Shown here one piece after another: positions 1 to 64,000 of a DNA stretch of 64,000 nucleotides. Position numbers and translations under genes: made by a program. Position 1 is the first letter of the stretch, and the number at the start of each line of letters is the position of its first letter. This DNA is from Thermaerobacter sp. PB12/4term (GTDB lineage Bacteria > Bacillota > Sulfobacillia > Thermaerobacterales > Thermaerobacteraceae): assembly GCF_003403315.2 (NCBI RefSeq), contig NZ_CP048407.1, positions 1,798,001 through 1,862,000 of the forward strand. The letters are read 5' to 3'. The notes beneath the pieces are model-generated. The model saw only the letters and a list, made by a program, of their open reading frames with translations. It had not been told where the DNA came from and did no database searches.

Positions 1-2
1 GT

Positions 3-383
3 TCCGTGGAGGAAGCGGTCACGGTCACCCGGATGACCCTGCAGAGCCTGGCGGAAGTGCTGGGCCAGGAAGGGGCCCGGGCCCTGGCGGCCGCCCTGCC
101 GCCGGAGCTGGCCGCCGAGCTGGGCCGAGCTCCCCAGAGGCCGGACCCCCTGATCGACCGGGAGGTCTTCGTCGGCCGGCTCGTCAACCGGATGGACACG
201 GAATACGGCTACGACCAGACGGTGGGGGGCCTGGACCTGGTGGCCGCCTACATGGACGACGACGCCGCCACCCGCATGCAGGCCGTGTTCGGTGCCCTCA
301 AGCAGCATCTCGATCCCGGGACCGCCCGGCAGGTAGCGGCGGCCCTGCCGCCGGAGATCCGCGACTGGTGGGAAGCCGGCTAG
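3..383 (+). CDS. DUF2267 family protein, 5' end outside window
   Basis: The reading frame is open to the left edge, so the first visible GTG at 6 is probably internal; the visible part is about 126 residues. The sequence has the helical DUF2267 pattern, with two related segments each ending in a 'LPPE' motif (ALPPELAAEL near residue 33 and ALPPEIRDWW at the C-terminus). DUF2267 proteins are small, soluble, all-helical proteins of unknown biochemical role. The gene ends 117 bp before the convergent aldehyde dehydrogenase. The family is assigned from sequence pattern; the function is unknown. Confidence 0.6.
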   Translation, partial: SVEEAVTVTRMTLQSLAEVLGQEGARALAAALPPELAAELGRAPQRPDPLIDREVFVGRLVNRMDTEYGYDQTVGGLDLVAAYMDDDAATRMQAVFGALKQHLDPGTARQVAAALPPEIRDWWEAG

Positions 384-500
384 GAAGCCGGCCAGGCGCC
401 CGGCCGCGGCAGGCCGGGGACCGCTGGGGCCCCCGGGCGGACCCCGGCAGAACCGGTCCGGGGCGCGCCGGGCCGGGCCCGCGCCTGCCGGCCGCCCCCC

Positions 501-2186
501 TCACCCGCAGAAGACGCGCATGAACCAGGAGAACAACCGGTACTTGCGCCGGTACGGGTACCAGAGGAGGCTCGAGACCAGCTTGCCCGCCAGCCAGCCG
601 GGTTCGACCAGCACTGCCGACGGGTAGGTGAAGGCCTCCAGCCCCGCCCGCCCGTGGTAGGCGCCCCAGCCGCTCTCCTTGACACCGCCGAAGGGCAGGG
701 CCGGATGGGCGAAGTGGATGATCACGTCGTTGATGCACACGCCGCCGGCCTCAAGGCGCGAGGCGATTTCCCGGGCCAGCCGCCCGTTGCGGGTCCAGAC
801 GCTGGCCCCGAGGCCGAAGGGCGAATCGTTGGCCAGGCGCACCGCCTCGTCGGCCGAGCGGAAGCCGGCGATGGCGATCACGGGACCGAAGGTCTCCTCC
901 CGCATCACCCGGGCCTGGGGGTCCACGTCGACCAGCACGACGGGCGGGACGAACCGGCCCTCGAAGGAAGGCACCGGGGTCAGCGCCCGGGCGCCCCGGG
1001 CCAGGGCGTCCTGGACGTGTTCGCGGACGATGGCCACCTGGCGCGGGGTGGTCATGAGCCCCAGGTCCAGATCGGGGTCGGCGGCCACCCGGGCGGGGTC
1101 GCCGCCGGTACCCTCGGGCTCGGCCCGGCGGAGGCGGGCCAGTTCGTCCAGCACCCGGTCGACGAACCGGTCCTTCACCGCCTCATGGACATAGATCCGC
1201 TCCACCCCGATGCAGGTCTGGCCGCAGTTGGCCAGGGAGCCCCACACGGCCGCCCGGGCGGCCCGGGCCAGGTCGGCATCGGGGAAGACGATCATGGGGT
1301 CCTTGCCGCCCAGCTCCAGCACGCTGGGCGTCAGCCGCTGGGCCGCGGCGGAAGCGATCCGCCGGCCGGTGGCGGTGCTGCCGGTGAAGAAGACGAAGTC
1401 GGGCCCCGCATCGAGCACCGCCTGGCCCACCTCGGCGCCGCCATGGACGACCTGGACCACTCCCGGCGGAAAGCCGGCCATGAAGAAGGCCTCCTCGATG
1501 GCGCGGCTGATGCCGGGGGTGACCTCCGTGGGCTTGAGGATCACGGTGTTCCCGGCCAGCAGCGCCGTGGCCGCGGGCACCACCGCCAGGTTGAACGGAT
1601 AGTTCCAGGGCGCCACTACCAGCACGCAGCCGTAGGGCTTTCGCTCCACGTAGGGGATCTTGCCGAAGAGGAGAAGCGACATGGGCTGTCGCTGGCGGCG
1701 CAACACCCGGGGCGCCAGCTTCTCCGCCGACTTCAGGGCGTCGGCGGTGGTCAGCAGGTCGTGGACCAGCGCTTCCACCAGGGGCTTGCCGGTACCCGCG
1801 CTGATCACCCGCGCCAGTTCGTCCCGGTGCCGGACGATGTACCGCCGCAACCGGGCCACGCAGGCCACCCGCTCGCGCACGGGCAGCTGCGCCCAGGCCG
1901 GAAAGGCGGCCCGCGCCCGGGCCACCACAGCGGGGATCTCGGCGACGGGCGTCCAGCCGGCGGGCGCCGGGGCGGGCCCTCCCCCCGCGGCACCGGTGGA
2001 ACCGGTAGGCGGGGCAGGCGCGGGGATCGCCGAGGCGCCGGAAGCCGCCGCCAGCCCGGCAGCCGGCGAGCCGGTGGACGGCTGGCCGGCCGGAGCCGGT
2101 CCGGGGGCCGCTGCGGCATCGCTCAGGGGCGCCGCCCGGGCCGTCCCCGGGGCACCCCCTTGGGGATCCCTGGGTTGCATGCGCAT
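501..2186 (-). CDS. NAD(P)-dependent aldehyde dehydrogenase with long disordered N-terminus
   Basis: A 561-residue protein. After a roughly 85-residue Ala/Pro/Gly-rich extension comes a full aldehyde dehydrogenase fold. Visible motifs are the PWNYPFNL cofactor-domain signature, FTGSTATGR, the general-base Glu in LELGGKDP, the catalytic Cys in NCGQTCIG, and a C-terminal FGGVKESGWG. The PWNYPF form and the C-terminal HPALPFGGVK segment resemble class 3/fatty or aromatic aldehyde dehydrogenases, so a long-chain or aromatic aldehyde substrate is possible. An in-frame ATG at 2180 is an alternative start with better spacing from the GGGGGG tract. The N-terminal extension is unusual for the family, and the true start could lie further in. 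Confidence 0.85.
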   Translation of the reverse strand: MRMQPRDPQGGAPGTARAAPLSDAAAAPGPAPAGQPSTGSPAAGLAAASGASAIPAPAPPTGSTGAAGGGPAPAPAGWTPVAEIPAVVARARAAFPAWAQLPVRERVACVARLRRYIVRHRDELARVISAGTGKPLVEALVHDLLTTADALKSAEKLAPRVLRRQRQPMSLLLFGKIPYVERKPYGCVLVVAPWNYPFNLAVVPAATALLAGNTVILKPTEVTPGISRAIEEAFFMAGFPPGVVQVVHGGAEVGQAVLDAGPDFVFFTGSTATGRRIASAAAQRLTPSVLELGGKDPMIVFPDADLARAARAAVWGSLANCGQTCIGVERIYVHEAVKDRFVDRVLDELARLRRAEPEGTGGDPARVAADPDLDLGLMTTPRQVAIVREHVQDALARGARALTPVPSFEGRFVPPVVLVDVDPQARVMREETFGPVIAIAGFRSADEAVRLANDSPFGLGASVWTRNGRLAREIASRLEAGGVCINDVIIHFAHPALPFGGVKESGWGAYHGRAGLEAFTYPSAVLVEPGWLAGKLVSSLLWYPYRRKYRLFSWFMRVFCG

Positions 2187-2278
2187 CCCCCCATGCCAAT
2201 AACTCTTCGCACGCGGCGCCGCCGGAGGAGGGTGGGGCAGGACGGTTCCGCCGCTGTTTCGCCTCCTCCGGGGACCTC

Positions 2279-2656
2279 TCAGCGAAGGACGTAGGTCGCC
2301 AGCAGCCGCTGCACGTAGTAGATGTCCAGGTCGCGGTGGAAGGTCTTGACCAGCGGCTCCCGGCTGCCCGCCAGCCAGATCTTGAGCTCGGCCTCCAGGT
2401 CCAGGTGGCCAGCCGTCTCCACGGCAAACCGGTTGATGCTTCGGTACGGGATGGACAGGTACTCCACCTTCTTGCCGGTGAGCCCCTGCTTGTCGACCAG
2501 GATGAGGCGCTTGTTCGTGAAGATGAAGAGATCACGGATCACCTGGTAGGCGGCCTCGATCCGCTCCCCCTCCGCCAGGAGGACGCTGTATTCCTGTTGA
2601 ACCCGCTCCAGGTCGGCTTCCCCGGCGTGGCCCATCATGCGGCCGATCCAGCTCAC
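2279..2656 (-). CDS. Bacterial PH-domain protein
   Basis: About 125 residues. The segment ending FTNKRLILVDKQG, then VEYLSIPYRSINRF and a final YYVQRLLATYVL, is the signature of the small bacterial pleckstrin-homology-like (DUF1696/bPH) family. These are beta-sandwich proteins with a C-terminal helix and no known enzyme activity. The chosen GTG start (giving MSWIGRMMG) lies six bases after a GGGAGGGAG ribosome site; an upstream in-frame GTG at 2674 is possible but has no site. It is divergent from the small gene at 2869, with an AT-rich promoter-like stretch between them. Confidence 0.7.
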   Translation of the reverse strand: MSWIGRMMGHAGEADLERVQQEYSVLLAEGERIEAAYQVIRDLFIFTNKRLILVDKQGLTGKKVEYLSIPYRSINRFAVETAGHLDLEAELKIWLAGSREPLVKTFHRDLDIYYVQRLLATYVLR

Positions 2657-2750
2657 GGGCGGCTCCCTCCCCACGGCGTGCCCCGGGCCGCGCCCCCCGT
2701 CACCCCGCGCCGCCGGAACCGGCTACGGACGCGGCCTCGCACAAGCGGGT

Positions 2751-2773
2751 TCGTTTTATACATTAAAGGTACA
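2751..2773. promoter_or_regulatory. AT-rich promoter-like region between divergent genes
   Basis: This 23-bp stretch is strikingly AT-rich for the region. Read on the minus strand it gives TGTATAAAA, an extended -10-like element about 95 bp upstream of the PH-domain gene. It also contains ATTAAAGGTACA (2762-2773), which matches ATTAAGGGTACA at 28996-29007 upstream of the TetR gene. No matching -35 element was recognised with certainty. Confidence 0.3.
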
Positions 2774-2868
2774 CGGCAAGGGGCCGGGGCTTGACCGGCA
2801 AGATGCCCGCATCACCGAACGGGTCTGCCCTTGCGACCGGCGATGCCCAGCCCCGGGAAGGAGCGCCC

Positions 2869-3069
2869 ATGCGAATCCGGCCCGGTCAGATCGTCGCCCA
2901 CCCCGAGCTCCCTCTCCGCGGTCTGGTGCTGGCGGTCCGCACCAACCCCGCCTGTCTGATGCCCGTGGTGGTCGTCCGCTGGGAGAACGGCGTGGTGGAA
3001 GAGCTCGATGCCCTGCGCTGGGGCCCCCTGGAGGACGCCCCGGACGAGGAGGACCCGCCCGGCGGCTGA
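2869..3069 (+). CDS. Small conserved-looking protein of unknown function
   Basis: A 66-residue protein starting MRIRPGQIVAHPE, with a short beta-rich pattern (VLAVRTNP, PVVVVRWENG) and an acidic tail. The start is set by a GGAAGGAG ribosome site six bases before the ATG; a longer in-frame start at 2791 lacks a site. The alternating hydrophobic pattern suggests a small SH3-like or other beta-barrel fold, but no family was recognised. It precedes a GTGA-N6-TCAC palindrome and the membrane-protein gene at 3310. Confidence 0.5.
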   Translation: MRIRPGQIVAHPELPLRGLVLAVRTNPACLMPVVVVRWENGVVEELDALRWGPLEDAPDEEDPPGG

Positions 3070-3175
3070 CCGGCCGGCGCGCCGCCGCCATACCCCGCAG
3101 CCAAGGCCCATCGGGCCTCGCCCTGGCAGGGCTCGGGACGGCCCGGTCCAGGCTCCCTTCGGCAGCATGTCCTCT

Positions 3176-3191
3176 TGTGACGGCCATCACG
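3176..3191. promoter_or_regulatory. Crp/Fnr-type operator, GTGA-CGGCCA-TCAC
   Basis: A palindrome with the CRP-like pattern TGTGA-N6-TCAC lies about 120 bp upstream of the membrane-protein gene at 3310. The same pattern recurs upstream of four or five other genes in the next 11 kb. The likely binder is the Crp/Fnr protein encoded at 19701-20393. Confidence 0.55.
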
Positions 3192-3309
3192 GCACCGGCC
3201 CCGGGCGATCCCCTAGTCTAAAAGCGACATCCGAACCGGGACGGACCTGGCGCCGCCGGGCCGCCACGGCCGCACCCGGCGCACCAGGCAGGAAAGGGAG
3301 GCAATTCCC

Positions 3310-4932
3310 ATGGGCGTGCGCGTCTCCCGCTGGACCCTCCCCTATTTCACCGCCGCCCTGGTCTGCTTCGCCGTCGCCCAGGCGGTCCTGGCCCTTGGCT
3401 GGGCCTACCCGGAGGCAGGCCTCGGGGCTCCGCCCACCCTGGCCGTGGTCCACCTCCTGACCATAGGCTGGCTGAGCCTTTTGATCCTGGGCGCCCTGCA
3501 GCAGTTCGTACCCGTCATCACCGAGCGCTCCCTGGCCAGCGACACCGCGGCGGCCTGGGCTTTGGGCCTCATCCTGACCGGCCTGGGGGGCATGGTGCTG
3601 GGCTTCCTGGCGTTGCCGGGCGGCCCGCTGGCCGGCAGCACGGCTTCGGACCCGGGCCCGGCGGGTGGGTCACTGGCCGTGCCGGCGCCCGCGCCGGCCC
3701 TGCGCAGCGGGCTGCTGGTGGCGGCGTTGCCTGCGGGCGGCACCCTGGTGCTGGCCGGCTTCGCCGTCGCCGCGGTCAACCTGGCCATCGGCCTCTGGCG
3801 CGCCCGGCCCCTGGTCCTGCCGGCGCGCTTCGTGGCGGTGGGCCTCGCCTTTCTCTTGCTGACGGGCGGCCTGGGGGTCAGCCTGGCTCTGGTCCTGGCC
3901 CTTCCGGACGCCGCCGGCCGCCACTTGTCGCCCGCTCTCACGGCCCAGCTGCTGGCGCGCGGGCTCCCCCTGCACATGGCGGCGGGCCTTGGCGGCTGGT
4001 TCACCCTGACGGCCATGGGCGTCGCCTACAAGCTGCTCAGCATGTTCACCCTGGCGCCGGAAGAACGCGGCCCCGTGGGGCGCTGGGTCCTGCGCCTGGC
4101 CGGCACGGGCCTGGCCGTGGCCTGGCTGGGCGGCCTGGCATTTTTGCTGCTGGCCGCAGCCGGCGCCACCGGCCCGGCGGGGGCCGGGACTCCGGATCCG
4201 GCGGGCGCCAGCACCCCGGCGACCGGCTCCCCAGGTCTCACAGGGACGGATGCGCTGGCAACCGGACTGGCAGGCCTGGCCACCGCCGGCTGGGTCGCCG
4301 CCGGCGCGGGGGTGCTGCTCTACCTGTGGGACATGCGGCGCCTGTACCGCCAGCGCCGGCGGCAGGCGCTGGAGCTCAACGCCCGGTACGCCCCCATCGC
4401 CTTCGGGGCGCTGGCCGCGGGTGTGGTGTTGATGGCCGCCGGCGCCTTCCTGGGCCGGCTGGCCGGCCTGGCCCCGGCGCTGGTGTACCTGCTGCTCTTC
4501 GGCTGGCTCTCCGGCCTGGGGCTGACCCAGCTCTACAAGATCGTTCCGTTCCTCACCTGGCTGGAAAGGTTCGGACCCCGCCTCGGGCGCGGGCCGGCCA
4601 TCCGGGTGCAGGACCTGGTCAACGAGGACCGCGCCCGGCCCTGGTTCTGGCTTTACTTTGCGGCGGTGGCCGCGGCCACCGCGGCGGCCCTGGCCGGCTG
4701 GGACGGCCTCTGGCGGGCCATGACGGGCCTGACCCTGATGAGCACGCTGGCCATCGCCCTGGAGCTCTGGCGGGCGCGCCGGGCCGACCCCAAACCGCAG
4801 GCAGCGCCGGTTCCACCCCCCTGGCTGGGGGAGCGCGGGCGCGCCGGCGGCGCTGCGGGCCGGGTTCCACCAGGGGGAAGCGGGGGCCTTCCGCCGGTTC
4901 GTCCCGGTGAGGGCGCCGTGCAAGGGAGGTGA
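3310..4932 (+). CDS. Polytopic membrane protein resembling heme-copper oxidase subunit I / NnrS
   Basis: 540 residues with roughly a dozen hydrophobic segments. Conserved-looking histidines sit inside membrane helices: HLLTIGWLSLLILGALQQFVP near residue 50 and LPLHMAAGLGGWFTLTAMGV near residue 220. The 'H-x3-GW...G-x-x-x-x-x-P' pattern is typical of NnrS-like and oxidase subunit I-like proteins, which bind heme or copper or respond to nitric oxide. An Ala/Gly/Thr-rich loop (about residues 285-315) and a Pro/Gly-rich tail are low complexity. A Crp/Fnr-type site lies upstream and the SufT-like gene follows directly. Heme or copper binding is inferred, not shown. Confidence 0.6.
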   Translation: MGVRVSRWTLPYFTAALVCFAVAQAVLALGWAYPEAGLGAPPTLAVVHLLTIGWLSLLILGALQQFVPVITERSLASDTAAAWALGLILTGLGGMVLGFLALPGGPLAGSTASDPGPAGGSLAVPAPAPALRSGLLVAALPAGGTLVLAGFAVAAVNLAIGLWRARPLVLPARFVAVGLAFLLLTGGLGVSLALVLALPDAAGRHLSPALTAQLLARGLPLHMAAGLGGWFTLTAMGVAYKLLSMFTLAPEERGPVGRWVLRLAGTGLAVAWLGGLAFLLLAAAGATGPAGAGTPDPAGASTPATGSPGLTGTDALATGLAGLATAGWVAAGAGVLLYLWDMRRLYRQRRRQALELNARYAPIAFGALAAGVVLMAAGAFLGRLAGLAPALVYLLLFGWLSGLGLTQLYKIVPFLTWLERFGPRLGRGPAIRVQDLVNEDRARPWFWLYFAAVAAATAAALAGWDGLWRAMTGLTLMSTLAIALELWRARRADPKPQAAPVPPPWLGERGRAGGAAGRVPPGGSGGLPPVRPGEGAVQGR

Positions 4933-4937
4933 AGGGC

Positions 4938-5255
4938 GTGGCGGAGCCCATCGTGACGGAGGACGACATCCGCGAAGCCTTGATGGACGTCATCGACCCC
5001 GAGCTGGGGTTCAACATCGTCGATCTGGGTCTGATCTACGGCGTCACCGTGGAAGACGGCAAGGTCCACATCGTGATGACCATGACCACCCCGGGCTGCC
5101 CGGCCACCAACTACCTGCAGGAAGGCACGCGGGAACGGGCGCTGGCGGTCCCCGGGGTCAAGGAGGTCGACGTCCAGGTGGTCTGGTCGCCGCCGTGGAC
5201 GCCCGACCTGATGAGCGACCGGGCCAAGCGGTTCTTCGGCTTGATCGAAGGCTAG
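4938..5255 (+). CDS. Metal-sulfur cluster assembly factor (DUF59/MIP18, SufT- or PaaD-like)
   Basis: 105 residues covering one complete DUF59 domain: the opening EDDIREALMDVIDPELGFNIVDLGLIYG is diagnostic, followed by MTMTTPGCPATNYL, which carries the conserved Cys. Members act in maturation of iron-sulfur proteins. The GTG at 4938 was chosen because GGGAGG ends eight bases upstream; a GTG at 4929 would overlap the ribosome site. It starts five bases after the membrane protein's stop, so the two are probably co-transcribed. A perfect hairpin follows. The Mrp protein at 11656 has a similar N-terminal domain. Confidence 0.9.
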   Translation: MAEPIVTEDDIREALMDVIDPELGFNIVDLGLIYGVTVEDGKVHIVMTMTTPGCPATNYLQEGTRERALAVPGVKEVDVQVVWSPPWTPDLMSDRAKRFFGLIEG

Positions 5256-5319
5256 ACGCTGCCGGTGGCGGTCGGTGACCGCGCCGAACCCGCCTTCGGC
5301 GGCGTGTCGGCCCTTCGGC

Positions 5320-5355
5320 AACGCGGGCCGGGTCCTCAGAGACCCGGCCCGCGTT
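5320..5355. terminator. Bidirectional hairpin between convergent genes
   Basis: A perfect 15-bp inverted repeat (AACGCGGGCCGGGTC, six-base loop, then its complement) lies between the convergent DUF59 and DUF2249 genes. There is no T-run on either side. It is called a terminator from position and stem strength only. Confidence 0.6.
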
Positions 5356-5399
5356 GTGCCTGCCCGCGCCGCCCGCGGCCAAATCCGCGGGCGGCCCGC

Positions 5400-6152
5400 C
5401 TATTCCGGCCGCCAGAAGGTGACCCGCCAGGCCCCGTCCGGATCCCGCTCCGCCCGGTGCTCGAACCCCTTGCGCTTCATCACCCAGTAGAGGGGCACGG
5501 GCTCGAACCCGACGATCAGCACGAAGGGCTGGCCCGGCTTGAGGCGCGCCACGTTGGCCATGATGTCCCGGAAGGGCTCCTGGCGGCGGGCGAAATAGGG
5601 CCGGACGTCCATGACCAGCGGCTCCACGCCCGCGGTGGCCGGCGTGGCCGCGTGCTCCTGTCCCTTTCCGCCTGCTCCGGGCTGTCCGGCAGGGTCAGCC
5701 GGTTCGGCCGAACCCGGCACCGCCTGGGCGGCCGGCTCACCCCTCGCCGGCAGGGCGGCCGAACCCCGGGAACCCGGCGCCGCGCCGGCCCGCCAGATGC
5801 GGATGATCACCGAGCCGTCGTCCTGTTCCGCCATGGCGTATTCGAAGCCGCGCTCGTCCAGGTGAGGCAGGAGGAACATGGGCTTGCGGTCGTTGTGGGC
5901 CTGCAGCACCTGGCCGGGCTCCAGCTGGTCCAGGGCGGACAGGATCCGCACCATGGGTTCGGGCGGCTGCAGCCCGCGGTTGTCCAGCTGAAGCGCCGGT
6001 TCGGCCGGAGAGGGTGGCAACCGCAGGCCCCCGCCCGCGGTCCCGCCCGGCGCAGCCTGCCCGTTCGGCGGAGCCTGCGCGCCGCCCGCCGCCCCTGGGC
6101 GTTCCCCGGCTGGTTCGGCCCGGCCGGCACCCTTGCCCCTGCGGAAGAACAT
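5400..6152 (-). CDS. Protein with two DUF2249 domains
   Basis: 250 residues. After a Gly/Ala-rich start, two TusA-like DUF2249 modules are separated by an Ala/Pro/Gly linker. The first begins LDNRGLQPPEPMVRIL with GQVLQAHNDRKP; the second begins VMDVRPYFARRQEPF with GQPFVLIVGFEPVPLY. The DUF2249 fold is related to sulfur-carrier TusA but lacks its conserved Cys-Pro pair here. The ATG at 6152 follows GAGGAGG by eight bases. A GTGA-N6-TCAC palindrome lies 72 bp upstream. The role is unknown; DUF2249 genes often neighbour denitrification genes, as here. Confidence 0.8.
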   Translation of the reverse strand: MFFRRGKGAGRAEPAGERPGAAGGAQAPPNGQAAPGGTAGGGLRLPPSPAEPALQLDNRGLQPPEPMVRILSALDQLEPGQVLQAHNDRKPMFLLPHLDERGFEYAMAEQDDGSVIIRIWRAGAAPGSRGSAALPARGEPAAQAVPGSAEPADPAGQPGAGGKGQEHAATPATAGVEPLVMDVRPYFARRQEPFRDIMANVARLKPGQPFVLIVGFEPVPLYWVMKRKGFEHRAERDPDGAWRVTFWRPE

Positions 6153-6222
6153 GCTCCCCACCTCCTCGTCTCCTTGGCACGTTTCCTCAGGGCGATGGTG
6201 CCCAATGGCGGGGTGCGCCGGC

Positions 6223-6238
6223 TGTGATGCCCGTCACC
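6223..6238. promoter_or_regulatory. Crp/Fnr-type operator, GTGA-TGCCCG-TCAC
   Basis: A palindrome with both GTGA and TCAC half-sites at six-base spacing, 72 bp upstream of the minus-strand DUF2249 gene. A second copy at 6476-6489 serves the divergent gene at 6547. Confidence 0.6.
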
Positions 6239-6474
6239 GGGCGCCTAAGGAGTTGACGCCGTCCGGTAACCACCGTGCGACCGGTCCCCGCCCGGGATCC
6301 TGCCGCCGGGCGGTCCAGACGCCGGGCGTGGCGGCCGGCCGCTCCCACCACGCCGGGCCACAGCGGTCACGGCGAACGCCGCGCTCGCCGGGCCCCGGGA
6401 CGGGACGGCCCACGGCCCGGGGCCCGTTGCCCCGCCGTGCCCCATCGCCCCGCCGGCCCGCGGCTGCCGCCGGC

Positions 6475-6490
6475 GGTGACGGCCGTCACA
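6475..6490. promoter_or_regulatory. Crp/Fnr-type operator, GTGA-CGGCCG-TCAC
   Basis: A near-perfect palindrome ending TCACA, 58 bp upstream of the membrane-TusA fusion gene at 6547. Position and pattern match the other sites of the proposed regulon. Confidence 0.6.
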
Positions 6491-6546
6491 GCCCGGCCGG
6501 TCCGCCTTGGGGCAGGGTAAAAGCGAAGGGAACACGGAGGTGACGG

Positions 6547-8046
6547 ATGATGCCGGTCCCCACGCAGATCGCCGGCCCTGAGCGGCTTGCCCGGGGGCCC
6601 GCACCCGCCCCGGCAGGTCGCCCGTCCCCCGCTAGCCAGGATGAAGTGCCATCCCTGACTGCCGCCGCCCAACCCGCTCCGCCGGCAGCCCCGCCCATGC
6701 AGCGCCCGGCGGTCCCGGACGGGGAGGCCGGGGCCGGCGCGGCCGCAGAGACGGCGCCGGCCGACTCCCTGCTGGGGCGCTACGTCAACCGCTACCTGCT
6801 TCCCCGGGTGGCGCTGACGGTCATCAGCCTGGCCTCGCTGGTCGGTGTTTACCTGACCCTGCGCGCGCAGGGCATGCCGCCCTGGCTGGTCGTGCCGCGC
6901 TGGGCGGGCCTGGTAGGGCTTGGCATTCTGGCCGGCGGCACCATGTGGTGGTCGCGCTTCGTCGTGCCCCGGGACACCCAGCCCGCCGCCGTGGCCCGGC
7001 TGGCGGCCGCCCAGGCCCGCCACTACCGGCCCCTGATGGCCGGAGGACTGGTGGCGGCGCTGGCGGGCGGCGGGGTCTGGGCCGCCTGGGTCGGCCCGGT
7101 GGCCGCCGCCCGCGGTTGGGTCGGGCTCTGGCTGCTCGTCATCGGGCTCTACGGCGGCCTGGTCGCTGCCACGCTGGCGCTGTCAAGCCTGCCCGACGGC
7201 GAAGCCCTGGCGGCACGCCGCCAGGCGCTGGCCGTCCTCTGGTCCGCCACCGCCCTCCTGGTTGCCATGGGCCTTCTGGACGCGGCCCTGACCTTCGGCA
7301 CCTGGTGGCCGGCCTGGGTCCTGCGCCCCCTTCACCTGGGGGCCTTCGGCCTCTGGCTGGGCGGGGCCGTGTGGAACATCTTCGTCGCCGTGCCCGCCGC
7401 CCGGGACGAGCTGGCCTTTGCCACGGTGGCCGCCTCGGCCACCCAGCTGGAACGCTTCCGCAAGCGGGTCCGGGTCTTCCTGCCCCTGCTGCTGGCCACC
7501 GGCCTTGCCCAGGCGGCCGCCTATGCCGGGTGGAACCCCTTGGCCTGGCCCGGGAACTGGGTGGGGCGCCTGGCCCTGGTCAAGCTGGGGCTGGTGGCGG
7601 CCCTCTTCGTCATCTTCATCACCTGCCCCCTCTGGCGCGCCTGCTCGCCGATCAAGGGGATGTGCGATCTGGAGGAGCTGGCCGGTCCGGCGGCTGGAAC
7701 GAGCCCGGGCCGCGCCTCGCGCCGGCGAGACGAAGCGGGCCGTCCAGCCGCCGCCTCCCTGCCTGGGGCGGCTGCGGCCGCCCCGGTGCGGCGTCTCGAC
7801 CGGCGCGGCGCCGGTTGTGCCGGGTTCGTCCACGTGGAAGAAGCCCTGGCCGGCATGGCACCGGGCGAGCTACTGGAGCTCTTGAGTTCCGATCCCATCT
7901 CCTGGTGGGAACTGCCGGCCTGGCTCGAAGTCCACGGGCACCGGCTGCTCTTCCGCGAGCGGCGGCGCGTCTGGCCCTGGCGGTATTTCCGGTTCCTCAT
8001 CCAGCGGGGGGCGGGAACGTCGCCAGGTCGTCAGGTAGCCAGGTAG
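6547..8046 (+). CDS. CopD-like membrane domain fused to a TusA-like sulfur-carrier domain
   Basis: 499 residues. Residues 1-75 are disordered and Pro/Ala-rich. About eight membrane segments follow, including a LHLGAFGLWLGGAVW motif that resembles the His/Trp/Gly-Gly motif of CopD/DUF4149 heme- or copper-related membrane proteins. After an Arg/Gly/Ala linker, the last 80 residues form a TusA-like module: LDRRGAGCAGFV in place of the usual LDxxGxxCPxP, then GELLELLSSDP and LEVHGH. The TusA cysteine appears retained but its partner proline is missing. The final codons and the stop lie inside an 8-bp tandem repeat, so the C-terminus may be variable. An operator-like palindrome lies 58 bp upstream. 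Confidence 0.65.
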   Translation: MMPVPTQIAGPERLARGPAPAPAGRPSPASQDEVPSLTAAAQPAPPAAPPMQRPAVPDGEAGAGAAAETAPADSLLGRYVNRYLLPRVALTVISLASLVGVYLTLRAQGMPPWLVVPRWAGLVGLGILAGGTMWWSRFVVPRDTQPAAVARLAAAQARHYRPLMAGGLVAALAGGGVWAAWVGPVAAARGWVGLWLLVIGLYGGLVAATLALSSLPDGEALAARRQALAVLWSATALLVAMGLLDAALTFGTWWPAWVLRPLHLGAFGLWLGGAVWNIFVAVPAARDELAFATVAASATQLERFRKRVRVFLPLLLATGLAQAAAYAGWNPLAWPGNWVGRLALVKLGLVAALFVIFITCPLWRACSPIKGMCDLEELAGPAAGTSPGRASRRRDEAGRPAAASLPGAAAAAPVRRLDRRGAGCAGFVHVEEALAGMAPGELLELLSSDPISWWELPAWLEVHGHRLLFRERRRVWPWRYFRFLIQRGAGTSPGRQVAR

Positions 8047-8105
8047 CAAGGTAGCAAGATAGCAAGGTAGCAAGGTCGCGAGGTCGCAAAGCGGCAACGT
8101 GGCAA
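8026..8105 (+). repeat. 8-bp tandem repeat GGTAGCAA, about 10 units
   Basis: Ten consecutive 8-base units on the pattern GGTAGCAA run from 8026 to 8105, near-perfect in the middle and degenerate at both ends. The stop codon of the upstream gene (8044-8046) lies inside the tract, so gain or loss of units would alter the protein end. Confidence 0.85.
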
Positions 8106-8130
8106 CCTGGCGCCGTAGCCACGTAGCGGC

Positions 8131-8144
8131 GTGGCCATGGTCAC
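8131..8144. promoter_or_regulatory. Degenerate Crp/Fnr-type palindrome, GTGG-CCATGG-TCAC
   Basis: It differs from GTGA-N6-TCAC at one half-site position and lies about 110 bp upstream of the gene at 8253. It is weaker than the other sites and could be chance. Confidence 0.3.
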
Positions 8145-8252
8145 GGGAGGCTATAGGAACCCGGCGCGAGCCGGGCACGCGGAAACCGGGGCACGAGGAC
8201 GGCCCCACAGGAAGCCGGGACTTGTGGTGGAACGGGACAGGGGGAGACGACC

Positions 8253-8756
8253 GTGCTGTGGAAACCCCGCCAGGCCGAACACGGCCCAGAGGCGCCGGGA
8301 AGCGAGGAGGCCCGCGAGGACATCGCCGGCGGCCACCAGGACGCCGGCCGCAGCCGCCGGGAACCAGGGGACGGGGCCGGGCGGCCTATCCCGCCGCCAC
8401 CCCTGCAAGGCAGACGCCCGGCGGCCGGCGCGGGCCGGTCGACCCCCACCCCCCGCTCCGGCAGTCCCGGGGCGCCAGTCGGGCCGGCTGCTCCAGCGGT
8501 TGAAACCGGCAGCGGGCGGGTTCCAGCCGGCCCTGCCCTGCCCTCCCGGGAGGTTCCCGCGGTCCCGTCCCTGGTTCGCCTGTTCGTCCAGGCCCTGCGC
8601 GAGCTGGCCGCCGCCGGGGAACCGGAGCGGGCCTGCATGATGGCGGCCCAGGCCTGGTCCCTGCTGCGCCACGACTTCCCCCGGGAAGCGCAGCGCCTCA
8701 ACGGCCTGCTCCACGCCTTGACCGGTGCGACCCACCCCCGTCACGCCGGCCATTGA
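8253..8756 (+). CDS. Hypothetical protein with helical C-terminal domain
   Basis: 167 residues starting at a GTG nine bases after GGGGGAG. The first 100 residues are Pro/Ala/Gly-rich and probably disordered. The last 60 (from SLVRLFVQALRELAAAGEP) form an amphipathic helical segment that looks like a real folded domain. No family was recognised. It ends 16 bp before the Fur-family gene and is probably co-transcribed with it. Confidence 0.45.
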   Translation: MLWKPRQAEHGPEAPGSEEAREDIAGGHQDAGRSRREPGDGAGRPIPPPPLQGRRPAAGAGRSTPTPRSGSPGAPVGPAAPAVETGSGRVPAGPALPSREVPAVPSLVRLFVQALRELAAAGEPERACMMAAQAWSLLRHDFPREAQRLNGLLHALTGATHPRHAGH

Positions 8757-8772
8757 GATGGGAGGAACCTGC

Positions 8773-9261
8773 ATGGCCCGACAACGAGCGTGGCAGCAGC
8801 TGGCCCGCCGCCTGCGCCGGGCTGGCCAGCGCCCGACCATCCAGCGTGTGGCGGTCTACGAGGCCCTGCTGCGCGCGGCCAGGGCGGGGATCCATCCGAC
8901 GGCCGACGAGGTGCACGCAACCCTCCGGCCGTCCCTGCCGACCTTGAGTCCCGTCACCACCCGGCGGGTCCTGGCCGCGCTGGTCGAGGCGGGGCTTGCC
9001 CGGCGGGTGGTCATGCCGGGCGAGCCCGACCGCTACGACGGGGATCCGGCACCCCACGCCCACCTGGCCTGTGTGCGCTGCCACCGGTTGCAGGACGTGG
9101 CGCTGCCCGAGCTGGACGAGATCGTCCGCCAGGTGCGGGAACAGACGGGCTTTTTGATTACCGGCCAGGAACTGGTCCTCGAAGGGCTGTGCCGCCACTG
9201 CCGTCACGGGCGGCCCAGTCCCCCGGCTGCCGCCGGTTCCCCAGAAGCTCCCGGCGGTTGA
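8773..9261 (+). CDS. Fur-family metal-dependent regulator
   Basis: 162 residues. The N-terminal winged-helix region (residues 1-80: LRRAGQRPTIQRVAVYEALL, then HPTADEVHATL and TRRVLAALVEAGL) is followed by the HAHLACVRCHRLQDV metal-binding motif and a second CxxC near the end (GLCRHCRHG), which together hold the structural zinc. This layout fits Fur/PerR-type repressors that sense iron, manganese or peroxide; the exact signal cannot be told. The ATG is placed by GGGAGG seven bases upstream. It is followed by a hairpin. Confidence 0.88.
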   Translation: MARQRAWQQLARRLRRAGQRPTIQRVAVYEALLRAARAGIHPTADEVHATLRPSLPTLSPVTTRRVLAALVEAGLARRVVMPGEPDRYDGDPAPHAHLACVRCHRLQDVALPELDEIVRQVREQTGFLITGQELVLEGLCRHCRHGRPSPPAAAGSPEAPGG

Positions 9262-9266
9262 TCCCC

Positions 9267-9296
9267 GGCGCACCCGGTGGAGGGGCCCGGTGCGCC
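9267..9296 (+). terminator. Hairpin after the Fur-family gene
   Basis: GGCGCACC and GGTGCGCC form an 8-bp stem with a 14-base loop starting six bases after the stop codon. There is no T-run. Confidence 0.4.
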
Positions 9297-9611
9297 GAAC
9301 CGGTCGGTGGCGGCGGAAGGCCTGTGCCGCCGGCTCCCGTCCCCGGCCCCCGCCCCCCGCTCCCCAGACCCCGCCCTGTCCGCCGGCCCGGTCGTGACGG
9401 ATGGCCGGGGATATGGGGACTTTCTGCACGGGCAGGCTTCGTCCGGTGCCCCCGAGCCCCTTTTTCCGTTGCTTTTCTCCCCCTCGTCCTGCATCATGGG
9501 GCCATGGAATGTCAACCCACCTGCCACCGGTGACCGGCGGCGGGAGTACCACGGGCAGCCGTGGCGCACAGTAACGTAGAACGCAGGGGCGGAAAGGACA
9601 GGAGGGGGATC
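9297..9611. other. Intergenic stretch, no gene supported
   Basis: About 315 bp between the Fur gene hairpin and the DoxX gene. It includes a slightly AT-richer patch near 9460-9490 (CTTTTTCCGTTGCTTTTC) that could hold a promoter. No convincing reading frame or repeat was found. Confidence 0.4.
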
Positions 9612-10166
9612 GTGGCCCGCGACGTCTTCCCCGAAATCCACGAGCCGGCGCCCGTACGCTGGCTTTTGGCCCATCCGCGGGCTGGGTGGGTATGGTTGTT
9701 GCCGCGCCTCTGGCTCGGGTGGCAGTGGCTCCATGCCGCCCTTGGCAAGCTGGGTGACCCGGCGTGGACCGGTCCCCAGGCCGGCGCGGCCCTGCAAGGG
9801 TTCATCCAGGGTGCTCTCCAACGCGCCCAGGGCCCCCACGCCGAAGTCACGGGCTGGTATGCCCGGTTTCTCCGCGATGTGGTGCTCCCCAACGCCGCCT
9901 CGTGGGCCAAGCTGGTCGCTTACGGAGAGCTGCTGGTGGGCATCGCCCTGCTGGCCGGCATGCTCACCGGGATTGCGGCCTTCTTTGGGAGCTTCATGAA
10001 CTTCAGCTTCATGCTGGCGGGTACGTCCAGCGCAAACCCGGTGATGTTTGCCGTCGCCACCGCCCTGGTGCTCGCCTGGCGGGTGGCGGGATGGATCGGC
10101 CTGGATCGCTGGCTCCTGCCCCTGCTCGGCACGCCGTGGGAGCCGGGGCGCGCCTTCCGGCGCTAG
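9612..10166 (+). CDS. DoxX-family membrane protein
   Basis: 184 residues with four membrane segments. Diagnostic stretches are RLWLGWQWLHAALGKL near residue 30, AYGELLVGIALLAGMLTGIAAFFG near residue 120, and FMNFSFMLAGT with a following NPVMF. These match the DoxX/DoxD family, which includes the membrane subunit of thiosulfate:quinone oxidoreductase and respiratory-stress proteins. The GTG at 9612 was chosen because GGAGGGGG lies just upstream. It is followed by a glycosyltransferase on the same strand after 100 bp. Confidence 0.85.
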   Translation: MARDVFPEIHEPAPVRWLLAHPRAGWVWLLPRLWLGWQWLHAALGKLGDPAWTGPQAGAALQGFIQGALQRAQGPHAEVTGWYARFLRDVVLPNAASWAKLVAYGELLVGIALLAGMLTGIAAFFGSFMNFSFMLAGTSSANPVMFAVATALVLAWRVAGWIGLDRWLLPLLGTPWEPGRAFRR

Positions 10167-10266
10167 GAGCCACCACCACCCTGGTATCGACGGCCGGGGT
10201 CTCCAAGGACCGGTGGGGCCCCCTACCCGGCACGGTTACCGGGTAATCAACCGGGGGTGGGGCAGC

Positions 10267-11424
10267 GTGCTGTTTGCTGCGCTCCTCCTGGCTGCGTGCA
10301 CCCTGAGCGGGGCACTATGCATTGAAGCCCTGGGCGCCCGGTTCAGAATCCGGCGCCTTGGCGGCGAACCGATCGGCCATCGCTCGCACTGGCCACGGGT
10401 GTCCATCGTCGTGCCGGCCCACAACGAAGAAGCCCATCTGGAACCGACCGTTCGCTCCCTCATGGCACAGGACTACCCCAACCTCGAAATCGTGCTCGTG
10501 GACGACCGGTCGCAGGACCGGACCGGAGCGATGATGGACGAACTGGCTCGCCAGGATCCGCGTATCCGGACGCTCCACGTGCGGGATCTCCCGCCGGGGT
10601 GGATGGGAAAGAACCACGCCATGTGGGTCGGAGCTCGTGCGGCCACGGGCGAGTGGCTCCTCTTCACCGACGCCGACGTCTACATGCACCCTGACACGGT
10701 CCGCCGTGCCGTGGATCACGCCCTTCGCCACGGACTTGACCACCTCACGGTGGCGCCTCTTCTGACGGTTCGCGGTCTGGCCCTGGCGGCCTGGGTCGGT
10801 CTCTTCACCCTTCTGTTCATCGCCTCGGAAAGACCCCATCGGGTCCGGGACCCAAGATGCAGGCACGGGGTCGGCGTCGGTGCGTTTAACCTGATCCGGC
10901 GCGCGGTGTACGAGGCCATCGGCACCCATCGTGCCATCGCGCTCCGTCCCGACGACGACCGGCAGCTGGGCCGGCAAGTGAAACGCCACGGCTACGTACA
11001 GGACATGCTGGTCGGCGGCGAACGGATCCGCGTCGCTTGGTACCACACGCTTAGGGAGGCGTTCCGTGGCCTAGAAAAGAACACGCTCGCAAGCATGAAC
11101 TACCGCTGGGACATCGCGCTGGTCGGGCTGGCTGCCGTCGCCCTGGCGATGCTGTTGCCATGGATCGCGCTGATCCTGGGCGCCGGGTGGATCCGGTGGA
11201 CAGCGGCTGCCGCGATCATCGCCATCGCGGCGGGCTACCTGCTGGCAAACCCGCCTCCCTTGTGGCGCGGTCTTCTCGTCCTGCCCGTCGGGTCCGTGGT
11301 ACTGGTCTACGCTTTGGCGCGGGCGCTGGTGGTTACCGCCCTCCGGGGCGGCGTCCACTGGGGTGGCCGGTTCTTCCCCCTTGAGCAATTGCGGCAGAAC
11401 ACCACGCAGAACGCCTCGCTGTGA
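10267..11424 (+). CDS. Family 2 glycosyltransferase, membrane-anchored
   Basis: 385 residues. An N-terminal membrane anchor (VLFAALLLAACTLSG) is followed by a GT-A domain with VSIVVPAHNEEAHL, IVLVDDRSQDRT, the metal-binding FTDADVY, and RPDDDRQLGRQVKRHG. Three C-terminal hydrophobic segments follow. It resembles HpnB/CrtQ-like glycosyltransferases that act on lipid or carotenoid acceptors; the acceptor is unknown here. The GTG start follows a GGGGGTGGGG tract. Codon use is a little less extreme in GC than its neighbours. Confidence 0.85.
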   Translation: MLFAALLLAACTLSGALCIEALGARFRIRRLGGEPIGHRSHWPRVSIVVPAHNEEAHLEPTVRSLMAQDYPNLEIVLVDDRSQDRTGAMMDELARQDPRIRTLHVRDLPPGWMGKNHAMWVGARAATGEWLLFTDADVYMHPDTVRRAVDHALRHGLDHLTVAPLLTVRGLALAAWVGLFTLLFIASERPHRVRDPRCRHGVGVGAFNLIRRAVYEAIGTHRAIALRPDDDRQLGRQVKRHGYVQDMLVGGERIRVAWYHTLREAFRGLEKNTLASMNYRWDIALVGLAAVALAMLLPWIALILGAGWIRWTAAAAIIAIAAGYLLANPPPLWRGLLVLPVGSVVLVYALARALVVTALRGGVHWGGRFFPLEQLRQNTTQNASL

Positions 11425-11655
11425 CGTGCCGGTACCGCCCCAGGGGGGCGGCGCCGGCGTCCAAGGGTCGTCAGCAGCAAGATGCAATCGCCGATACCGT
11501 TCGCGTCTCCACCCTCCCCGGAGGAGCGGTTTGCCCAGCAGCCCCCACCGGCTCCACCGGCTTCCCCTGTGACCCCCATCACCGACCGCACCCGGCTCGC
11601 GCGGTACGCTGGAACCGGCAGAGCCAATGGCCTGACAACAGGAGGAAGCCGGCCC

Positions 11656-12765
11656 ATGAACAAGCGCGACGTGTTGCAGCAGCTGGTCCGGGTGCGACTG
11701 GCCGACGGCAGCAATCCGTTGGCAGACGGTCGCATCCAGGACGTGCTGGTGGAAATGCACGGCGAGCGAGCCCACGTGGCGATCCTGATCGATGAGAACT
11801 GGGACGGTGGTTCGCCGCCGGCCGACACCCAGGAGCGCCTGCGGCAGGCGGTGATGGCCATGCCGGGTGTAGCGTCGGTGCGCATCGTCCCGCGGCCACG
11901 CCCCCGCGCCCGCGGGGTGACGGTGCCCGGTGCCACGCCCGCTCCGGCGGGAGGGGACGCCCCGGCCCGGAAGCTGCCCGAGGGCCTGCAGGGCGCCCGC
12001 TTTGTGGCCGTGGCCAGCGGCAAGGGCGGCGTCGGCAAATCCAGCGTCAGCGTCAACCTGGCGGTGGCCCTGGCGCGGCGCGGCCTAAGGGTGGCCATTC
12101 TGGATTGCGACATCTACGGCTTCAGCGTCCCGGCCCTGATCGGCCTGGAACGGGCGCCGGCCCTGGACGACGACCGCAAAGTCATTCCTGGTCACGGCCA
12201 CGGCGTCGACGTCATGTCGATGGACTTCTTCGTCCAGAACAACAGCCCGGTGGTGTGGCGCGGCCCCATGCTGGGCAAGGCCCTGCGCCAGTTCCTGTTC
12301 GATACCGTGTGGAACCATCCGGACGTGGTGGTGCTGGACCTGCCCCCGGGCACCGGGGACATGGCGCTGGACGTGCAGCAGCAGTTCCCGCCCATGGACG
12401 TGCTGATCGTCACCACCCCCGACCCCTTCGCCGCCCGGGTGGCCGAGCGGGCGGGGTCCATGGCCCAGAAGATGGGTCACCGGGTGATGGGCGTGGTGGA
12501 GAACATGGCGTACCGCCAGTGCAGCGGCTGCGGGCAGCGGGAATACCTGCTGGGGCGCGGCGGCGGGGATGCCGTGGCGGCGGCCCTCGGCACGGAGGTC
12601 CTGGCCCGGATCCCCATGGAACCCCCGCCGCCCGGGCTGCGCCGGGACGGCCTCTTTCCCCCGGAATCCGCCGCCGGTGCTGCCTTTGCCGAGCTGGCCG
12701 CCCGGGTCGCCGAACGCCTGGGGGTGGGCGTCCCGCAGCCGGCCGGGGCCGACCGGGCTCGCTGA
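11656..12765 (+). CDS. mrp: Mrp/NBP35-type P-loop iron-sulfur carrier ATPase
   Basis: 369 residues. Residues 1-85 form a DUF59-like domain, a linker follows, and a deviant Walker A motif SGKGGVGKSS sits near residues 121-130. Further P-loop signatures are DCDIYGFSVP, LDLPPGTGD and VVENMAY, then a CxxC pair (CSGCGQ) that would bridge a cluster between two subunits. The family carries and inserts [4Fe-4S] clusters. The ATG follows AGGAGGAAG by eight bases. Neighbouring ferredoxin, SufT-like and radical SAM genes would use such clusters. A hairpin follows. Confidence 0.93.
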   Translation: MNKRDVLQQLVRVRLADGSNPLADGRIQDVLVEMHGERAHVAILIDENWDGGSPPADTQERLRQAVMAMPGVASVRIVPRPRPRARGVTVPGATPAPAGGDAPARKLPEGLQGARFVAVASGKGGVGKSSVSVNLAVALARRGLRVAILDCDIYGFSVPALIGLERAPALDDDRKVIPGHGHGVDVMSMDFFVQNNSPVVWRGPMLGKALRQFLFDTVWNHPDVVVLDLPPGTGDMALDVQQQFPPMDVLIVTTPDPFAARVAERAGSMAQKMGHRVMGVVENMAYRQCSGCGQREYLLGRGGGDAVAAALGTEVLARIPMEPPPPGLRRDGLFPPESAAGAAFAELAARVAERLGVGVPQPAGADRAR

Positions 12766-12781
12766 CGCCTCTTGCCCGTAC

Positions 12782-12811
12782 GGGGCGGCCGGGTTCCTCC
12801 CAGGCCGCCCC
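12782..12811 (+). terminator. Hairpin after mrp
   Basis: GGGGCGGCC and GGCCGCCCC form a 9-bp stem with a 12-base loop, 17 bases after the mrp stop. There is no T-run, so rho-independent activity is uncertain. Confidence 0.4.
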
Positions 12812-12858
12812 CGCGCTGTGCGACGCCAGTCCCCTCCCGTGGGCCGGCCCGCCCGACC

Positions 12859-12996
12859 GCAGCCGTTGATCTGGGAGGCGCGCAGCTTGACCAGGTGCAG
12901 GAGCGAACGCCCGAGCCCGCTCCGGGCCACGAAGCTCTCGAGCGCCCGCATGGCCTCCACCGCTCCAGGTGCCACGGCCGCATAGTCGACGCGCAT
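12859..12996 (-). pseudogene. N-terminal remnant of a carboxymuconolactone decarboxylase/AhpD-like gene
   Basis: A strong ribosome site (GGAGGAGG) precedes an ATG at 12996 and about 46 residues that match the start of AhpD-like proteins: MRVDYAAVAPGAVEAM, then LLHLVKLRASQINGC. The family continues with a CxxC active site, but here the match stops right after the first Cys, and the frame runs into unrelated low-complexity sequence. It looks like a gene cut off by deletion, with its start signals intact. Confidence 0.6.
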
Positions 12997-13165
12997 TCTA
13001 CTCCTCCTCCCCTGAGCCATTCCGGCGTTGCCAAGGGGCAACCCGCAAGCCGTCCCGAGGGGGCGGCAGAAATGTCACAGCGACGCATGCCGCCGGCAGC
13101 CTGTCCGGCCGCATGCGTCGCCGTTCACGCGCTCAAGGGACTGCTCACTGCGCTCAGAGGACCGC

Positions 13166-13402
13166 TCACTGCTCAAAGAACTTGCGGTTCTTCTCGATGT
13201 AGCTCTTCCACTGCTCGGGGACCTCGTCCTCGTCGTAGATGGCTTCGACGGGGCAAACGGCCGCGCACGCGCTGCAGCCGATGCACTCGTCAGGGTTGAT
13301 GTACAACTGGTCGTCGCCCTCGTAGATGCAGTCGACGGGACAGACTTCCTGGCAGGACTTGTCCTTCACCCCGATGCAGGGCTCGCAGATCACGTAGATC
13401 AC
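13166..13402 (-). CDS. Seven-iron or two-cluster bacterial ferredoxin
   Basis: 78 residues starting MIYVICEPCIG. The first cluster motif is C-x7-C-x3-CP (CIGVKDKSCQEVCPVDC); the second is the classical CIGCSACAAVCP. The longer first spacing is typical of ferredoxins with one [3Fe-4S] and one [4Fe-4S] cluster. It transfers electrons in the cytoplasm. The GTG start follows GGAGG by eight bases, and a GTGA-N6-TCAC palindrome lies 48 bp upstream, which ties it to the other island genes. Confidence 0.95.
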   Translation of the reverse strand: MIYVICEPCIGVKDKSCQEVCPVDCIYEGDDQLYINPDECIGCSACAAVCPVEAIYDEDEVPEQWKSYIEKNRKFFEQ

Positions 13403-13448
13403 GGGTCTCACCTCCACCTTGACGGTAGAACCGGCCGGCGCCGGCCGC

Positions 13449-13464
13449 CGTGACGCCGGTCACG
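13449..13464. promoter_or_regulatory. Crp/Fnr-type operator, GTGA-CGCCGG-TCAC
   Basis: A full palindrome in the short gap between the hemerythrin-like gene's stop and the ferredoxin start, 48 bp upstream of the latter. Confidence 0.55.
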
Positions 13465-13490
13465 CCCTGCCGGCACCTGGCGCGGGCAGG

Positions 13491-14234
13491 TCACACCTTG
13501 CCGATGCGCACGCGCCAGGCTTCGGGGCCTTGCTCAAGGTATTCCCACTCGAACGCGCCGGGATGCTCCGCAGCGAACTGGTAGTACAGCGGCTTGGGAT
13601 CGTGATCGTTGACCAGGATGAAGGCCTGGCCCGGCCGCATCGCCTCGTAGGTGGCAAAGATCAGCTGGTGGCGCTGGAAGGGTGGCAGGGCGCGAACGTC
13701 GAGCTCCGGCGTACCGTCCTCCTCCGCGGCGGCTCCCCCGCTCGTGCCCGCCTCCCCGCCGGCCTCCAGGGCTGCACCCGTCAGCCGCTCGTGCATGCCT
13801 TCAAGCAGGGCCTCCAGGTCCTCCGCCGGTTCTTCCATCAAGACGGGAAGCAGGGCGTCGTTCTCCTCCGCCGCGTGGCTGATGAAGAGGGCCGTCAGCG
13901 CGGACGCCAGGGCGACGGCCTCCAGGGCGTCCCCGGCTCCCTCCAGCCGCCGCAGGGTCTCCTGGATCGTCCCGTGCTCGGCCGTCAGCCCCTTCACCAG
14001 GGCGCGCCCCGCCTCTCGCCGGGACGCGGCGGCGTAGAGGGTTTCCTCCTCGGCCGCGGCGTGGGGCAGGATCTCCTGGCGGACGTACTGCAGCACGTTC
14101 TCCAGGGCCGGACGGTACGGCTCGCCCCGGCGGACGGCCGCCACCAGGGCGTCCAGCCGCCCGTCCAGCTCCCGGGCCATGGCGTCGTGGTGGGCGCGGA
14201 TCCGCGCCGCCACCGTTTCGTTGCGCGTGGTCAC
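13491..14234 (-). CDS. Hemerythrin-like domain fused to DUF2249
   Basis: 247 residues. Residues 1-150 are a hemerythrin HHE-type four-helix bundle with candidate iron ligands in IRAHHDAM, ILPHAAAEEETLY, AEHGTIQE and FISHAAEENDALLP. After a Gly/Ala linker the last 75 residues form a DUF2249 module (LDVRALPPFQRHQLIF, GQAFILVNDHDPKPLYYQF). This architecture occurs in proteins that sense or repair damage by nitric oxide or oxygen, such as RIC-like proteins; the role here is inferred. A perfect TGTGA-N6-TCACA operator lies 77 bp upstream and is shared with the divergent CopD-like gene. Confidence 0.88.
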   Translation of the reverse strand: MTTRNETVAARIRAHHDAMARELDGRLDALVAAVRRGEPYRPALENVLQYVRQEILPHAAAEEETLYAAASRREAGRALVKGLTAEHGTIQETLRRLEGAGDALEAVALASALTALFISHAAEENDALLPVLMEEPAEDLEALLEGMHERLTGAALEAGGEAGTSGGAAAEEDGTPELDVRALPPFQRHQLIFATYEAMRPGQAFILVNDHDPKPLYYQFAAEHPGAFEWEYLEQGPEAWRVRIGKV

Positions 14235-14310
14235 GTGGACCCCCTCCTTCGCAGTGCGACCCTGCGCCTGCGGGTCGATGCCAGCGTAGCGCCGGCGCGC
14301 CGGCCGAGGC

Positions 14311-14326
14311 TGTGATAGCAGTCACA
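14311..14326. promoter_or_regulatory. Perfect TGTGA-TAGCAG-TCACA operator in a divergent promoter
   Basis: This is the best copy of the motif and matches the classical CRP consensus exactly. It lies 77 bp from the hemerythrin-DUF2249 start on one side and 83 bp from the CopD-like start on the other, so one site could control both. Confidence 0.7.
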
Positions 14327-14408
14327 GCCCCGCTGGACCGGCATGGTACCGTTACAACGGTGACGGTCGCCGCCGGCGGAGACAGCCTGGGCAAGGAGGA
14401 GGCCGCCG

Positions 14409-14891
14409 ATGACCGGGTACGAGCTGATCGTCTACGTCCACATCCTTGCCGCCATGGTCTGGGTGGGCGGCATCCTGTTCCTCAGCCTCGTGGTGGTGCC
14501 GGCCTCACGGCGTTATCCCCAGGACGTCCGGACGCGCCTTTTCACCGACGTGGGGCGCCGGTTCCGGGCGGTGGGATGGACGGCCCTGGGGATCCTGGTG
14601 GTCACCGGGTCCATCCAGATGGCGGCCCGGGGGGCCACCCTGGCCAACGTGCTCAGCGGTACGTTCTTCGACAGCCCCTGGGGGCGGGTGATGGGGGCGA
14701 AGCTGCTGGCCGTGTTCGTCATGATGCTGCTGACGGCCATCCACGACTTCGTGGCCGGTCCGGCCGCCGAGCGGGCCGCCCGCAGCGGAGCGGATGCCAC
14801 CGCCCTGCGCCGCCGTTCGGGGCACCTGGCGCGCCTGACGGCGCTGCTGGCGCTCGTCGTGGTGTTCCTGGCGGTGCAGCTGGTCCGGTGA
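14409..14891 (+). CDS. CopD-like/DUF2269-type four-helix membrane protein
   Basis: 160 residues with four membrane segments. The first holds VYVHILAAMVWVGGILFLSLVVVPA, the His-x5-Trp-x-Gly-Gly pattern of the CopD/DUF4149 superfamily; a later segment holds AKLLAVFVMMLLTAIHDFV with a second His. Such proteins may bind heme or copper in the membrane. The same motif recurs in the larger fusion at 6547. It has a canonical operator upstream and precedes the nirK gene. Confidence 0.75.
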   Translation: MTGYELIVYVHILAAMVWVGGILFLSLVVVPASRRYPQDVRTRLFTDVGRRFRAVGWTALGILVVTGSIQMAARGATLANVLSGTFFDSPWGRVMGAKLLAVFVMMLLTAIHDFVAGPAAERAARSGADATALRRRSGHLARLTALLALVVVFLAVQLVR

Positions 14892-15230
14892 CGGGCCGTT
14901 GCGGGCGGCCGGACTGCCGGCCCGTCATGGCAAGGCGGGGGTAGCCCGGCTACCGGCCGCCGGGGGCCGGCGACCAGCCTGTCGCAGCGATGGGCCGGTG
15001 GTGGGCGAGCGGGTTGCCCGGCCGGCCGCCCCGGAAGCGGCCCGCCGGGGCGGCCGCCAATCCTCAGGCGGCGTTCACACCCGCCTCAGCGGAGACTCAG
15101 GATCCTCCCCCAGCATCGGAACTGAGCACCGCAGCGCGCTCCGGGATCACCAAGGAGCGGAGCGCACCAGCGGCGGGGATGCCGGCGAGGGCGGAGCGGT
15201 GCGCAACTTCCGAAAGGGGAGGGACCTCCG
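14892..15230. other. Intergenic region upstream of nirK
   Basis: About 340 bp with no supported gene. It has several short GC-rich inverted repeats but no clear GTGA-N6-TCAC site, which is notable because the flanking genes have one. GGGGAGGGA just before 15231 is the nirK ribosome site. Confidence 0.4.
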
Positions 15231-16364
15231 ATGGCACGTCCAATGAGCGGTCCCCAGGGCCGCGCGGCACAGAAGAGGCGGCGTACTCGCGGATGGCTGG
15301 CGCTGCTTTTGGGTCTCAGCCTGGTGGCGGTGACGGCCTGCGGCAGCACCGCCGCCGGCGACAGCAACAAGGGGCAGGCGGGTTCGTCCGGTTCGGGTAC
15401 GGAACGGGCCCAGCAGGTCGAACCGGCCCGTGCCGATGCCAAGGTGGTGGCCGCCGATCCGACGGCGGTCCCGGAGCCGGTCGGCAAGCGGCCGCCCAAG
15501 ACGGTGCGCATCGACCTGGAGGCGGTGGAACTGGACGGCCAGCTGGCCGACGGCACCACCTACACCTACTGGACCTTCAACGGCCAGGTGCCCGGGCCCA
15601 TGCTGCGGGTGCGGGTCGGCGATACCGTGGAACTGCACCTGAAGAACTCGCCCCAGAGCGGCCAGATCCACTCCATCGACCTGCACGCGGTCAACGGCCC
15701 CGGTGGCGGCTCCGTGGCAACCCAGGTCAAGCCGGGCGAGGAGAAGGTCTTCACCTGGAAGGCGCTGAACCCGGGCCTGTACATCTACCACTGCGCGTCG
15801 CCCCACATCCCGAGCCACATCGCCAACGGGATGTACGGCCTGATCCTGGTCGAGCCGGAAGGTGGCCTGCCGCCTGTCGACAAGGAGTTCTACATCGTCC
15901 AGGGCGAGATCTACACCGACCTGAAGCACGGCGAGAAGGGCCATGCCGGATACGACTATGAGGCCCTGCTGGACGAGGAGCCCAACTACGTGGTGTTCAA
16001 CGGCGCCAGCGCCTACTGGACGGGCGAGCGGGCGATGAAGGCCAAGGTGGGCGACCGAATCCGGATCTTCGTCGGCAACGGCGGCCCCAACCTGATCTCC
16101 AGTTTCCACGTGATCGGTGAGGTCTTCGACGCGGTCCACGACCAGGGGGCCACGGAAGCGGTGCACAACGTGCAGACCACGCTGATCCCCGCGGGCGGCG
16201 CGGCCTGGGTTGAGTTCACCGTCGACGTCCCGGGCACCTACACCCTGGTGGACCACTCCATCAGCCGGTCCATCGACAAGGGCGCCCTGGCCCAGATCGT
16301 GGTGGAGGGCGATCCGAACCCCGAGGTCTTCGACGCGCCCGAGATGACGGCGGACGGGCACTGA
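15231..16364 (+). CDS. nirK: Copper-containing nitrite reductase, lipoprotein
   Basis: 377 residues, two cupredoxin domains. A lipobox ends at Cys37 (LVAVTAC), so the enzyme is probably lipid-anchored outside the membrane, as expected for a monoderm. Copper-site motifs are visible: HSIDLHAV (type 2), YIYHCASPHIPSHIANGMYG with the type 1 Cys, His and Met, then SSFHVIGEVFD and TLVDHSISR in the second domain. It reduces nitrite to nitric oxide in denitrification. No nitric oxide reductase is seen in the window. A perfect hairpin follows the gene. Confidence 0.93.
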   Translation: MARPMSGPQGRAAQKRRRTRGWLALLLGLSLVAVTACGSTAAGDSNKGQAGSSGSGTERAQQVEPARADAKVVAADPTAVPEPVGKRPPKTVRIDLEAVELDGQLADGTTYTYWTFNGQVPGPMLRVRVGDTVELHLKNSPQSGQIHSIDLHAVNGPGGGSVATQVKPGEEKVFTWKALNPGLYIYHCASPHIPSHIANGMYGLILVEPEGGLPPVDKEFYIVQGEIYTDLKHGEKGHAGYDYEALLDEEPNYVVFNGASAYWTGERAMKAKVGDRIRIFVGNGGPNLISSFHVIGEVFDAVHDQGATEAVHNVQTTLIPAGGAAWVEFTVDVPGTYTLVDHSISRSIDKGALAQIVVEGDPNPEVFDAPEMTADGH

Positions 16365-16409
16365 CCCCGGTCCCTCCGCCGGCCCTGACCGGGCGGACGA
16401 ACCAGCCGC

Positions 16410-16445
16410 GGCGATCCGGCGGCCCCCGCCGCCGGATCGCCCTTT
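16410..16445 (+). terminator. Strong hairpin terminator after nirK
   Basis: A perfect 14-bp stem (GGCGATCCGGCGGC and its complement) with a four-base loop, followed by C and TTT, starts 46 bp after the nirK stop. Confidence 0.7.
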
Positions 16446-16583
16446 CGCTGGGGCCGGTATCACGCCCCATCCGCGCCGGGCAGCCCGATGGACGGGGGCA
16501 CGATGGACGGGGGCAGCCCGACGGACCGAGCCGGCGGAACCCGCGGAGATGCGGAGATCGTTCGCCAAACGGAGGTGCTGGTC

Positions 16584-17681
16584 GTGAGCCACCTGCCGAA
16601 ACCCCCGGATGCCGCCCGCGCCCGCCCACCCATCGACTTCGACCGCGCTCCCGTCATCCTCATCTGGGAGACCACCCAGGCGTGCGATCTGGTCTGCCGT
16701 CACTGCCGCGCGTCGGCCCAGCCTCACCGCCACCCTCTGGAACTGACCACGGACGAGGCGCGCCGGCTGGTCGACGAGGCGGCGGAGATGGGGACGCGCC
16801 TCTTCGTCTTCACCGGGGGCGACCCGCTCAAGCGCCCGGACCTGAACGACCTGATCCGCCACGCGGCGCGCCGGGGCCTGCATCCCTCGGTGACCCCCAG
16901 CGCCACGCCCCTTTTGACCGCCGAGCGCATCCGGGCCATGGCCGAGGCCGGCGCCGAAGCCATCGCTCTCAGCCTGGACGGGGACGAGGCCGCCCTTCAT
17001 GATGCCTTCCGCGGCTGGACGGGGTCCTTTGCCCGCACCCTGGAGGCGGCGCGGGCGGTGCGGGAGGCCGGGCTCCGCCTGCAGATCAACACCACGGTGA
17101 CCCGGCTCAACTGGCGGCGACTGGACCGGATCGCCCGCCTGGTGGCCGAGCTGGGCGCCGGTCGGTGGAGCGTGTTCTTCCTGGTGCCCACGGGCCGGGG
17201 CGCGACCTTGGAGCCCCTCGACGCCGCCGAGCACGAGGCGGTGTACCGCTGGCTGGCGGACCTGGAAGGCAAGGTCCCCTTCGCCATCAAGACCACGGAG
17301 GCTCCGGCATACCGCCGCGTGCTGGTCGAACGCGGCCGGCCGCCGCGTCCGGCCATCGGCGACGGCAAGGGGTTCTGCTTCGTTTCCCACACGGGTACCA
17401 TCTTCCCCAGCGGCTTCTTGCCCCTGGCGGCGGGCAACATCCGGACCAGTTCCCTGGCGCGCATCTACCGGGACAGCCCGCTCTTCCGCTCCCTCCGCGA
17501 CCCCGCCCAGCTGAAGGGGAAGTGCGGCCGCTGCCCCTTCCGCCAGCTGTGCGGCGGGTCCCGGGCCCGGGCGTACGCCTTGACGGGCGATCCGCTGGCG
17601 GAAGAGCCGACCTGCGCCTACGATCCCAGCACCGGAACCGCGGCGGTGGCGGAGCTGGTGTTCGCCGGGGAAAGCGCCTGA
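16584..17681 (+). CDS. Radical SAM/SPASM protein
   Basis: 365 residues. The N-terminal cluster motif CDLVCRHCRA binds the SAM [4Fe-4S] cluster; FTGGDPLKRPDL is the conserved GGEP-like SAM site; ALSLDGDEA follows. The C-terminal SPASM region carries further cysteines (FCFVSHTGTIFPSGF, GKCGRCPFRQLCGG). This set resembles the NirJ/AhbC/AhbD-like family that acts on hemes or peptides. The GTG start sits eight bases after GGAGG; longer starts lack a site. Placement next to NirK is suggestive, but NirK needs no heme d1, so the substrate is open. Confidence 0.88.
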   Translation: MSHLPKPPDAARARPPIDFDRAPVILIWETTQACDLVCRHCRASAQPHRHPLELTTDEARRLVDEAAEMGTRLFVFTGGDPLKRPDLNDLIRHAARRGLHPSVTPSATPLLTAERIRAMAEAGAEAIALSLDGDEAALHDAFRGWTGSFARTLEAARAVREAGLRLQINTTVTRLNWRRLDRIARLVAELGAGRWSVFFLVPTGRGATLEPLDAAEHEAVYRWLADLEGKVPFAIKTTEAPAYRRVLVERGRPPRPAIGDGKGFCFVSHTGTIFPSGFLPLAAGNIRTSSLARIYRDSPLFRSLRDPAQLKGKCGRCPFRQLCGGSRARAYALTGDPLAEEPTCAYDPSTGTAAVAELVFAGESA

Positions 17682-17816
17682 GTCCGGGCGGCCGCGCCGC
17701 TTGAGTGCGGCCGGTCCTGCCACCTGGGTACGGCCGGTGCTACCGCTTGGGTGCGGCCGGCGCTGGCGCCTGAGTGCGGCGGACCCTGCCGCCTGGGTGC
17801 GGTCGGCCCAGCCGCC
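17679..17816 (+). repeat. 23-bp tandem repeat, six units, starting at a stop codon
   Basis: Six consecutive 23-base units on the pattern TGRGTGCGGCCGGYSCTGCC plus three bases. The first unit begins exactly at the TGA stop of the radical SAM gene (17679). Units differ at a few positions each, so this is an old, drifting minisatellite. Confidence 0.8.
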
Positions 17817-17866
17817 CGGGTAAGGGCGACCTCGGGCGGCGGCCGGCCCTGCCGGCGGCCGGTCTC

Positions 17867-17893
17867 CCCGGCTCCCCTGCAGGGGGAGCCGGG
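17867..17893 (+). terminator. Hairpin in the long gap after the radical SAM gene
   Basis: CCCGGCTCCCC, five-base loop, then GGGGAGCCGGG: a perfect 11-bp stem. No T-run. A second hairpin (GCCGCCAG/CTGGCGGC, 18076-18097) follows in the same 560-bp gene-free gap, which otherwise shows only the 23-bp repeats. Confidence 0.45.
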
Positions 17894-18245
17894 CAGTGGC
17901 GACCCGGGCTTGCACCGGTGTCCTCCCGGCCCGTCATCTGGGCGGGGCCGTCCGGCGGGGCCAAGGTGGCCCGGTCGGGGCCGGGTTTGCCCGGGTTCCC
18001 GTAACCGGATCGGGCCCCGCTCCCGGGTCCCTGCCGGGTTGGTACCGTTGAAGCTGGTCTGCAATGCACACCACCGCCGCCAGTCTTTCCTGGCGGCCTT
18101 CGCATTTGGGGGCGGTTTGCATTTGCGTCCGGGCCACCATTTCCTCAGGTGCCGCTCAGCTTTGCCTTAAGTACCCTTCAGGATCGCCTGCCACCATGGC
18201 CTTGTGGACGCTGATCCAGCCAACGTCACAGGAGGTGCGGCAGTG

Positions 18246-19403
18246 ATGGGAACGGGCGCATTGGACCGCCGGGAAGCGCGCGGGAGCGGCGGGGGGAACC
18301 TGCCCCCGGGCCAGGGTGCCGCAGGCGGCACGGGCGGGCACGGGGGCAAGGTGAAGACCCGCCGGCGCTGGTGGATGCTGGCGGGCGTGGTGGTGCTGGG
18401 GCTGCTGCTCTGGGCCGTCTACCCCATGGCCGGCGCGTCCGGTTCGGGCAACGACGGGACCCCGGCAGGAGCCGGTTCGTCCGCAGCCGGCACCACCGGC
18501 AGTGCCGAAGGGACCGGCCACGGCGGCCAGGGAGGCGGCGAAGCGGCTGCGGATTACACCATTTACCCCGCGGGCACGGGCTCGGAGGGCCAGAAGGCGC
18601 TGCCCGAGGGGCAGCAGCTGGCCCGGTACCGCGTGGAGAATGGCGTCAAGGTCTTCGAACTGACGGCGCTTCCCGTCAAGTGGTCCGTGGGCGACAAGGA
18701 ATATGAGGCCTGGACCTTCAACGGCACGGTGCCCGGCCCCCAGATCCGGGTCAAGGAGGGCGACCGGGTCCGCATCATCGTGAAGAACCAGCTGCCCGAG
18801 CCCACCGTGATCCACTGGCACGGGCTGGCCGTACCCAACAAGATGGACGGCGTGCCCATGGTGACCCAGGATCCCATCCCGCCCGGAGGCCAGTTCGTCT
18901 ACGAGTTCGTGGCCCGGCCGGCGGGAACCCACATGTACCACACCCATCACAACACGATGAAGCAGAAGGGCATGGGGCTCTATGGAACCTTCATCGTCGA
19001 GCCCAAGGACCCCGAGCCCTGGAAGTACGACGCCGACTACAGCCTGATGATCTCCGACGGGCAGCTGGGCTACGTGATCAACGGCAAGTCCTTCCCCCAC
19101 ACCGCGCCGATCAAGCTCAAGGTCGGCGAGACGGCCCGCTTCCGGCTGATGAACATCGGCGACCAGGTGCACCCGATGCACCTGCACGGGTCGGACTTCA
19201 CCATCATCGCCAAGGACGGCCAGCCCCTGCCCCAACCCATGAAGGCCAACACCCTTGACCTGATGCCGGGCGACACCTACGACGTCCTGGTCAACTTCGA
19301 CCGCCCGGGCACGTGGGTCTGGCACTGCCACATCATCTCCCACGTGGAAGACGCCCAGGGCAACATGATGGGCCTGATCCAGGTGCTCCAGGTGGAGGAG
19401 TAG
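18246..19403 (+). CDS. Membrane-anchored multicopper oxidase, laccase/NirK-like
   Basis: About 385 residues. A single N-terminal membrane anchor (WWMLAGVVVLGLLLWAVYP) and a Gly/Ala/Ser linker precede two cupredoxin domains. All four copper motifs are visible: IHWHG, MYHTHHN, HPMHLHG and HCHIISHVEDAQGNMM, giving the type 1 and trinuclear sites of a two-domain laccase. It probably oxidises a phenolic or metal substrate outside the cell; the substrate is unknown. Start: GGAGG at 18231; ATG at 18246 or the adjacent GTG at 18243 both fit. No operator-like palindrome precedes it. Confidence 0.88.
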   Translation: MGTGALDRREARGSGGGNLPPGQGAAGGTGGHGGKVKTRRRWWMLAGVVVLGLLLWAVYPMAGASGSGNDGTPAGAGSSAAGTTGSAEGTGHGGQGGGEAAADYTIYPAGTGSEGQKALPEGQQLARYRVENGVKVFELTALPVKWSVGDKEYEAWTFNGTVPGPQIRVKEGDRVRIIVKNQLPEPTVIHWHGLAVPNKMDGVPMVTQDPIPPGGQFVYEFVARPAGTHMYHTHHNTMKQKGMGLYGTFIVEPKDPEPWKYDADYSLMISDGQLGYVINGKSFPHTAPIKLKVGETARFRLMNIGDQVHPMHLHGSDFTIIAKDGQPLPQPMKANTLDLMPGDTYDVLVNFDRPGTWVWHCHIISHVEDAQGNMMGLIQVLQVEE

Positions 19404-19700
19404 GTATCGCCGTTCCGGAAGTCACGGGCGCGCGGAAGTCACGGGAGGGCGGCGCTGCCAACCCAGCCCCTGCGGGTCGCCTGCGGGTACGGGATCGCAA
19501 GACCAGGAGAACCGGGAACTGAACCAGGAAGAACCAGCAAATGACCGAAACGGTCTAGGCAGGGCACGGATGATCTCCGGGGGAGTGGCGGCCTGGCGGC
19601 CGGTGCTCCCCCGTTTTGGCCATAGTGCCTCGCTATGGCCCGATTTGCCGGTACGCGGCGGGATCGCCGCCGGCATGGGGCCTGCCGCTCCTGGCTGCCG

Positions 19701-20393
19701 CTACCGCCCGTCGCCCCCTCGGGGTCGCACCCGCCAGCGGCCGCTGGGGTCCCGGGTCACCAGTCCCTGGCGCTTGAACTCGCTGATCACCCGGCTGACG
19801 CTCTCCCGGGCGGCCCCCACCAGGGCCGCGATCTCCTGGTGGGTGAGCTGGTCGCCCATGTGCTTGACCAGGACCTCAAGGACCCGGGTGCGCAGGTCGC
19901 GCCAGACCAGGCTGCGGATGCGATCCTGCAGGTAGCGGATGCGTTCTTCCTGGGCCATCAGCAAGGCCATGGCCAGATCCCCGTGCCGGCGCACCAGGTC
20001 GAGGATGGCCTCCCGGGTTACCGTCCCCACCACGCCGTCCTGGATCACCTCGGCGGTGGCGGGGTAGCCGCCGCCGGTGAAAAGCCCCACGGCGGGGAAG
20101 AGATCACCCGGTCCCAGAAGATGCATGATGTACTCGCGGCCCTCGTCGTCGACGGCCACGATCTTGACGCGCCCCTGGCGCAGGAGGAACACGGCCTTGA
20201 CAGGCTCGCCCTCGCGAAACAGCACGTCGCCGGCGTGGCACGGTCGCCAGCGCACCTGCTCGGCCACCCGGGCCACCAGCTCGGCGGGCACCTGGTCGAA
20301 GGGGTGGATGCGGCGCAGAGCGGCCACCACCGCCTCCCGGGTGTCGAAGGCCCCCCGCCGGGAGGGCAGTACGGGCTGGTCCATGGGGTCCAT
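19701..20393 (-). CDS. Crp/Fnr-family regulator with CRP-like recognition helix
   Basis: 230 residues. Residues 40-150 form a cyclic-nucleotide-type sensor domain (AGDVLFREGEPVKAVFLLRQGRVKI, LGPGDLFPAVGLF); residues 165-225 are a winged helix with LTHQEIAALVGAARESVSRVI. The recognition helix has the Arg-Glu-x3-Arg spacing that CRP uses to read GTGA, not the Glu-x2-Ser-Arg of FNR. Only one cysteine is present, so an FNR-type iron-sulfur sensor is unlikely. The ATG at 20393 follows GGGGAGG. It is the obvious candidate to bind the GTGA-N6-TCAC sites in this island. Confidence 0.9.
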   Translation of the reverse strand: MDPMDQPVLPSRRGAFDTREAVVAALRRIHPFDQVPAELVARVAEQVRWRPCHAGDVLFREGEPVKAVFLLRQGRVKIVAVDDEGREYIMHLLGPGDLFPAVGLFTGGGYPATAEVIQDGVVGTVTREAILDLVRRHGDLAMALLMAQEERIRYLQDRIRSLVWRDLRTRVLEVLVKHMGDQLTHQEIAALVGAARESVSRVISEFKRQGLVTRDPSGRWRVRPRGGDGR

Positions 20394-20910
20394 GACGATC
20401 CTCCCCGAGTCTTCCCCAGCATCAGTTTTCTCCCGCACAGCCCATTCCTGCCAGCGGGGCCGGGGCCGCGTTGCCGCGCCGGCGCCTCCGCTGTCCCGTG
20501 CGGCGCCCTGGCGGGGCTGTGCCATCCAGGTGCCGCGCCCTCGCGGGGCCGCCGCGTGGCGGTGCCTCGCCAGGGCAGGGTTGCGCCGGCCCGATGCCGC
20601 GCGGGCGCGGCCAGGTGCCATGCCATTGCGGAGCTTCCGCCAGCGCGGTACGCGGTCGTCGAGGTATCGAGGTGTCGTGGACAGGCGCGGGTGGGCCTGG
20701 TCACTCTGCCGGGCCACGATGGTGGCAGGTCATGGTCGCTCGCTTCGTCACCTCGCGCGGTGCCATGAGCCGGCCCGAAGCCGTTCCCAGCGCCACCCTG
20801 TGACCCAGCGCACTGCGGGGCGGGCAGGCTGTGGGGGATGATGAGGGCGAACTTACCCATGGAACCAGCACGCGGGGCCGGTGGCACGCGGCGTGGAGGG
20901 CGCAGGGTGA
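20394..20910. other. Divergent promoter region, no gene supported
   Basis: About 515 bp between the Crp/Fnr gene and the NnrS-like gene. It contains degenerate GC-rich repeats (for example CCTCGCGGGGC variants near 20530) and one imperfect operator-like site, GTGA-CCCAGC-GCAC at 20800-20813, about 100 bp before the NnrS-like gene. Confidence 0.4.
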
Positions 20911-22713
20911 ATGCACAAGGTACCGAGAGAGGTGGGCAGCATGACCCGTGAACCCCAGGCTCCCCAGGGCGGGACCGCGGGGCATACCCTTGAGCCGGCA
21001 ATGCCCCTTGCCCGGCCCGTGGACGAACCCGAACCCCGCCCCCGCCAATCCGAACCTGGCCCCCGCCCGGCCGGGGGAGAAGCCGAAACAGGCTCTCTCG
21101 CCGCAGTCGTCGCGGATGGCGGCCCGGCCCGGCGGGCGGCGGCACCGGAGGGCCCGCGGACGGCCCAGGGAGCGGCGGTCCCGAGAGAGGGGGCCGCTGG
21201 CCCCAGCGTGGCGGCCCCCGGGAGCCGGCGCCCCAGCGTGCCGGCCTCCCAGCGCCGGAAGAACCGGCACTGGCCCTGGCTCCCCTTTTTCGACCTGGCC
21301 GTGCTGGCCGCCCTGGTTCCGGGCTTCCTGCTGGGAGGCGTGCTGGCGGCCGCTGCCTGGCAGGGATGGAGCTGGGCTTCCGCCTACCCTGCCCTGGCCC
21401 AGGCCCACGGCCACGCCCAGCTGGTGGGCTGGGGCGGCGCGCTGATCCTGGGGGTGGCGTTGCAGTTCCTGCCCCGGCTGCGGGGCAGCACGCTGAGCGA
21501 CCCCCGGCGCATACCCCTGGGGTTCATGCTCCTGGCCGCCGGTCTGGCCTTGAGGGTGGGTGGCCAGGCCCTCGCCGCCCTGGTGGCAGCACCAGCTGCG
21601 CGGGCAGCGGGCCTCTGGATCCTGGCCGCCGGTGCCGCCCTTGAGGTGGTGGCGGCGGGGTTGCTTGCCGGGCTGCTGGCCCGTTCGTTGCGCCAGGGCC
21701 CGCCCCTGGGCCAGAAGAAGGCCTTTGCCCAGGTGGCCCCCCTGTTCGTCCTGGCCGGCGCCAGCCTGCTGGCCGGCCTCCTGTTGTGGACTCTAGGCGC
21801 CTTCAGCGCCGCAACCGCGGCGCTGCGGGCGGCCGCCGGCTTCAACCCGGCCGCCGGTGCGGGAGCGGCGGCGGCTCCCGCCAGCCTCCCCGCCGCCGTG
21901 CCGGCCACCCTGCCGGGGCCGGTGGATGCGGCGGCCCTGCGCCTCACCCTGTTCGGTTTCATCGGCACCATCTCGGTGGCCATGTCCGCCCGGGTGTTCA
22001 GCCTGTTCTTCCGGATTCGCCCGGCACGACCCGGGTGGCTGGCAGCGGCCGCCGGCGCCTTCGGGGGGGCGCTGCTGCTGGATACGGCAGCGGGAATTGG
22101 CGCCCTCCTCACCGGCCGGCCCGCATCGCCCGGGGTGTCGGCAGCCGCCGACCTGGCCTGGGGTGCAGCCCTGGTCCTCGGCACCATAGGGGTGCGCGTC
22201 TTTGAGCCCCGGCTGGTGTTCCCCGGCGATAAAGGGGGCTATCGCTGGTGGCGGGATCCCGCCGGGGTGGCCGCCGTGCTGGCCTACGTCTGGGCGCTGC
22301 TGGCGGCATTGATGCTGGGGCTCCGGGGTCTGGGAACGCTGGGCGTGCAGGTGGCCGCCAGCACCCCGCCCGCCGACGCGCCGCTCCATGCCGTGGGCGC
22401 CGGCTTCATGACCCTGCTCATCATGGGTGTTGCCCCCACCATGCTGCCGGGTTTCGGCGGGGGACGCCTGCGCAGCCGCAGGGGGGTCGCCGTGGCCGTG
22501 GCCCTGGCAGCTCTCGCGGCCCTGTTGCGGGTTCTGCCGGGCCTTGGCCAGACCCTGACGGGACGGGCCGCCCCCTGGAGCACGCCGGTCATGGCCCTGG
22601 CCGGCGCGGCCGGCCTGGGTGCGGTGATCGCGCTGGTCCTGGTTCTGCGGGCCAGCTGGCGGACCGCGGGAGCCGCCGGCGACCGGCACCACGACACCCG
22701 CAAGGGGCGCTAG
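20911..22713 (+). CDS. NnrS-like multi-pass membrane protein
   Basis: 600 residues. The first 110 are disordered and Pro/Arg/Gly-rich. About twelve membrane segments follow. AHGHAQLVGWGGALILGVALQFLPRLRG near residue 165 and HAVGAGFMTLLIMGVAPTML near residue 490 are the paired His-rich helices typical of NnrS-like proteins, which bind heme and copper and relieve nitric oxide stress. It is a larger relative of the protein at 3310. ATG 20911 (after GGAGGGCGCAGGGTGA) and ATG 20941 (after GAGAGAGGTG) are both possible starts. Confidence 0.75.
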   Translation: MHKVPREVGSMTREPQAPQGGTAGHTLEPAMPLARPVDEPEPRPRQSEPGPRPAGGEAETGSLAAVVADGGPARRAAAPEGPRTAQGAAVPREGAAGPSVAAPGSRRPSVPASQRRKNRHWPWLPFFDLAVLAALVPGFLLGGVLAAAAWQGWSWASAYPALAQAHGHAQLVGWGGALILGVALQFLPRLRGSTLSDPRRIPLGFMLLAAGLALRVGGQALAALVAAPAARAAGLWILAAGAALEVVAAGLLAGLLARSLRQGPPLGQKKAFAQVAPLFVLAGASLLAGLLLWTLGAFSAATAALRAAAGFNPAAGAGAAAAPASLPAAVPATLPGPVDAAALRLTLFGFIGTISVAMSARVFSLFFRIRPARPGWLAAAAGAFGGALLLDTAAGIGALLTGRPASPGVSAAADLAWGAALVLGTIGVRVFEPRLVFPGDKGGYRWWRDPAGVAAVLAYVWALLAALMLGLRGLGTLGVQVAASTPPADAPLHAVGAGFMTLLIMGVAPTMLPGFGGGRLRSRRGVAVAVALAALAALLRVLPGLGQTLTGRAAPWSTPVMALAGAAGLGAVIALVLVLRASWRTAGAAGDRHHDTRKGR

Positions 22714-22778
22714 GAACCAGACCAGTCTTCAGGGGCGGGTTGCCCGGCCCGCGACCCAACGCGGTCACCCAGGGCGGC

Positions 22779-22816
22779 GGGCGGGGCCGTGCGATCTTGG
22801 GACAGAGCCCCCGCCC
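22779..22816. terminator. Possible terminator between convergent genes
   Basis: GGGCGGGG and CCCCGCCC (22-base loop) lie between the convergent NnrS-like and YhfC-like genes. The loop is long and there is no T-run. Confidence 0.3.
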
Positions 22817-22883
22817 GTCATGGTGATCGGCTCCGGCGGGGGGCAGTCACGGGGTTACCGCCACGACGTTGCAGCCCCCCGCT

Positions 22884-23738
22884 CTACGGTACCGCCGGCT
22901 GCGTTCCCGCCGGGTCGTTCGAACCCGCCGCCGCATCCAGCAGCGGCCCCCAGCGCAGGCCGGTGTACAGGGTCAGGCCCGCCAGCACGAGCACGACCGC
23001 CTCCGCCGCCACGGCGTGGCCCATCTGGGCCAGGGCCACGGCCGCCGCATTGGCCGCGAAGTGGATGCCCACCGCCGCCAGCCACAACACGGCACGCCGC
23101 TGGACCCACGCCGCCGCCACCAGGATGCTGAGGCCCACGTGCAGGGTAAGGGCGGCGGCCCGCTCGACCAGGGCGAGTACGGGGGCCAGCATCCCGCCCT
23201 CCAGGGCGGCTTGCCGCAGCTGGTCGAGCGCCGCCCCCGCCTCGGGGGGCAGGGTGGGCCACCCCGTCCCCGGGACGGCCCCGCCCCCGGCATCGGCACC
23301 ACCCCCGCCGGCGCCCAGCAGCGGCAGGGCCAGCAACGCGATCCCCGTGCCCAGCAAGGAGAGCCCCACCAGCACCGCCGCTTCGAAGCCGCCGTGCCCG
23401 ACCCCCATGGCCGCGGCATCGGCCAGCCGGGGCCTCCGGACGGCCACCCGATACGCTACATAGCGCCCCGCCTCTTCCCAAAGGGCCGCCGTCAACGACG
23501 CCAGTAGCCCTGCCGCCACCACGCCCCAGCGGGCGGTGGCCCAGGCGCTGAAGGCCGGCTGCCACGGCAGCCGCAGGACGCCCTGAAAGACGAGGAACGT
23601 GGCCGCCCCCACCAGCGCCACCCGGGCTCGCCAGCCCCACCGGCGATACCCGGCGACGAACACGAAGGCGGGCAGCACGATGGCTCCCGCCCCCGCCACC
23701 ATGTAGGCCACGGCGATGGCCCGCAACGGATCCCCCAC
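22884..23738 (-). CDS. YhfC-type intramembrane metalloprotease
   Basis: About 284 residues, eight or nine membrane segments. The active-site-like motifs of the YhfC/CPBP superfamily are present: WEEAGRYVAYR (Glu-Glu), GVGHGGFEAAVL (His and Glu in a helix), and AVGIHFAANA with a later His. Members are predicted membrane-embedded proteases; substrates are unknown. The GTG at 23738 was chosen because GGGGGGAG lies just upstream; GTG at 23762 is an alternative. A Gly-rich loop interrupts the middle. Confidence 0.78.
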   Translation of the reverse strand: MGDPLRAIAVAYMVAGAGAIVLPAFVFVAGYRRWGWRARVALVGAATFLVFQGVLRLPWQPAFSAWATARWGVVAAGLLASLTAALWEEAGRYVAYRVAVRRPRLADAAAMGVGHGGFEAAVLVGLSLLGTGIALLALPLLGAGGGGADAGGGAVPGTGWPTLPPEAGAALDQLRQAALEGGMLAPVLALVERAAALTLHVGLSILVAAAWVQRRAVLWLAAVGIHFAANAAAVALAQMGHAVAAEAVVLVLAGLTLYTGLRWGPLLDAAAGSNDPAGTQPAVP

Positions 23739-23783
23739 TCCGTCTCCCCCCAAGGACTCCACCCGAGCCCGGCGCTTGCCGGT

Positions 23784-25310
23784 TCAACCCAGATTGATCC
23801 AGACGCTCTTCACCTCGGTGTAGTGCTCCAGGGCATAGCGCCCCATCTCCCGGCCGATGCCGCTCTGCTTGAACCCGCCCCAGGGGCTGGTGGCGTCCAG
23901 CAGGTTGTAGCCGTTGATCCACACCGTCCCCGCCTTGAGGCGGTGGGCCACCTTGATGGCCTTCGCCACATCCCGCGTCCAGATCCCCGCCGCCAGCCCG
24001 TAGGGGGTGTCGTTGGCCCGCCGCACCACCTCGTCCAGGCTCTCGAAGGGCAGCACCGTCAGGACCGGCCCGAAGATCTCCTCCCGGGCGATAGTCATGT
24101 CGTCCCGGCCCAGGAACACCGTGGGTTTGACGAAATAGCCCGTTCCGGCCTCGGGGTTGGGCTCCCCGCCCACCAGCAGCTCGGCCCCTTCGGCGCGTCC
24201 CTTTTCGATGTAGCCCAGCACCCGCTCCATGTGGGTTTGGCTGATCAGGGGTCCCATCTGGGTCATGGGGTGGATCCCCGGCCCCTGGCGCAGCCGGCCC
24301 GCCCGCTCGGCGATGGCTCCCACCACCCGGTCGAACTGCTCCTTGTGGACGAACAGGCGGGAGCCGGCGCAGCAGACCTCACCCTGGTTGAAGAAGATGC
24401 CCATCATCGCCCCCGCCACGGCGCTGTCCAGGTCCGCGTCGGGGAAGACGATGTTGGGCGACTTACCGCCCAGCTCCAGGGTGACCCGCTTGAAGTCCCG
24501 GGCCGCCGCCGTCATGATCTTGCGGCCGACCCCCGGGGAGCCGGTGAAGGAGATCTTGTCGACCCCCGGATGCTCCACCAGCGCCCGTCCGGCGGGCTCG
24601 CCGTAGCCCGGCAGGACGTTCACCGTCCCCGGGGGGAAGCCGGCCTGGCGCACCAACTCGGCCAAGCGCAGGGCCGTCAGCGGCGTCAGCTCGCTGGGCT
24701 TGAGCACCACCGTGTTCCCCGTGGCCAGGGCCGGCGCCAGCTTCCAGGAGGCGATCATCAGGGGGAAGTTCCAGGGCACAATGGCCCCCACCACGCCCAC
24801 CGGTTCCCGCCGCGTGTAGGCCAGGTACTCGCCGGGGAAGGACACGGGCAGCGTCTCCCCCGTCCACTTGGTGGCCCAGCCGGCGAAGTAGCGGAAGTGT
24901 TCGACGGCCAGGGGGATGTCCGCCATGCTGGTCTCGGTCACCGGCTTGCCGGTGTTGAGGGACTCCAGCTGGGCCAGCTCCTGGGCGTTCTCCTCCAGAA
25001 GGTCGGCCAGCTTCCAGAGCAGCCGCCCGCGCTCCGCCGGGGGCAGCTTCCCCCAGGTGCCCTCCAGGGCCCGCCGGGCCGCCTGGACGGCCAGATCCAC
25101 GTCCTCCTCCCCCGCCTCGGCCACCTCGGCCAGCGGCTCGCCCGTGGAGGGGTCGGTCACCGTCAGGTAGCGGCCCGAGCGGGGCTCCTGCCACCGCCCG
25201 CCGATGAAGAGCTGTTTGGGCGAGCTCAGCCACTGCCGCAGGGATGGGGCCACGAAGGGAAGCTCCAGGGTCTGCGACCGGGACGAACCCGGCCCCTCCC
25301 GCGAACTCAT
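23784..25310 (-). CDS. NAD-dependent aldehyde dehydrogenase
   Basis: 508 residues, full-length. Motifs: GEPLAEVAEA start of the fold, IVPWNFPLMIASWKLAPALATGNTVVLKPSE (cofactor site), FTGSPGVGR, LELGGKSPN (general base), and GEVCCAGSR with the catalytic Cys. It belongs to the betaine/acetaldehyde-type branch. Its start overlaps the R2-like oxidase stop by ATGA, so the two are translationally coupled and the aldehyde is likely a product of that pathway. The substrate is unproven. Confidence 0.92.
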   Translation of the reverse strand: MSSREGPGSSRSQTLELPFVAPSLRQWLSSPKQLFIGGRWQEPRSGRYLTVTDPSTGEPLAEVAEAGEEDVDLAVQAARRALEGTWGKLPPAERGRLLWKLADLLEENAQELAQLESLNTGKPVTETSMADIPLAVEHFRYFAGWATKWTGETLPVSFPGEYLAYTRREPVGVVGAIVPWNFPLMIASWKLAPALATGNTVVLKPSELTPLTALRLAELVRQAGFPPGTVNVLPGYGEPAGRALVEHPGVDKISFTGSPGVGRKIMTAAARDFKRVTLELGGKSPNIVFPDADLDSAVAGAMMGIFFNQGEVCCAGSRLFVHKEQFDRVVGAIAERAGRLRQGPGIHPMTQMGPLISQTHMERVLGYIEKGRAEGAELLVGGEPNPEAGTGYFVKPTVFLGRDDMTIAREEIFGPVLTVLPFESLDEVVRRANDTPYGLAAGIWTRDVAKAIKVAHRLKAGTVWINGYNLLDATSPWGGFKQSGIGREMGRYALEHYTEVKSVWINLG

Positions 25311-26365
25311 GCGCCGGACCCTCCTCCGCCAGCCGCCAGGCCGCCCGGGCCCGCCCCAGCGGCCGGTTCGTCCGCAGCGCCGGTGGCCTCTTCCACCTGG
25401 TCGGCGGCCAGCCGGTAGACCTCGGCCAGGGACTTGCCCCGGGCCTGCTCGATGCGCTGGGCCCGCAGGCTGAACTGCTTGATGGCGTAGTCGATGAACT
25501 CCTTCTGGTCGACCTCGAAGGGATGCTGGCCCCCATAGGCCGCGTAGATCTCGTGGGTCACGCCCAGGGCGTAGGGGAGCAGGTAATTCAACCGCCGGTC
25601 GATGACCTGCCAGATGGCGTCGTCGGCCGCCACCAGGCGCTGCAGCAGGAAGACCCCGTAGGCCAGGTGCCGGGATTCGTCCCGCTGGAAGTTGCGGATG
25701 CCCTGGATGAAGCCCGGCATGACCCCCTGCCGCTGGAGGGTGCGGTAGAAGGCGTAGTAGCCTGTCTCGGCCAGCACCCCCTCGACGATCAGGTTGTAGG
25801 TCACCGAAGCCTCCGCCTGGGCGGCTGGCGAGGGGTCTTCCAGCAGCCGGTTCATCGCCCGGGGCAGCTCCTCGTAGAAGATCCTGCGGTAGCTGGGGGT
25901 GTGGTAATGGTGCAGGTCGGCCCCGGAGACCCCGGCCACCTCGTCGAGGAAGCGGCGCATGAACTCGGTGTGCTTCGCCTCCTCCCAGAGGAAGGTGGTG
26001 AGGAACATCTCCTCCTCCAGGCGGCCCTCCCTGGCGATCACCATGATGAGCGGAAGGAGGTCCAGGGTGACGGACTCTTCACCAGCTGCGAACAGCGACA
26101 CCAGCCGCAACAGGGCATCCTTCTGGGCGTCGCTGAGCAGGTGCCAGTCCTGCCGGTCCTGGCTGAGGTCGATGGCCCGCGGATCCCAGGTGCCGAACTT
26201 CTTGGCCTTGTGGTAAAGCCGCATCGGCGGCAGGTCGTGGTTCAACCCGCGGCTGCTGGTGGTGGTGAAGGCATCGTGGCGCGCCACCGCCACCGCCGGG
26301 CGCCCCTGGCCCGGCTCCGGCGCGGCGCCTGCCGCACCGGGCGTCACTGCACCGGCCATGTGCAT
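25307..26365 (-). CDS. R2-like ligand-binding oxidase (Mn/Fe)
   Basis: 352 residues, ferritin-like helical bundle. All ligands of the R2lox family are in place: Glu96 and Val99 (EESV), Glu129 and His132 (EAKH), Tyr190 and Glu195 (YNLIVE), Glu230 and His233 (ESRH). Val99 and Tyr190 match the residues that form the family's unusual Val-Tyr ether cross-link during oxygen activation. R2lox proteins hold a mixed Mn/Fe site and a fatty-acid-like ligand; the natural reaction is unknown. No radical-carrying Tyr of classical ribonucleotide reductase is implied. The ATG follows GGAAAGGA. Confidence 0.9.
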   Translation of the reverse strand: MHMAGAVTPGAAGAAPEPGQGRPAVAVARHDAFTTTSSRGLNHDLPPMRLYHKAKKFGTWDPRAIDLSQDRQDWHLLSDAQKDALLRLVSLFAAGEESVTLDLLPLIMVIAREGRLEEEMFLTTFLWEEAKHTEFMRRFLDEVAGVSGADLHHYHTPSYRRIFYEELPRAMNRLLEDPSPAAQAEASVTYNLIVEGVLAETGYYAFYRTLQRQGVMPGFIQGIRNFQRDESRHLAYGVFLLQRLVAADDAIWQVIDRRLNYLLPYALGVTHEIYAAYGGQHPFEVDQKEFIDYAIKQFSLRAQRIEQARGKSLAEVYRLAADQVEEATGAADEPAAGAGPGGLAAGGGGSGA

Positions 26366-26464
26366 CCCCGTCCTTTCCTGGCGATCTGGCCCCGCGATCC
26401 TCCCGGGATCGCCGGCGATGGCTCCACCCCCCAGGGACCCATCTTGCCGGCCAGCCCGCCGCCG

Positions 26465-27511
26465 TCACTCGCCGGGGATCAGCACCACTTTCGTCGCCTC
26501 GCGGCTGTCGAACAGGCGATATCCTTCGACGGCCTCCGCCAGCGGCAGGCGGTGACTGATGATCACCTCAGGGTCGATCCGGCCCCCCGCCACCAGGGCC
26601 AAGGTGGCGTCGATGTCCCGGTGGATGTTGGCCAGGCCGATGCGGAAGCTGATGTCCCGGGTCAGGCTGGTGGCCAGGGGGAAGGGGAAGCTCTCGGCCG
26701 TGGTGACCCCCACCGCCGAGATGCGCCCGCCGCCCCGCACCAGCTCGAAGGCCAGGGCCACCGTCCTGGGACCGCCCACCGCCTCGATCACCACGTCGGC
26801 CCCCAGGCCCCCCGTCAGCTTGTTGACCTGGGCCACGGGGTTGGTCTCGCTGGCGACGATGGGAACCGCCCCCAGCCGCTCGGCCAGCTCCACCCGGTCG
26901 CGCAGCAGGTCGATGGCCAGGACCCGGGCCGCTCCCTGGGCAAGGGCGCTCTGGATCGCCATCAGGCCCACCGGCCCGCAGCCGATCACCGCGACCGTCT
27001 CTCCCGGCTGCAGCTGCGCGTTGCGGACCGCGCCGTAGGCGGTGGTGAGGATGTCCCCGCAGAAGAGGGCCTTCTCGTCGCTGAGCTCCCGGGGAATCAC
27101 CCGCAGGTTGACGTCGGCATAAGGCACCCGGATGAACTCGGCCTGGGATCCGGGCAGGTTGCCGAAGGCCACCCCGTAACCGAACACCCCGTATTCCCGG
27201 CACTGGTTGTAGGCGCCCTTCCGGCACATGGGGCAGTGACCGCAGGCGGTGTGGAAGGTGCCCACCACGCGGTCTCCCTTGCGGAAGGCCTGGACGCCGG
27301 GTCCCACCTCCTCCACCACGCCGGTGAACTCGTGGCCGCAGACGGACCCCGGCACCATGCCGGGGATGTGACCGTGGTAGATGTGGAGGTCCGAGCCGCA
27401 GATGGCGCAGCGGGTGACGCGGACGATGGCGTCACCGGAATGCTGGATCTTGGGCTCGGGGACGTCTTCGATGGCCACCTGGCCCACGCCGCGGTAGGTG
27501 ACAGCCTTCAT
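26465..27511 (-). CDS. Zinc-dependent medium-chain alcohol dehydrogenase
   Basis: 348 residues. Catalytic zinc ligands are in CAICGSDLH and GHEFTGVVEEVGPGV; the four structural-zinc cysteines are in CGHCPMCRKGAYNQC; the NAD site is VAVIGCGPVGLMAI. It oxidises an alcohol or polyol to the aldehyde or ketone. It lies 100 bp upstream of the R2-like oxidase, and an alcohol-to-aldehyde-to-acid flow with the downstream aldehyde dehydrogenase is likely. Substrate range is unknown. Confidence 0.92.
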   Translation of the reverse strand: MKAVTYRGVGQVAIEDVPEPKIQHSGDAIVRVTRCAICGSDLHIYHGHIPGMVPGSVCGHEFTGVVEEVGPGVQAFRKGDRVVGTFHTACGHCPMCRKGAYNQCREYGVFGYGVAFGNLPGSQAEFIRVPYADVNLRVIPRELSDEKALFCGDILTTAYGAVRNAQLQPGETVAVIGCGPVGLMAIQSALAQGAARVLAIDLLRDRVELAERLGAVPIVASETNPVAQVNKLTGGLGADVVIEAVGGPRTVALAFELVRGGGRISAVGVTTAESFPFPLATSLTRDISFRIGLANIHRDIDATLALVAGGRIDPEVIISHRLPLAEAVEGYRLFDSREATKVVLIPGE

Positions 27512-27587
27512 GTCAGGCCACCCCTCCCTCGCTCCGGCCGCACCGCCGGGGTCGTCATGGGGCCTTTATGGGGCCGCCATGAGGCCG

Positions 27588-28016
27588 TCATGCCACCCCT
27601 TCGGGGAACTCCGTCTCCACCCGCTGGGCGGAGGTCACCAGCTCCTTGGCGGCGATGACGTAGCCCGACAGCACCCCCATGTCGCCCTTGAGGATCTTGA
27701 GCTTGCCCCGCATCATGGCCGCCAGCGGGTCCAGCTGGCCGTCCATCACCTGCTTCCAGGTGTAGGCGTCGGCGCTGATGACGTAGGGAACGTTCTCCAG
27801 GTCATCCTTGCCGCCGATGCGGGCATCCCGACACTCGCCCTGGTAGAGGTCCAGGATGATGGCCCGTTCCTCCTCGATGCCCAGGGACGGGTCCGCCTCC
27901 AGGACGAAGGCCAGGGGCCACTCCCAGGTCCGGGCCGCCTCGCGATAGTTGGGGTTCGCGTTGATCTGCTCCTTGTAAGCCTTGGCCCACTCCTCGGAAA
28001 ACGCCTGGTACGCCAC
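27588..28016 (-). CDS. SCP-2 sterol/lipid-transfer domain protein
   Basis: 142 residues with the SCP-2-type layout: EWAKAYKEQINANPNYREA at the start, and VPYVISADAYTWKQVMDGQLDPLAAMMRGKLKILKGDMGVLS in the C-terminal half. Such domains form a hydrophobic tunnel for lipids or fatty acyl groups. Placed first in the minus-strand cluster with R2lox, alcohol and aldehyde dehydrogenases, it may carry or present the hydrophobic substrate. GGGAGGGG precedes the GTG start. Confidence 0.85.
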   Translation of the reverse strand: MAYQAFSEEWAKAYKEQINANPNYREAARTWEWPLAFVLEADPSLGIEEERAIILDLYQGECRDARIGGKDDLENVPYVISADAYTWKQVMDGQLDPLAAMMRGKLKILKGDMGVLSGYVIAAKELVTSAQRVETEFPEGVA

Positions 28017-28201
28017 CGGCCATCCCCTCCCGAAAACGCGCGGTTCGGAATTGGAGCGAACAGATCACCGAACGGATCACGGGAATGGAACCTGCCGCAC
28101 CGGTACCGGCATGCCACCGGCCTGCCGGCCCCCTCGCTTCGCTCTCCCGCCGGTCGGCCGGATCCCCCTACGGCCATCCCGTGGCGGCTGTGGGGTCCCC
28201 G

Positions 28202-28894
28202 TCACGGGTGCCGGCCGCCCCTTCCCCCTCGACCGGACGAACCCGGCCGCGGCGGGCAGCCGGCCGTGGCCGCCACCTGGGCGATGAGCGCTCCGGCCAC
28301 TTCCGGCCGTAACACCCCCTTCGCGATGTACAGCAGGAAGGCGTCGGCGATGGCCTCCGGGCTCTGGGGACCGTCCGGCCGGTACCACACCGTGACCCAG
28401 TTCATGGCCCCGAAGCCGAAGAGGCGAAGAAGCCGCAGGTCGACGTCCGCCTGGAAAAGCCCTGCCGCAGCGCCTTCCTCCAATGTACGAGCCCACAGCG
28501 CCTCATAGGCATCCCGGGCGGCCACCACCTGTTCGGCCGCCTCCGGGCTCAGGTAGCGGCTCTCCTGCAGGATCACGGCGACGAAGTCCTGGTGCTCCAG
28601 GCACGTCAGCAGGTGGGTCCGCAGCCCGGCCCAGATCCGCTCGGCCACCCCGGGACCGGCCGCCGCCATTGCCGCCTCCACCCGGCGGTGGACCACCTGG
28701 ATCCCGTGCAACATCACCTCGAGCAGCAGCTGGTCCTTGTTGCTGAAGTGGTAGTAGAGGGCTGCCGGGGTGACCCCCAGCGCCGCCGCCAGATCCCGCA
28801 TGGTGGTGGCGGGGTACCCCTGGCGGGCAAACAGGCTGGCCGCCCGCCGGAGGATGGTCTCCTGTTGTGGTGCCAGGATCTTTCCCTGTGCCAA
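28202..28894 (-). CDS. TetR-family repressor of the adjacent lipid/alcohol cluster
   Basis: 230 residues. The N-terminal helix-turn-helix is clear (FARQGYPATTMRDLAAALGVTPAALYYHFSNKDQLL, about residues 23-58). A larger ligand-binding region follows, like FadR- or KstR-type TetR proteins that sense acyl-CoA or lipids. The TTG start follows a GGGGGGA tract. It is in line with the SCP-2/ADH/R2lox/ALDH genes 185 bp downstream and probably controls them and itself. An inverted repeat about 92 bp upstream may be its operator. Confidence 0.88.
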   Translation of the reverse strand: MAQGKILAPQQETILRRAASLFARQGYPATTMRDLAAALGVTPAALYYHFSNKDQLLLEVMLHGIQVVHRRVEAAMAAAGPGVAERIWAGLRTHLLTCLEHQDFVAVILQESRYLSPEAAEQVVAARDAYEALWARTLEEGAAAGLFQADVDLRLLRLFGFGAMNWVTVWYRPDGPQSPEAIADAFLLYIAKGVLRPEVAGALIAQVAATAGCPPRPGSSGRGGRGGRHP

Positions 28895-28985
28895 CGCCGT
28901 CCCCCCAACCGCCGGTTCACCTCACCGGGCCGGTCCACCGCACCGGGCGGTGGCCGGATTGCCAGCCGGGTTGCTAGCAGGATTA

Positions 28986-29007
28986 CTTAACGTTTATTAA
29001 GGGTACA
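28986..29007. promoter_or_regulatory. AT-rich inverted repeat, candidate TetR operator
   Basis: CTTAACGTTTATTAAG (28986-29001) is an imperfect palindrome in otherwise very GC-rich DNA, about 92 bp upstream of the TetR gene. It overlaps ATTAAGGGTACA, shared with 2762-2773. The operator role is inferred from position and symmetry. Confidence 0.4.
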
Positions 29008-29493
29008 TTGGGGTTTCTTTTTCGGCGCTCCCTCGCCAGTTCCTTCCGGATCCCGGGCCAGAATCCTGCCCTGAACTGCCCCGGCCAGCGCCGCAACCCG
29101 TGCCCGCCGGCAGGTAGCGGGGGCTAAGCGGGCAGCGTGCCGTCCCCGGTGGTGCCGGGGGCCTGCACCGCCGGGCGGCCCCGCCGGTTCTTTCTGCGGG
29201 GACGTACCGACGTACCCAGGGCGCGCCGTCGGCCGGCAGCGACCCGGTGACAGCGCTCCGCCCAGGGTGGACAATAGCGAAGGCAGATCTCGACCGGCCG
29301 GTCCTGCGCCGATCCCAGGGGGGAGGGCCGATCCCGGCCAGAGTCCGGTCCCTCCAGGCTGAAGTCCATGCCTGGAGGCCAACAGGGCGAATGCCCGGCG
29401 GCCCCTGGGGCGAGCGACCGGCCCAGCCAGAAGCCCGGCCCTCACCGGGGGGTGGATACGGTGGAAATCCAGGCCACGGCTTGGGGTGGCGAC
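29008..29493. other. Intergenic region, no gene supported
   Basis: About 485 bp before the MocA-like gene. Small GC-rich hairpins (CCCCGG/CCGGGG at 29144-29160) are visible. In-frame extension of the MocA-like gene into this region gives only low-complexity sequence. Confidence 0.35.
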
Positions 29494-30174
29494 ATGACGT
29501 CCTCTCGGATCGGCATCATCGTGCTGGCGGCCGGTCAGGGGACCCGCATGGGGCGGCTCAAGCAGCTCCTGCCCCTGGGCGATCAGCCCCTGGCCCAGCG
29601 GGTGATCGACGCGGCCCTGGCCGCCACGGCAGGCCCGGTGGTGGCCGTCCTGCACCCCGCCGTGGCCGCGGCCGACATCCCCCGGCGCCCCCACCCCTGC
29701 CTCCACCCGGTGGTGAATCCCTGGCCCGAGCAGGGCCAGGCCCGGTCGCTGCGGCTCGGCTTGCGCGCCCTCCTTCAGGTCGAACCCGCCCTGGCGGCCG
29801 CCATGATCGTCCTGGCCGATCAGCCCTTCATCACCCCCGGGGTGCTGGCGGACCTGGCCGGGGCTTTTGCCCGGGCGGTGAAGCAGGCGGCCACCGGTTC
29901 GGCCCCGGGGGGGGCCTCCTGGCCGAGCGGCGCTCCCGTCGCCGCCCGCCCCTTCTGGCAAGGCCGGCCGGGCCACCCGGTGGTCATCGGCCGGCCCCTG
30001 TTCGCCGGGGTCCTGGCGCTGGCGGGCGACGAAGGGGCCCGGCCGCTGCTTCAGCGGTACCGGGACCGCGTGCTCGGCTGGCCGGCACCGGGACCGGAGG
30101 TCACCCTCGACGTGGACACCTGGGCAGACTACCTGGCCGCCTGCCGGCTGCTGAAGAAGGAGGAACAGCCGTGA
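29494..30174 (+). CDS. MobA/MocA-like nucleotidyltransferase
   Basis: 226 residues. The N-terminus IGIIVLAAGQGTRMGRLKQLLPLGDQPLAQRV is the nucleotide-binding signature of MobA/MocA-type proteins; MIVLADQPFITPGVL holds the metal-binding Asp; GHPVVIG and LDVDTWADY complete the family. It may attach CMP or GMP to molybdenum cofactor for a molybdenum hydroxylase. The XdhC, MoxR and VWA genes later in the window belong to the same kind of maturation set. A longer GTG start at 29461 is possible. It overlaps the next gene by GTGA. Confidence 0.85.
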   Translation: MTSSRIGIIVLAAGQGTRMGRLKQLLPLGDQPLAQRVIDAALAATAGPVVAVLHPAVAAADIPRRPHPCLHPVVNPWPEQGQARSLRLGLRALLQVEPALAAAMIVLADQPFITPGVLADLAGAFARAVKQAATGSAPGGASWPSGAPVAARPFWQGRPGHPVVIGRPLFAGVLALAGDEGARPLLQRYRDRVLGWPAPGPEVTLDVDTWADYLAACRLLKKEEQP

Positions 30175-30740
30175 CCTCGCCACCCCGCCGGCCCGCACCG
30201 TCACAGCCCCCTGCCTGGCGGGCGCTGCCTTTGATCCCAGCCCGGGACGAGGGCCTTTGGACCGCCCTCATCCTGCTCCTCTTTGGCCTGGCGGCCTGGG
30301 GCACCCGCGTCCCCTGGCTCTTCGCCTTCGGACCGGCCCTGGTCTTCCTGGGCTACCTGGCCCGGGCCCGGCTGGCCTATCTGGCTGGACCGGACCGGCT
30401 CCTCATCCAAACCCTGCTGCGCCGGCGGGTGATCCCCTACGCCGCTATCCAGCGGGCCGAATACCTGGAACTGGCCGGGGGCATCCGCCTGCTGGCCACT
30501 TATGCGCCGGGGTACGCGGTGGGCTGGTTCTACCTCAGCGGCCTGGGCCGCCAGCTGCTGCTGGGCAGCACCGACCGGGGTCCCGCCGTCCGCCTGCACC
30601 TGCACCGGGGCGCGGTGATCGTGACACCGCAGGACCCCGTGGAGGCGCTGGCGCTTCTGGAGGAACGCGGGGTGCCCCTCGACGCCCCCCGCTGGGTCCT
30701 CAAAGAAGTGCGCCGCCGCCGCAAGGGTGGGCGCGGTTAG
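30171..30740 (+). CDS. Membrane protein with bacterial PH-like domain
   Basis: 189 residues. A Pro-rich start is followed by two membrane segments (ALILLLFGLAAWG, LFAFGPALVFLGYLA) and a PH-like region with DRLLIQTLLRRRVIPYAAIQ and VIVTPQDPVEALALLEERG, as in YdbS-type proteins. The GTG start overlaps the MocA-like stop (GTGA) with AAGGAGG upstream, so it is translationally coupled. Role unknown. Confidence 0.7.
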   Translation: MTSPPRRPAPSQPPAWRALPLIPARDEGLWTALILLLFGLAAWGTRVPWLFAFGPALVFLGYLARARLAYLAGPDRLLIQTLLRRRVIPYAAIQRAEYLELAGGIRLLATYAPGYAVGWFYLSGLGRQLLLGSTDRGPAVRLHLHRGAVIVTPQDPVEALALLEERGVPLDAPRWVLKEVRRRRKGGRG

Positions 30741-30853
30741 CAACAACGCCACAGACCCAAACACCACCAGGAGGATAAATTTCCAGCACGCCGAATCTGG
30801 CCCAAGCCGAATTGGGCCGGTGCGCTCCTGTTTCACAGAAAGGGCGACGGCCG

Positions 30854-31870
30854 ATGCTCAGGAGCCGGCGGCACCCCCCGCAAAGCATCGGGATCGGAAT
30901 CCTGATCCTGTTGCTGCTGACGGGTTGCACCCCAGGACGCGGCAGCCAGCCGCACGAGGGAGACGGTCCACCGCCAGGTGAGGGCAGGCAGGGGCAACTG
31001 CAGCAGTTGGAGCAGGTGCCGCTGACGCCCGTGGATGTCGACTTCGTGAATCCGGACACGGGTTTTGTCCTCGGCGAGGACGGCTGGCTGGCCAGGACGG
31101 AAGACGGCGGGGCCTCCTGGCACGTGATCCACCAATTCGGCGAGCCGGTCGGCGGCATCGACTTCGTCTCGGCGAGCGTGGGCTGGGCAACGACCCGCGA
31201 CGTCATCTGGTCGACGACCGATTCGGGCGCGTCGTGGACCAGGGTCCAGACGCCGTTCCCGCCGGGCTTCGTCGACCTGGTGGGCGAGGGCGTGGCCTGG
31301 GCGACCGACGACCGGTTCCGGTTGTACCACACCACCGACGGAGGAAAGCGCTGGGAACCCAAGACAAACCCATGCACTTCGCTCGAGAATCCGGCAGCCT
31401 GGTCGGCCTCCTTCATCGGCTCCAATGACGGCTGGTTCATTTGTGGGAGCGATGAAGGTATGGGTGGCGAAACCAAGGTGCTGCTGCGAACGGCGGACGC
31501 TGCCCGTACGTGGGAACGCATCGCGGCGGTCGAGCGCGATGGCGATGAGGTGCCGGGCGGCCTCCCCGCGGGTGGCTACGTGGGCGACCTGTTCTTCCTT
31601 GACCCGAAGACGGGTTGGTTTGGAACCACCCGGTATGGCGAAGTATGGCATACGCAGGACGGCGGGAAGTCTTGGCAAAAAGTCAACCAGGGGCCGTCCG
31701 GCGTGCGGGCCTTTATCGAGCTGGACTTTATCACGGCGGAACTGGGCTGGGGCCTTCTCTTCGTGCAGGGCGACGGCGGCTGGCGCCTGGCCCGGACGCG
31801 GGACGGCGGCGTCACCTGGGAGACGGTCAACGTCACCGTCGGAGCACCGCCGGCACCGGGTTCATCTTGA
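30854..31870 (+). CDS. Lipoprotein with Ycf48/BNR-type beta-propeller repeats
   Basis: 338 residues. A signal peptide with lipobox (LILLLLTGC) is followed by repeated blades, each with a D/S-GGxSW core: DGGASWHVIHQ, DSGASWTRVQ, DGGKRWEPK, DGGKSWQKVN and DGGVTWETVN. This pattern is shared by Ycf48-like assembly factors and BNR sialidase-type propellers. No catalytic sialidase residues were recognised, so it is probably a binding or assembly protein on the outer face of the membrane. An AGGAGGATAAATTT patch at about 30770 may hold its promoter. Confidence 0.82.
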   Translation: MLRSRRHPPQSIGIGILILLLLTGCTPGRGSQPHEGDGPPPGEGRQGQLQQLEQVPLTPVDVDFVNPDTGFVLGEDGWLARTEDGGASWHVIHQFGEPVGGIDFVSASVGWATTRDVIWSTTDSGASWTRVQTPFPPGFVDLVGEGVAWATDDRFRLYHTTDGGKRWEPKTNPCTSLENPAAWSASFIGSNDGWFICGSDEGMGGETKVLLRTADAARTWERIAAVERDGDEVPGGLPAGGYVGDLFFLDPKTGWFGTTRYGEVWHTQDGGKSWQKVNQGPSGVRAFIELDFITAELGWGLLFVQGDGGWRLARTRDGGVTWETVNVTVGAPPAPGSS

Positions 31871-32333
31871 CCCGCCACCTGCCTCCTGGTTCCCAGGTCC
31901 CTCAGCGGACGGAGCCCCCACCGGCGGTGGAACCGGCACCGCCCGCTCCTTCACCGCCCCTCTACCGCCGGGCCGGCAGGGGCCGGGCCGTTGCGGAACA
32001 TCCACGACGTTTCCCGCCAGGGTGGCGTCGCCCCCCGTGGCGCAAACCGGGACCCCTCCCGCGAATATCCTTTGCCGAAACGAGCCTGCCGGCGAGCAAC
32101 CGGCACGGGGGCGGTCCCCAGCCGGCGGGCTCTGGGGGATGCCCGTTCCGCCCATCGCACCCTGTTGCCTTAACGACCGTTCGGTGGAACCGGCCCAGGG
32201 CCCGCAGGCTGCTCGCGGGCCGGCCGGGCGACCGGCGGGCGGTGCCGGCGCGGCGCGAGCGCCGCGATGGCCCACCCGGCCCGTCGCCGCCCCGGCGGAC
32301 CCGCCCGCCGCCCTGAAAGCGAGGGGGGTTTCC
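31871..32333. other. Intergenic region, no gene supported
   Basis: About 460 bp between the lipoprotein and the ABC1 kinase gene. The in-frame upstream extension of the kinase gives Pro/Arg/Gly-rich sequence without domain character. No clear repeat or terminator was found. Confidence 0.4.
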
Positions 32334-34130
32334 ATGGCCATGGCCACCCTGCCCCCGCGGCAGGCGGCCACCCCAACCGGCCGGCGGGTTGACCTGTCGG
32401 CCGCCTGGTGGTCGTCGCCCCGGTGGGCGGAAGAGAAGAAGCGCATCAAGGCGGAACTGGCCGCCCTGGAAGCTGGCATCACGCCCCGCAAGCGGCTGCG
32501 GGCCGTGGTCCGCACCCTGGCCCGCCACGGCCTGCTCTACCTGCTCCAAGACCGCAATGCGGTGAAGGAGCTGGCCGGCACCGGCCCGGGTAGCCCCCAG
32601 GACCTGCGCTTGCGCCAGATCGGGCGGCGGGTGCGGCTGGCCTTCCAGGAGTTGGGCCCCACCTTCATCAAGCTGGGGCAGGTGCTCGTAACCCGGCAGG
32701 AACTGCTGCCCGAGCCCATCACCATGGAGCTGGCCCAGCTGCTGGACCAGGTCCCGCCCATGCCCTTCCCCTACATGGCCGTCCTGCTGGACGACGAGTT
32801 GCCCGACGGCCTGCAGACCTTTGCCTGGATCGACCCCGACCCCATCGGCTCGGCCTCGCTGGCCCAGGTCTACCGCGCCCAGCTGCGGGACGGCCGGCCC
32901 TGCGCGGTCAAGGTGGTTCGTCCCCTGGTCGACAAGCTGTTCCAGACGGACATCGCCAACATCGCCAAGCTGGCCCGGCGGCTGCAAAAGCTGCTGCCGC
33001 CGCCCATGGCGGCCTCCTCCGACCTGCCCGGGGTGATCCGCGACTACTACAGCAGCGTGGCCAGCGAACTGGACATGCGCATCGAGGCCCGCAACACCAA
33101 GGAGGGCCGCGCGATCGTCGAGGAATTCGCCACGCTGGCCGTACCCGAGGTCTATCTGGCCACGCGGCGCGTGCTGGTCACCGAATACATCGACGGGTGG
33201 AACATCAAGGACTTCCCCGTCGACTTCTTCACCTTCGAAGAGCGCTTCGAGCGCATGATCGACCTGGCCCACCTCTACATCAAGGAGTTTCTCGACGGGC
33301 GCTACCACGCCGACCCCCACGGGTCGAACCTGATGGTCTGCCGCCACACCAGGAAGGTGTACGTCATCGACTGGGGCATGGTCGGGCGGATGGACGCCCT
33401 GCACACCGAGGCCATCTTCCGCCACCTGCTGCACATCCGGCTCAACCAGGCCGAAGACGCCGCCGAGGTGATGCTGGACGTCTTCGAGCCCACGCCCTAT
33501 ACCGACGCGGGCCGCCTGAAGGACCAGCTCCGGTCCCTCTACATCCAGTACGTCGACACCGAACAGGCCGGATCCCACAACTGGGGCCATCTGCTGATGG
33601 AAGAGATTCGCATCGCCATGGAGAATCATTGCCGCATCCCCGCCGGTCTCTCCCTCTGGGCCAAGGGGTGGTCGGCGGCGGAGGGCACGGCCCGCTGGCT
33701 CTGCCCGGAGATCACCTACCACACGGTGGTCGAATCGGCCGACGTACAGATCCTGCGCCGGCTGCTGGCGCGCCGGTTCAACTACCGGGCCAACGCCGCC
33801 TGGATTGCCGAGGCTTCGGAGCTTGTGGCCACGCTGCCGCGGCGGCTGAACAAGATCCTGGAGCGGGCGGCGTGGAACGACTTCAAGCTGCCGGTGGAAG
33901 GGAGGCTCAGCGAACAGGCGACCCGGAACCTGAACCGGATGGTCAACCGCGCCACCCTGGGCCTGATCTCGGGCAGCTTCTTCCTGGGCTCCGCCCTGCT
34001 GGCGGCCCTGGGCGGCGGCACCCTGGACCGGATTCCGGGGCTGGCGGCGGTGACCACCACCGCGCTGTGGGGATCCCTGGGGGTTGGCGTGTACACCGTC
34101 TGGCGCGTGTTGCGGTCGAACAAGGCCTGA
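32334..34130 (+). CDS. ABC1/UbiB-type atypical protein kinase
   Basis: 598 residues. ABC1 family motifs: LGPTFIKLGQVLVTRQELLP (KxGQ motif), PIGSASLAQVYRAQLRDGRPCAVKVVRP (Ala-rich nucleotide loop and Lys), ASELDMRIEARN, YHADPHGSNLMV (catalytic Asp) and VIDWGMVGRM (metal Asp). Two C-terminal membrane helices (LISGSFFLGSALLAAL, ALWGSLGVGVYTVW) anchor it. Family members support ubiquinone or other isoprenoid-lipid pathways and have ATPase activity. GAGGGGGG precedes the ATG. It is 27 bp from the acyl-CoA ligase fusion gene and probably co-transcribed. Confidence 0.93.
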   Translation: MAMATLPPRQAATPTGRRVDLSAAWWSSPRWAEEKKRIKAELAALEAGITPRKRLRAVVRTLARHGLLYLLQDRNAVKELAGTGPGSPQDLRLRQIGRRVRLAFQELGPTFIKLGQVLVTRQELLPEPITMELAQLLDQVPPMPFPYMAVLLDDELPDGLQTFAWIDPDPIGSASLAQVYRAQLRDGRPCAVKVVRPLVDKLFQTDIANIAKLARRLQKLLPPPMAASSDLPGVIRDYYSSVASELDMRIEARNTKEGRAIVEEFATLAVPEVYLATRRVLVTEYIDGWNIKDFPVDFFTFEERFERMIDLAHLYIKEFLDGRYHADPHGSNLMVCRHTRKVYVIDWGMVGRMDALHTEAIFRHLLHIRLNQAEDAAEVMLDVFEPTPYTDAGRLKDQLRSLYIQYVDTEQAGSHNWGHLLMEEIRIAMENHCRIPAGLSLWAKGWSAAEGTARWLCPEITYHTVVESADVQILRRLLARRFNYRANAAWIAEASELVATLPRRLNKILERAAWNDFKLPVEGRLSEQATRNLNRMVNRATLGLISGSFFLGSALLAALGGGTLDRIPGLAAVTTTALWGSLGVGVYTVWRVLRSNKA

Positions 34131-34157
34131 AAGGCCGAGAGGGAGGGGTGAAGGACC

Positions 34158-36779
34158 ATGTCCATGCAGCATGCAGCCTCCGGCCCGGGCGGGGCCGGGA
34201 TCGCCCTGGCCCGGGATCCGGGGGGTCCCAGCACAGGAGGAGCGGGGAGGGGACCCCAGGGGGTTCCCGCCCGCCCCGGTGGCGGCTTCCGCGCCTGGAA
34301 GGCCCAGCGGCCCTTCTGGGGAGCCACCTTGAGCCTGATCGCCGGGTTCCTCATCCTGTGGATGCCGCTCAACCTGTTTCCCTTCGCGTTCCTGCCCGAC
34401 ACCCTGATCTTCTTGGGATATCTCTTCTCCGGGCTGGTCATCGCCACGGCCATCGCGGGCTTTCTGCTCCCGGCGGCGTCGACGTACCTGGGCATCCTGG
34501 TCATCCTGTTCTCCATCGTATCGATCTTCGGCGCCCTGGGCGGCCTGTTCGTGGGAGCCATCCTGGGGATCCTCGGCGGGTCGCTGATGGTCGCCTGGCA
34601 ACCGGTGATCGTGACCCCCGCGATGATGAACGGGCAGGCCCATGGCGCCGGGGGTGCGACCCCTGGCGAGGACGCGGCGGGCCCGGGTTCCGCCGGTACA
34701 GCCCGGGGCCGCGGCCGCAGCGGCACCGGGCTGTACCAGGTGCCGGCCGGCGCCACCGTCCATGCCACCGAGCTGGTACCTGAAGAAGAGATCCGCCAGC
34801 GGCCCTGGCTCCGGTACTACCCTGCCGGGGTGCGCCCCCACCTGAACTACCCGGAGATCCCCCTGCAGCGGCTGCTGGAGCGGGCGGCGGAGATGCGGCC
34901 CCGGCAGCCGGCCATCCACTTCTTCGGCCGCACCATGACCTACGGCGAGCTGAACCAGCTGGCCGACCGCTTCGCCCGGGGGCTGGCCAACCTGGGCATC
35001 CGGCCCGGCGACCGGGTGGCCCTGATGATGCCCAACTGCCCCCAGTTCGTCATCGCCTACTACGGCGCCCTCAAAGCGGGGGCCGTGGTCGTCAACTGCA
35101 ACCCCCTCTACAGCCCGCGGGAGCTGGAATTCCAGCTCAACGACAGCGGCGCCCGGGTCATCGTCGCCCTGGACCTGATGTATCCCACGGTGCGGCAGGT
35201 GGTCCACGCCACGCCCCTCGAGCGGGTGCTGGTGACGCGGATCAACGAGTTCATGTCGCCCCTCCTGGGCCGGCTCTACCCTCTCAAGGCCAAAAAGGAC
35301 GGCACCTGGGTGGAGATCGGGCGGCATGAGAACGTGCTCTGGTTCGGCCGGCTTCTCCGGGAGGCGCCCCCCGCACCGCCGCCGGTGGAGGTTCAACCCG
35401 ACGACCTGGCCCTCTTGCAGTACACCGGCGGCACCACCGGTACGGCCAAGGGCGCCATGCTGACCCACCGCAACCTGGTGGCCAACGTGCTGCAGACGGC
35501 GGAATGGACCCTGCGGGGCCGCTGGGATGAGGCGCACCAGCAGGTGATCCTGGGCGTCATGCCCTTCTTCCACTCCTACGGCATGACCACGGTGATGAAC
35601 CTGGCCATCGCCCTGCAGTGCGCCATGGTGCCCCTGCCGCGCTTCGAGGCGGAGATGGTGATCAAGGCCATCGCCAAGTACCGGCCCACCATGGTGCCGG
35701 GAGTGCCCACGATGTACGTGGCCTTGATGAACCATCCCAAGTTCCACAGGATCGACGTCTCGTCCATCGAGGCCTGTGTCAGCGGGGCGGCTCCCCTGCC
35801 CCTGGAGGTGCAGGAGCGCTTCGAGGCCAGCACCGGCGGCCAGCTGGTGGAAGGGTACGGCCTGACGGAGGCCTCGCCGGTCACCCACGCCAATCCCCCC
35901 AACGAGTACAAGCGCAACGGGACCATCGGGCTCCCCGTGCCCGACACCGAGGCCCGCATCGTCGACATCGAGACCGGGACCCGGGTGCTGGGGCCGGGCG
36001 AGGTAGGCGAGCTCATCATCCGCGGTCCCCAGGTGATGAAGGGCTACTGGAACCGGCCCGAGGAAACGGCCCGAACCCTGCGGGACGGCTGGCTCTACAC
36101 CGGCGACATCGCCACCATGGACGAAGACGGCTTCTTCCGGATCGTGGACCGGAAGAAGGAGATGATCATCAGCGGCGGCTACAACGTCTACCCCCGCGAG
36201 GTGGAAGAGGTCCTCTACGAGCACCCCAAGGTCCTGGAGGCCGCCGTCATCGGTGCCCCCGACCCCTATCGCGGCGAGATGGTCAAGGCCTTCGTGGTGC
36301 TCAAGCCCGGCCAGACCGCCACGGAGCAGGAGATCATCGAGTTCTGCCGCCAGCGCCTGGCCAAGTACAAGGTGCCGCGGGCCGTGGAGTTCCGCAGCGA
36401 ACTGCCCAAGACGCTGATCGGCAAGGTGCTGCGCCGGGCCCTGCTGGAAGAGGAGCGCCGGAAGCAACCCGAGGGCAGCCCCGCGGCGCCCTCCCAGGGC
36501 ACCGGTTCTGCGGGAACCGCCGCCACCGAAAGCGCCGTCGAGGAAGCGGGCCCCGGGCGTACCGGCGCAGGCAGCGACGATGCCGGTGCCGCTGGCACGG
36601 CTGGCGGGGGAACCGGCGCCCCGGCCGGCGCGGCGGCTGCGGGCGAACCGGCCGGCGGGCCGGGCCACCTCCCGCCCGAACCGCCCGCCCGCCTGGTCAC
36701 GCCGCAGGAGCTGCTGGAGCCGGGACCCCAGGGCGAGGCCGCCGAGGGCGAAGGCGACTGGCGCAAGTGGTTCCGGTAA
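34158..36779 (+). CDS. DUF6114 membrane domain fused to long-chain acyl-CoA ligase
   Basis: 873 residues in one frame. Residues 45-155 are a four-helix DUF6114-like membrane domain (FRAWKAQRPFWGATLSLIAG, then several hydrophobic stretches). After a linker, residues 235-770 are a complete FadD-type adenylating enzyme: YTGGTTGTAKGAML (P-loop), VEGYGLTEASPV, GWLYTGDIATMDEDGFFRIVDRKKEMI, and the C-terminal lysine in PKTLIGKVLRR. A Gly/Ala-rich tail follows. It activates fatty acids to acyl-CoA; the fused membrane domain would hold the enzyme at the membrane. The fusion is unusual. GGGAGGGG precedes the ATG. Confidence 0.9.
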   Translation: MSMQHAASGPGGAGIALARDPGGPSTGGAGRGPQGVPARPGGGFRAWKAQRPFWGATLSLIAGFLILWMPLNLFPFAFLPDTLIFLGYLFSGLVIATAIAGFLLPAASTYLGILVILFSIVSIFGALGGLFVGAILGILGGSLMVAWQPVIVTPAMMNGQAHGAGGATPGEDAAGPGSAGTARGRGRSGTGLYQVPAGATVHATELVPEEEIRQRPWLRYYPAGVRPHLNYPEIPLQRLLERAAEMRPRQPAIHFFGRTMTYGELNQLADRFARGLANLGIRPGDRVALMMPNCPQFVIAYYGALKAGAVVVNCNPLYSPRELEFQLNDSGARVIVALDLMYPTVRQVVHATPLERVLVTRINEFMSPLLGRLYPLKAKKDGTWVEIGRHENVLWFGRLLREAPPAPPPVEVQPDDLALLQYTGGTTGTAKGAMLTHRNLVANVLQTAEWTLRGRWDEAHQQVILGVMPFFHSYGMTTVMNLAIALQCAMVPLPRFEAEMVIKAIAKYRPTMVPGVPTMYVALMNHPKFHRIDVSSIEACVSGAAPLPLEVQERFEASTGGQLVEGYGLTEASPVTHANPPNEYKRNGTIGLPVPDTEARIVDIETGTRVLGPGEVGELIIRGPQVMKGYWNRPEETARTLRDGWLYTGDIATMDEDGFFRIVDRKKEMIISGGYNVYPREVEEVLYEHPKVLEAAVIGAPDPYRGEMVKAFVVLKPGQTATEQEIIEFCRQRLAKYKVPRAVEFRSELPKTLIGKVLRRALLEEERRKQPEGSPAAPSQGTGSAGTAATESAVEEAGPGRTGAGSDDAGAAGTAGGGTGAPAGAAAAGEPAGGPGHLPPEPPARLVTPQELLEPGPQGEAAEGEGDWRKWFR

Positions 36780-36811
36780 GGCCCAGATCGCACCAGGCGG
36801 GAGGTGACCCT

Positions 36812-37177
36812 ATGCCGGCCAGCAACGGGCGCCGCATGACGATGGAAGAGCGGATCCAGGCCTTCTTCCGGCAGAGCGGCGGCCCCAACAACCCGCAGAT
36901 CCCCAAGCTGGTCGAAAAGCACCTGCTCTACGGCAAGGACCACGGCATCCCCGGTTACCGGGAGACCTTCGCCGACGCCTTCATCGACGCCGTGGTGGGC
37001 GACCCCTCGCTGCTTTTGATCTACGAGCGGCTGCAGCGCTGGCGGGCCCAGCGCCAGCGGGAGCGCCAGCAGGCCGGTGGGGCCGGAGGAAGCACCGATC
37101 CGGAACTGTTGCGGCGTTTGGAGCGGCTGGAGCGGGAGGTGGCCCGGCTGCGGGAGGCCGTCGAGCGGCTCGGGTAG
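36812..37177 (+). CDS. Small protein with C-terminal coiled coil
   Basis: 121 residues. Residues 10-75 look globular and helical (MEERIQAFFRQSGGP, DHGIPGYRETFADAFIDAVVGDP). The last 30 (ELLRRLERLEREVARLREAVERL) form a regular heptad coiled coil, so it probably oligomerises. GGGAGGTGA precedes the ATG and the gene lies 32 bp after the acyl-CoA ligase, so it is likely the last gene of that operon. No family was recognised. Confidence 0.65.
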   Translation: MPASNGRRMTMEERIQAFFRQSGGPNNPQIPKLVEKHLLYGKDHGIPGYRETFADAFIDAVVGDPSLLLIYERLQRWRAQRQRERQQAGGAGGSTDPELLRRLERLEREVARLREAVERLG

Positions 37178-37221
37178 AGCGTCTAGGTGGAACGGAATCA
37201 AGGCGAGGCGCCATGTGCAGC

Positions 37222-37252
37222 CGGGCCCGGGGATCCCAGGCCCCCGGGCCCG
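37222..37252 (+). terminator. Hairpin after the coiled-coil gene
   Basis: CGGGCCCGGGG and CCCCGGGCCCG form a perfect 11-bp stem with a nine-base loop, about 45 bp after the stop. No T-run. Confidence 0.5.
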
Positions 37253-37428
37253 CCCCTACGTGGCCCGCCGGGGGGACGCACCTCCGGCGGCTCGCGACGA
37301 CGTCAGAGCCTCGTCGAGCCGGAAGATCGGGAATGGGGAGCGAAGATGGGGATCGCCCGGTGTGGGGGAGCCGGGCCGGTTCGGGTGGGTGGACCAGCAC
37401 ACCACGCGTCACGGGGAGGGATCGCCCC

Positions 37429-39606
37429 ATGCGATCCGGCACGGGGCGGGAGCGGGCGAAAGCACCTGCCCGCCGGGACGGCGGCCGGGTGTTCCGGCCT
37501 GGTGACCTGTTCCTCCGTCGGGTGAAGGGGTTTAGGCTGGTCCGGTGCATCCTTCCGGGGTTTGACAGCCGGCCCCTGGGTCTGAGCCGGCGGGCAGCCG
37601 GCGCCTTCACCGCCCTGTTCTCGCTTCTGGCGTCCACCCTCACCCCGGTGGCTGAGGCCCTGGCCCCGGCCGCCGCGGCCGCGGCGCCGGCGGCGGCCGC
37701 CCTGGGCCTGGCCGCGGCGGCCACCCTGGTTTCTCCCGCCCGCCCGGCGGAAGCGGCTCCCACGGGCTACGTGCGGATGAGCGACGGCGTGCTCATCGCC
37801 GTCAACGTCCGCATGCCCGACGATTACGTGCCCGGGCGCAAGTACCCGGCCATCTTCCTGATGGACGGCTACGACGGCGGTTCCTCCAGCGGCACCACCA
37901 TTGCCGGCGTGGCCGACAGCCGCACCCAGCTGACCTGGATGTTCAACCCGCACTACGTCACGGTGCACGCCTCCATCCGCGGCACCGGCTGCTCCGGGGG
38001 CGAGTTCGACCTGTTCAGCTGGCGCACGGCCGTGGACGGCCGGGAGGTGATCGAGTGGATCGCCCGCCAGCCGTGGTCGAACGGCAAGGTGGGCATCATG
38101 GGCCACTCCTACAGTGGCCTGACCGGTTTCATGGTGGCCGCCACCCAGCCGCCCCACCTGGTGGCGGTGACCGTGTCCGGGCTGATCGACGACCTGTACC
38201 GGGGCATCGTGTACCCCGGCGGCGTCTCCAACTACGGCTTCCCCCTGCTCTGGACGGGCATCATCCGGCCCGCCTACGAGCTGGGCGGCGGCGTGGCACC
38301 GGGCATCCTGGCAGCGGACCATGTGTGCGCCCAGAACGTGGCCTCCCACCGCCGCAACCTCGCCGGCGACCCGATCCTCCAGGGGCTGGCCTCGGACACG
38401 GACAACGACTGGTACCGCTCCCGCTCGCTGATCACCTACGCCGATCGGATCCGCGTGCCCATCCACATCACCGGGGCCTACCAGGACGAGCAGACGGGCC
38501 CCCGCGGGCCGGCCCACCTGTGGGAAGCGGTGCAGGGCGTGCCCAAGCGCCTGGTCCTGACCAACGGCGTGCACGGCACCCAGATGGACCCGCCCGAGAT
38601 CTGGAAGGACCGGCTGGCGTGGATGGACCACTGGTTGCGCGGGGTCGACGGCGGGTTCGGCACCCTGAGCCAGAAGCGGACCTCGGTGGTCACCCTGCTG
38701 GAGCTGCACCGCCAGGGCGGCGTGCTGGTGTCCAACGGCCGGAAGGTCTCCCGCACCTTCCCTCTGGAGGATACCCGCTGGACCAGCTGGTACCTGCACG
38801 GGGACGGAAGCCTTTCCACCACCCCGCCCGCCGCGGCGGAAGAACCGGCCCGCTACCTCTCCGGCCCCGGCCGCCACTCCTGGAGCTACCAGCTAGGGCC
38901 GTCGGCGGGCCCGCCCCTGACCACCGCCCACCTGCCCGATGAGGTGGAGTACCACAGCGAGCCCTTTGACCGGCCGGTGCTCATCGCCGGACCCATCACC
39001 GCCACCCTCTACCTGTCGACCACGGCCCCCGACACGGAGCTCTTCGTCCAGCTGATCGACGAAGGGCCCGACGGCAGCCGCAGCTACCTGCAGCGGGGCC
39101 TCTTGCGGGCGGCCCACCGGGCGGTGGACTACAGCCAGAGCGACTACGCCGACAACGTGCTCTACCGGCCCCACCATCCCCACACCAACGCCGAGCTGGT
39201 GACGCCGGGACAGGTGGAGGAGTACCTGATCGAGATCTTCCCCGTGGGCCACGTCTTCCGGCCCGGCCACCGGCTGGTGGTCAAGGTCCATGCCCCGCCG
39301 CTGCTGGACAGCTATTACCTCTACGTCCCGCGGCGGGTGCCGTCCATCAACACCATCTACCACGACCCCCAGCACCCCTCGCGCCTGATGTTGCCGGTGG
39401 TGCCCCTGACGGGCGTGAAGCTGGGACCCGAACTGCCCTGCGGCGCCCAGGTGGGGGTGCGGTGCATCCCGGCAGGCAGCCGGGAGTTCCTGCCCGGCGG
39501 CGGTGATCCGGGCTCGAGCGGCGGCACCCAGCCGGCCCCCTCGGCCCGCCTCACCGGCCAGGGGCACGTGGAGATCCGCATCAGCTCCGGCACGCCGCTG
39601 CGATAG
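37429..39606 (+). CDS. Secreted CocE/NonD (S15) family hydrolase
   Basis: 725 residues. The ATG follows GGGGAGGGA; an internal GTG at 37522 is closer to the signal peptide but has no site. A hydrophobic, Ala-rich signal region ends near PARPAEA. The alpha/beta-hydrolase core has GHSYSG (nucleophile Ser near residue 227), AYQDEQTGP (Asp) and NGVHGTQ (His). A beta-rich C-terminal domain (from EVEYHSEPFDRPVLIAGPITATLYLSTTAPDTELFVQL) is typical of CocE/X-Pro dipeptidyl-peptidase relatives. It cleaves an ester or amide outside the cell; substrate unknown. A strong terminator follows. Confidence 0.9.
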   Translation: MRSGTGRERAKAPARRDGGRVFRPGDLFLRRVKGFRLVRCILPGFDSRPLGLSRRAAGAFTALFSLLASTLTPVAEALAPAAAAAAPAAAALGLAAAATLVSPARPAEAAPTGYVRMSDGVLIAVNVRMPDDYVPGRKYPAIFLMDGYDGGSSSGTTIAGVADSRTQLTWMFNPHYVTVHASIRGTGCSGGEFDLFSWRTAVDGREVIEWIARQPWSNGKVGIMGHSYSGLTGFMVAATQPPHLVAVTVSGLIDDLYRGIVYPGGVSNYGFPLLWTGIIRPAYELGGGVAPGILAADHVCAQNVASHRRNLAGDPILQGLASDTDNDWYRSRSLITYADRIRVPIHITGAYQDEQTGPRGPAHLWEAVQGVPKRLVLTNGVHGTQMDPPEIWKDRLAWMDHWLRGVDGGFGTLSQKRTSVVTLLELHRQGGVLVSNGRKVSRTFPLEDTRWTSWYLHGDGSLSTTPPAAAEEPARYLSGPGRHSWSYQLGPSAGPPLTTAHLPDEVEYHSEPFDRPVLIAGPITATLYLSTTAPDTELFVQLIDEGPDGSRSYLQRGLLRAAHRAVDYSQSDYADNVLYRPHHPHTNAELVTPGQVEEYLIEIFPVGHVFRPGHRLVVKVHAPPLLDSYYLYVPRRVPSINTIYHDPQHPSRLMLPVVPLTGVKLGPELPCGAQVGVRCIPAGSREFLPGGGDPGSSGGTQPAPSARLTGQGHVEIRISSGTPLR

Positions 39607-39803
39607 AGGGCCAACCCGCAGGCAGCGGCGCTGCCCTGCGCGTCAGCGGGCTCCGCCGCCAAGCGGGGTGCGTGGCACGCTGCGGGTACACAGTGCGCTA
39701 CGAGTGCGCGTCACGCTGCCTTCGGTGCCTGGCCAAGGACGGGGCGAGGCCCCGGCATGGGGGGCCAGCAGCAGGGGGAAGCCGGGTGCCCAAACCCCCG
39801 CCC

Positions 39804-39938
39804 ACGGCGAATCCGGGCGGCGGACCCGCCCCGAGGGAACGGCGAAACCGGGCGGTGACCCGCCCCGGCGGAACGGCGAAACCGGACGGCGAACCCGCCC
39901 CGCCCACGGCGAATCAAGGCGGCGACCCCGCCCGGGAC
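39804..39938 (+). repeat. About 34-bp tandem repeat, four units
   Basis: Units start at 39804, 39839, 39873 and 39906, each beginning ACGGCGAA and containing a GGGCGG-to-GACCCGCCCC core. Unit length drifts from 35 to 33. The core is self-complementary, so each unit could form a small hairpin. No coding role was seen. Confidence 0.7.
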
Positions 39939-39963
39939 AAGCGGTGGTGGCCGGCGAGCCGAA

Positions 39964-39995
39964 GGGGGGCCACGCCATCCGGCGTGGCCCCCTTT
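39964..39995 (+). terminator. Classical rho-independent terminator
   Basis: GGGGGCCACGCC, loop ATCC, GGCGTGGCCCCC, then TTTT: a perfect 12-bp stem with T-run. It ends the CocE-family transcription unit, with the 34-bp repeats in between. Confidence 0.8.
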
Positions 39996-40110
39996 TCCTA
40001 CCGGGCTTCTCGTCTCGTTCCTGCCGGGCTTCTCGTCTCGCCGCGGGTTCGGCGCTCGGCCGCGCCATGATCGCCATCGACCCACGATGGATCCGGTGAG
40101 CGTGCCGCGT

Positions 40111-41319
40111 TCAGCGGGGTGGCACCGGCGGGGCATGCCCTCTGTTTCCGGGGCCGGGCCAGGCTTCGACCTCCGCCCGGGACGGCATGGAAGGCTGGGC
40201 GCCGGGCCGCGTGACGGAAATCCCCGCCGCCCGGGTGGCGAATTGCAGGGCTTCTTCGACGGGCCGTTCTTCCGCCAGAGCCACCGCCAGGGCACCGGCG
40301 AAGGTGTCCCCCGCCGCCGTGGTGTCGACCGCCACCACGGGTAGCGCCGGAATGGCCTGGGCCGCTCCCGCCGGCGGGACGTAGAGACAGCCCCGCTCGC
40401 CCAGGGTGACCACCACGTGGATCCGGCCCTCGCCCAGGCGGCGGGCCGCAGCTTCCAGCGTCCCGGTCCCACCCGCACCCGCCGCCCCCGCCGCTGGCCC
40501 CGCCACCGGCCGCCCGGGCCCGGGGACGGAAGAACCGCCCACTGCCCCTGGGGCCGGAGGCTCTGCCGGGGAACCCGAGCCGGGCGGGCCGGCCTCCCCG
40601 CCCACCAGCGCCCACAGCTCATGCTCGTTGGGCACCAGCCAGTCCACCGCCTCCAGCAAGCCGGGCGGCAGGGGATCAGGAGGGACGGGAGCAGGCGTCA
40701 GGATCACCGTCACCCCCGCCGCCCGGGCCACCCGGGCGGCCTGTTCGACCAGGGGCAGGGGCGATTCCAGCTGCAGGAGCAGCACCCGGGCCGAGGCGAT
40801 GCAGCGGCGGGCCGCGGCGTCCAGTTCCTTGAAGTGGGCGTTGGCCCCGGGAACCACCACGATCCGGTTGGCCCCACCGGCTTCCACGGTGATGGCGGCC
40901 ACACCGCTGGGTCCCGGCACCCTTCGCACCCCCGCGGTGTCGATGCCCTCGGCCCTGAGGGCGGCTACCAGCTGGTCGCCGAAGGCGTCGTCCCCGGCAC
41001 AGCCCAGCATGGCCACCGGCGCCCCGAGGCGGGCGGCCGCGACGGCCTGGTTCGCCCCCTTGCCGCCGCAGGCGGTGAAGAACCGCTCGCCGGACACCGT
41101 CTCGCCCTGCTCGGGGGCGCGGCGGCAAACCACCACCAGGTCCATGTTGAGGCTGCCGGCCACCACCACGGCCGGCCGGGACGCGGGCGGGCAGCCCGCC
41201 GGCCGGGATCCGGCCTGAAGTGCACGATCGTCCCGCGTAAAGGACGACGGAGCGCACCCGCCGCCTTGCGGTTCACCGGAGTCGCCTTGCGGTTCAGCGG
41301 TGCCGTCTTGCGGTTCCAT
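40111..41319 (-). CDS. rbsK: Ribokinase-type PfkB sugar kinase
   Basis: 402 residues. The PfkB signature is complete: VVVAGSLNMDLVV, the GGKGANQAVAAARLG substrate loop, and DTTAAGDTFAGALAVALAE with the catalytic Asp and anion hole. An Ala/Gly/Pro-rich insert of about 55 residues interrupts the domain after LVGGEAG, and about 45 extra residues precede it. It phosphorylates ribose or a related sugar. ATG at 41319 follows GGGGGAG. It lies downstream of a second PfkB kinase and psuG on the same strand, which fits nucleoside/pseudouridine recycling. Confidence 0.85.
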   Translation of the reverse strand: MEPQDGTAEPQGDSGEPQGGGCAPSSFTRDDRALQAGSRPAGCPPASRPAVVVAGSLNMDLVVVCRRAPEQGETVSGERFFTACGGKGANQAVAAARLGAPVAMLGCAGDDAFGDQLVAALRAEGIDTAGVRRVPGPSGVAAITVEAGGANRIVVVPGANAHFKELDAAARRCIASARVLLLQLESPLPLVEQAARVARAAGVTVILTPAPVPPDPLPPGLLEAVDWLVPNEHELWALVGGEAGPPGSGSPAEPPAPGAVGGSSVPGPGRPVAGPAAGAAGAGGTGTLEAAARRLGEGRIHVVVTLGERGCLYVPPAGAAQAIPALPVVAVDTTAAGDTFAGALAVALAEERPVEEALQFATRAAGISVTRPGAQPSMPSRAEVEAWPGPGNRGHAPPVPPR

Positions 41320-41498
41320 CACGGACTCCCCCTGCCGCCCCCGGGGTGCTCGGCCTTCCTTCCCAGGGGGTCTCCGGTTGCCACCAGACTTGCCCTCGGG
41401 TCCTCCGGCCGGGCGCAGGCCGGCGGGGTCCCAGGCCGCCTTGCCCTTACGGCGCTCCGGCCCGGGGCTGGCCAGTGCGATCCCAAGCCGCCTTGCCC

Positions 41499-42569
41499 TC
41501 AGGGCACCTCGGCCGCCGCCTGGTTGGCGTGGTCCCAGGCCGCCTGCCTGTCCGTAGCCGTCCAGCCCGACGGCACAGCACCCGGCCGCTGGGCCACCCA
41601 CGCCGCCACGAATCGCCCCAGCCGGGCGGCCGCCTCGGGACCAAGGCCCGCCCGGAGGCCGGCCAGCATGCCGGCATTCCAGGCATCGCCGCAGCCCGTG
41701 GTGTCGATCACCTGCGGCACGGGCAGCGCCTCGACCCGCCAGCGACGGCCCAAGGCCACCCCCCAGGCGCCCCGCGGGCCGGCCTTGACCCCCACCAGGG
41801 GGAAGAACCGGCCGAGCCGCTCCGCCGCCCCATCCCTGAAGGCCCCGCCCGCCAGGACCGCCGCCTCCTCCTCGTTGGCGAAGAGGATCGAGGCCCCCTG
41901 CCACTGTTGCAGGATGCCCTCGGGTCCCTGCCGGGCAAGGAGCGCCGCCGACGAAGCGTCGACGGCCACGGGCACCCCCGCCTTCAGCGCCCGCGCCATC
42001 ACCGCGCGGGCCGCGTCCCGGGCGCCCTCCCAGAAAAAGGAGTAGCCGGTGAGATAGCAGAGGCCGGCCCCCTCCACCAGGCCGGGCGGCAAGTCGCTGG
42101 CCTCCAGGCGGTGGTTGGCCCCCGGGCCGATCACCATGGACTTCTCCCCGTCCGGTCCCACCAGCGCCAGGATGACGCCCGTGGGCGCCTGGTCGTCCCG
42201 GACGGCCCGGACCTCCACGCCCTCGGCCTCCAGGGCGGCGGCCAGTGCCTGGCCCAGGGGATCCCGGCCCACCCGGCCGCAAAACACCACGGGCACCCCC
42301 AACCGGGCCAGCCAGGCGGCGGTGTTGGCCGCCGAGCCACCCTGGCGGGGGTGCAGGGCGCCCCAGGTGTCACTGCCGCGGTGCAGTCGCTCCGGAACCT
42401 GGACGACCAGATCCAGCACCAGGTCACCGGCCACCACAACGGGCCCCTGCCGCCGGATCGGAAGAAAGGGGCGGCCCGCCGGAGGCACCGGGCGCCCTGA
42501 CGGCCGGCCGCCCGCCGTGCCGGCGGGGCGTACCCCCGTGGTGTCCAGCCCTGGACCCCCTCCATCCAT
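41499..42569 (-). CDS. PfkB-family kinase, probable pseudouridine kinase
   Basis: 356 residues. PfkB features: VVVAGDLVLDLVVQVPERL, RQGGSAANTAAWLARLGVPV, and DTTGCGDAWNAGMLAGLR near the C-terminus with the catalytic Asp. Its start region overlaps psuG: a GTG at 42578 shares the psuG TGA, and an ATG follows at 42569. Because PsuG and a PfkB kinase (PsuK) form the usual pseudouridine-breakdown pair, phosphorylation of pseudouridine is the likely role. Specificity is inferred from context only. Confidence 0.8.
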   Translation of the reverse strand: MDGGGPGLDTTGVRPAGTAGGRPSGRPVPPAGRPFLPIRRQGPVVVAGDLVLDLVVQVPERLHRGSDTWGALHPRQGGSAANTAAWLARLGVPVVFCGRVGRDPLGQALAAALEAEGVEVRAVRDDQAPTGVILALVGPDGEKSMVIGPGANHRLEASDLPPGLVEGAGLCYLTGYSFFWEGARDAARAVMARALKAGVPVAVDASSAALLARQGPEGILQQWQGASILFANEEEAAVLAGGAFRDGAAERLGRFFPLVGVKAGPRGAWGVALGRRWRVEALPVPQVIDTTGCGDAWNAGMLAGLRAGLGPEAAARLGRFVAAWVAQRPGAVPSGWTATDRQAAWDHANQAAAEVP

Positions 42570-42574
42570 CGTGG

Positions 42575-43723
42575 TCACCGCAGCGCCGGCCGCCCTCCCC
42601 GCCCCCGGGCGGCTGGTTCTTCCGGCCCGGGGCCGGCCGGGAAGGGCGGGAGCCCGCACAGGCTGCGGGCAATGGCTGCGCCCAGCCGGGCATTGTTCAG
42701 CACCAGGGCCCGGTTGGCGGCCACCGTCCGTCCCCCGCTCAGGGCGTGGAGCCGCGCCAGCAGAAAGGGCGTGACCGCCTTGCCCTTGACCCCCTCTGCC
42801 GCCAGGTCGGCCTCGGCCTGGGCCAGCCACCGGTTGAACTCCGCCTCGTCCACGGCGTCGGCGAGGGGAATGGGATTGGCCACCACCACGGCGCCCGGGA
42901 GCCCGAGAGCCCGCCGGGCCCGCAGCACCGCCGCCGCATCGTCCGGGGAGTCGATGCGGGCGTCCACGGGCAGTCCCGTGGAGCGAAGGTAAAAGCCCGG
43001 AAACTCGCTGGTCCCGTATCCCAGCACCGTGACGCCATGGGTCTCCAGGTACTCCAGGGTCGCCGCCACGTCCAGCACCGTCTTGGCCCCCGCCGACACC
43101 ACCACCAGGGACAGCCGGGCCAGGGCCGGCAGGTCGGCCGAGATGTCCAGGGTCTGCCCCCAGCCGCGGTGGACCCCGCCCAGGCCGCCCGTGACGAACA
43201 CGTCGATGCCCGCCCAGGCCGCCACCTGGGCTGTCGACGCGACGGTGGTGGCGGCGCTGCGCCCGAGGGCGCAAAGCACCGGCAAGTCACGGATGGACGC
43301 CTTGGGCAGGTCGGGGCTCCGGGCCACCCGCTCCAGTTCCGCCCGGTTCAACCCCACCCGCAGGCAGCCGTCGAGAATCGCCACCGTGGCCGGGACGGCA
43401 CCGGCCCGCCGGACCTCCTCTTCCACCGCCAGGGCCATCTCGAGGTTGTCGGGATATGGAAAACCGTGGGCGATGATGGTCGACTCCAGGGCCACCACCG
43501 GCCGGCCCCGGCTCAGCGCCTCCCGCACCTCGTCCCCCAGGTGGAACCGGGGCGGTTGGGAACCCGGCTGGAACCCGCCCTGGGGCCCGGTGCGAGTCCC
43601 GCTCCGGGAAGGGGCGGGTGGCGCCGCTGGTCCGGTCGGGGCCGGTGGGCCGCCGGGGCCCTCCTGTCGCGCCGGGGACGCCCCGCCCTGGGACGGGGTC
43701 TGGGACGGGGTCTGGGACGTCAT
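42575..43723 (-). CDS. psuG: Pseudouridine-5'-phosphate glycosidase
   Basis: 382 residues; the first 55 are Pro/Gly-rich and extra. Family motifs: VVALESTIIAHGFPYPDNLEMA, the VFVTGGLGGVHRG loop, VVSAGAKTVLD with the catalytic Lys, YGTSEFPGFY, and VVANPIP. It splits pseudouridine 5'-phosphate into ribose 5-phosphate and uracil. The ATG at 43723 overlaps the XdhC stop (ATGA), and its stop overlaps the kinase downstream, giving a tight XdhC-PsuG-kinase chain. Confidence 0.93.
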   Translation of the reverse strand: MTSQTPSQTPSQGGASPARQEGPGGPPAPTGPAAPPAPSRSGTRTGPQGGFQPGSQPPRFHLGDEVREALSRGRPVVALESTIIAHGFPYPDNLEMALAVEEEVRRAGAVPATVAILDGCLRVGLNRAELERVARSPDLPKASIRDLPVLCALGRSAATTVASTAQVAAWAGIDVFVTGGLGGVHRGWGQTLDISADLPALARLSLVVVSAGAKTVLDVAATLEYLETHGVTVLGYGTSEFPGFYLRSTGLPVDARIDSPDDAAAVLRARRALGLPGAVVVANPIPLADAVDEAEFNRWLAQAEADLAAEGVKGKAVTPFLLARLHALSGGRTVAANRALVLNNARLGAAIARSLCGLPPFPAGPGPEEPAARGRGGRPALR

Positions 43724-45066
43724 CCTCGTGCTCGCTCCTCCTCGGCCCGGGGGTGAATGGGGCCCGGCCGGTCGCGGAGGAACCCGCCCTTCCGGCCGTA
43801 CCGCACCGCCTGCACCTCCGCCAGCAGGCTGCAGGCGATCTCCTCGGGCGTCTCGCCCCCGGTGTCAAGCCCCACGGGGGCATGGATCCGGGCCAGTTGT
43901 TCCTCCGCCGGCTCGATCCCGCGCCGGCGAAGTTCTTCCAAGAGCCGCTCCGCCCGGTGGCGGGGGCCCAGAAGGCCAATATACCGCACCGGGCTGTCCA
44001 GAACGGCCTCGAGAAAGCCCGCGTCCTGCAAGAAGTTGTGGGTCATGATGACCACGAAGGTGCGATCATCCAGGGTGACGTGGCGCCTCAAGTCCTCGGG
44101 GTGGGTGCGCACCACCCGCCGCGCCCGGGGGAACCGGTCCGGCCGGGCAAAGGACGGCCGGCTGTCCGCCACCACCACGTCGTAGCCCAAGGGCGCCGCC
44201 GTCTCCACCACGGGCACCGCGTCGTGCCCGGCCCCGCAAACCAGAAGAACCGGCGGCGGCAGCACGACCTCGATGAAGAACTCGCCCCCGCCCGGCACGG
44301 CCAGGGTGCCCGTGCGGCCGGCGGCCAGCCACTGGCGGGCCGCGGCGGCGCAGTGGGCGTCCAGCTCCGGCGAGCCCAGGGAGCCTTCGCTGCTGCCGTC
44401 CGCCCACACCACCAGCTGCCGGCGGGGGACCGACCGGCCGGCGCCGCCCCCCGCCGGGCGGCCGGTCCCGCGGGCCCCCGTCGCGCCGGCCCCGGTCGCG
44501 CCATCCCCCGCCGTCCCAGGCGGCAGGGCTCCCGGGGCTGCGCCATCACCGGCTTCACGGGGGACGCCGTCCCCCTCGCCCGGCCACGCCGTACCGCAGC
44601 CGGCCACCGCCCCGCTCGCGTCCGGATCGCCCGCGGCGCCCGCTGCCGGCTCGGCGCCCGCCGGGTCCCGGGGTTCCAGGGGGGGCAGGGGCACCACCAC
44701 GGCCAGGCGATGCCCCTGCTCCCGCCAGCGGAGCACCTGCCCGTGTCCGGATTGCAGCGGCTCGATCAGCACGTCGACCGCCCCGTTGCAGCCCAGACCC
44801 AGGCCCCAGAGGGCATCGTCGTCGGCCGTCATATCGTACCCGACCCGCCGGGGTCGCCCCGTGGCGATGACCTCCGCCGCCACCGCCAGGACGTCGCCCT
44901 CCAGGCAGCCGCCGCTCAGGCTCCCCACCGGCTCCCCTGCGGCGGGGATCCACATCCGGGCCCCTTCCCGCCGGTAGGTGGACCCCCGCGCCCGGGTGAT
45001 GGTCGCCACCGCGCCCGCCCGGCCCTCCTCCAGGGCCGCCAGGATGGCTGCCGTCACCGCCTCCAT
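43720..45066 (-). CDS. XdhC/CoxI-family molybdoenzyme maturation protein
   Basis: 448 residues. The N-terminal XdhC domain is clear (AVATITRARGSTYRREGARMWI, GSLSGGCLEGDVL). A Gly/Ala/Pro-rich insert of about 80 residues follows. The C-terminal Rossmann domain has LLVCGAGHDAVPVVETAAPLGYDVVVADSR and VVIMTHNFLQDAGFL. XdhC proteins bind molybdenum cofactor and hand it to xanthine dehydrogenase/CO dehydrogenase-type enzymes. No such hydroxylase is seen in the window. ATG at 45066 follows GAGGGGTGG. It heads the psuG operon. Confidence 0.9.
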   Translation of the reverse strand: MEAVTAAILAALEEGRAGAVATITRARGSTYRREGARMWIPAAGEPVGSLSGGCLEGDVLAVAAEVIATGRPRRVGYDMTADDDALWGLGLGCNGAVDVLIEPLQSGHGQVLRWREQGHRLAVVVPLPPLEPRDPAGAEPAAGAAGDPDASGAVAGCGTAWPGEGDGVPREAGDGAAPGALPPGTAGDGATGAGATGARGTGRPAGGGAGRSVPRRQLVVWADGSSEGSLGSPELDAHCAAAARQWLAAGRTGTLAVPGGGEFFIEVVLPPPVLLVCGAGHDAVPVVETAAPLGYDVVVADSRPSFARPDRFPRARRVVRTHPEDLRRHVTLDDRTFVVIMTHNFLQDAGFLEAVLDSPVRYIGLLGPRHRAERLLEELRRRGIEPAEEQLARIHAPVGLDTGGETPEEIACSLLAEVQAVRYGRKGGFLRDRPGPIHPRAEEERARG

Positions 45067-45368
45067 GGTTCCACCCCTCTCCCGGACTCTCCCGAAGGCC
45101 CTCGCGTACGACGCTCCGTATCCACCGCGCCGCCTACCCACCCCCGGCGCCGGCGAACCCGACCTCGCCCACCGCCGGCCCCACGCCGGCCACCGCCGGC
45201 CCCCACGCCACCTCGAGCCATACCGCCGGGCCCCGGCTCCGAGGCCGGCCAACCCGACGTCGCCCCGCTCCGTCCCCGCCGCCGCCCGGCGCCGGCCCGA
45301 AGGGCGCCCCCAACCGTACCGCCTGGCGCCGCCCCCACACCGGCCCCCACGGCGCCCTCAACGCCGGC
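45067..45368. other. GC-rich intergenic stretch
   Basis: About 300 bp between the XdhC and MoxR genes, made of drifting GCCGGC-type repeats (for example CACCGCCGGCCCC near 45170-45190). No gene or terminator is supported. Confidence 0.4.
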
Positions 45369-46256
45369 CTACGGCTCGCCCCGCACCGAGGCCAGGATCT
45401 TCTGCAGCTCCCCCCGGTCGAGCCGCTCTACGTCTTCCACGTGCTTGAGGACGCAGCCCAGGGTCGCCTCCACCGTCTCCTCGTCCAGCTCGTCCCGGTG
45501 CAGGGCCACCAGCGCCCGGGCCCAGTCCAGAGTCTCGGCCACCCCCGGCGGCTTGTTCAACCCGAGGGTGCGGAGCTTCTGGATGAACCGGACGATCTGC
45601 TCGGCCAGCCGCCGGTTGATGCCGGGCAGGCGGGCCTCCACGATCCGCGTCTCCTTGGCGAAGTCAGGGTAGCCGATCCACAGGTACAGGCACCGCCGCC
45701 GCAACGCCTCCGACAGCTCCCGCACCCGGTTGGAGGTGAGGACGACAAAGGGCCGGTGCTGCGCCCGGATCGTGCCCAGCTCGGGAATGGTGACCTGGAA
45801 GTCGGCCAGCACCTCCAGCAGGAAGGCTTCGAATTCCTCGTCGGCCCGGTCGACCTCGTCGATGAGGAGCACCGGCGCCCGGTCTTCCCGGGTGATGGCG
45901 TCAAGCAGCGGCCGCTTGAGCAGAAACTCCGGGGAGAAGATCTCGGCCTCCCGCTCCGCCGCATCCCGCCGGTCACCCTCCTGCATCCGGATCCGCAACA
46001 GCTGGCGGGGGTAGTTCCACTCGTACAGGGCGGAGGCAGCATCGAGCCCTTCATAGCACTGCAGGCGAATCAGATCGGTCTCCAGGACATCGGCCATCAC
46101 CCGGGCGATCTCCGTCTTGCCCACGCCGGCATGCCCCTCGATGAGGAGGGGCTTCTCCAGCCGGATCGCCAGGTGGATCGCCGTGGCAATGGACCGGTCG
46201 CCGATGTAGCCCCGTTCCTCCAGCCGGGTCAGGATGTCCTGAACGGCCTCATGCAC
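45369..46256 (-). CDS. MoxR-family AAA+ ATPase (CoxD-like)
   Basis: 295 residues. Walker A is EGHAGVGKTEIA near residue 42, Walker B is VLLIDEVDRADEEFEAFLLE, and sensor/arginine-finger regions are VLTSNRVRELSEALRRRCLYLWI. MoxR ATPases work with VWA proteins to insert metals or remodel enzymes such as CO dehydrogenase. The GTG start follows GGGAGGG by about nine bases. A suitable VWA partner lies at 55569-57566, nine kilobases away, with a sugar locus between. Confidence 0.92.
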   Translation of the reverse strand: MHEAVQDILTRLEERGYIGDRSIATAIHLAIRLEKPLLIEGHAGVGKTEIARVMADVLETDLIRLQCYEGLDAASALYEWNYPRQLLRIRMQEGDRRDAAEREAEIFSPEFLLKRPLLDAITREDRAPVLLIDEVDRADEEFEAFLLEVLADFQVTIPELGTIRAQHRPFVVLTSNRVRELSEALRRRCLYLWIGYPDFAKETRIVEARLPGINRRLAEQIVRFIQKLRTLGLNKPPGVAETLDWARALVALHRDELDEETVEATLGCVLKHVEDVERLDRGELQKILASVRGEP

Positions 46257-46489
46257 CCCCGTGTCCCTCCCGCAGGTTGGGGTTCCGCACCCCGTGCTCC
46301 GTTGGGTTGCATCAGGAAAGGCCATTCGCTGCCCGCCACCCGATTCCCCCCAGCCCGGCAGCTTCCACGGCCCTTCGGGGGGCCGGCTCAGGTCTTTGGC
46401 AGCCGGCCGCCGGGCACCGCCCCGCCCCCTTGCCCCCACCCCTTCCCGCCCCAGGAGCCGGGGCCGGCAGGAAACGGGGCGGGTTTCAA

Positions 46490-46508
46490 CTAAGTTATTT
46501 ACCGTTAG
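46490..46508. promoter_or_regulatory. AT-rich CTAA-N11-TTAG element before the ROK gene
   Basis: CTAAGTTATTTACCGTTAG has a CTAA/TTAG symmetry and stands out from the GC-rich background 30-50 bp before the ROK regulator. ROK/XylR-type repressors bind AT-rich symmetric sites of this kind, so autoregulation is plausible. GGGAGG lies between it and the ATG. Confidence 0.4.
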
Positions 46509-46538
46509 CAACAATCTTGGGAGGTCCGCCACCGCACC

Positions 46539-47792
46539 ATGAAGCGCCGGCCCGCACAGCAGGGCAAGGACAAGGGCCTGGCCGCACCTTCCGGCAGGCC
46601 CCAGTTGCTGCGGCTCCACAACCGCACCCTGATCCTTTCCCTGCTCCGCCAGCAGCCGCTGTCCCGGGCCGAACTGTCCCGCCGGGCCGGGCTGGCCTTG
46701 CCCACCGTATCCCGGCTGGTCGACCAGTTGATCCGCGACGGGCTGGTGGAGGAAGGCCAGAAGCAGGCCACGGGTGGGCGCCACGCCACCCGGCTGCACC
46801 TGCGGGCGGAGGCCGGGTTCGTCCTGGGCGCCGAGCTGGGCCGGGACCAGATCTCCGTGGTGCTCAGCGACCTGCAGGGCAGCGTCCGTGCCCAGGCCGG
46901 CCAGCCGCGGGCCGAGACGGCCGAGCACGACGTGGCCCGGCTGGCCACCATGGCGGGCGGCCTGTTGAAGGAGGCCGGGGTGGATCCCCGGCGCCTGGTG
47001 GGCATCGGGGTGGGCGTGCCCGGCCCGCTGGACGCCAGTGCCGGCACGGTGATCCAGCCGCCCAACTTCCGCGGCTGGTCCTATGTGCCCTTGCGGGACC
47101 TGCTCCGGGAGCGGTTCCGGGTGCCGGTCTGGATCGAAAACGACGCCAATGCCGGTGCCCTGGCGGAGCACGTGCTCGGCTATCCCCAGAGCCGCAACCT
47201 GGCCTTCGTCCTGGCCGACGCGGGCGTCGGCGCGGGCCTGGTGCTGGAGGGCCAGCTTTACCGCGGGGCCGGCGGCGCCGGCGAGCTGGGCCACTGCCCG
47301 GTGCAGCTGGGCGGCCCGACCTGTCCCTGCGGCCGGCGGGGCTGTGTGGAGGCCATCGCCTCCACCGATGCCATGCTGGAACGCTTCACCGCCCTCCGGC
47401 ACGAGCCTGCCGGCCCGGCGCCCGCCGGTTTCGAGGACCTCCTGGCGGCCGAGGCGGCGGGAGATCCCCTGGCTCGCCAGGTGCTGGCCCGGGGCGGGCG
47501 GGCCCTGGGCGCCGGTCTGGCCATCCTGGCGAACCTGGTGAGCCCCGAAGTGGTGGTCCTGGGGGGCAGGTCCATCCGCAGCCCGTCCTTTCTCCAGGCG
47601 GCCCGCCGGGAGCTGGGGCGCCGCCGGTTCGGCACGGGGGAGGTGAAGCTGGCCACCACCCAGCTGGGTCGAACCAGCGTGGCCCGCGGGGCCGCGCTGC
47701 TGGCGCTGCAGGGTCTCTTCCAGTCGCCCTTCACCATGGGTGCTGAGGCGCTGCCCCCCTCGGGGCCGGTGCCCCAGGGGGCCGGGGGCTGA
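46539..47792 (+). CDS. ROK-family transcriptional repressor of the sugar locus
   Basis: 417 residues. An N-terminal helix-turn-helix (RAELSRRAGLALPTVSRLVDQLI) is followed by a ROK sugar-binding/kinase-like domain: VGVPGPLDASAGTV, WIENDANAGALAEH, and the zinc motif CPCGRRGCVEAIAS. It represses sugar genes until the sugar or its phosphate binds. It stands just upstream of the binding-protein/permease/GH130/GH5-like genes, which it likely controls. A candidate AT-rich operator precedes it. Confidence 0.9.
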   Translation: MKRRPAQQGKDKGLAAPSGRPQLLRLHNRTLILSLLRQQPLSRAELSRRAGLALPTVSRLVDQLIRDGLVEEGQKQATGGRHATRLHLRAEAGFVLGAELGRDQISVVLSDLQGSVRAQAGQPRAETAEHDVARLATMAGGLLKEAGVDPRRLVGIGVGVPGPLDASAGTVIQPPNFRGWSYVPLRDLLRERFRVPVWIENDANAGALAEHVLGYPQSRNLAFVLADAGVGAGLVLEGQLYRGAGGAGELGHCPVQLGGPTCPCGRRGCVEAIASTDAMLERFTALRHEPAGPAPAGFEDLLAAEAAGDPLARQVLARGGRALGAGLAILANLVSPEVVVLGGRSIRSPSFLQAARRELGRRRFGTGEVKLATTQLGRTSVARGAALLALQGLFQSPFTMGAEALPPSGPVPQGAGG

Positions 47793-47920
47793 CCGACGAG
47801 GCGACCCGCCCTTTAGGGATGGGCTGCTGCGACGATGCGGCAGGCGATCCCCAGGAGGGGGGTCCCGTCCAGACGAACTCCGCCCGGAGCCGGAGCCGGG
47901 CGCGAAAAGGGGGAGCTACG

Positions 47921-49273
47921 GTGAACCTCGTCACCTGGTTCAAGCAGCGGGCGCTGGGCCGCTGGGCCCGAACCCTGACCATGCTGCTCGCCACGGCCGT
48001 GCTGGCCACCGGCTGCTCGCTCCCGTCCGCCGGTGGCAGCCAGCCCTCCGGTTCGACCGGCGGCAGCGAGCCGGCCGCCGGCGGGCCCGGAGGCGAGAAG
48101 GTGACCATCCGCCTGGCCACCTGGGCCCATGCCGAGGAAGCCAAGGAGCTGCAGGCCATCCTGGACCGGATCAACGCCGAGAGCGACCGCTGGCAGATCG
48201 TCCACGAGCCCATTCCCAGCGACTACGCCACCAAGATCCAGACCATGCTGGCGGGCAACACCGCCCCCGATCTCTTCTGGCTGGCCCAGGAAGACGTGAT
48301 CCCCTTTGCCGCCACCGGCGTCCTGCTCAAGCTGGATGAGCACCTCCAGGGCGATTCTCGGCCGGCGGCCAACCTGAGCGACTACTTCGAGCCCATCCTG
48401 GGCGCCTTCACCCATGAGGGCGGGGTCTACGGCCTGCCCTGGATCGCCCAGCCCGTGGTCCTGTACTACAACAAGGCGCTCTTCGACGAGGCCGGCGTGC
48501 CGTATCCGGACGAGACCTGGACGTGGGACACCTTCAAGGAGGCCGCGGCCAAGCTGACCCGCGACACCAACGGGGACGGCAAGCCCGACGTCTACGGGTT
48601 CACGATGAACGGCTGGCCGCCCTTCGCCATGTTCGTCTGGCAGGCCGGCGGCGACATCGTCGGCGAGGACGGCCGCACGGCCCCCATCGACTCGCCGGAG
48701 GCCCTGGAGGCGGCCCGGTTCTACCAGGAACTGATCTACAACCCCAAGTACGCGGTGCCCGAGGACGTCATCGCGGAGCAGGGCTTCGCCGACATGTTCA
48801 AGGCCGGCAAGGTGGCCATGTTCATGGGCGGCGCCTCCGACGACCTGGACCGCGTGCCCAACCTGGACGTGGGCGTGGCGCCGGTGCCCAGCGGCCCCAA
48901 GGGCCGGGTGACCTTCGCCTGGACGGCGGCCACGGTGGTCAACGCCCGCTCGCCCCACGTGGAAGAGGCCATCGACGCCCTGATCGAGCTGACCGAAGGC
49001 ATCCACCACTGGAAGATCGTCGCGCCGCGCAAGTCCCTGGCGACCCGGGAGCACCTCCTGGAGTCCGAGCCGCGGAAGGAAAAGGCGGCCGACGTGATCC
49101 TGCAGTCGCTGGAGTTCATGCGGCCGCTGCGCATCGTGCCCCAGTACAAGGCCTTCGATCAGGCCCTGTGGGAGCAGTATCTGGATCCCCTGTTCCACAA
49201 GCAGGGGAAGCCGGAGGAACTGGCCCCCAAGGTGCGGCCTGAGCTCGAGAAGATCCTGCAGCAGGAGTCGTGA
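47921..49273 (+). CDS. Sugar ABC transporter binding lipoprotein
   Basis: 450 residues. A signal peptide with lipobox ([11 protein letters not shown]) and a Gly/Ser linker precede a family 1-type solute-binding protein: [66 protein letters not shown]. It captures an oligosaccharide outside the cell for the two permeases that follow. The GTG start follows AAAAGGGGGAG. No ATPase gene is in this cluster, so a shared MsmK-type ATPase elsewhere is expected. Confidence 0.92.
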
Positions 49274-49508
49274 CCTTAGAACCCGGCGGCGGCGGCGCCG
49301 CCCGGCAGGGGCCGGGCAAGGACCCTGCGGTCGCGGGGGCCGGTCGGAGGGCCGGCCCCCGCGGCCCCCGGCGAGTGACGTGGCGCGCGATGGGCGAGCT
49401 GGCCGATCGGGGGCGAACCGTGTCCCGGGGGCCGGCGTCCCGGGACGACCGCGGGATCGGCCGGAGGCCGGGCGGCGCCGCCGGTCTGCCGGAAAGGAGG
49501 GGGTGGCG

Positions 49509-50612
49509 GTGTGGTCGTGGTACGTGGACGCCCTGCGGGATTATGTGGCGACGGTCATCCTGCTGGGCATCTTGATGCTGCTGGTCTACGCCGGCCTGCG
49601 GGCCCTGGGGCGTAGCCGGGAGACCGCCCTGGGGTTCACCTTCGTCCTTCCGTGGCTGGTGGGCTTTATGGCCTTTCAGCTCTTCCCCTTTGTCGCGTCC
49701 CTGTACCTGGCTTTCACCGACTACGACGTGCTCACGCCGCCCCGCTGGGTCGGCCTGGCCAACTTCGCCCGCCTGCTGGACGATCCCAAATTCGCGGCGT
49801 CCCTGAAGTTCACGGCCCTCTATGCGCTCTTCAGCGTGCCCCTGGGCATCGCGGGGTCGCTGGCCTGTGCCCTGCTGCTCAACCGCAACATCAAGGGCGT
49901 GGGGTTCTGGCGCACGCTGTATTACGTGCCCGCCGTGATTCCCGCCGTAGCCACCGCGGTGCTCTGGCGCTGGCTGCTGTCTACCGATGGGCTGGTCAAC
50001 GCGGTGCTGGGGCCCGTCTACGCACTGCTCGGCATGGAGAAGCCCCGCTGGTTTTTGGACCCGGGGACCATCCTGCCGGGGTTCGTCATCATGAGCCTGT
50101 GGGGCGTCTTCGGGGCCAACACGGTGATCCTGCTGGCGGGCTTGAAGAACATCCCGCGGGAGCTCTACGATGCCGCGGCGGTGGACGGCGCCACGGGCTG
50201 GGGCCGGTTCCGCCACGTCACCCTGCCCATGCTCAGCCCGACCCTTTTCTACGTGCTGGTCACCGGGCTGATCGGCGCCCTGCAGATGTTCACCCAGGCG
50301 TTCTTCATCGAAACGCCGCGCTCCACCGTCACCTTCCTGCAGGTTTACATCTACCAGGAGGCCTTCGGGCTCCGGCACATGGGCTACGCCTCGGCCATGG
50401 CCTGGGTCTTCCTGCTGGTGATCCTGGGGTTGACGCTGCTGGTGTTCCGCTCGTCACCCCTCTGGGTGTATTACGAGAGCGAGGTGCGAGGTGAGGACCG
50501 TGCCGCGCGAGGTGCAAAGGCGCCTGGCCGACGCCTTCACCTATTTCGTGCTGGCCTTCGGCGGCGCCTTCGTGCTGGTGCCCCTGCTGTGGATGATCAG
50601 CACGTCGCTTAA
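49509..50612 (+). CDS. Sugar ABC permease, MalF/UgpA type
   Basis: About 367 residues, seven or so membrane segments. [35 protein letters not shown] is the family start, and [25 protein letters not shown] is the EAA loop that contacts the ATPase. GTG 49509 follows AGGAGG by eight bases. The expected end is near YYESEVRGE, but the frame runs on for about 38 Arg/Ala-rich residues and overlaps the next permease by 122 bp. A one-base shift would place the stop in GTGA at 50491, so an indel or sequencing error near 50480 is possible. Confidence 0.85.
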
Positions 50613-51354
50613 GGGGCGGGACCAGCTCTACGTCTACCCGCCGCAGTGGATCCCCTCGCCGGTGCGGTGGGAGAACTACGTGGAGGTCTGGACCACCCTG
50701 CCCTTTGCCCGGTTCTTCCTGAACAGCCTGTTCATCACCATCCTGGCCACGGTGGCCGAGGTGGCCAGCGTGGCGGTGGTCGCCTACGGCTTTGCCCGCT
50801 TCAACTTCCGCGGGCGCCACTTCCTGTTCATGTTGATGCTGAGCACCATGATGCTGCCCAGCGTGATCGGGATGATCCCCACCTTCCTCATCTGGCGCGA
50901 GCTGGGGCGGCTCGACACCTTCACCCCCCTGACGGCGCCTGCCTGGTTCGCCTGGGGGCCGGCCAGCGTCTTCATGCTGCGCCAGTTCCTCCTGAGCCTG
51001 CCCAGGGACTTCGAAGACGCGGCGGTGCTGGACGGGGCCGGGCCCCTGCAGGTGCTGCGGCACGTGGTGCTGCCCATGGTCCGCCCGGCCCTGCTGGTCA
51101 TCGCCCTGCTGGCCTTCCAGGGGAACTGGACCAACTTCATGGCGCCGCTGATCTATCTCAACACGCCCGACAAGTTCCCCGTGACCCTGGGGCTCAAGTT
51201 CCTGGAGACCTCCCTGGGACCGGGCAGCGAGGCGCCCATGTGGAACCTGATGATGGTCGTCTCGCTGCTGGTGGCGCTGCCGATCCTGGTGCTGTACGCC
51301 CTGGCCCAGCGGGCCTTCATCGAGGGAATCCGGCTAGGCGGGACCAAGGGCTGA
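50491..51354 (+). CDS. Sugar ABC permease, MalG/UgpE type
   Basis: 287 residues with six membrane segments. Motifs: [16 protein letters not shown] at the start, [27 protein letters not shown], and [27 protein letters not shown], the EAA loop. GTG 50491 or GTG 50500 could start it; each has a GAGGTG-type site close by. It pairs with the upstream permease to import the oligosaccharide processed by the GH130 and GH5-like enzymes. Confidence 0.9.
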
Positions 51355-51376
51355 TTCCGGAAAGGAGTTGTACCGG

Positions 51377-52462
51377 TTGCTGCGCGTTCTCGATCCACAG
51401 CACGCCAGGGCCTATCTTCTGGGGCCCTTTGCGAAACACCCCGGGAACCCCATCCTGGGTCCCCAGGGCACCACCTGGGAGGCCAAGGACGTCTTCAACC
51501 CTGCCGCGGTGGTCAAAGACGGGCGGGTGTACATGCTCTACCGGGCCGAGGACCACACGGGCCCCGGCCAGTGGAACGGGACGTCCCGCATCGGCCTGGC
51601 CGTCAGCGACGACGGGATTCACTTCGAGCGCTACCCCGACCCGGTGCTGGAACCCACGGAACCGTACGAGCTGCCCGGCGGCTGCGAGGACCCGCGGGTC
51701 GCCTGCATCGACGGGCGCTACTTCCTGACCTACACGGCCTACGACGGCACCTCCGCCCGCCTTTGCCTGGCTACCTCGGACGACCTGGTGCGCTGGGAAA
51801 AGCACGGCGTGCTGTTCCCCGAATGGGACGGGGGAACGGGCCGGGTCTGGTCCAAGTCCGGGGCCATCTGCCCGGTGAAGATCAACGGCCGCTACGTGAT
51901 GTACTTCGGGGACACCTCCATCTGGATCGCCACCTCCGAAGACGGCCTGCGCTGGCAGCCGGAACCCGAGCCGGTTCTTCAGGTCCGCACGGCCGGCGAC
52001 GCCTTTGACACCCTGCTGGTCGAACCCGGCCCCTCGCCCCTGGTCACGGACCGGGGCATCCTGCTGATCTACAACGCCGCCCACCGCCTGGCGGACGCCC
52101 CGCGGGTCCGCAGGCGGGTCGAAGCCGCAATGGCCGGGAACGAGGCCGCCGGCCCGGCTACCTGGCCCGAGGGAGAAGAGCCGGCAGCCGCTGGCGAGCC
52201 CCCCGCCTACGGGGGACCCGCGGGCTCGGGCTATGTACGTTACGCCGCGGGGCAGGCGCTGTTCGACCTGAAGGATCCGCGCAAGCTGATCTGGCGGTCG
52301 GAGATCCCCTTCTTTGAACCCGAAACGCCCGAGGAGATCCGCGGCCAGGTGGACCACGTGGTCTTCGTCGAAGGCCTGGTCGAGCACCGCGGCACCTGGT
52401 TTTTGTACTACGGGATGGCCGATTCCCGCATCGGCGTGGCCACGTACCGGCCCCAATCCTGA
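51377..52462 (+). CDS. Glycoside hydrolase family 130, beta-mannoside phosphorylase-like
   Basis: 361 residues, five-bladed propeller. GH130 signatures: HPGNPILGPQGTTWEAKDVFNPAAVVKDGRVYMLYRAED near the start, GCEDPRVACIDGRYFLTYTAYDG with the catalytic Asp, and later VFVEGLVEHRGTWFLYYGMADSRIGVA. Family members split beta-1,4-mannosyl links with phosphate, or hydrolyse them. A Gly/Pro-rich insert lies near residue 255-285. TTG 51377 was chosen because AAAGGAG ends nine bases upstream; TTG 51368 would touch the site. Confidence 0.9.
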   Translation: MLRVLDPQHARAYLLGPFAKHPGNPILGPQGTTWEAKDVFNPAAVVKDGRVYMLYRAEDHTGPGQWNGTSRIGLAVSDDGIHFERYPDPVLEPTEPYELPGGCEDPRVACIDGRYFLTYTAYDGTSARLCLATSDDLVRWEKHGVLFPEWDGGTGRVWSKSGAICPVKINGRYVMYFGDTSIWIATSEDGLRWQPEPEPVLQVRTAGDAFDTLLVEPGPSPLVTDRGILLIYNAAHRLADAPRVRRRVEAAMAGNEAAGPATWPEGEEPAAAGEPPAYGGPAGSGYVRYAAGQALFDLKDPRKLIWRSEIPFFEPETPEEIRGQVDHVVFVEGLVEHRGTWFLYYGMADSRIGVATYRPQS

Positions 52463-52477
52463 CATGAGGTGAAGCCA

Positions 52478-55400
52478 TTGGCCAGCGAGATCCTATCGCC
52501 GATCCAGGGCGCGGCCCCCCAGCCGGGGGCCGCGCTGGGTGCCGGCATACGGCCCGGCGCCCCGGCCCGGCCGGCCTCGTCCTTCTGGCTGGGCGTCAAC
52601 TACTGGGCCAGCGGCCAGGGGGTGGCCATGTGGCAAGACTGGCAGCCTGAGGCCATCGCCGCCGAACTCCGGGCTCTGGCCGCAGCCGGCTGCCGGGTGG
52701 TCCGGTTCTTCCTCAGGTGGGTCCACTTCCAGCCTGAAGAGGACCGCGTGGACCCCACCGCCCTGGCCCGGCTCAAGGCCTTTTGCGACCTGGCCCATGG
52801 GGTCGGCCTGGCCGTCATCCCCACCTTTTTCACCGGCCACATGAGCGGAGAGAACTGGGACGTGCCGTGGCGGCGGGGTCGCTGCCCCTACACCGACCCG
52901 GCCATGCTGCGGGCCCAGGTGCGCCTGATCCGGGCCGTGGCCGAGGCCATCGGGCACCACCCCGCGCTGCTGGCCTGGGATCTGGCCAACGAGCCGGACA
53001 TCTTCGCCCGGCCGCCCTCCCCCGACGCCGGCTGGCTGTGGTGCCGGCTGCTCTACCGGGAGCTCAAGGCCGTCACCCCCTGGGTACCGGTGACCCTGGG
53101 GATCCACGTGGCCTCCCTTGTGGACGACTGCGGCTTCCGGCCTGCCGACGTGGCCGAAGCGGCGGACTTCCTCTGCATGCACCTCTACCCCATCTACTCG
53201 CCCTGGTGCCCCGATCCCGTGGGGACGATCCGGCCCAACCTGCTGGTGCCCTTCGGCGACCGCCTGGTGGCCGCCATGGGGCAACGGCCGGCCCTGGCCG
53301 AGGAGTTCGGCGGGACGACCCTGATGATGTCGCCCGCCCGTCACGGCCGTTACGTCAGTGCCGTGCTGGGCAGCCTGCTCCTCCACGGCAGCATGGGGGC
53401 CGTCGCCTGGTGCGGCCTGGATTTCCGCTGCCAGGAAGACCTGCCATACGACAGCACTCCCTACGAGGTGGCCTTCGGGATCCTGGACGACCAGGGCCGG
53501 CCCAAGCCTGCCGGCGAGGCTTTCCGCCGCTTCGCCCGGCTGCTGGAGCGGCTGCCCGAGGGACTGGTGCCTGCCCCGCGCCCCGCGGCCATCCTGCTGC
53601 CCGAGCGCTATTACGAGAACCAGGACCCCGACATCACGCCGGAGCGCAACTTCGCCGTGCTGTTCAACGCCTTCGTCCTGGCCCGGCGGGCCGGCCTGCC
53701 CGTGGACCTGGTACGCCCCGACGCCGACTGGACCGGTTACAGGCTCCTGATCGTCCCCTGCCTGCCCCGGCGCAACAGCCTGTCCAACCGGACGTGGAAC
53801 CGGCTGCGCCGCTGGGTGGAGCAGGGCGGCACCCTCTACCTCTCCTACGACGGGGCCGCCCTGCCCGGGATGGAGGCCGTCTTCGGCATCCGCATCGAGG
53901 ACGCTTACCCGCGGGAAGCCGTTCACGGGCCGGGCCCGTGGGATCTGGTCCTGGACCTGGACCTGCGGCCGGAGCCGCAGAGCGGCCCGGAGAGGCGGTG
54001 CGGTCCGGAGCCGCGGTGCGGCCCGGGGCCGCGTGGCGGTCCGGAGCCGCGGGGCGGCCTGGAGCCGCAGACCAGCGGCGAGGGCAGCCGGGACGGTGGT
54101 GACCAGGCGGGCGGTCGCGCGGACCGGACCGGCGAGGAGCTCCGCCAAGGCGGCGCTGCGGCGGCCGGCGGCGCTTGTGGTGGTACCCATGGTGGTACCC
54201 GGATCGTCCACCACGGTGCCGCCGCGGCCGGTGACGCCGGCGGGGGCGGCAACGACGCTGGCAACGGCGCCATGGCGGGGGCCCGAAGCGACGGCGGCAT
54301 GGCCTGGGTCGGGAGCGAACCCTGGGACGGTGGCGGCGTTGGGAGCGGCGGGTACCCCCGCGACAGCGGTGGGGCTGCCGCACTGGGGACACTGGCGCAC
54401 TCCGGCCTGCAGCCTGTGGTCCGGCTGATCCCCGCGCCCCGGCCAGCCCCCCGCAAAAGGCTGGTGGCCTCGCCCGCCGGCGCCCGCGTAGCCGGTTGGA
54501 TCCGCCCGGCCCCCGCCACCGGCACAGGCCCAGCGGGTCCGGTGCACCCTCCGGCCGCCGCGGCCCACGGCGGTCACCCCACAGGGCCCCTGGAGGAACC
54601 GGCCGTGTTCGTCCACCGGTATGGGCGGGGATGGGCGGTGCTGGTCACCGACCCCCTGGAATGGATCCTGGCGTGCACGCCCGGCGCCTATGGGAGCGAG
54701 GCCCACGGGAGCAGCGCCTGCGGGAGCAGCGCCTACGGGAGCAGCGCCTACGGGAGCAGCGCCTGCGGAGTCGGCGCCAGCGGGAGCGGTGGCGAACACC
54801 ACGGGCCCGAATACCGCGGGCCCGAACCACACCGCGGGTACGGGAGAAGCCAGGATGGCCCCGGCAGCGAGGGGAGCGCAGGACCCGAGGGCGAAGCGCG
54901 GGCTGAAGCACCCGCAAGCTCTTCCGGCCTCGCCACCGCCGGCCGCACCCGACCGGAACAGGTGTACCGGCTGGCCGCCCGCCTGGCCGGCATCGTCCCT
55001 GAATGGGAGGCCGATCACGCGGATGTGGAGGTGGGGGTTCTGGTCCAGGGTGCTCCGGGCCAGCCCTGGGCCGGCGGACCAGGGCCGGGCAGCCGGGCGA
55101 CCGGAACCGTGCCCGAAAGCCTCCCTCTCAGCGTGCCCGCCCGCTATCTCGTGGTGGTCAGCCACCACCCGCAACCCGTGAGCGTGGTCCTGTCAGGGCT
55201 GGCACCTGCCCGGCTGGTCGACGCCGAAACCGGCGCCACCCTCTACGCCCGCTCGAACGGCCGAAGGCCCGTACCAGCCCCCTGGCCCCGCGCCGCCGTT
55301 CCCGACCCTGGTGCCAGGCCGGCTCCCGGCACCAACTGGGCCGCGGAGGCCCCTCCGGCGGGCGCAGGTGCTCCCTACCCCTTGAGCCATGGCGCGAGCC

Positions 55401-55537
55401 ATGGCGAGGCGGGGCGCTGGCAAACGCCCCCCGTGCGGCTGGAACCGGGCAGCTGGCGGGTGTTTCGCATCGAAGACCTGGACCAGGAGATCCCCCGTTG
55501 CGATCCAGATGTTGCGATCCAGGTTCATCACAGTTGA
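52478..55537 (+). CDS. GH5-like glycoside hydrolase with low-complexity repeat inserts
   Basis: 1019 residues. Residues 35-370 are a TIM barrel with WDLANEPD (acid/base Glu about residue 172) and LAEEFGG (nucleophile Glu about residue 276), as in GH5-like mannanases and glucanases. A beta-galactosidase-type alpha/beta domain (AAILLPERYYENQDPD, LLIVPCLPRRN) follows to about residue 475. Then come 350 residues of Gly/Ser/Ala/Pro-rich sequence with two tandem repeats, interrupted by short folded pieces (VFVHRYGRGWAVLVTDPLEWIL). No signal peptide was seen, so it probably acts inside the cell on imported beta-mannosides. TTG 52478 follows GAGG by eight bases. Confidence 0.8.
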   Translation: MASEILSPIQGAAPQPGAALGAGIRPGAPARPASSFWLGVNYWASGQGVAMWQDWQPEAIAAELRALAAAGCRVVRFFLRWVHFQPEEDRVDPTALARLKAFCDLAHGVGLAVIPTFFTGHMSGENWDVPWRRGRCPYTDPAMLRAQVRLIRAVAEAIGHHPALLAWDLANEPDIFARPPSPDAGWLWCRLLYRELKAVTPWVPVTLGIHVASLVDDCGFRPADVAEAADFLCMHLYPIYSPWCPDPVGTIRPNLLVPFGDRLVAAMGQRPALAEEFGGTTLMMSPARHGRYVSAVLGSLLLHGSMGAVAWCGLDFRCQEDLPYDSTPYEVAFGILDDQGRPKPAGEAFRRFARLLERLPEGLVPAPRPAAILLPERYYENQDPDITPERNFAVLFNAFVLARRAGLPVDLVRPDADWTGYRLLIVPCLPRRNSLSNRTWNRLRRWVEQGGTLYLSYDGAALPGMEAVFGIRIEDAYPREAVHGPGPWDLVLDLDLRPEPQSGPERRCGPEPRCGPGPRGGPEPRGGLEPQTSGEGSRDGGDQAGGRADRTGEELRQGGAAAAGGACGGTHGGTRIVHHGAAAAGDAGGGGNDAGNGAMAGARSDGGMAWVGSEPWDGGGVGSGGYPRDSGGAAALGTLAHSGLQPVVRLIPAPRPAPRKRLVASPAGARVAGWIRPAPATGTGPAGPVHPPAAAAHGGHPTGPLEEPAVFVHRYGRGWAVLVTDPLEWILACTPGAYGSEAHGSSACGSSAYGSSAYGSSACGVGASGSGGEHHGPEYRGPEPHRGYGRSQDGPGSEGSAGPEGEARAEAPASSSGLATAGRTRPEQVYRLAARLAGIVPEWEADHADVEVGVLVQGAPGQPWAGGPGPGSRATGTVPESLPLSVPARYLVVVSHHPQPVSVVLSGLAPARLVDAETGATLYARSNGRRPVPAPWPRAAVPDPGARPAPGTNWAAEAPPAGAGAPYPLSHGASHGEAGRWQTPPVRLEPGSWRVFRIEDLDQEIPRCDPDVAIQVHHS
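53966..54073 (+). repeat. 18-bp in-frame tandem repeat, six units
   Basis: Six units on the pattern GGYCCGGAGCCGCGGTGC inside the GH5-like gene, encoding Gly-Pro-Glu-Pro-Arg-Cys-type hexapeptides. Unit length is a multiple of three, so unit gain or loss keeps the frame. Confidence 0.8.
54686..54790 (+). repeat. 15-bp in-frame tandem repeat, seven units
   Basis: Seven units on the pattern GCCTACGGGAGCAGC inside the same gene, encoding Ala-Tyr/Cys-Gly-Ser-Ser pentapeptides. The middle two units are identical, suggesting recent expansion. Confidence 0.85.
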
Positions 55538-55568
55538 CAGCCAGGTCCGAAGGTACTGAACAGCCCGC

Positions 55569-57566
55569 TCAACGATGACGGACACCCCGGCCGAACTCCC
55601 GGCCGAAGCCGGAGCCGGCGCCGGCGCCCGTCCGGGACAGATACCGGCGGGCGCCGGGCCGGTTCCTCCGGTGAAGCTGGCGGAAGGTCGAAGGATGCCG
55701 CCGTAGCCACAAGGCCAGTTCAACCAGGCTTTGCAGGCTGTGGGCCGGCGCCAGGACGTCGATGTGGGGCAGGGCCACCTGCATGCCCCGGGCCAGCGGT
55801 TCGTAGCGAGGATCCCCCGCCAGGGGGTTCATCCAGACCACGGCCCGCACCCGGCGGCGGCACCAGCGCAAGGCCCGGTCCAGCAGGTCCAGGTTGCCCC
55901 GGTCGAGCCCGTCGCTGATGACCAGCAGCACGGTGTCGGGATCGAGCAAATAGCCGTACCGCTGCGCCAGGGCCCAGAGTCCCTCGCCGAGCCGGGTTCC
56001 GCCGGACCAGTCCACGGTCACCGTCGCGGCCCGGGCCATGGCGATCTCCGGCCGCGGGGTGCGCAGGACAGACGTCAGCCGGGTCAGCCGCGTTCCGAGG
56101 GCGAAGGTTTCCACCCGCCCGCCCTGCTGCTGCAGGCCGTGAAGGAAGTGCAGGAAGAGCTGGCTGTAGACGTCCATCGACCCGGACACGTCCAAGACGG
56201 CGACGAGGCGCAGCTGGCCGGGACGCCGGCGCCGGCGCGGCCAGCGGAACAGGTCGCCCGCCTTGCGGGCCGCCTCCCTGAGGGCACGGCGGCCATCGAT
56301 GGGGCCCTTCCGTGCCCGGACGAACCGGCGAGACGGGCGCGTGGCCAGCCGGCGCCCCAGCTCGCGGGCCGCGGCCATGACCAGGCGGCGGCTGGCGTCG
56401 TCCAGCACATGGACGTCGCGGCGGGTGAGGACAGCCAGGGGGCTGTAGCCCCCGGGGCTTCCTCCTGCCCGTGCCCGCCAGGCGAGGCTGCTGGCTGGCG
56501 CGTCCTCTGACCCGGGGCTGCCTCCCTGGCCGCCGGGTCCCTGGCCGCTCGGCCCCTGGCCGCCCGGCGCCTCGCCTCCCGCACCCGCAGCCGTGGGATC
56601 GTGCCCGCCCGCATCCCGCTGGCCCGGGCCCCGGCTGGGCTCATGCCCTGCGGTGTGCGGGTCATCCGGATTCGGGCTGCCTGCGCCTTGAGCTCCCGAA
56701 CCCCAGCCGCCGCCGGGGGTATCGGGGCCGGGACCGGTGGCGTCACCGCGGGCACCGGGGGCACCGTCCGGCCCCGCCAGGGACACGGTGCCCGCCGGCG
56801 AGAGCAGGACCATGATGAGGTAATCCGCCAGCTCGGCCGGATCGGCCATGAGGTCCGAGCCGTGGGGGTCATATCGATCCCCGGGCCGGCCGGGAAGGGC
56901 GGTGATGTCTGGCACCAAAGGGTCCACCCCGGCCAGGCTGGGGTCATGCACGGGGAAACCTGTCGGCCCGTACGGGGAACCCAGGCCGGGGATGGAGCCG
57001 GGGCCGGCGGCGGCCATTGCCTCGCTGGGCGAGGCTGCGGTTGCGGCGGTTGCACCGGCGGAGGGTACGGTAGCGGCATCTGCGCTGGCGGCAGCTGTGC
57101 CTCCCGCGGTGGCGTTGGCGGACGCGGCGCCGGCCGAGGCCGCGTTGGCGGCAGATGCGCCGGTCAAGTCCGCAACTGACGGGGGCACACCGCTCGGCGG
57201 CTCGCCGTCACCCACCCCCCAGGGGCCACGGGCGGGATCGCCCGGATATCCTGAGGAGCCTGAATCCGCCACCGGGCCTGCCTGCCCCGGGCGCCGGCGG
57301 GCCAGCCATTCGGGCAACCGCCGGTTCACCGGTTCACCCCAGAAGAAGGCATCAAGCGCCCGCTCCACGACAGCCAGGTGCTCGGGCCGGCGGGCCAGGA
57401 CCACCCGCAAGGCCGCTCGCACTTCCGCCGGATCCTCAAGGTCCACGTGCTCGAGCGCAGCGAGGACGTTGACCGCGTCGGCCGGGCTCGTGGGAACTCC
57501 CGCGGCCCGCAAGCGACGCACCAGGTGGATCACGTGGTCCCGCAAGGTCTTGGACGGCGCCTCCAA
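55569..57566 (-). CDS. CoxE-like VWA-domain protein with long disordered middle
   Basis: 665 residues. The N-terminus (HVIHLVRRLRAAGVPTSPADAVNVLAALEHVDLEDPAEVRAAL) and the C-terminal VWA domain (LVAVLDVSGSMDVYSQLFLHFL with the MIDAS Asp-x-Ser-x-Ser, WSGGTRLGEGLWAL, LLVISDGLDRG) match CoxE-type proteins. About 280 residues of Ala/Gly/Pro-rich sequence separate them. With a MoxR ATPase, such proteins mature CO dehydrogenase-like enzymes; the MoxR gene at 45369 is a candidate partner. The TTG start follows GGGGGGATGA. It is the last ordinary gene before the CRISPR leader. Confidence 0.85.
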   Translation of the reverse strand: MEAPSKTLRDHVIHLVRRLRAAGVPTSPADAVNVLAALEHVDLEDPAEVRAALRVVLARRPEHLAVVERALDAFFWGEPVNRRLPEWLARRRPGQAGPVADSGSSGYPGDPARGPWGVGDGEPPSGVPPSVADLTGASAANAASAGAASANATAGGTAAASADAATVPSAGATAATAASPSEAMAAAGPGSIPGLGSPYGPTGFPVHDPSLAGVDPLVPDITALPGRPGDRYDPHGSDLMADPAELADYLIMVLLSPAGTVSLAGPDGAPGARGDATGPGPDTPGGGWGSGAQGAGSPNPDDPHTAGHEPSRGPGQRDAGGHDPTAAGAGGEAPGGQGPSGQGPGGQGGSPGSEDAPASSLAWRARAGGSPGGYSPLAVLTRRDVHVLDDASRRLVMAAARELGRRLATRPSRRFVRARKGPIDGRRALREAARKAGDLFRWPRRRRRPGQLRLVAVLDVSGSMDVYSQLFLHFLHGLQQQGGRVETFALGTRLTRLTSVLRTPRPEIAMARAATVTVDWSGGTRLGEGLWALAQRYGYLLDPDTVLLVISDGLDRGNLDLLDRALRWCRRRVRAVVWMNPLAGDPRYEPLARGMQVALPHIDVLAPAHSLQSLVELALWLRRHPSTFRQLHRRNRPGARRYLSRTGAGAGSGFGREFGRGVRHR

Positions 57567-57757
57567 GGGATCATCCCCCCAGCCATGTTTCCGGTGATGC
57601 TTTCGGCGATCCTTTCGGCGATGTCTTCGGCGCTCTTTTCGGGGCTGGTCCGCAGGACCGGCTTGTTATGCAGCGGTTTCCGGTTGTTCGTGCAGCCGCG
57701 CCCGTAGGTGTTTCTGTAACCGTTGCCGCAGTCATTGTCCACCTACCCTAATGTTTT

Positions 57758-57799
57758 CTGTCGACCTCCGAACTCCCCCAAACCCCTGGAGGTCGACAG
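57758..57799. promoter_or_regulatory. 12-bp perfect inverted repeat at the distal edge of the CRISPR leader
   Basis: CTGTCGACCTCC and GGAGGTCGACAG are perfect complements with an 18-base loop. TTTT precedes the left arm and TTTTT follows the right arm by about 11 bases. It may insulate the array as a terminator or serve as a protein site in the leader. Role unknown. Confidence 0.5.
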
Positions 57800-57944
57800 C
57801 AGGACCCACGTTTTTCCACCCCTTTGCCAGCAAGGCTTCGTCGCCTATTTGCATACATGAGGACCCAGTTGACCATTTTCTGGATCGACAGCACTGCCGT
57901 CGGTGAAGCCAAGAAGGACAAGGCTTCGGCGGGGCGAATAACGG
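57800..57944 (+). promoter_or_regulatory. CRISPR leader
   Basis: About 145 bp, AT-richer than its surroundings, next to the first repeat on the side expected from repeat polarity (native repeats end in GAAAC at the 3' side). A weak promoter pair, TTGCCA (57824-57829), 16 bases, TATTTG (57846-57851), could drive the precursor RNA. No coding frame is supported. Confidence 0.5.
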
Positions 57945-58247
57945 GTTTGTAGGGTACCTATGACTCGGGTTTGACATCGCGGCGCCACCCGCCAGGGAGA
58001 GGGGCGCTGTGTTTGTAGGGTACCTATGACTCGGGTTTGACCGGCCGCATCCGCTGGCAAAGCGGATCAAGGTCAGCAACAAGTTTGTAGGGTACCTATG
58101 ACTCGGGTTTGACTTGTGCACGCCCGCGACGATGTGCTCGCCCTCGTGGGTTTGTAGGGTACCTATGACTCGGGTTTGACGCGACCTGAACGACGGATGG
58201 CAGCGGGGCCTCCGATGTTTGTAGGGTACCTATGACTCGGGTTTGAC
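57945..58247 (+). CRISPR. Leader-side CRISPR segment with hybrid CRISPR/IS repeats, 5 repeats, 4 spacers
   Basis: Five identical 31-bp repeats at 57945-57975, 58011-58041, 58083-58113, 58150-58180 and 58217-58247, with spacers of 35, 41, 36 and 36 bp. Each repeat is GTTTGTAGGGTACCTATGA followed by CTCGGGTTTGAC. The first 19 bases are the native repeat's 5' part; the last 12 equal the left end of the insertion sequence that begins at 58236, inside the fifth repeat. After base 31 each copy diverges from the IS, so only these 12 bases were copied. Native repeats downstream end in GGGATCGAAAC instead. The last eight bases, which form the crRNA 5' handle, change from ATCGAAAC to GGTTTGAC. Confidence 0.95.
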
Positions 58248-58365
58248 CGTTGACGGCCCTGCTTGGTGCCACGCCGCCCCAGGAACCCGCATGAATCAAG
58301 GGGTTTCCATGGGGCGGCGGTTCTTTTGGGTCAAAAGTGTAGTGCCACGTGTATTCGGGAAACAC

Positions 58366-58394
58366 TTGTATGGTAAGCACGAACATGCTATGAT
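58366..58394 (+). promoter_or_regulatory. Transposase promoter, TTGTAT-17-TATGAT
   Basis: TTGTAT at 58366-58371 and TATGAT at 58389-58394 are 17 bases apart, close to consensus. The -10 element ends nine bases before the ATG at 58404, so the transcript would be nearly leaderless. Confidence 0.55.
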
Positions 58395-58403
58395 GGTTGT
58401 GCC

Positions 58404-60021
58404 ATGTTCATCCGCCAGAAGACCTTCAAGAACAAAGACGGCTCCACCCGCACCTACCTCCAGCTCGTCGAGAGCGTGCGCCAGGGCGGCCGCGTCCGCC
58501 AGCGGGTGGTCGCCACCCTGGGCCGGCTGGAGGATCTTCAGGACGGCCGCCTCGATGCCCCTCATCGAGAACCTGGCCCGCTTCTCCCAGAGCACCTGGC
58601 GTCGGCTCGAAGAACAGGCCGAACGTCTGAACGTCCGCTGGTCCAAGCAGTGGGGACCGGCCCTGATCTTCGAGCGCCTCTGGCAGGAGGCAGAGCTGGA
58701 CAAGGCCTTCGCCGCCCTGCTCGAAGACCGCCAGCTTGCCTTCGATGTCGCCGAGGCCGTCTTCACCATGGTGCTCAACCGCCTCACCGACCCCTGCTCC
58801 AAGCGCGGCCTGGTGCGCCAGTGGCTGCAGGGCGTCTACCGGCCCCAGGCAGAGCAGTTGGAACTGCACCACTACTACCGGGCCCTGGATGTGTTGGCCG
58901 AGCACAAGGAGGCGATCGAGGATCGCCTCTTCGCCCGGGCTCGCGACCTGTTCTGGACCGAGGTCGACGTGGTGATGTGGGACTGTACATCCAGCTACTT
59001 CGAAGGCCGAGGGCCGGAGGGGTTGGCTGCCTACGGCTATTCCCGCGACAAACGCCCGGACCGGCCCCAGCTGGTGGTGGGCGTGCTCATGACCCGGGAC
59101 GGCTACCCCATCGCCCACGAGGTCTTCCCGGGCGATACCGCCGACAAGGCGACCGTGGCGACCGTGCTGGATGCCCTCAAGCGGCGCTTTCACCTGCGCC
59201 GGGTGATCTTCGTGGCCGACCGGGGCATGGTCAGCCGTCCGATCCTGCGGGCCATCGAGGAGGCCGGGATGGAGTACATCGTCGGCATGCCCCTGCGTCG
59301 GCACCGGGCGGCCGAGGCGGTCTTGAGCCAGCCGGGACGGTATCGCAAGGTGAACAAACAACTCCAGATCAAGCAGGTGACCCACCAAGGCCAGCGCTAC
59401 ATCCTCTGCCACAACCCCCTGCAGGCCGAGCACGACCGCCAGGCCCGGGAGGCGGTGCTCGCGCACCTGAAGCAGCGGATCGAGCGCGGCCAAGCCAAGG
59501 ATCTCCTGCGGAACCGCCTCGTGGCCCGTTACCTCAAGGCCCTGCCCCAGGGCGCGTTGGTGGTGAACACCGACGCCGTCAAGCGAGCCACCCGCTACGA
59601 TGGGAAGTACCTGCTGCGCACCAACACCGACCTGGAACCGGAGGCGGTGGTCCGCGCCTACAAGGATCTCTGGCGGGTCGAGCGCGCCTTCCGCACCCTC
59701 AAGTCCGCCCTGGACTTGCGGCCGATGTTCCACTGGACGGAGCGGCGGGTCCGGGGGCACGTCATGGTCTGTTTCCTGGCGCTGGTGCTGGAGAGCCTGT
59801 TGTTGCGCAAGCTCCGCCAGCAAAACCCCGAGGCGAGCTACGAGGACGTGCTGAGCGACCTCGCCCAGCTCCATGCCGTGGCGGTGGAACTCGACGGCGA
59901 GACCTACCTCACCCGGACCGAGCTGGTGGGCCAAGCCTACGAAGCCTTCAAAGCCGTAGGTCTGCGGCCGCCGGCGCGGGTGCAGCCGATGCCACGTCCC
60001 GCCACGACCCCCGCCGGGTAG
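58404..60021 (+). pseudogene. IS1634-family transposase, frameshifted
   Basis: The frame starting at ATG 58404 (MFIRQKTFKNKDGSTRTYLQ) gives the family's N-terminus to residue 52 (QDGRLDA). It then needs a shift of one base at a CCCC run (58558-58561) to continue as LIENLARFSQSTWRRLEEQ through to the TAG at 60019-60021, about 538 residues in all. DDE residues are visible as VVMWDCTSSYF, FVADRGMVS and LWRVERAFRTLKSAL. One extra C explains the break. A +1 programmed shift or a sequencing error cannot be excluded, but a dead transposase is the simplest reading. Confidence 0.8.
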
Positions 60022-60101
60022 TGTAGTGGTACGCAGTCCCCGTGTGCCCAAGAAAGCCTTGTGTTTCAAGGGTTCTCAAGGATCACGGTGTCAAAGTCGA
60101 G

Positions 60102-60624
60102 TATGAGGGATCGAAACATCGGGCACTCGGGCCACGGCCAACGCTGGTGCGGTCGGTTTGTAGGGTACCTATGAGGGATCGAAACTACTGCGGCCACACT
60201 GGCCGTGTCAAGCTGGCTGTCGTTTGTAGGGTACCTATGAGGGATCGAAACGAAGGGATGGATGCCTCTCGTTCATGCGTGGTACGCGTTTGTAGGGTAC
60301 CTATGAGGGATCGAAACTGGCCCATGGGGCTGGTGGTGAAGATGCCCCAGCCCCGCGTTTGTAGGGTACCTATGAGGGATCGAAACAACGCCTCCGCATT
60401 GAGCGGGTCGAGGCCGTCCGAGCGTTTGTAGGGTACCTATGAGGGATCGAAACCGCAGGTCGATGAGCGTATCTCGCAGCGACTCATTCTGTTTGTAGGG
60501 TACCTATGAGGGATCGAAACCGGGAGTACGCGGAGTGGGCCGCCTTTTATGCGGCCGGTTTGTAGGGTACCTATGAGGGATCGAAACCCATCGCAGAGCG
60601 TCACCTCCCAATTGTCATCGCCGG
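60102..60624 (+). CRISPR. Older CRISPR segment with native 30-bp repeats, 7 full repeats plus one split repeat
   Basis: A 16-bp repeat remnant (60102-60117, TATGA plus GGGATCGAAAC) is the right half of the repeat split by the IS. Full repeats follow at 60156, 60222, 60288, 60357, 60424, 60491 and 60558, each 30 bp: GTTTGTAGGGTACCTATGA then GGGATCGAAAC. Spacers are 38, 36, 36, 39, 37, 37 and 37 bp, and one more spacer-length stretch (60588-60624, 37 bp) ends where the IS21-like element begins. The repeat resembles type I-B/III repeats ending in GAAAC, read left to right. No cas gene is in the window. Confidence 0.95.
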
Positions 60625-60722
60625 TGTTAAACTGACCCGGGATCGCCGGGTAAGAATTGACCCACCCCCCAGCAAAGACACCTTCCAAATCCAGCCACGG
60701 AGCGGGAGGTGTCCTCGGCAAC

Positions 60723-61964
60723 ATGCTGGGAGGTGGGAAGGTGAAACGCCTATACGAGCTTCATGGCGAGGGTCGGTCCATCCGGGAGATCGCACGAATC
60801 CTCGGGATCTCCCGGAACACGGTGCGGCGGTACTTGCGTGCCACCGAGGTGCCCAAGCCGGCCCCTCGGGCGGCCCGCGGCTCCAAGCTCGACCCCTACA
60901 AGGAGTTTATCCTGCAACGGGTGGCGGAGGGAGTGGAAAACTGCGTCGTCCTTCTTCGCGAGCTGCGGACCCAGGGTTACGAGGGGGGCTACACCATCCT
61001 CAAGGAGTTCGTCCGGCCCCTGCGTCGCCCCCGCTCCATGCCGGGCACCGTCCGGTTCGAGACGCAGCCGGGCCAGCAGACGCAAGTGGATTGGGGCAGC
61101 TGTGCCTATACGCTGCCGGACGGCACGGACCGGCGAAAGTGGGTCTTCGCGATGGTGCTCAGCTGGTCGCGGGCCCTGTACGTCGAGTTTGTCGACCGGG
61201 CCGACACCGCGACGTTCATCCGCTGCCATCTGAACGCGTTCCGGTACTTCGGCGGGGTACCGGAAACGTGCCTGTACGACCGGACCAAGCTGGTGGTGTT
61301 GGGGCTGGATGAGAACGGCGAGCCCAAGTGGAATGAACGCTTTCTGGACTTTGCCCTGCGGCTGGGTTTTGCCATCCGGCTCTGCCAGGGCTACCGCCCC
61401 CAGACCAAGGGCCGGGTGGAAAGCGGCATCAAGTACGTCAAGGGCAACTTCTGGCCCGCGGTTCGGTTCACGGATCTGGATGACCTGAACCGGCAGGCCC
61501 TGGCGTGGTGTGATACCGTGGCCAACGTCCGCATCCACGGCACCACCCATGAGCGGCCCGTGGACCGGTTGGCGATCGAACGAGGGGCCTTGCGGCCGTT
61601 GCCCCCGCAGGAGCGGCTTAGGCCGTGGCTGCGCGAGCAGCGGCAGGTGGGCCGGGACGGTTACGTACAGTGGGAACGGGCGTGGTACGGCCTGCCGTGG
61701 CCCTGGCGGCCCGGCCAGCTCGTCCAGGTCCAGCCGGGCGAGGGCGTGGTCGAGCTCTGGGTCGGTGACCAGCGGGTGGCGGTGCATCCCCGAGCCCTCC
61801 GGCCGGGCCAGCGCTTCACGCACCCGCAGCAGTGGGCGGGGTTGTCCGCGAAGCGTGGCCGTCCGCGGCCGGAGCCCCGGGCGGTGCAATGGCCCACGGT
61901 GGAAGTCGAGCGACGGTCTTTGAGCACCTACGAGGCTCTGGCCGAGGCGGTGAGTCGGCGATGA
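60723..61964 (+). CDS. istA: IS21 transposase IstA
   Basis: About 413 residues. An N-terminal helix-turn-helix (GRSIREIARILGISRNTVRRYLR) is followed by the DDE integrase core: QVDWGSCAYTL, LYDRTKLVVLG and the Glu in KGRVESGIKYVKGNFW. The ATG at 60723 follows GGGAGGTG by nine bases; a GTG at 60741 with GGGAGGTGGG is also possible. It cuts and joins DNA with the help of IstB. The frame is intact, so the protein could be active. Confidence 0.92.
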   Translation: MLGGGKVKRLYELHGEGRSIREIARILGISRNTVRRYLRATEVPKPAPRAARGSKLDPYKEFILQRVAEGVENCVVLLRELRTQGYEGGYTILKEFVRPLRRPRSMPGTVRFETQPGQQTQVDWGSCAYTLPDGTDRRKWVFAMVLSWSRALYVEFVDRADTATFIRCHLNAFRYFGGVPETCLYDRTKLVVLGLDENGEPKWNERFLDFALRLGFAIRLCQGYRPQTKGRVESGIKYVKGNFWPAVRFTDLDDLNRQALAWCDTVANVRIHGTTHERPVDRLAIERGALRPLPPQERLRPWLREQRQVGRDGYVQWERAWYGLPWPWRPGQLVQVQPGEGVVELWVGDQRVAVHPRALRPGQRFTHPQQWAGLSAKRGRPRPEPRAVQWPTVEVERRSLSTYEALAEAVSRR

Positions 61965-62761
61965 TCGCCCTGGAGAAGGCCCGGCAGTACCTGGAGCAGC
62001 TGGGCTTGAGCCACGCGGCGGCGGTTCTCGAAAGCCGCCTGGAGGCCGCCGCCCAGAAGCAGCTCCCCTACCCCGACTTCCTCGTGGACCTGCTGGGCCT
62101 CGAGGCGGCGGCGCGCCGGGAGCGCTACCTGCGGACACGGACACGACTGGCGCATTTGCCCTTTCACCGCACCCTGGAGCAGTTCGACTTCGGGTTCCAG
62201 CCGTCCGTCGACGAGCGCCAGATTCGCGAGCTGGCTACCCTCGCCTTCGTCGCCGACGCCGCCAATGTGATCTTCCTCGGACCACCAGGCGTGGGCAAAA
62301 CCCACCTGAGTGTGGCTCTCGGGATCAAGGCGATCGAGGCCGGTTACGGAGTGTACTTCGTGCGGGCTCACGAGCTGCTCGAAGACCTGCGCCGCGCCCA
62401 AGCCGAGCACCGACTCGACCGACGCATGCGAGTCTACTTGGCCCCCAAGGTGCTGATCATCGACGAATTCGGGGTCTGGCCCTACGACCGGGCTGCGGCG
62501 ACCGCCCTGTTCGCCCTGATCTCGGCCCGTTATGAACGGGGCAGCATCATCTTGACCAGTAACAAGGGCTTTGCGGAGTGGGGCGAAGTGTTGGGCGATT
62601 CGGTGATCGCCACCGCCATCCTCGACCGGTTGCTTCACCACAGCCACGTCATCAACATCCGGGGCGAGAGCTACCGGCTTCGGGAGAAGAAGCGGGCGGG
62701 ACTGTTCGGCGGAACCCCACCCCGAAGGGAGGTGATGCCACAGGACGGCTCTGCGGAGTAA
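61961..62761 (+). CDS. istB: IS21 helper ATPase IstB
   Basis: 266 residues. AAA+/DnaC-like ATPase with Walker A FLGPPGVGKTHLS, Walker B VLIIDEFGVWPYD, and sensor ILTSNKGFAEWGEVLGD. It picks the target site and activates IstA. The ATG overlaps the istA stop (ATGA), the usual coupling in this family. The C-terminal YRLREKKRAGLF is typical. Intact. Confidence 0.94.
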   Translation: MIALEKARQYLEQLGLSHAAAVLESRLEAAAQKQLPYPDFLVDLLGLEAAARRERYLRTRTRLAHLPFHRTLEQFDFGFQPSVDERQIRELATLAFVADAANVIFLGPPGVGKTHLSVALGIKAIEAGYGVYFVRAHELLEDLRRAQAEHRLDRRMRVYLAPKVLIIDEFGVWPYDRAAATALFALISARYERGSIILTSNKGFAEWGEVLGDSVIATAILDRLLHHSHVINIRGESYRLREKKRAGLFGGTPPRREVMPQDGSAE

Positions 62762-62864
62762 GTGACCCGAAGGGGTGGGATTTCCTAAGCGCTTGTCAAG
62801 GTGCAGACGGCGCGAACTGTGGTAGCTTTAAAGTTGGGGGCACCCCTACGGGGAGCTGGGTGGC

Positions 62865-63140
62865 TCAGCCGACCCGAACGTTATCCCCCGGGTGCCCTTC
62901 ACGATTGCGGCGGGCGCGCCGCACGGAGTCGGGAACGGTGTACGCCTGTGCCAGGCGCCGAGCCGTTTCCCGGTCCACGGGCGTGCCGTGTGCATCGCGC
63001 AGGACGTACAGCCTTCCGTCCCTTCGCACGGCATACAGCCGGTCGGCAAGGTGCACCGCCACGACGCACACGGCCTGCGTGTGGTGGTGGCCCTTCTCGA
63101 CGAGGCAGCGGCAATAGAGCCGGGCGAGTTCGGGTGAAGT
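62865..63140 (-). pseudogene. C-terminal remnant of an IS110-family transposase
   Basis: About 90 residues in frame: PELARLYCRCLVEKGHHHTQAVCVV, LADRLYAVRRDGRLYVL, then a basic tail. This is the C-terminal end of IS110/IS116/IS902-type transposases (the LARxY-x8-KGxxHxQAxCAV pattern). Everything upstream is missing because the partial IS3 element begins at 63135-63141. The gap to istB (62762-62864) shows no gene. Confidence 0.7.
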
Positions 63141-64000
63141 TGACCCGGTTTCGTGGACAGGTTGAGGCTTACGCGACAACCCCTTCCTGTGGCTGAGCCT
63201 TTCGCTCCTGGATCCAACGCTCCTCGTACTCGTAGGGCGAGAGGTAACCAAGTGCCGAGTGACGCCGCCGCCGGTTGTAGAACCCTTCGACGTACTCGAA
63301 GATCGCCATGCGCAGTTGATCCCGTGTGGCCCAGGCTTGGCGGTCGAGGAGCTCCCGTTGCAGGGTCGCGTAGAAACTCTCCGCCATCGCGTTGTCCAGC
63401 GCATCGCCCACGGAACCCATTGATCCGGCGATGCCCAGGACCTCCAAGCGGCGGGTGAATGCCAGCGAGGTGTATTGCACGCCATGGTCCGAGTGGTGGA
63501 TCAGACCGGGCCCCGGCCGGCGACGCCGTACCGCCATGGTGACGGCGTCGACCACCAACTCCGCCACGGGCCGGTCCCCCATGGCCCAGCCCACCACGGC
63601 GCGGGAGAAGGCATCCACCACCGTGGCCAGGTACAGCCAGCCTTCCTCCGTGCGATGCTGCGTGAGGTCCGCCACCCACACCCGGTTGGGGGCATCGGGC
63701 ACAAACTGCCGACCCAGCCGATCAGGGTAGACGGGGCGGCGGGGATCCCGGAGTGTGATCCCCCGGGTCCGGCGCCGGTGCACGCCGGCCAGCCCCATAG
63801 CCCGCATCAGCCGGGCGACCCGCTTCCGACCACAGCGGACCCCATGCGTCAACCGCAGCTCTGCATGGATGCGGGGCGCGCCATACGTGCCCCGGCTGCC
63901 AGCATGGATGAGCCGGATCCGCTGGCTCAAATCCGCGTCCTCCTGGGACCGTCTGGAGGCACCCCGTTGCCGCCATGCGTAATAGCCACTCGTCGAGACG
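63135..64000 (-). mobile_element. IS3-family element, cut by the window edge
   Basis: The low-coordinate end carries TGACCCGGTTTCGTGGACA (63141-63159), of the TGA..GTGGACA type seen at IS3 ends; TGAAGT at 63135 is an alternative outer end. The transposase gene on the minus strand runs out of the window, so orfA and the other end are not visible. The element truncates the IS110 remnant. Confidence 0.75.
63169..64000 (-). CDS. IS3-family transposase OrfB, N-terminus outside window
   Basis: At least 276 residues, open to the right edge. The N-terminal region reads VSTSGYYAWRQRGAS, then YGAPRIHAELR and a helix-turn-helix-like RKRVARLMRAMGL. The integrase core has WVADLTQHRTEEGWLYLATVVDAF (Asp), IHHSDHGVQYTS (Asp) and DNAMAESFYATLQREL (Glu). 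It ends at TAA 63169-63171. An internal TTG at 63930 is probably not the true start, because the family homology continues upstream without a break to the window edge. Confidence 0.9.
   Translation of the reverse strand, partial: VSTSGYYAWRQRGASRRSQEDADLSQRIRLIHAGSRGTYGAPRIHAELRLTHGVRCGRKRVARLMRAMGLAGVHRRRTRGITLRDPRRPVYPDRLGRQFVPDAPNRVWVADLTQHRTEEGWLYLATVVDAFSRAVVGWAMGDRPVAELVVDAVTMAVRRRRPGPGLIHHSDHGVQYTSLAFTRRLEVLGIAGSMGSVGDALDNAMAESFYATLQRELLDRQAWATRDQLRMAIFEYVEGFYNRRRRHSALGYLSPYEYEERWIQERKAQPQEGVVA

Follow-up and report, generated by a model that had tools for sequence, protein, structure and literature searches.

In eukaryotes, ACSL and FATP proteins carry an acyl-CoA ligase behind an N-terminal membrane segment, and they have been proposed to couple uptake with activation (vectorial acylation). 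Bacterial long-chain fatty-acyl-CoA synthetases of the ANL superfamily, e.g. FadD and FadD13, combine a complete AMP-binding domain with a C-terminal domain and are soluble or peripheral enzymes (for FadD13, a peripheral membrane protein, see PMC8253482). The membrane domain DUF6114 (PF19609) is found in Actinomycetota, Bacillota and haloarchaea as the gene next downstream of DUF6230 (PF19741); in the literature searched, DUF6114 was unnamed and DUF6230 was named by one paper, in a table only.

We analysed a 64,000-nucleotide stretch of the genome of Thermaerobacter sp. PB12/4term (hereafter the window), in which DUF6114, a linker and a complete acyl-CoA ligase lie in one protein, encoded by a single open frame of 873 aa at 34158-36779 on the + strand. 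The ligase resembles FadD and FadD13 in its complete domains and full set of motifs, but these enzymes are soluble or peripheral, whereas the fusion has a predicted integral four-helix domain at its N-terminus. With ACSL and FATP the likeness is one of working only; the membrane segments of those proteins are not DUF6114. The membrane domain is the same as in the DUF6230-DUF6114 pair and the source genome also encodes one DUF6230, but in genomes with the fusion DUF6114 is joined to the ligase and lies far from DUF6230. DUF6114 is also joined to other parts in an actinobacterial DUF6114-RDD protein (L160:9556-11472) and in haloarchaeal proteins of 660-670 aa (L162:8189-10195, L165:8152-10143), where the partners are membrane or unknown regions, whereas the Thermaerobacter partner is an enzyme. 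We read the protein as a long-chain acyl-CoA synthetase anchored in the membrane, with the anchor probably acting as a DUF6230 partner too, and give this whole reading a probability of roughly 0.55.

The fused gene and its product

The fusion and its immediate neighbours comprise the following features.

32334-34130 (+), ABC1/UbiB-like atypical kinase, 598 aa, 27 nt upstream of the fusion
34158-36779 (+), fusion gene DUF6114 - linker - acyl-CoA ligase, 873 aa (open frame, Pfam, fusions in congeners, dN/dS)
34158-34286 (+), N-terminal extension, residues 1-43, Gly/Pro-rich, without family (Pfam, regional comparison)
34287-34601 (+), DUF6114 domain (PF19609), residues 44-148, with predicted membrane helices at about residues 53-73, 81-103, 105-125 and 131-146 (Pfam, structure model)
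34602-34796 (+), linker, residues 149-213, drifting, 62-92% identity across species (regional comparison)
34875-36050 (+), AMP-binding domain (PF00501), residues 240-631, with YTGGTTGTAKG (422) and YGLTE (567) (Pfam, motifs)
36198-36425 (+), AMP-binding_C lid (PF13193), residues 681-756, with IGKVLRR (754) (Pfam, motifs)
36468-36776 (+), C-terminal tail, residues 771-873, low-complexity, relaxed (regional comparison)
36812-37177 (+), 121-aa conserved protein, 32 nt downstream of the fusion

The frame opens with an ATG preceded by a purine-rich stretch. Its DUF6114 domain, the only copy in the source genome, scores 79.7 bits against a Pfam cut-off of 27.9 and matches model positions 1-106 of 106, while the AMP-binding and AMP-binding_C domains match their full profiles at 365 and 90.3 bits, respectively. 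With PF00501 and PF13193 both complete, the fused ligase qualifies as an ANL acyl-CoA synthetase, and all expected motifs were found (ATP-binding loop at 422, YGLTE at 567, YTGD at 647, and the C-terminal lysine motif at 754-760). It passes the NCBIfam subfamily model for long-chain-fatty-acid--CoA ligases, PRK06187 (493.1 bits, cut-off 476), and falls short of equivalog models such as PRK06710 (682 versus 1116); its nearest relatives in the PDB are acyl-CoA ligases and coumarate/feruloyl-CoA ligases. A long-chain substrate is thus suggested by family naming only. The linker contains ATG and GTG codons, among which we saw no good internal start, and an additional ligase-only product could conceivably arise there.

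Intact, stop-free fusions are present in two of the three congeners searched (G001 at 95% and G003 at 91% identity). The most constrained region is DUF6114, which is 99-100% identical, compared with as little as 62% for the linker. Regional dN/dS values, which come from three close species and so have few changes behind each of them, were 0-0.03 in DUF6114, 0.08-0.13 in the ligase and relaxed in the linker and C-terminal tail. Both domains are under purifying selection and the joint between them drifts, a pattern expected of a working two-domain protein; together with the same stop-free fusion in G001 and G003, this selection excludes a frame artefact. The in-frame fusion named in the original prediction is therefore confirmed, by the 873-aa frame, the full Pfam profiles and its conservation in two further species.

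An AlphaFold model of DUF6114 built from 49 sequences has four helices (mean pLDDT 86.4). Family means for charge are 4.0 K+R versus 0.7 D+E in the N-terminal flank and 0.4 K+R and 0.5 D+E in the first outer loop, and the C-terminal flank is net acidic. A cytoplasmic N-terminus is favoured by the charge distribution; at the C-terminal side the charge argument is weak, and the placing of that end relies on the N-terminus and the even number of helices. With four helices, such an orientation would place the C-terminus, and hence the ligase, in the cytoplasm, where ATP and CoA are, and the fused enzyme would most likely be attached to the membrane on its inner side. The idea that DUF6114 tethers the enzyme to the membrane thus stands, on the strength of the model, the charge distribution and the selection on both domains. 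A fold search with DUF6114 returned generic four-helix bundles only (p22phox, claudin/TARP, copper-storage proteins), which carry no functional weight.

The kinase and the 121-aa gene flank the fusion on the same strand, as originally described, and with short gaps and a conserved order it is plausible that all three are co-transcribed; promoter and terminator scans did no better than on shuffled sequence. The kinase matches the general ABC1 domain and does not reach the UbiB equivalog TIGR01982 (232 versus 488 bits). The label "coiled-coil" given earlier to the 121-aa protein is unproven: it has no Pfam match and a weak GpsB-like match (E 0.0046). A search for defence families gave no meaningful match. 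The cluster contains neither beta-oxidation nor lipid-synthesis genes.

History of the cluster in Thermaerobacteraceae

Five Thermaerobacteraceae genomes retain the ABC1 kinase, and four species retain the order kinase, intervening sequence, 121-aa gene. T. marianensis has kept both flanking genes, but only 460 nt apart compared with about 2.7 kb in the fusion genomes, and the gap holds a ligase remnant of 54 nt at 87% identity, corresponding to residues 281-298. No trace of DUF6114 is left between them, so that the lost ligase may or may not have been part of a fusion. On the upstream side of the T. marianensis kinase lie a DUF6230 gene, a stand-alone DUF6114 gene (328 aa) and a gene for a DUF6230-like protein whose N-terminal part includes a hydrophobic segment. 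A frameshift-free split into two genes in close relatives, with no linkage elsewhere, had been named as what would refute the original prediction, and half of it was found: in T. marianensis, a close relative, the same cluster has a stand-alone DUF6114 gene, and of the ligase just a remnant.

In G004, a draft genome of the other genus in the family, DUF6230 and DUF6114 are separate adjoining genes, and a DUF6230-like gene lies next to the kinase on a different contig. This DUF6230-like protein of 362 aa, which adjoins the kinase in both T. marianensis (L040:8956-10044, + strand) and G004 (L033:2375-3367, - strand), has a Pro-rich stretch besides its hydrophobic segment and falls under the Pfam cut-off.

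The source genome also encodes a soluble FadD paralogue 73% identical to the fused ligase. The fused ligase is sister (fork 94/99) to a family-wide FadD clade without the membrane domain, which contains G004 (support 96/97); the duplication therefore predates the split of the two genera. A recent duplication within the genus was rejected, as the fused ligases form a clade apart from FadD1, whose own clade takes in the other genus. The fused DUF6114 is only about one-third identical to stand-alone copies, with which it groups in a DUF6114 tree (97/88) whose branches are long and whose bootstrap is unsettled.

DUF6114 and its companion DUF6230 in other genomes

DUF6114 was above cut-off in 23/396 Actinomycetota, 27/242 Halobacteria and 6/299 Bacillota genomes, and a scan with a four-sequence DUF6114 alignment found seven loci. 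We surveyed 52 neighbourhoods from actinobacteria, haloarchaea and Bacillota (8-10 kb per side), in which loci inside one clade are not independent. An acyl-CoA ligase was near DUF6114 at 6 of the 52 loci, compared with 4 of 37 control stretches taken from these genomes, so that ligases are no commoner there than in controls and a general DUF6114-fadD linkage was rejected. Neither did the DUF6114 matches of about 1,000 genomes contain a second ligase fusion; long haloarchaeal and actinobacterial frames considered as such turned out to be fusions of another kind or frames open by chance. In some haloarchaea, five to eight copies of DUF6114 lie clustered together.

Beta-oxidation genes lie beside the pair at 7/7 loci in Rubrobacter (a single clade), at 5/23 in one haloarchaeal lineage and at 1/20 other actinobacterial loci, and since loci within a clade are non-independent this is at most a lead. 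Outside that Rubrobacter clade and that haloarchaeal lineage, beta-oxidation neighbours are thus nearly absent. In Rubrobacter, genes for FadB-like protein, thiolase and acyl-CoA dehydrogenase lie 2.5 kb from DUF6230-DUF6114 (L070:10020-15420, - strand, and L154-L159); six of the seven loci have all or most of the set, and in the seventh FadB is farther away.

The constant partner is DUF6230, whose gene is directly upstream of DUF6114 on the same strand at 50/52 loci. In a tool-drawn sample of 638 genomes, which is no census, every genome with DUF6230 also had DUF6114 (21/21 Actinomycetota, 15/15 Halobacteria). The original prediction had taken the fusion as a functional clue to DUF6114 in general; with ligases at control level, no other ligase fusion and so constant a companion, this is not supported: the fusion is weak as a general key, and the DUF6230 pairing is the better one. 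In the DUF6230 model (pLDDT 82.5) the N-terminus is a helix, predicted to lie in the membrane, and the body is all-beta and probably extracytoplasmic; the protein is probably exported. Comparison with the PDB (Foldseek and VIA-align) gave no significant fold match (best E 0.22, best Z 3.3). PKD repeats are typical of exported proteins, and in one haloarchaeon DUF6230 is joined to them (L161:10379-14438).

Each fusion genome has exactly one DUF6230, unlinked to the fusion, and the fused domain as its sole DUF6114. In the source genome the lone DUF6230 lies at L065:9195-9857 on the - strand (G000:C1:600206-600592) with no DUF6114 alongside, and the ABC1 kinase, not DUF6230, is directly upstream of the fusion. 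This DUF6230 has orthologues in G001 and G003 and is 85-97% identical among the three fusion genomes, whereas identity to other copies is at most about 31% (under 31% to T. marianensis DUF6230). The simplest inference from one unlinked DUF6230 and a single, fused DUF6114 is that the fused domain serves DUF6230; judged by presence and absence in one small clade, the fused DUF6114 probably also acts as a DUF6230 partner.

Possible roles of the fusion protein

From its domains and the structure model, the fusion protein is most likely a membrane-tethered acyl-CoA synthetase. DUF6114 would cross the membrane with four helices and have its two ends in the cytoplasm, the ligase on the inner face would activate fatty acids as these reach or leave the bilayer, and the fused domain would link DUF6230, a probable envelope component, to the formation of acyl-CoA. 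Co-transcription with the ABC1 kinase is likely. The tie to DUF6230 is where a competing account departs, which we hold tentatively, as a lesser possibility: DUF6114 was captured merely as the four-helix tether of a duplicated FadD, giving a membrane-bound synthetase for ordinary fatty-acid uptake or recycling. Such an account agrees with the unlinked DUF6230 of the fusion genomes, with the lack of ligase enrichment near DUF6114 elsewhere, and with the frequent need of acyl-CoA synthetases for the membrane (cf. FadD13), but DUF6114 is constrained far above what a mere anchor would lead one to expect, and the conserved DUF6230 is still kept and never occurs without DUF6114 in the genomes sampled.

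It is unlikely that the ligase, instead of serving fatty-acid breakdown, acts with the ABC1/UbiB-like kinase and makes an acyl-CoA or acyl-adenylate for a modified quinone or a lipid of the envelope. No gene of the cluster is as stable as the kinase, its score below the UbiB cut-off leaves room for more than one function, a kinase of this type also adjoins DUF6230-DUF6114 in Streptantibioticus cattleyicolor (L053), and UbiB proteins are reported to influence lipid (coenzyme Q) distribution in yeast (PMC8346625); yet an ABC1 kinase is nearby at only 1 of the 52 surveyed loci outside Thermaerobacteraceae, and the gene content of the cluster points neither way on lipid breakdown or synthesis. A chance read-through or decaying gene, whose two parts are not made or used as one protein, would fit a fusion confined to one genus and decayed in T. 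marianensis, but is very improbable given three species without stop or frameshift, in which the linker drifts between constrained domains.

The fusion provides an enzyme handle on a membrane domain that has gone unstudied, and the obligate-looking DUF6230 partner across bacteria and archaea is the more useful finding. A lipid role of the DUF6230-DUF6114 pair is a guess, which the fusion opens to testing; the acid activated by the tethered ligase would be a simple route to the role of the pair. We regard it as doubtful that DUF6230 and DUF6114 together make up an envelope device that handles fatty acids or other lipids, and which Thermaerobacter has wired directly to acyl-CoA synthesis; such a device would be common to actinobacteria, Bacillota and haloarchaea, and the fusion would be a membrane-coupled (vectorial) acylation system within one protein.

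Some minor features of the loci may be added. The S. cattleyicolor kinase (L053:9043-10785, - strand) is encoded on plasmid pSCAT, in an arrangement that echoes the Thermaerobacter cluster. An antisense frame of 1568 aa at 31962-36668 (-) spans kinase and fusion and is no gene; it is an expected high-G+C by-product of coding on the opposite strand. Adjoining the fusion cluster is a CocE/NonD-type hydrolase gene at 37213-39606 (+), of which just a 175-aa part is called in G001 (L043, near 5765-6292, - strand), where the gene may be broken or mis-called.

Follow-up and report, generated by a model that had tools for sequence, protein, structure and literature searches.

Leader-side CRISPR repeats that carry an insertion-sequence end in Thermaerobacter sp. 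PB12/4term and their probable copying by adaptation

How can five consecutive repeats of a CRISPR array bear the end of an insertion sequence (IS) that touches only one of them? The question is raised by array 1 of Thermaerobacter sp. PB12/4term, located in the window (the whole stretch of 64,000 nucleotides analysed) with its leader at the left and an IS21-family element at the right (Table 1). The native repeat of this array, GTTTGTAGGGTACCTATGAGGGATCGAAAC, is 30 bp long, and one such repeat is split by an IS with a TATGA duplication, as an earlier, sequence-only reading had proposed. On the leader side of the element the repeat is GTTTGTAGGGTACCTATGACTCGGGTTTGAC, a 31-bp unit present in five exact copies, each of which retains 19 bp of native repeat, GTTTGTAGGGTACCTATGA. 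In the copy that touches the IS, the joining of these 19 bp to the IS end is seen directly: this is the original junction. The other four, as the same reading held, contain no IS sequence past the shared 12 bp; each is followed by a different spacer. Its formula of 19 plus 12 bp describes all five copies, save that the final C, position 31, may in some of them be spacer and not repeat. Chance is no candidate for the origin of these hybrid repeats, because five identical 31-mers follow one another at a spacing of 66–72 bp, and their last 12 bp are the IS end that the genome has at three further sites. Both repeat types retain a weak stem within their first 20 nt; a claim based on folding was dropped, as the stems are no better than those of shuffled sequences (z of −0.46 for the native and 0.62 for the hybrid repeat).

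Table 1. Features of array 1 and its surroundings, in window coordinates.
Feature	Position	Strand	Remark
Array-1 leader, last 200 bp	57745..57944	+	195/200 identical to leader of orthologous array in G001
Hybrid repeat 1, leader-most	57945..57975	+	native 19 bp + IS end 11–12 bp; exact copy
Spacer S1, 35 bp	57976..58010	+	no protospacer found
Hybrid repeat 2	58011..58041	+	exact copy
Spacer S2, 41 bp	58042..58082	+	candidate source: phage terminase gene
Hybrid repeat 3	58083..58113	+	exact copy
Spacer S3, 36 bp	58114..58149	+	resembles phage gene family, motif F-x-x-H-A-R
Hybrid repeat 4	58150..58180	+	exact copy
Spacer S4, 36 bp	58181..58216	+	by polarity the earliest post-IS acquisition; phage-like match 35/37
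Junction repeat	58217..58247	+	native 58217-58235, TATGA at 58231-58235, then IS bases 1–12
IS1634-family insertion sequence, 1866 bp	58236..60101	+	ends CTCGGGTTTGAC / GTCAAAGTCGAG, TATGA either side
IS transposase gene, frameshifted	58404..60021	+	extra C at IS position 323, absent from the other three full copies
Right half of split native repeat, TATGAGGGATCGAAAC	60102..60117	+	second TATGA at 60102-60106
Older part of array 1	60156..60587	+	seven native repeats of 30 bp with six intervening spacers
IS21-family element at trailing end of array 1	60625..62761	+	left end assigned by eye, right boundary set at ORF end
IS3-family element	63138..64000	-	runs past the window to about 64431

The element belongs to the IS1634 family: its transposase (P0002) matches NF033559 transpos_IS1634 with E 6.8e-123 and 411.2 bits (cut-off 100), and the family features, terminal inverted repeats and a short target duplication, are found in all four full copies harboured by the genome, a single contig of 2.82 Mb. 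Each of these copies starts with CTCGGGTTTGAC and ends with GTCAAAGTCGAG, and their 5-bp duplications are TATGA, TATGA, TCATG and TCTGA. They differ from one another by short indels only, and an intact 538-aa transposase frame is present solely in copy 2 (L039:2660-4524, genome 2554659-2556523). The same CTCGGGTTTGAC, with IS sequence continuing after it, opens three copies in G003 and one in Rubrobacter taiwanensis, the latter with the duplication ATAGA; the IS copies inspected in G002 and G003 display no clear target duplication. The expectation that other copies would begin in this way thus holds for every full copy in the genome. Variants do occur: a degenerate partial copy of 283 bp in the same genome begins CTCGGGTGTTCC, and two G002 copies begin CTCGGGTTTAAC and CTCCGGTTTGAC, all three with at least one change in the 12 bp. 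In G003 (L108, L109) the flanks of two IS copies form an inverted-repeat pair, as if the element had entered a hairpin.

The order of events is that the IS came first and the hybrid repeats later. Repeat variants do occur, as arrays 1 and 2 of this genome differ at positions 12 and 22, and the hybrid could in principle be an older, independent variant beside which the IS inserted, or with which it recombined afterwards. This is exceedingly improbable: the 12 bp coincide base for base with the IS end, as found in each of the four full copies here and in another genus, the IS-free ortholog described below has no hybrid repeat, and the exact 18-base hybrid junction occurs, among 101 genomes, only in the present one (G000), at six places. 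When two mismatches are allowed, one match each appears in eight other genomes, and two of these (G002 and G003, same genus) are IS ends outside arrays. The indels that distinguish the full copies resemble homopolymer errors, so that base-level errors may exist; an assembly artefact as the source of the hybrid repeats nevertheless has next to no probability in a single-contig genome where the same 12 bp recur five times between unique spacers, one of them with an independent phage match.

A sister species, G001, carries the orthologous array without the IS, with a flank of about 3 kb at 93% identity. Its 19 repeats comprise 16 that are exactly native, two with one change and a degenerate one at the distal end; none is a hybrid, and the leader-most five are exactly native. 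The comparison with an IS-free relative, envisaged in the sequence-only reading, therefore yields an array devoid of the 31-bp repeat. A further array of the same genome, array 2, serves as an internal control, albeit one consisting of a single array. Its repeat, GTTTGTAGGGTGCCTATGAGGAATCGAAAC, departs from that of array 1 at the two positions mentioned, and the sequence upstream of it agrees with the array-1 leader at 125 of 174 aligned bases. The IS of array 2 (copy 2) occupies the same base in the same orientation as the one in array 1, but in an interior repeat. As each IS is flanked by the bases of its own array at positions 12 and 22, the two insertions are most simply independent. Array 2 has no hybrid repeats: all 14 repeats between its leader and the IS are exactly native, so that this other array has kept its native repeat. 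In the two cases, hybrid repeats are found only where the IS end sits in the repeat being copied. In a 14-mer comparison of array 1, array 2 and the G001 array, no two of them share a spacer. Array 2 also holds an IS21-like element (L039:6969 to about 10590, read by eye, with a CCTA duplication), inserted in one of its repeats within a few bases of the position used by the IS1634-family element.

These arrays also bear on whether recombination or gene conversion, and not adaptation, spread the hybrid sequence over native repeats already present on the leader side. The 19 bp common to the repeats make such an exchange conceivable, yet it would call for four identical tracts, all ending at the same base and leaving the spacers untouched, and nothing of the kind has happened in array 2, where 14 native repeats precede the IS. 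Conversion is accordingly a very unlikely origin of the four copies; acquisition of new spacers is the preferred one.

Acquisition is documented best by S4. Together with the base before it (58180), this spacer agrees at 35 of 37 positions with the phage-like record IMGVR_UViG_2728369702_000001 (G101), which encodes a terminase, portal, protease and major head protein (PHROGs), and the match is flanked by TTG. Among the native spacers of array 2, five agree with this record at 86% or more (36/36, 35/35, 35/36, 35/37 and 31/36), and every one of the five has TG directly 5′ (CTG, CTG, TTG, CTG and ATG). Judged from these matches to a tailed-phage-like record (L149, L153, L154), the PAM of the system would be 5′-NTG. 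The spacers compared with G101 were the four of the hybrid array and 86 native ones (65 from array 2, 7 from array 1 and 14 from G001, the spacer after the split repeat being counted); a control with one shuffle per spacer, over 90 spacers, reached a maximum identity of 0.667. Six further spacers with identities of 0.68–0.75 (A2_20, A2_9, A2_46, A2_61, G001_5 and A1_3), none of which has TG directly 5′, were taken as chance and left out of the PAM count. Because S4 matches the phage record at 35/37 beside the same TG PAM as five native spacers, adaptation into the hybrid array is regarded as real. The history put forward in the sequence-only reading, IS insertion followed by the acquisition of four spacers, is supported by the IS-free ortholog, the array-2 control and this phage match.

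The four hybrid-array spacers are unique, and a clear protospacer is absent for three of them. Native spacers of arrays 1 and 2 measure 35–39 bp (n = 71), and S2 is longer than each of these. S2 has a 15-nt exact match inside the G101 terminase gene (E 0.013 for that record) and its translation is similar by eye to the G101 terminase, which may be its source. S3 with base 58113 matches a CRISPR spacer in G003 at 29 of 37 positions, a sequence in G048 at 28 and a G004 gene at 27. When S1–S4 were joined and compared with 61 genomes, the own array set aside, the best among the matches listed were weak ones to S3 (E 2.4e-4 in G048, 7.0e-4 in G003 and 2.1e-3 in G004); against phage records the joined spacers gave 13 rows only, all with E of at least 0.1. 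Searches of viral_contigs with two seeds per spacer yielded no protospacer for S1 or S2; of the two seeds for S3, one was without a match and the other led to a 26/37 match judged to be chance.

How long is the copied unit? A length of 30–31 bp is indicated, with observations in favour of either figure, and the earlier claim that about 31 bp were copied from the leader edge is amended to this range. The base after position 30 of each of the four new repeats is C, which opens 31 of 87 native spacers (a count including two fused G001 entries); since four such bases would be met by chance at about 0.016, a 31-bp copy is favoured. S3 points the same way. It reads x-V-H-A-R-D-D-V of a phage gene family, where x is A, I or V, and the residue before x is F in six of six family sequences (L219-L224, G004 query included), drawn from both genome matches and four of the seven phage records. 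As this F makes a TG PAM fit only a 31-bp copy, S3 favours that length, provided that it does belong to this gene family. S4 favours 30 bp, because its TG PAM is adjacent only if the C is part of the protospacer. One fixed length thus needs an added chance event, the S4 PAM fitting 30 bp and the common C and likely S3 source fitting 31. A possible course, a first copy of 30 bp with later copies of 31 bp, fits all the observations. The hybrid top strand has A at 30 and C at 31, the bottom strand T and G respectively. A preference for guanine on the bottom strand would explain the one-base-longer repeat; the S4 PAM argues otherwise for its own copy.

The account that emerges, an IS insertion followed by four acquisitions that copied the hybrid repeat by means of an upstream ruler, is in our judgement very probably correct. 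The IS1634-family element inserted into an array lying beside a type I-B operon; the repeat it entered would have been leader-proximal already or have become so afterwards. A Cas1-Cas2 integrase would then have acquired four spacers in succession: the spacers are unique and of about normal size, and one has a phage protospacer beside a PAM, from which the four acquisitions are inferred. Each time, the first cut would fall at the intact leader-repeat border and the second 30–31 bp away, at a distance set by a ruler whose anchor is the leader end together with repeat bases 1–19. Whatever DNA lay within the measured distance, IS bases included, would be copied as the new repeat, and the exact base was likely tuned by a bottom-strand guanine preference, giving a repeat that ends in C.

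Length measurement is suggested by the repeats themselves. Native and hybrid repeats have positions 1–19 in common and share none of the 11 bases at positions 20–30; since the copied unit kept its length all the same, ruler-like measurement in vivo is indicated. Four copies of near-constant length are what an upstream-anchored ruler would predict, and on sequence evidence the pattern is that of ruler-type duplication, with the second cut at a fixed distance despite a changed 3′ end (30–31 bp against 30 bp). Could the integrase instead have read the IS end itself, as a chance mimic of the native 3′ repeat end, with no measurement of length? Both repeats end in AC and, when aligned at their ends, they agree at three of 12 bases (the C, the A and a G at −9). 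That agreement is at chance level, alignment from the start gives 0/11, and ruler systems, in the passages of PMC6895254 that concern them, accept changes downstream of the ruler element. Mimicry is therefore improbable, if less so than the other alternatives, and measurement by an upstream ruler is the better explanation. The asserted independence from the 3′ repeat sequence accordingly holds for positions 20–30 and is qualified by the AC at both ends.

What enzyme wrote this record? Effector genes of type I-B lie within 10 kb of the far end of array 1 (PADLOC; E values of 4.3e-220 for Cas8b, 8.2e-55 for Cas7b, 2e-25 for Cas5b and 6.3e-58 for Cas6b). The IS21 and IS3 elements sit between the array and a truncated cas3 (window 60625-64000; L103 6138-8255), and beyond the IS3 element stand this cas3, cas5b, cas7b, cas8b and cas6b (L103 7386-13501). 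The cas3 remnant is the 289-aa HD part, cut beside the IS3 element; a complete cas3 was not found, as the five weak cas3_core matches genome-wide include none over the cut-off. Cas1 gives a single match genome-wide, of 18.8 bits, below the cut-off of 22.3, and Cas2 gives none, the same model having matches in seven of 14 control genomes. With Cas1 and the Cas3 helicase below their cut-offs genome-wide and Cas2 without a match, the array is probably frozen today. An adaptation module must nonetheless have been present or supplied at the time of spacer acquisition. We infer that cas1, cas2 and the helicase part of cas3 once stood at the locus and were then lost, leaving a gap flanked by the IS3 and IS21 elements. 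The writer of the record may have been the lost I-B module or an I-C module acting on both arrays.

Relatives show other arrangements. In G002 the same I-B operon has a long cas3, and no Cas1 match is found in that genome. In G001 the same locus encodes a Cas6 like that of the present genome, followed by an I-C operon (cas3, cas5, cas8, cas7, cas4 and cas1) in place of the I-B effector (L104, L115); besides the array-1 ortholog, this species has a separate array with repeats of about 36 bp. Adjoining array 2 is a 310-aa protein (L040:10685-11614) with weak, partial likeness to Cas1 and to DUF2325. As an integrase it was rejected, the likeness being below threshold, partial and shared weakly with DUF2325.

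Of the four full IS copies, two have entered CRISPR repeats, both at the same base. TATGA is rare in this GC-rich genome, with seven occurrences on the two strands of 61 kb of window sequence outside the array, which scale up to roughly 320 genome-wide against about 80 repeats; on this scaling, around one-fifth of the genomic TATGA sites may lie in CRISPR repeats. A special targeting of CRISPR repeats by the IS was rejected, since with so rare a motif a simple motif preference may suffice. Given that TATGA occurs in every repeat and that the IS twice independently entered the same repeat base, once in each array, a tentative wider proposition can be drawn, which is possible and on balance doubtful: transposon ends could be a natural source of new CRISPR repeats, in that an IS preferring a repeat motif rewrites the leader-proximal repeat and adaptation builds a new type from it behind the existing leader. 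If so, repeat families sharing the leader and 5′ half and differing in the 3′ half could arise in this way, and arrays with rewritten repeats might become separate in crRNA processing.

In adaptation the leader-proximal repeat serves as the template for each new repeat, and any change in it is passed on. Compared with such ordinary copying, the change here amounts to a third of the repeat and derives from a transposon end. An IS within a repeat or spacer of an array has been described in Xanthomonas citri (PMC6889575), in E. coli ATCC 8739 (PMC2886076) and in a review of the Sulfolobales (PMC4390879), and the relevant passages of these sources make no mention of a later acquisition that copied an IS-containing repeat. 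Nor, in searches of open-access papers, the primary I-B and I-E ruler papers not among them, was any report found of an IS end that joined a repeat and was propagated by adaptation. Ruler-type duplication and the landing of an IS in an array were both known before; the propagated IS-made repeat is, as far as that literature goes, new. Molecular rulers are cited in PMC6895254 for type I-E (Goren 2016) and for type I-B of Haloarcula hispanica (Wang 2016), and that paper (Kim 2019) reports a ruler in type II-A with guanine preferred at the bottom-strand attack site; in such systems second-site integration is set by the distance from upstream elements and changes at the downstream end are tolerated. 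In array 1 at least 11 bp separate the end of the retained native stretch from the cut, against the 8–10 bp given in PMC6895254. The present locus offers a natural experiment on length measurement in repeat copying, for which G001 provides the IS-free ortholog and array 2 the control within the genome, and a concrete route for an abrupt change of CRISPR repeat sequence. It narrows the possible ruler site in this system to the leader plus repeat bases 1–19, and indicates that adaptation in vivo still copies the right length at the right place when foreign DNA has taken over about one-third of the repeat. Whereas published rulers, as presented in the sources cited, were probed with small engineered changes, here all 11 bases at positions 20–30 were replaced naturally by mobile-element DNA, and four acquisitions followed.
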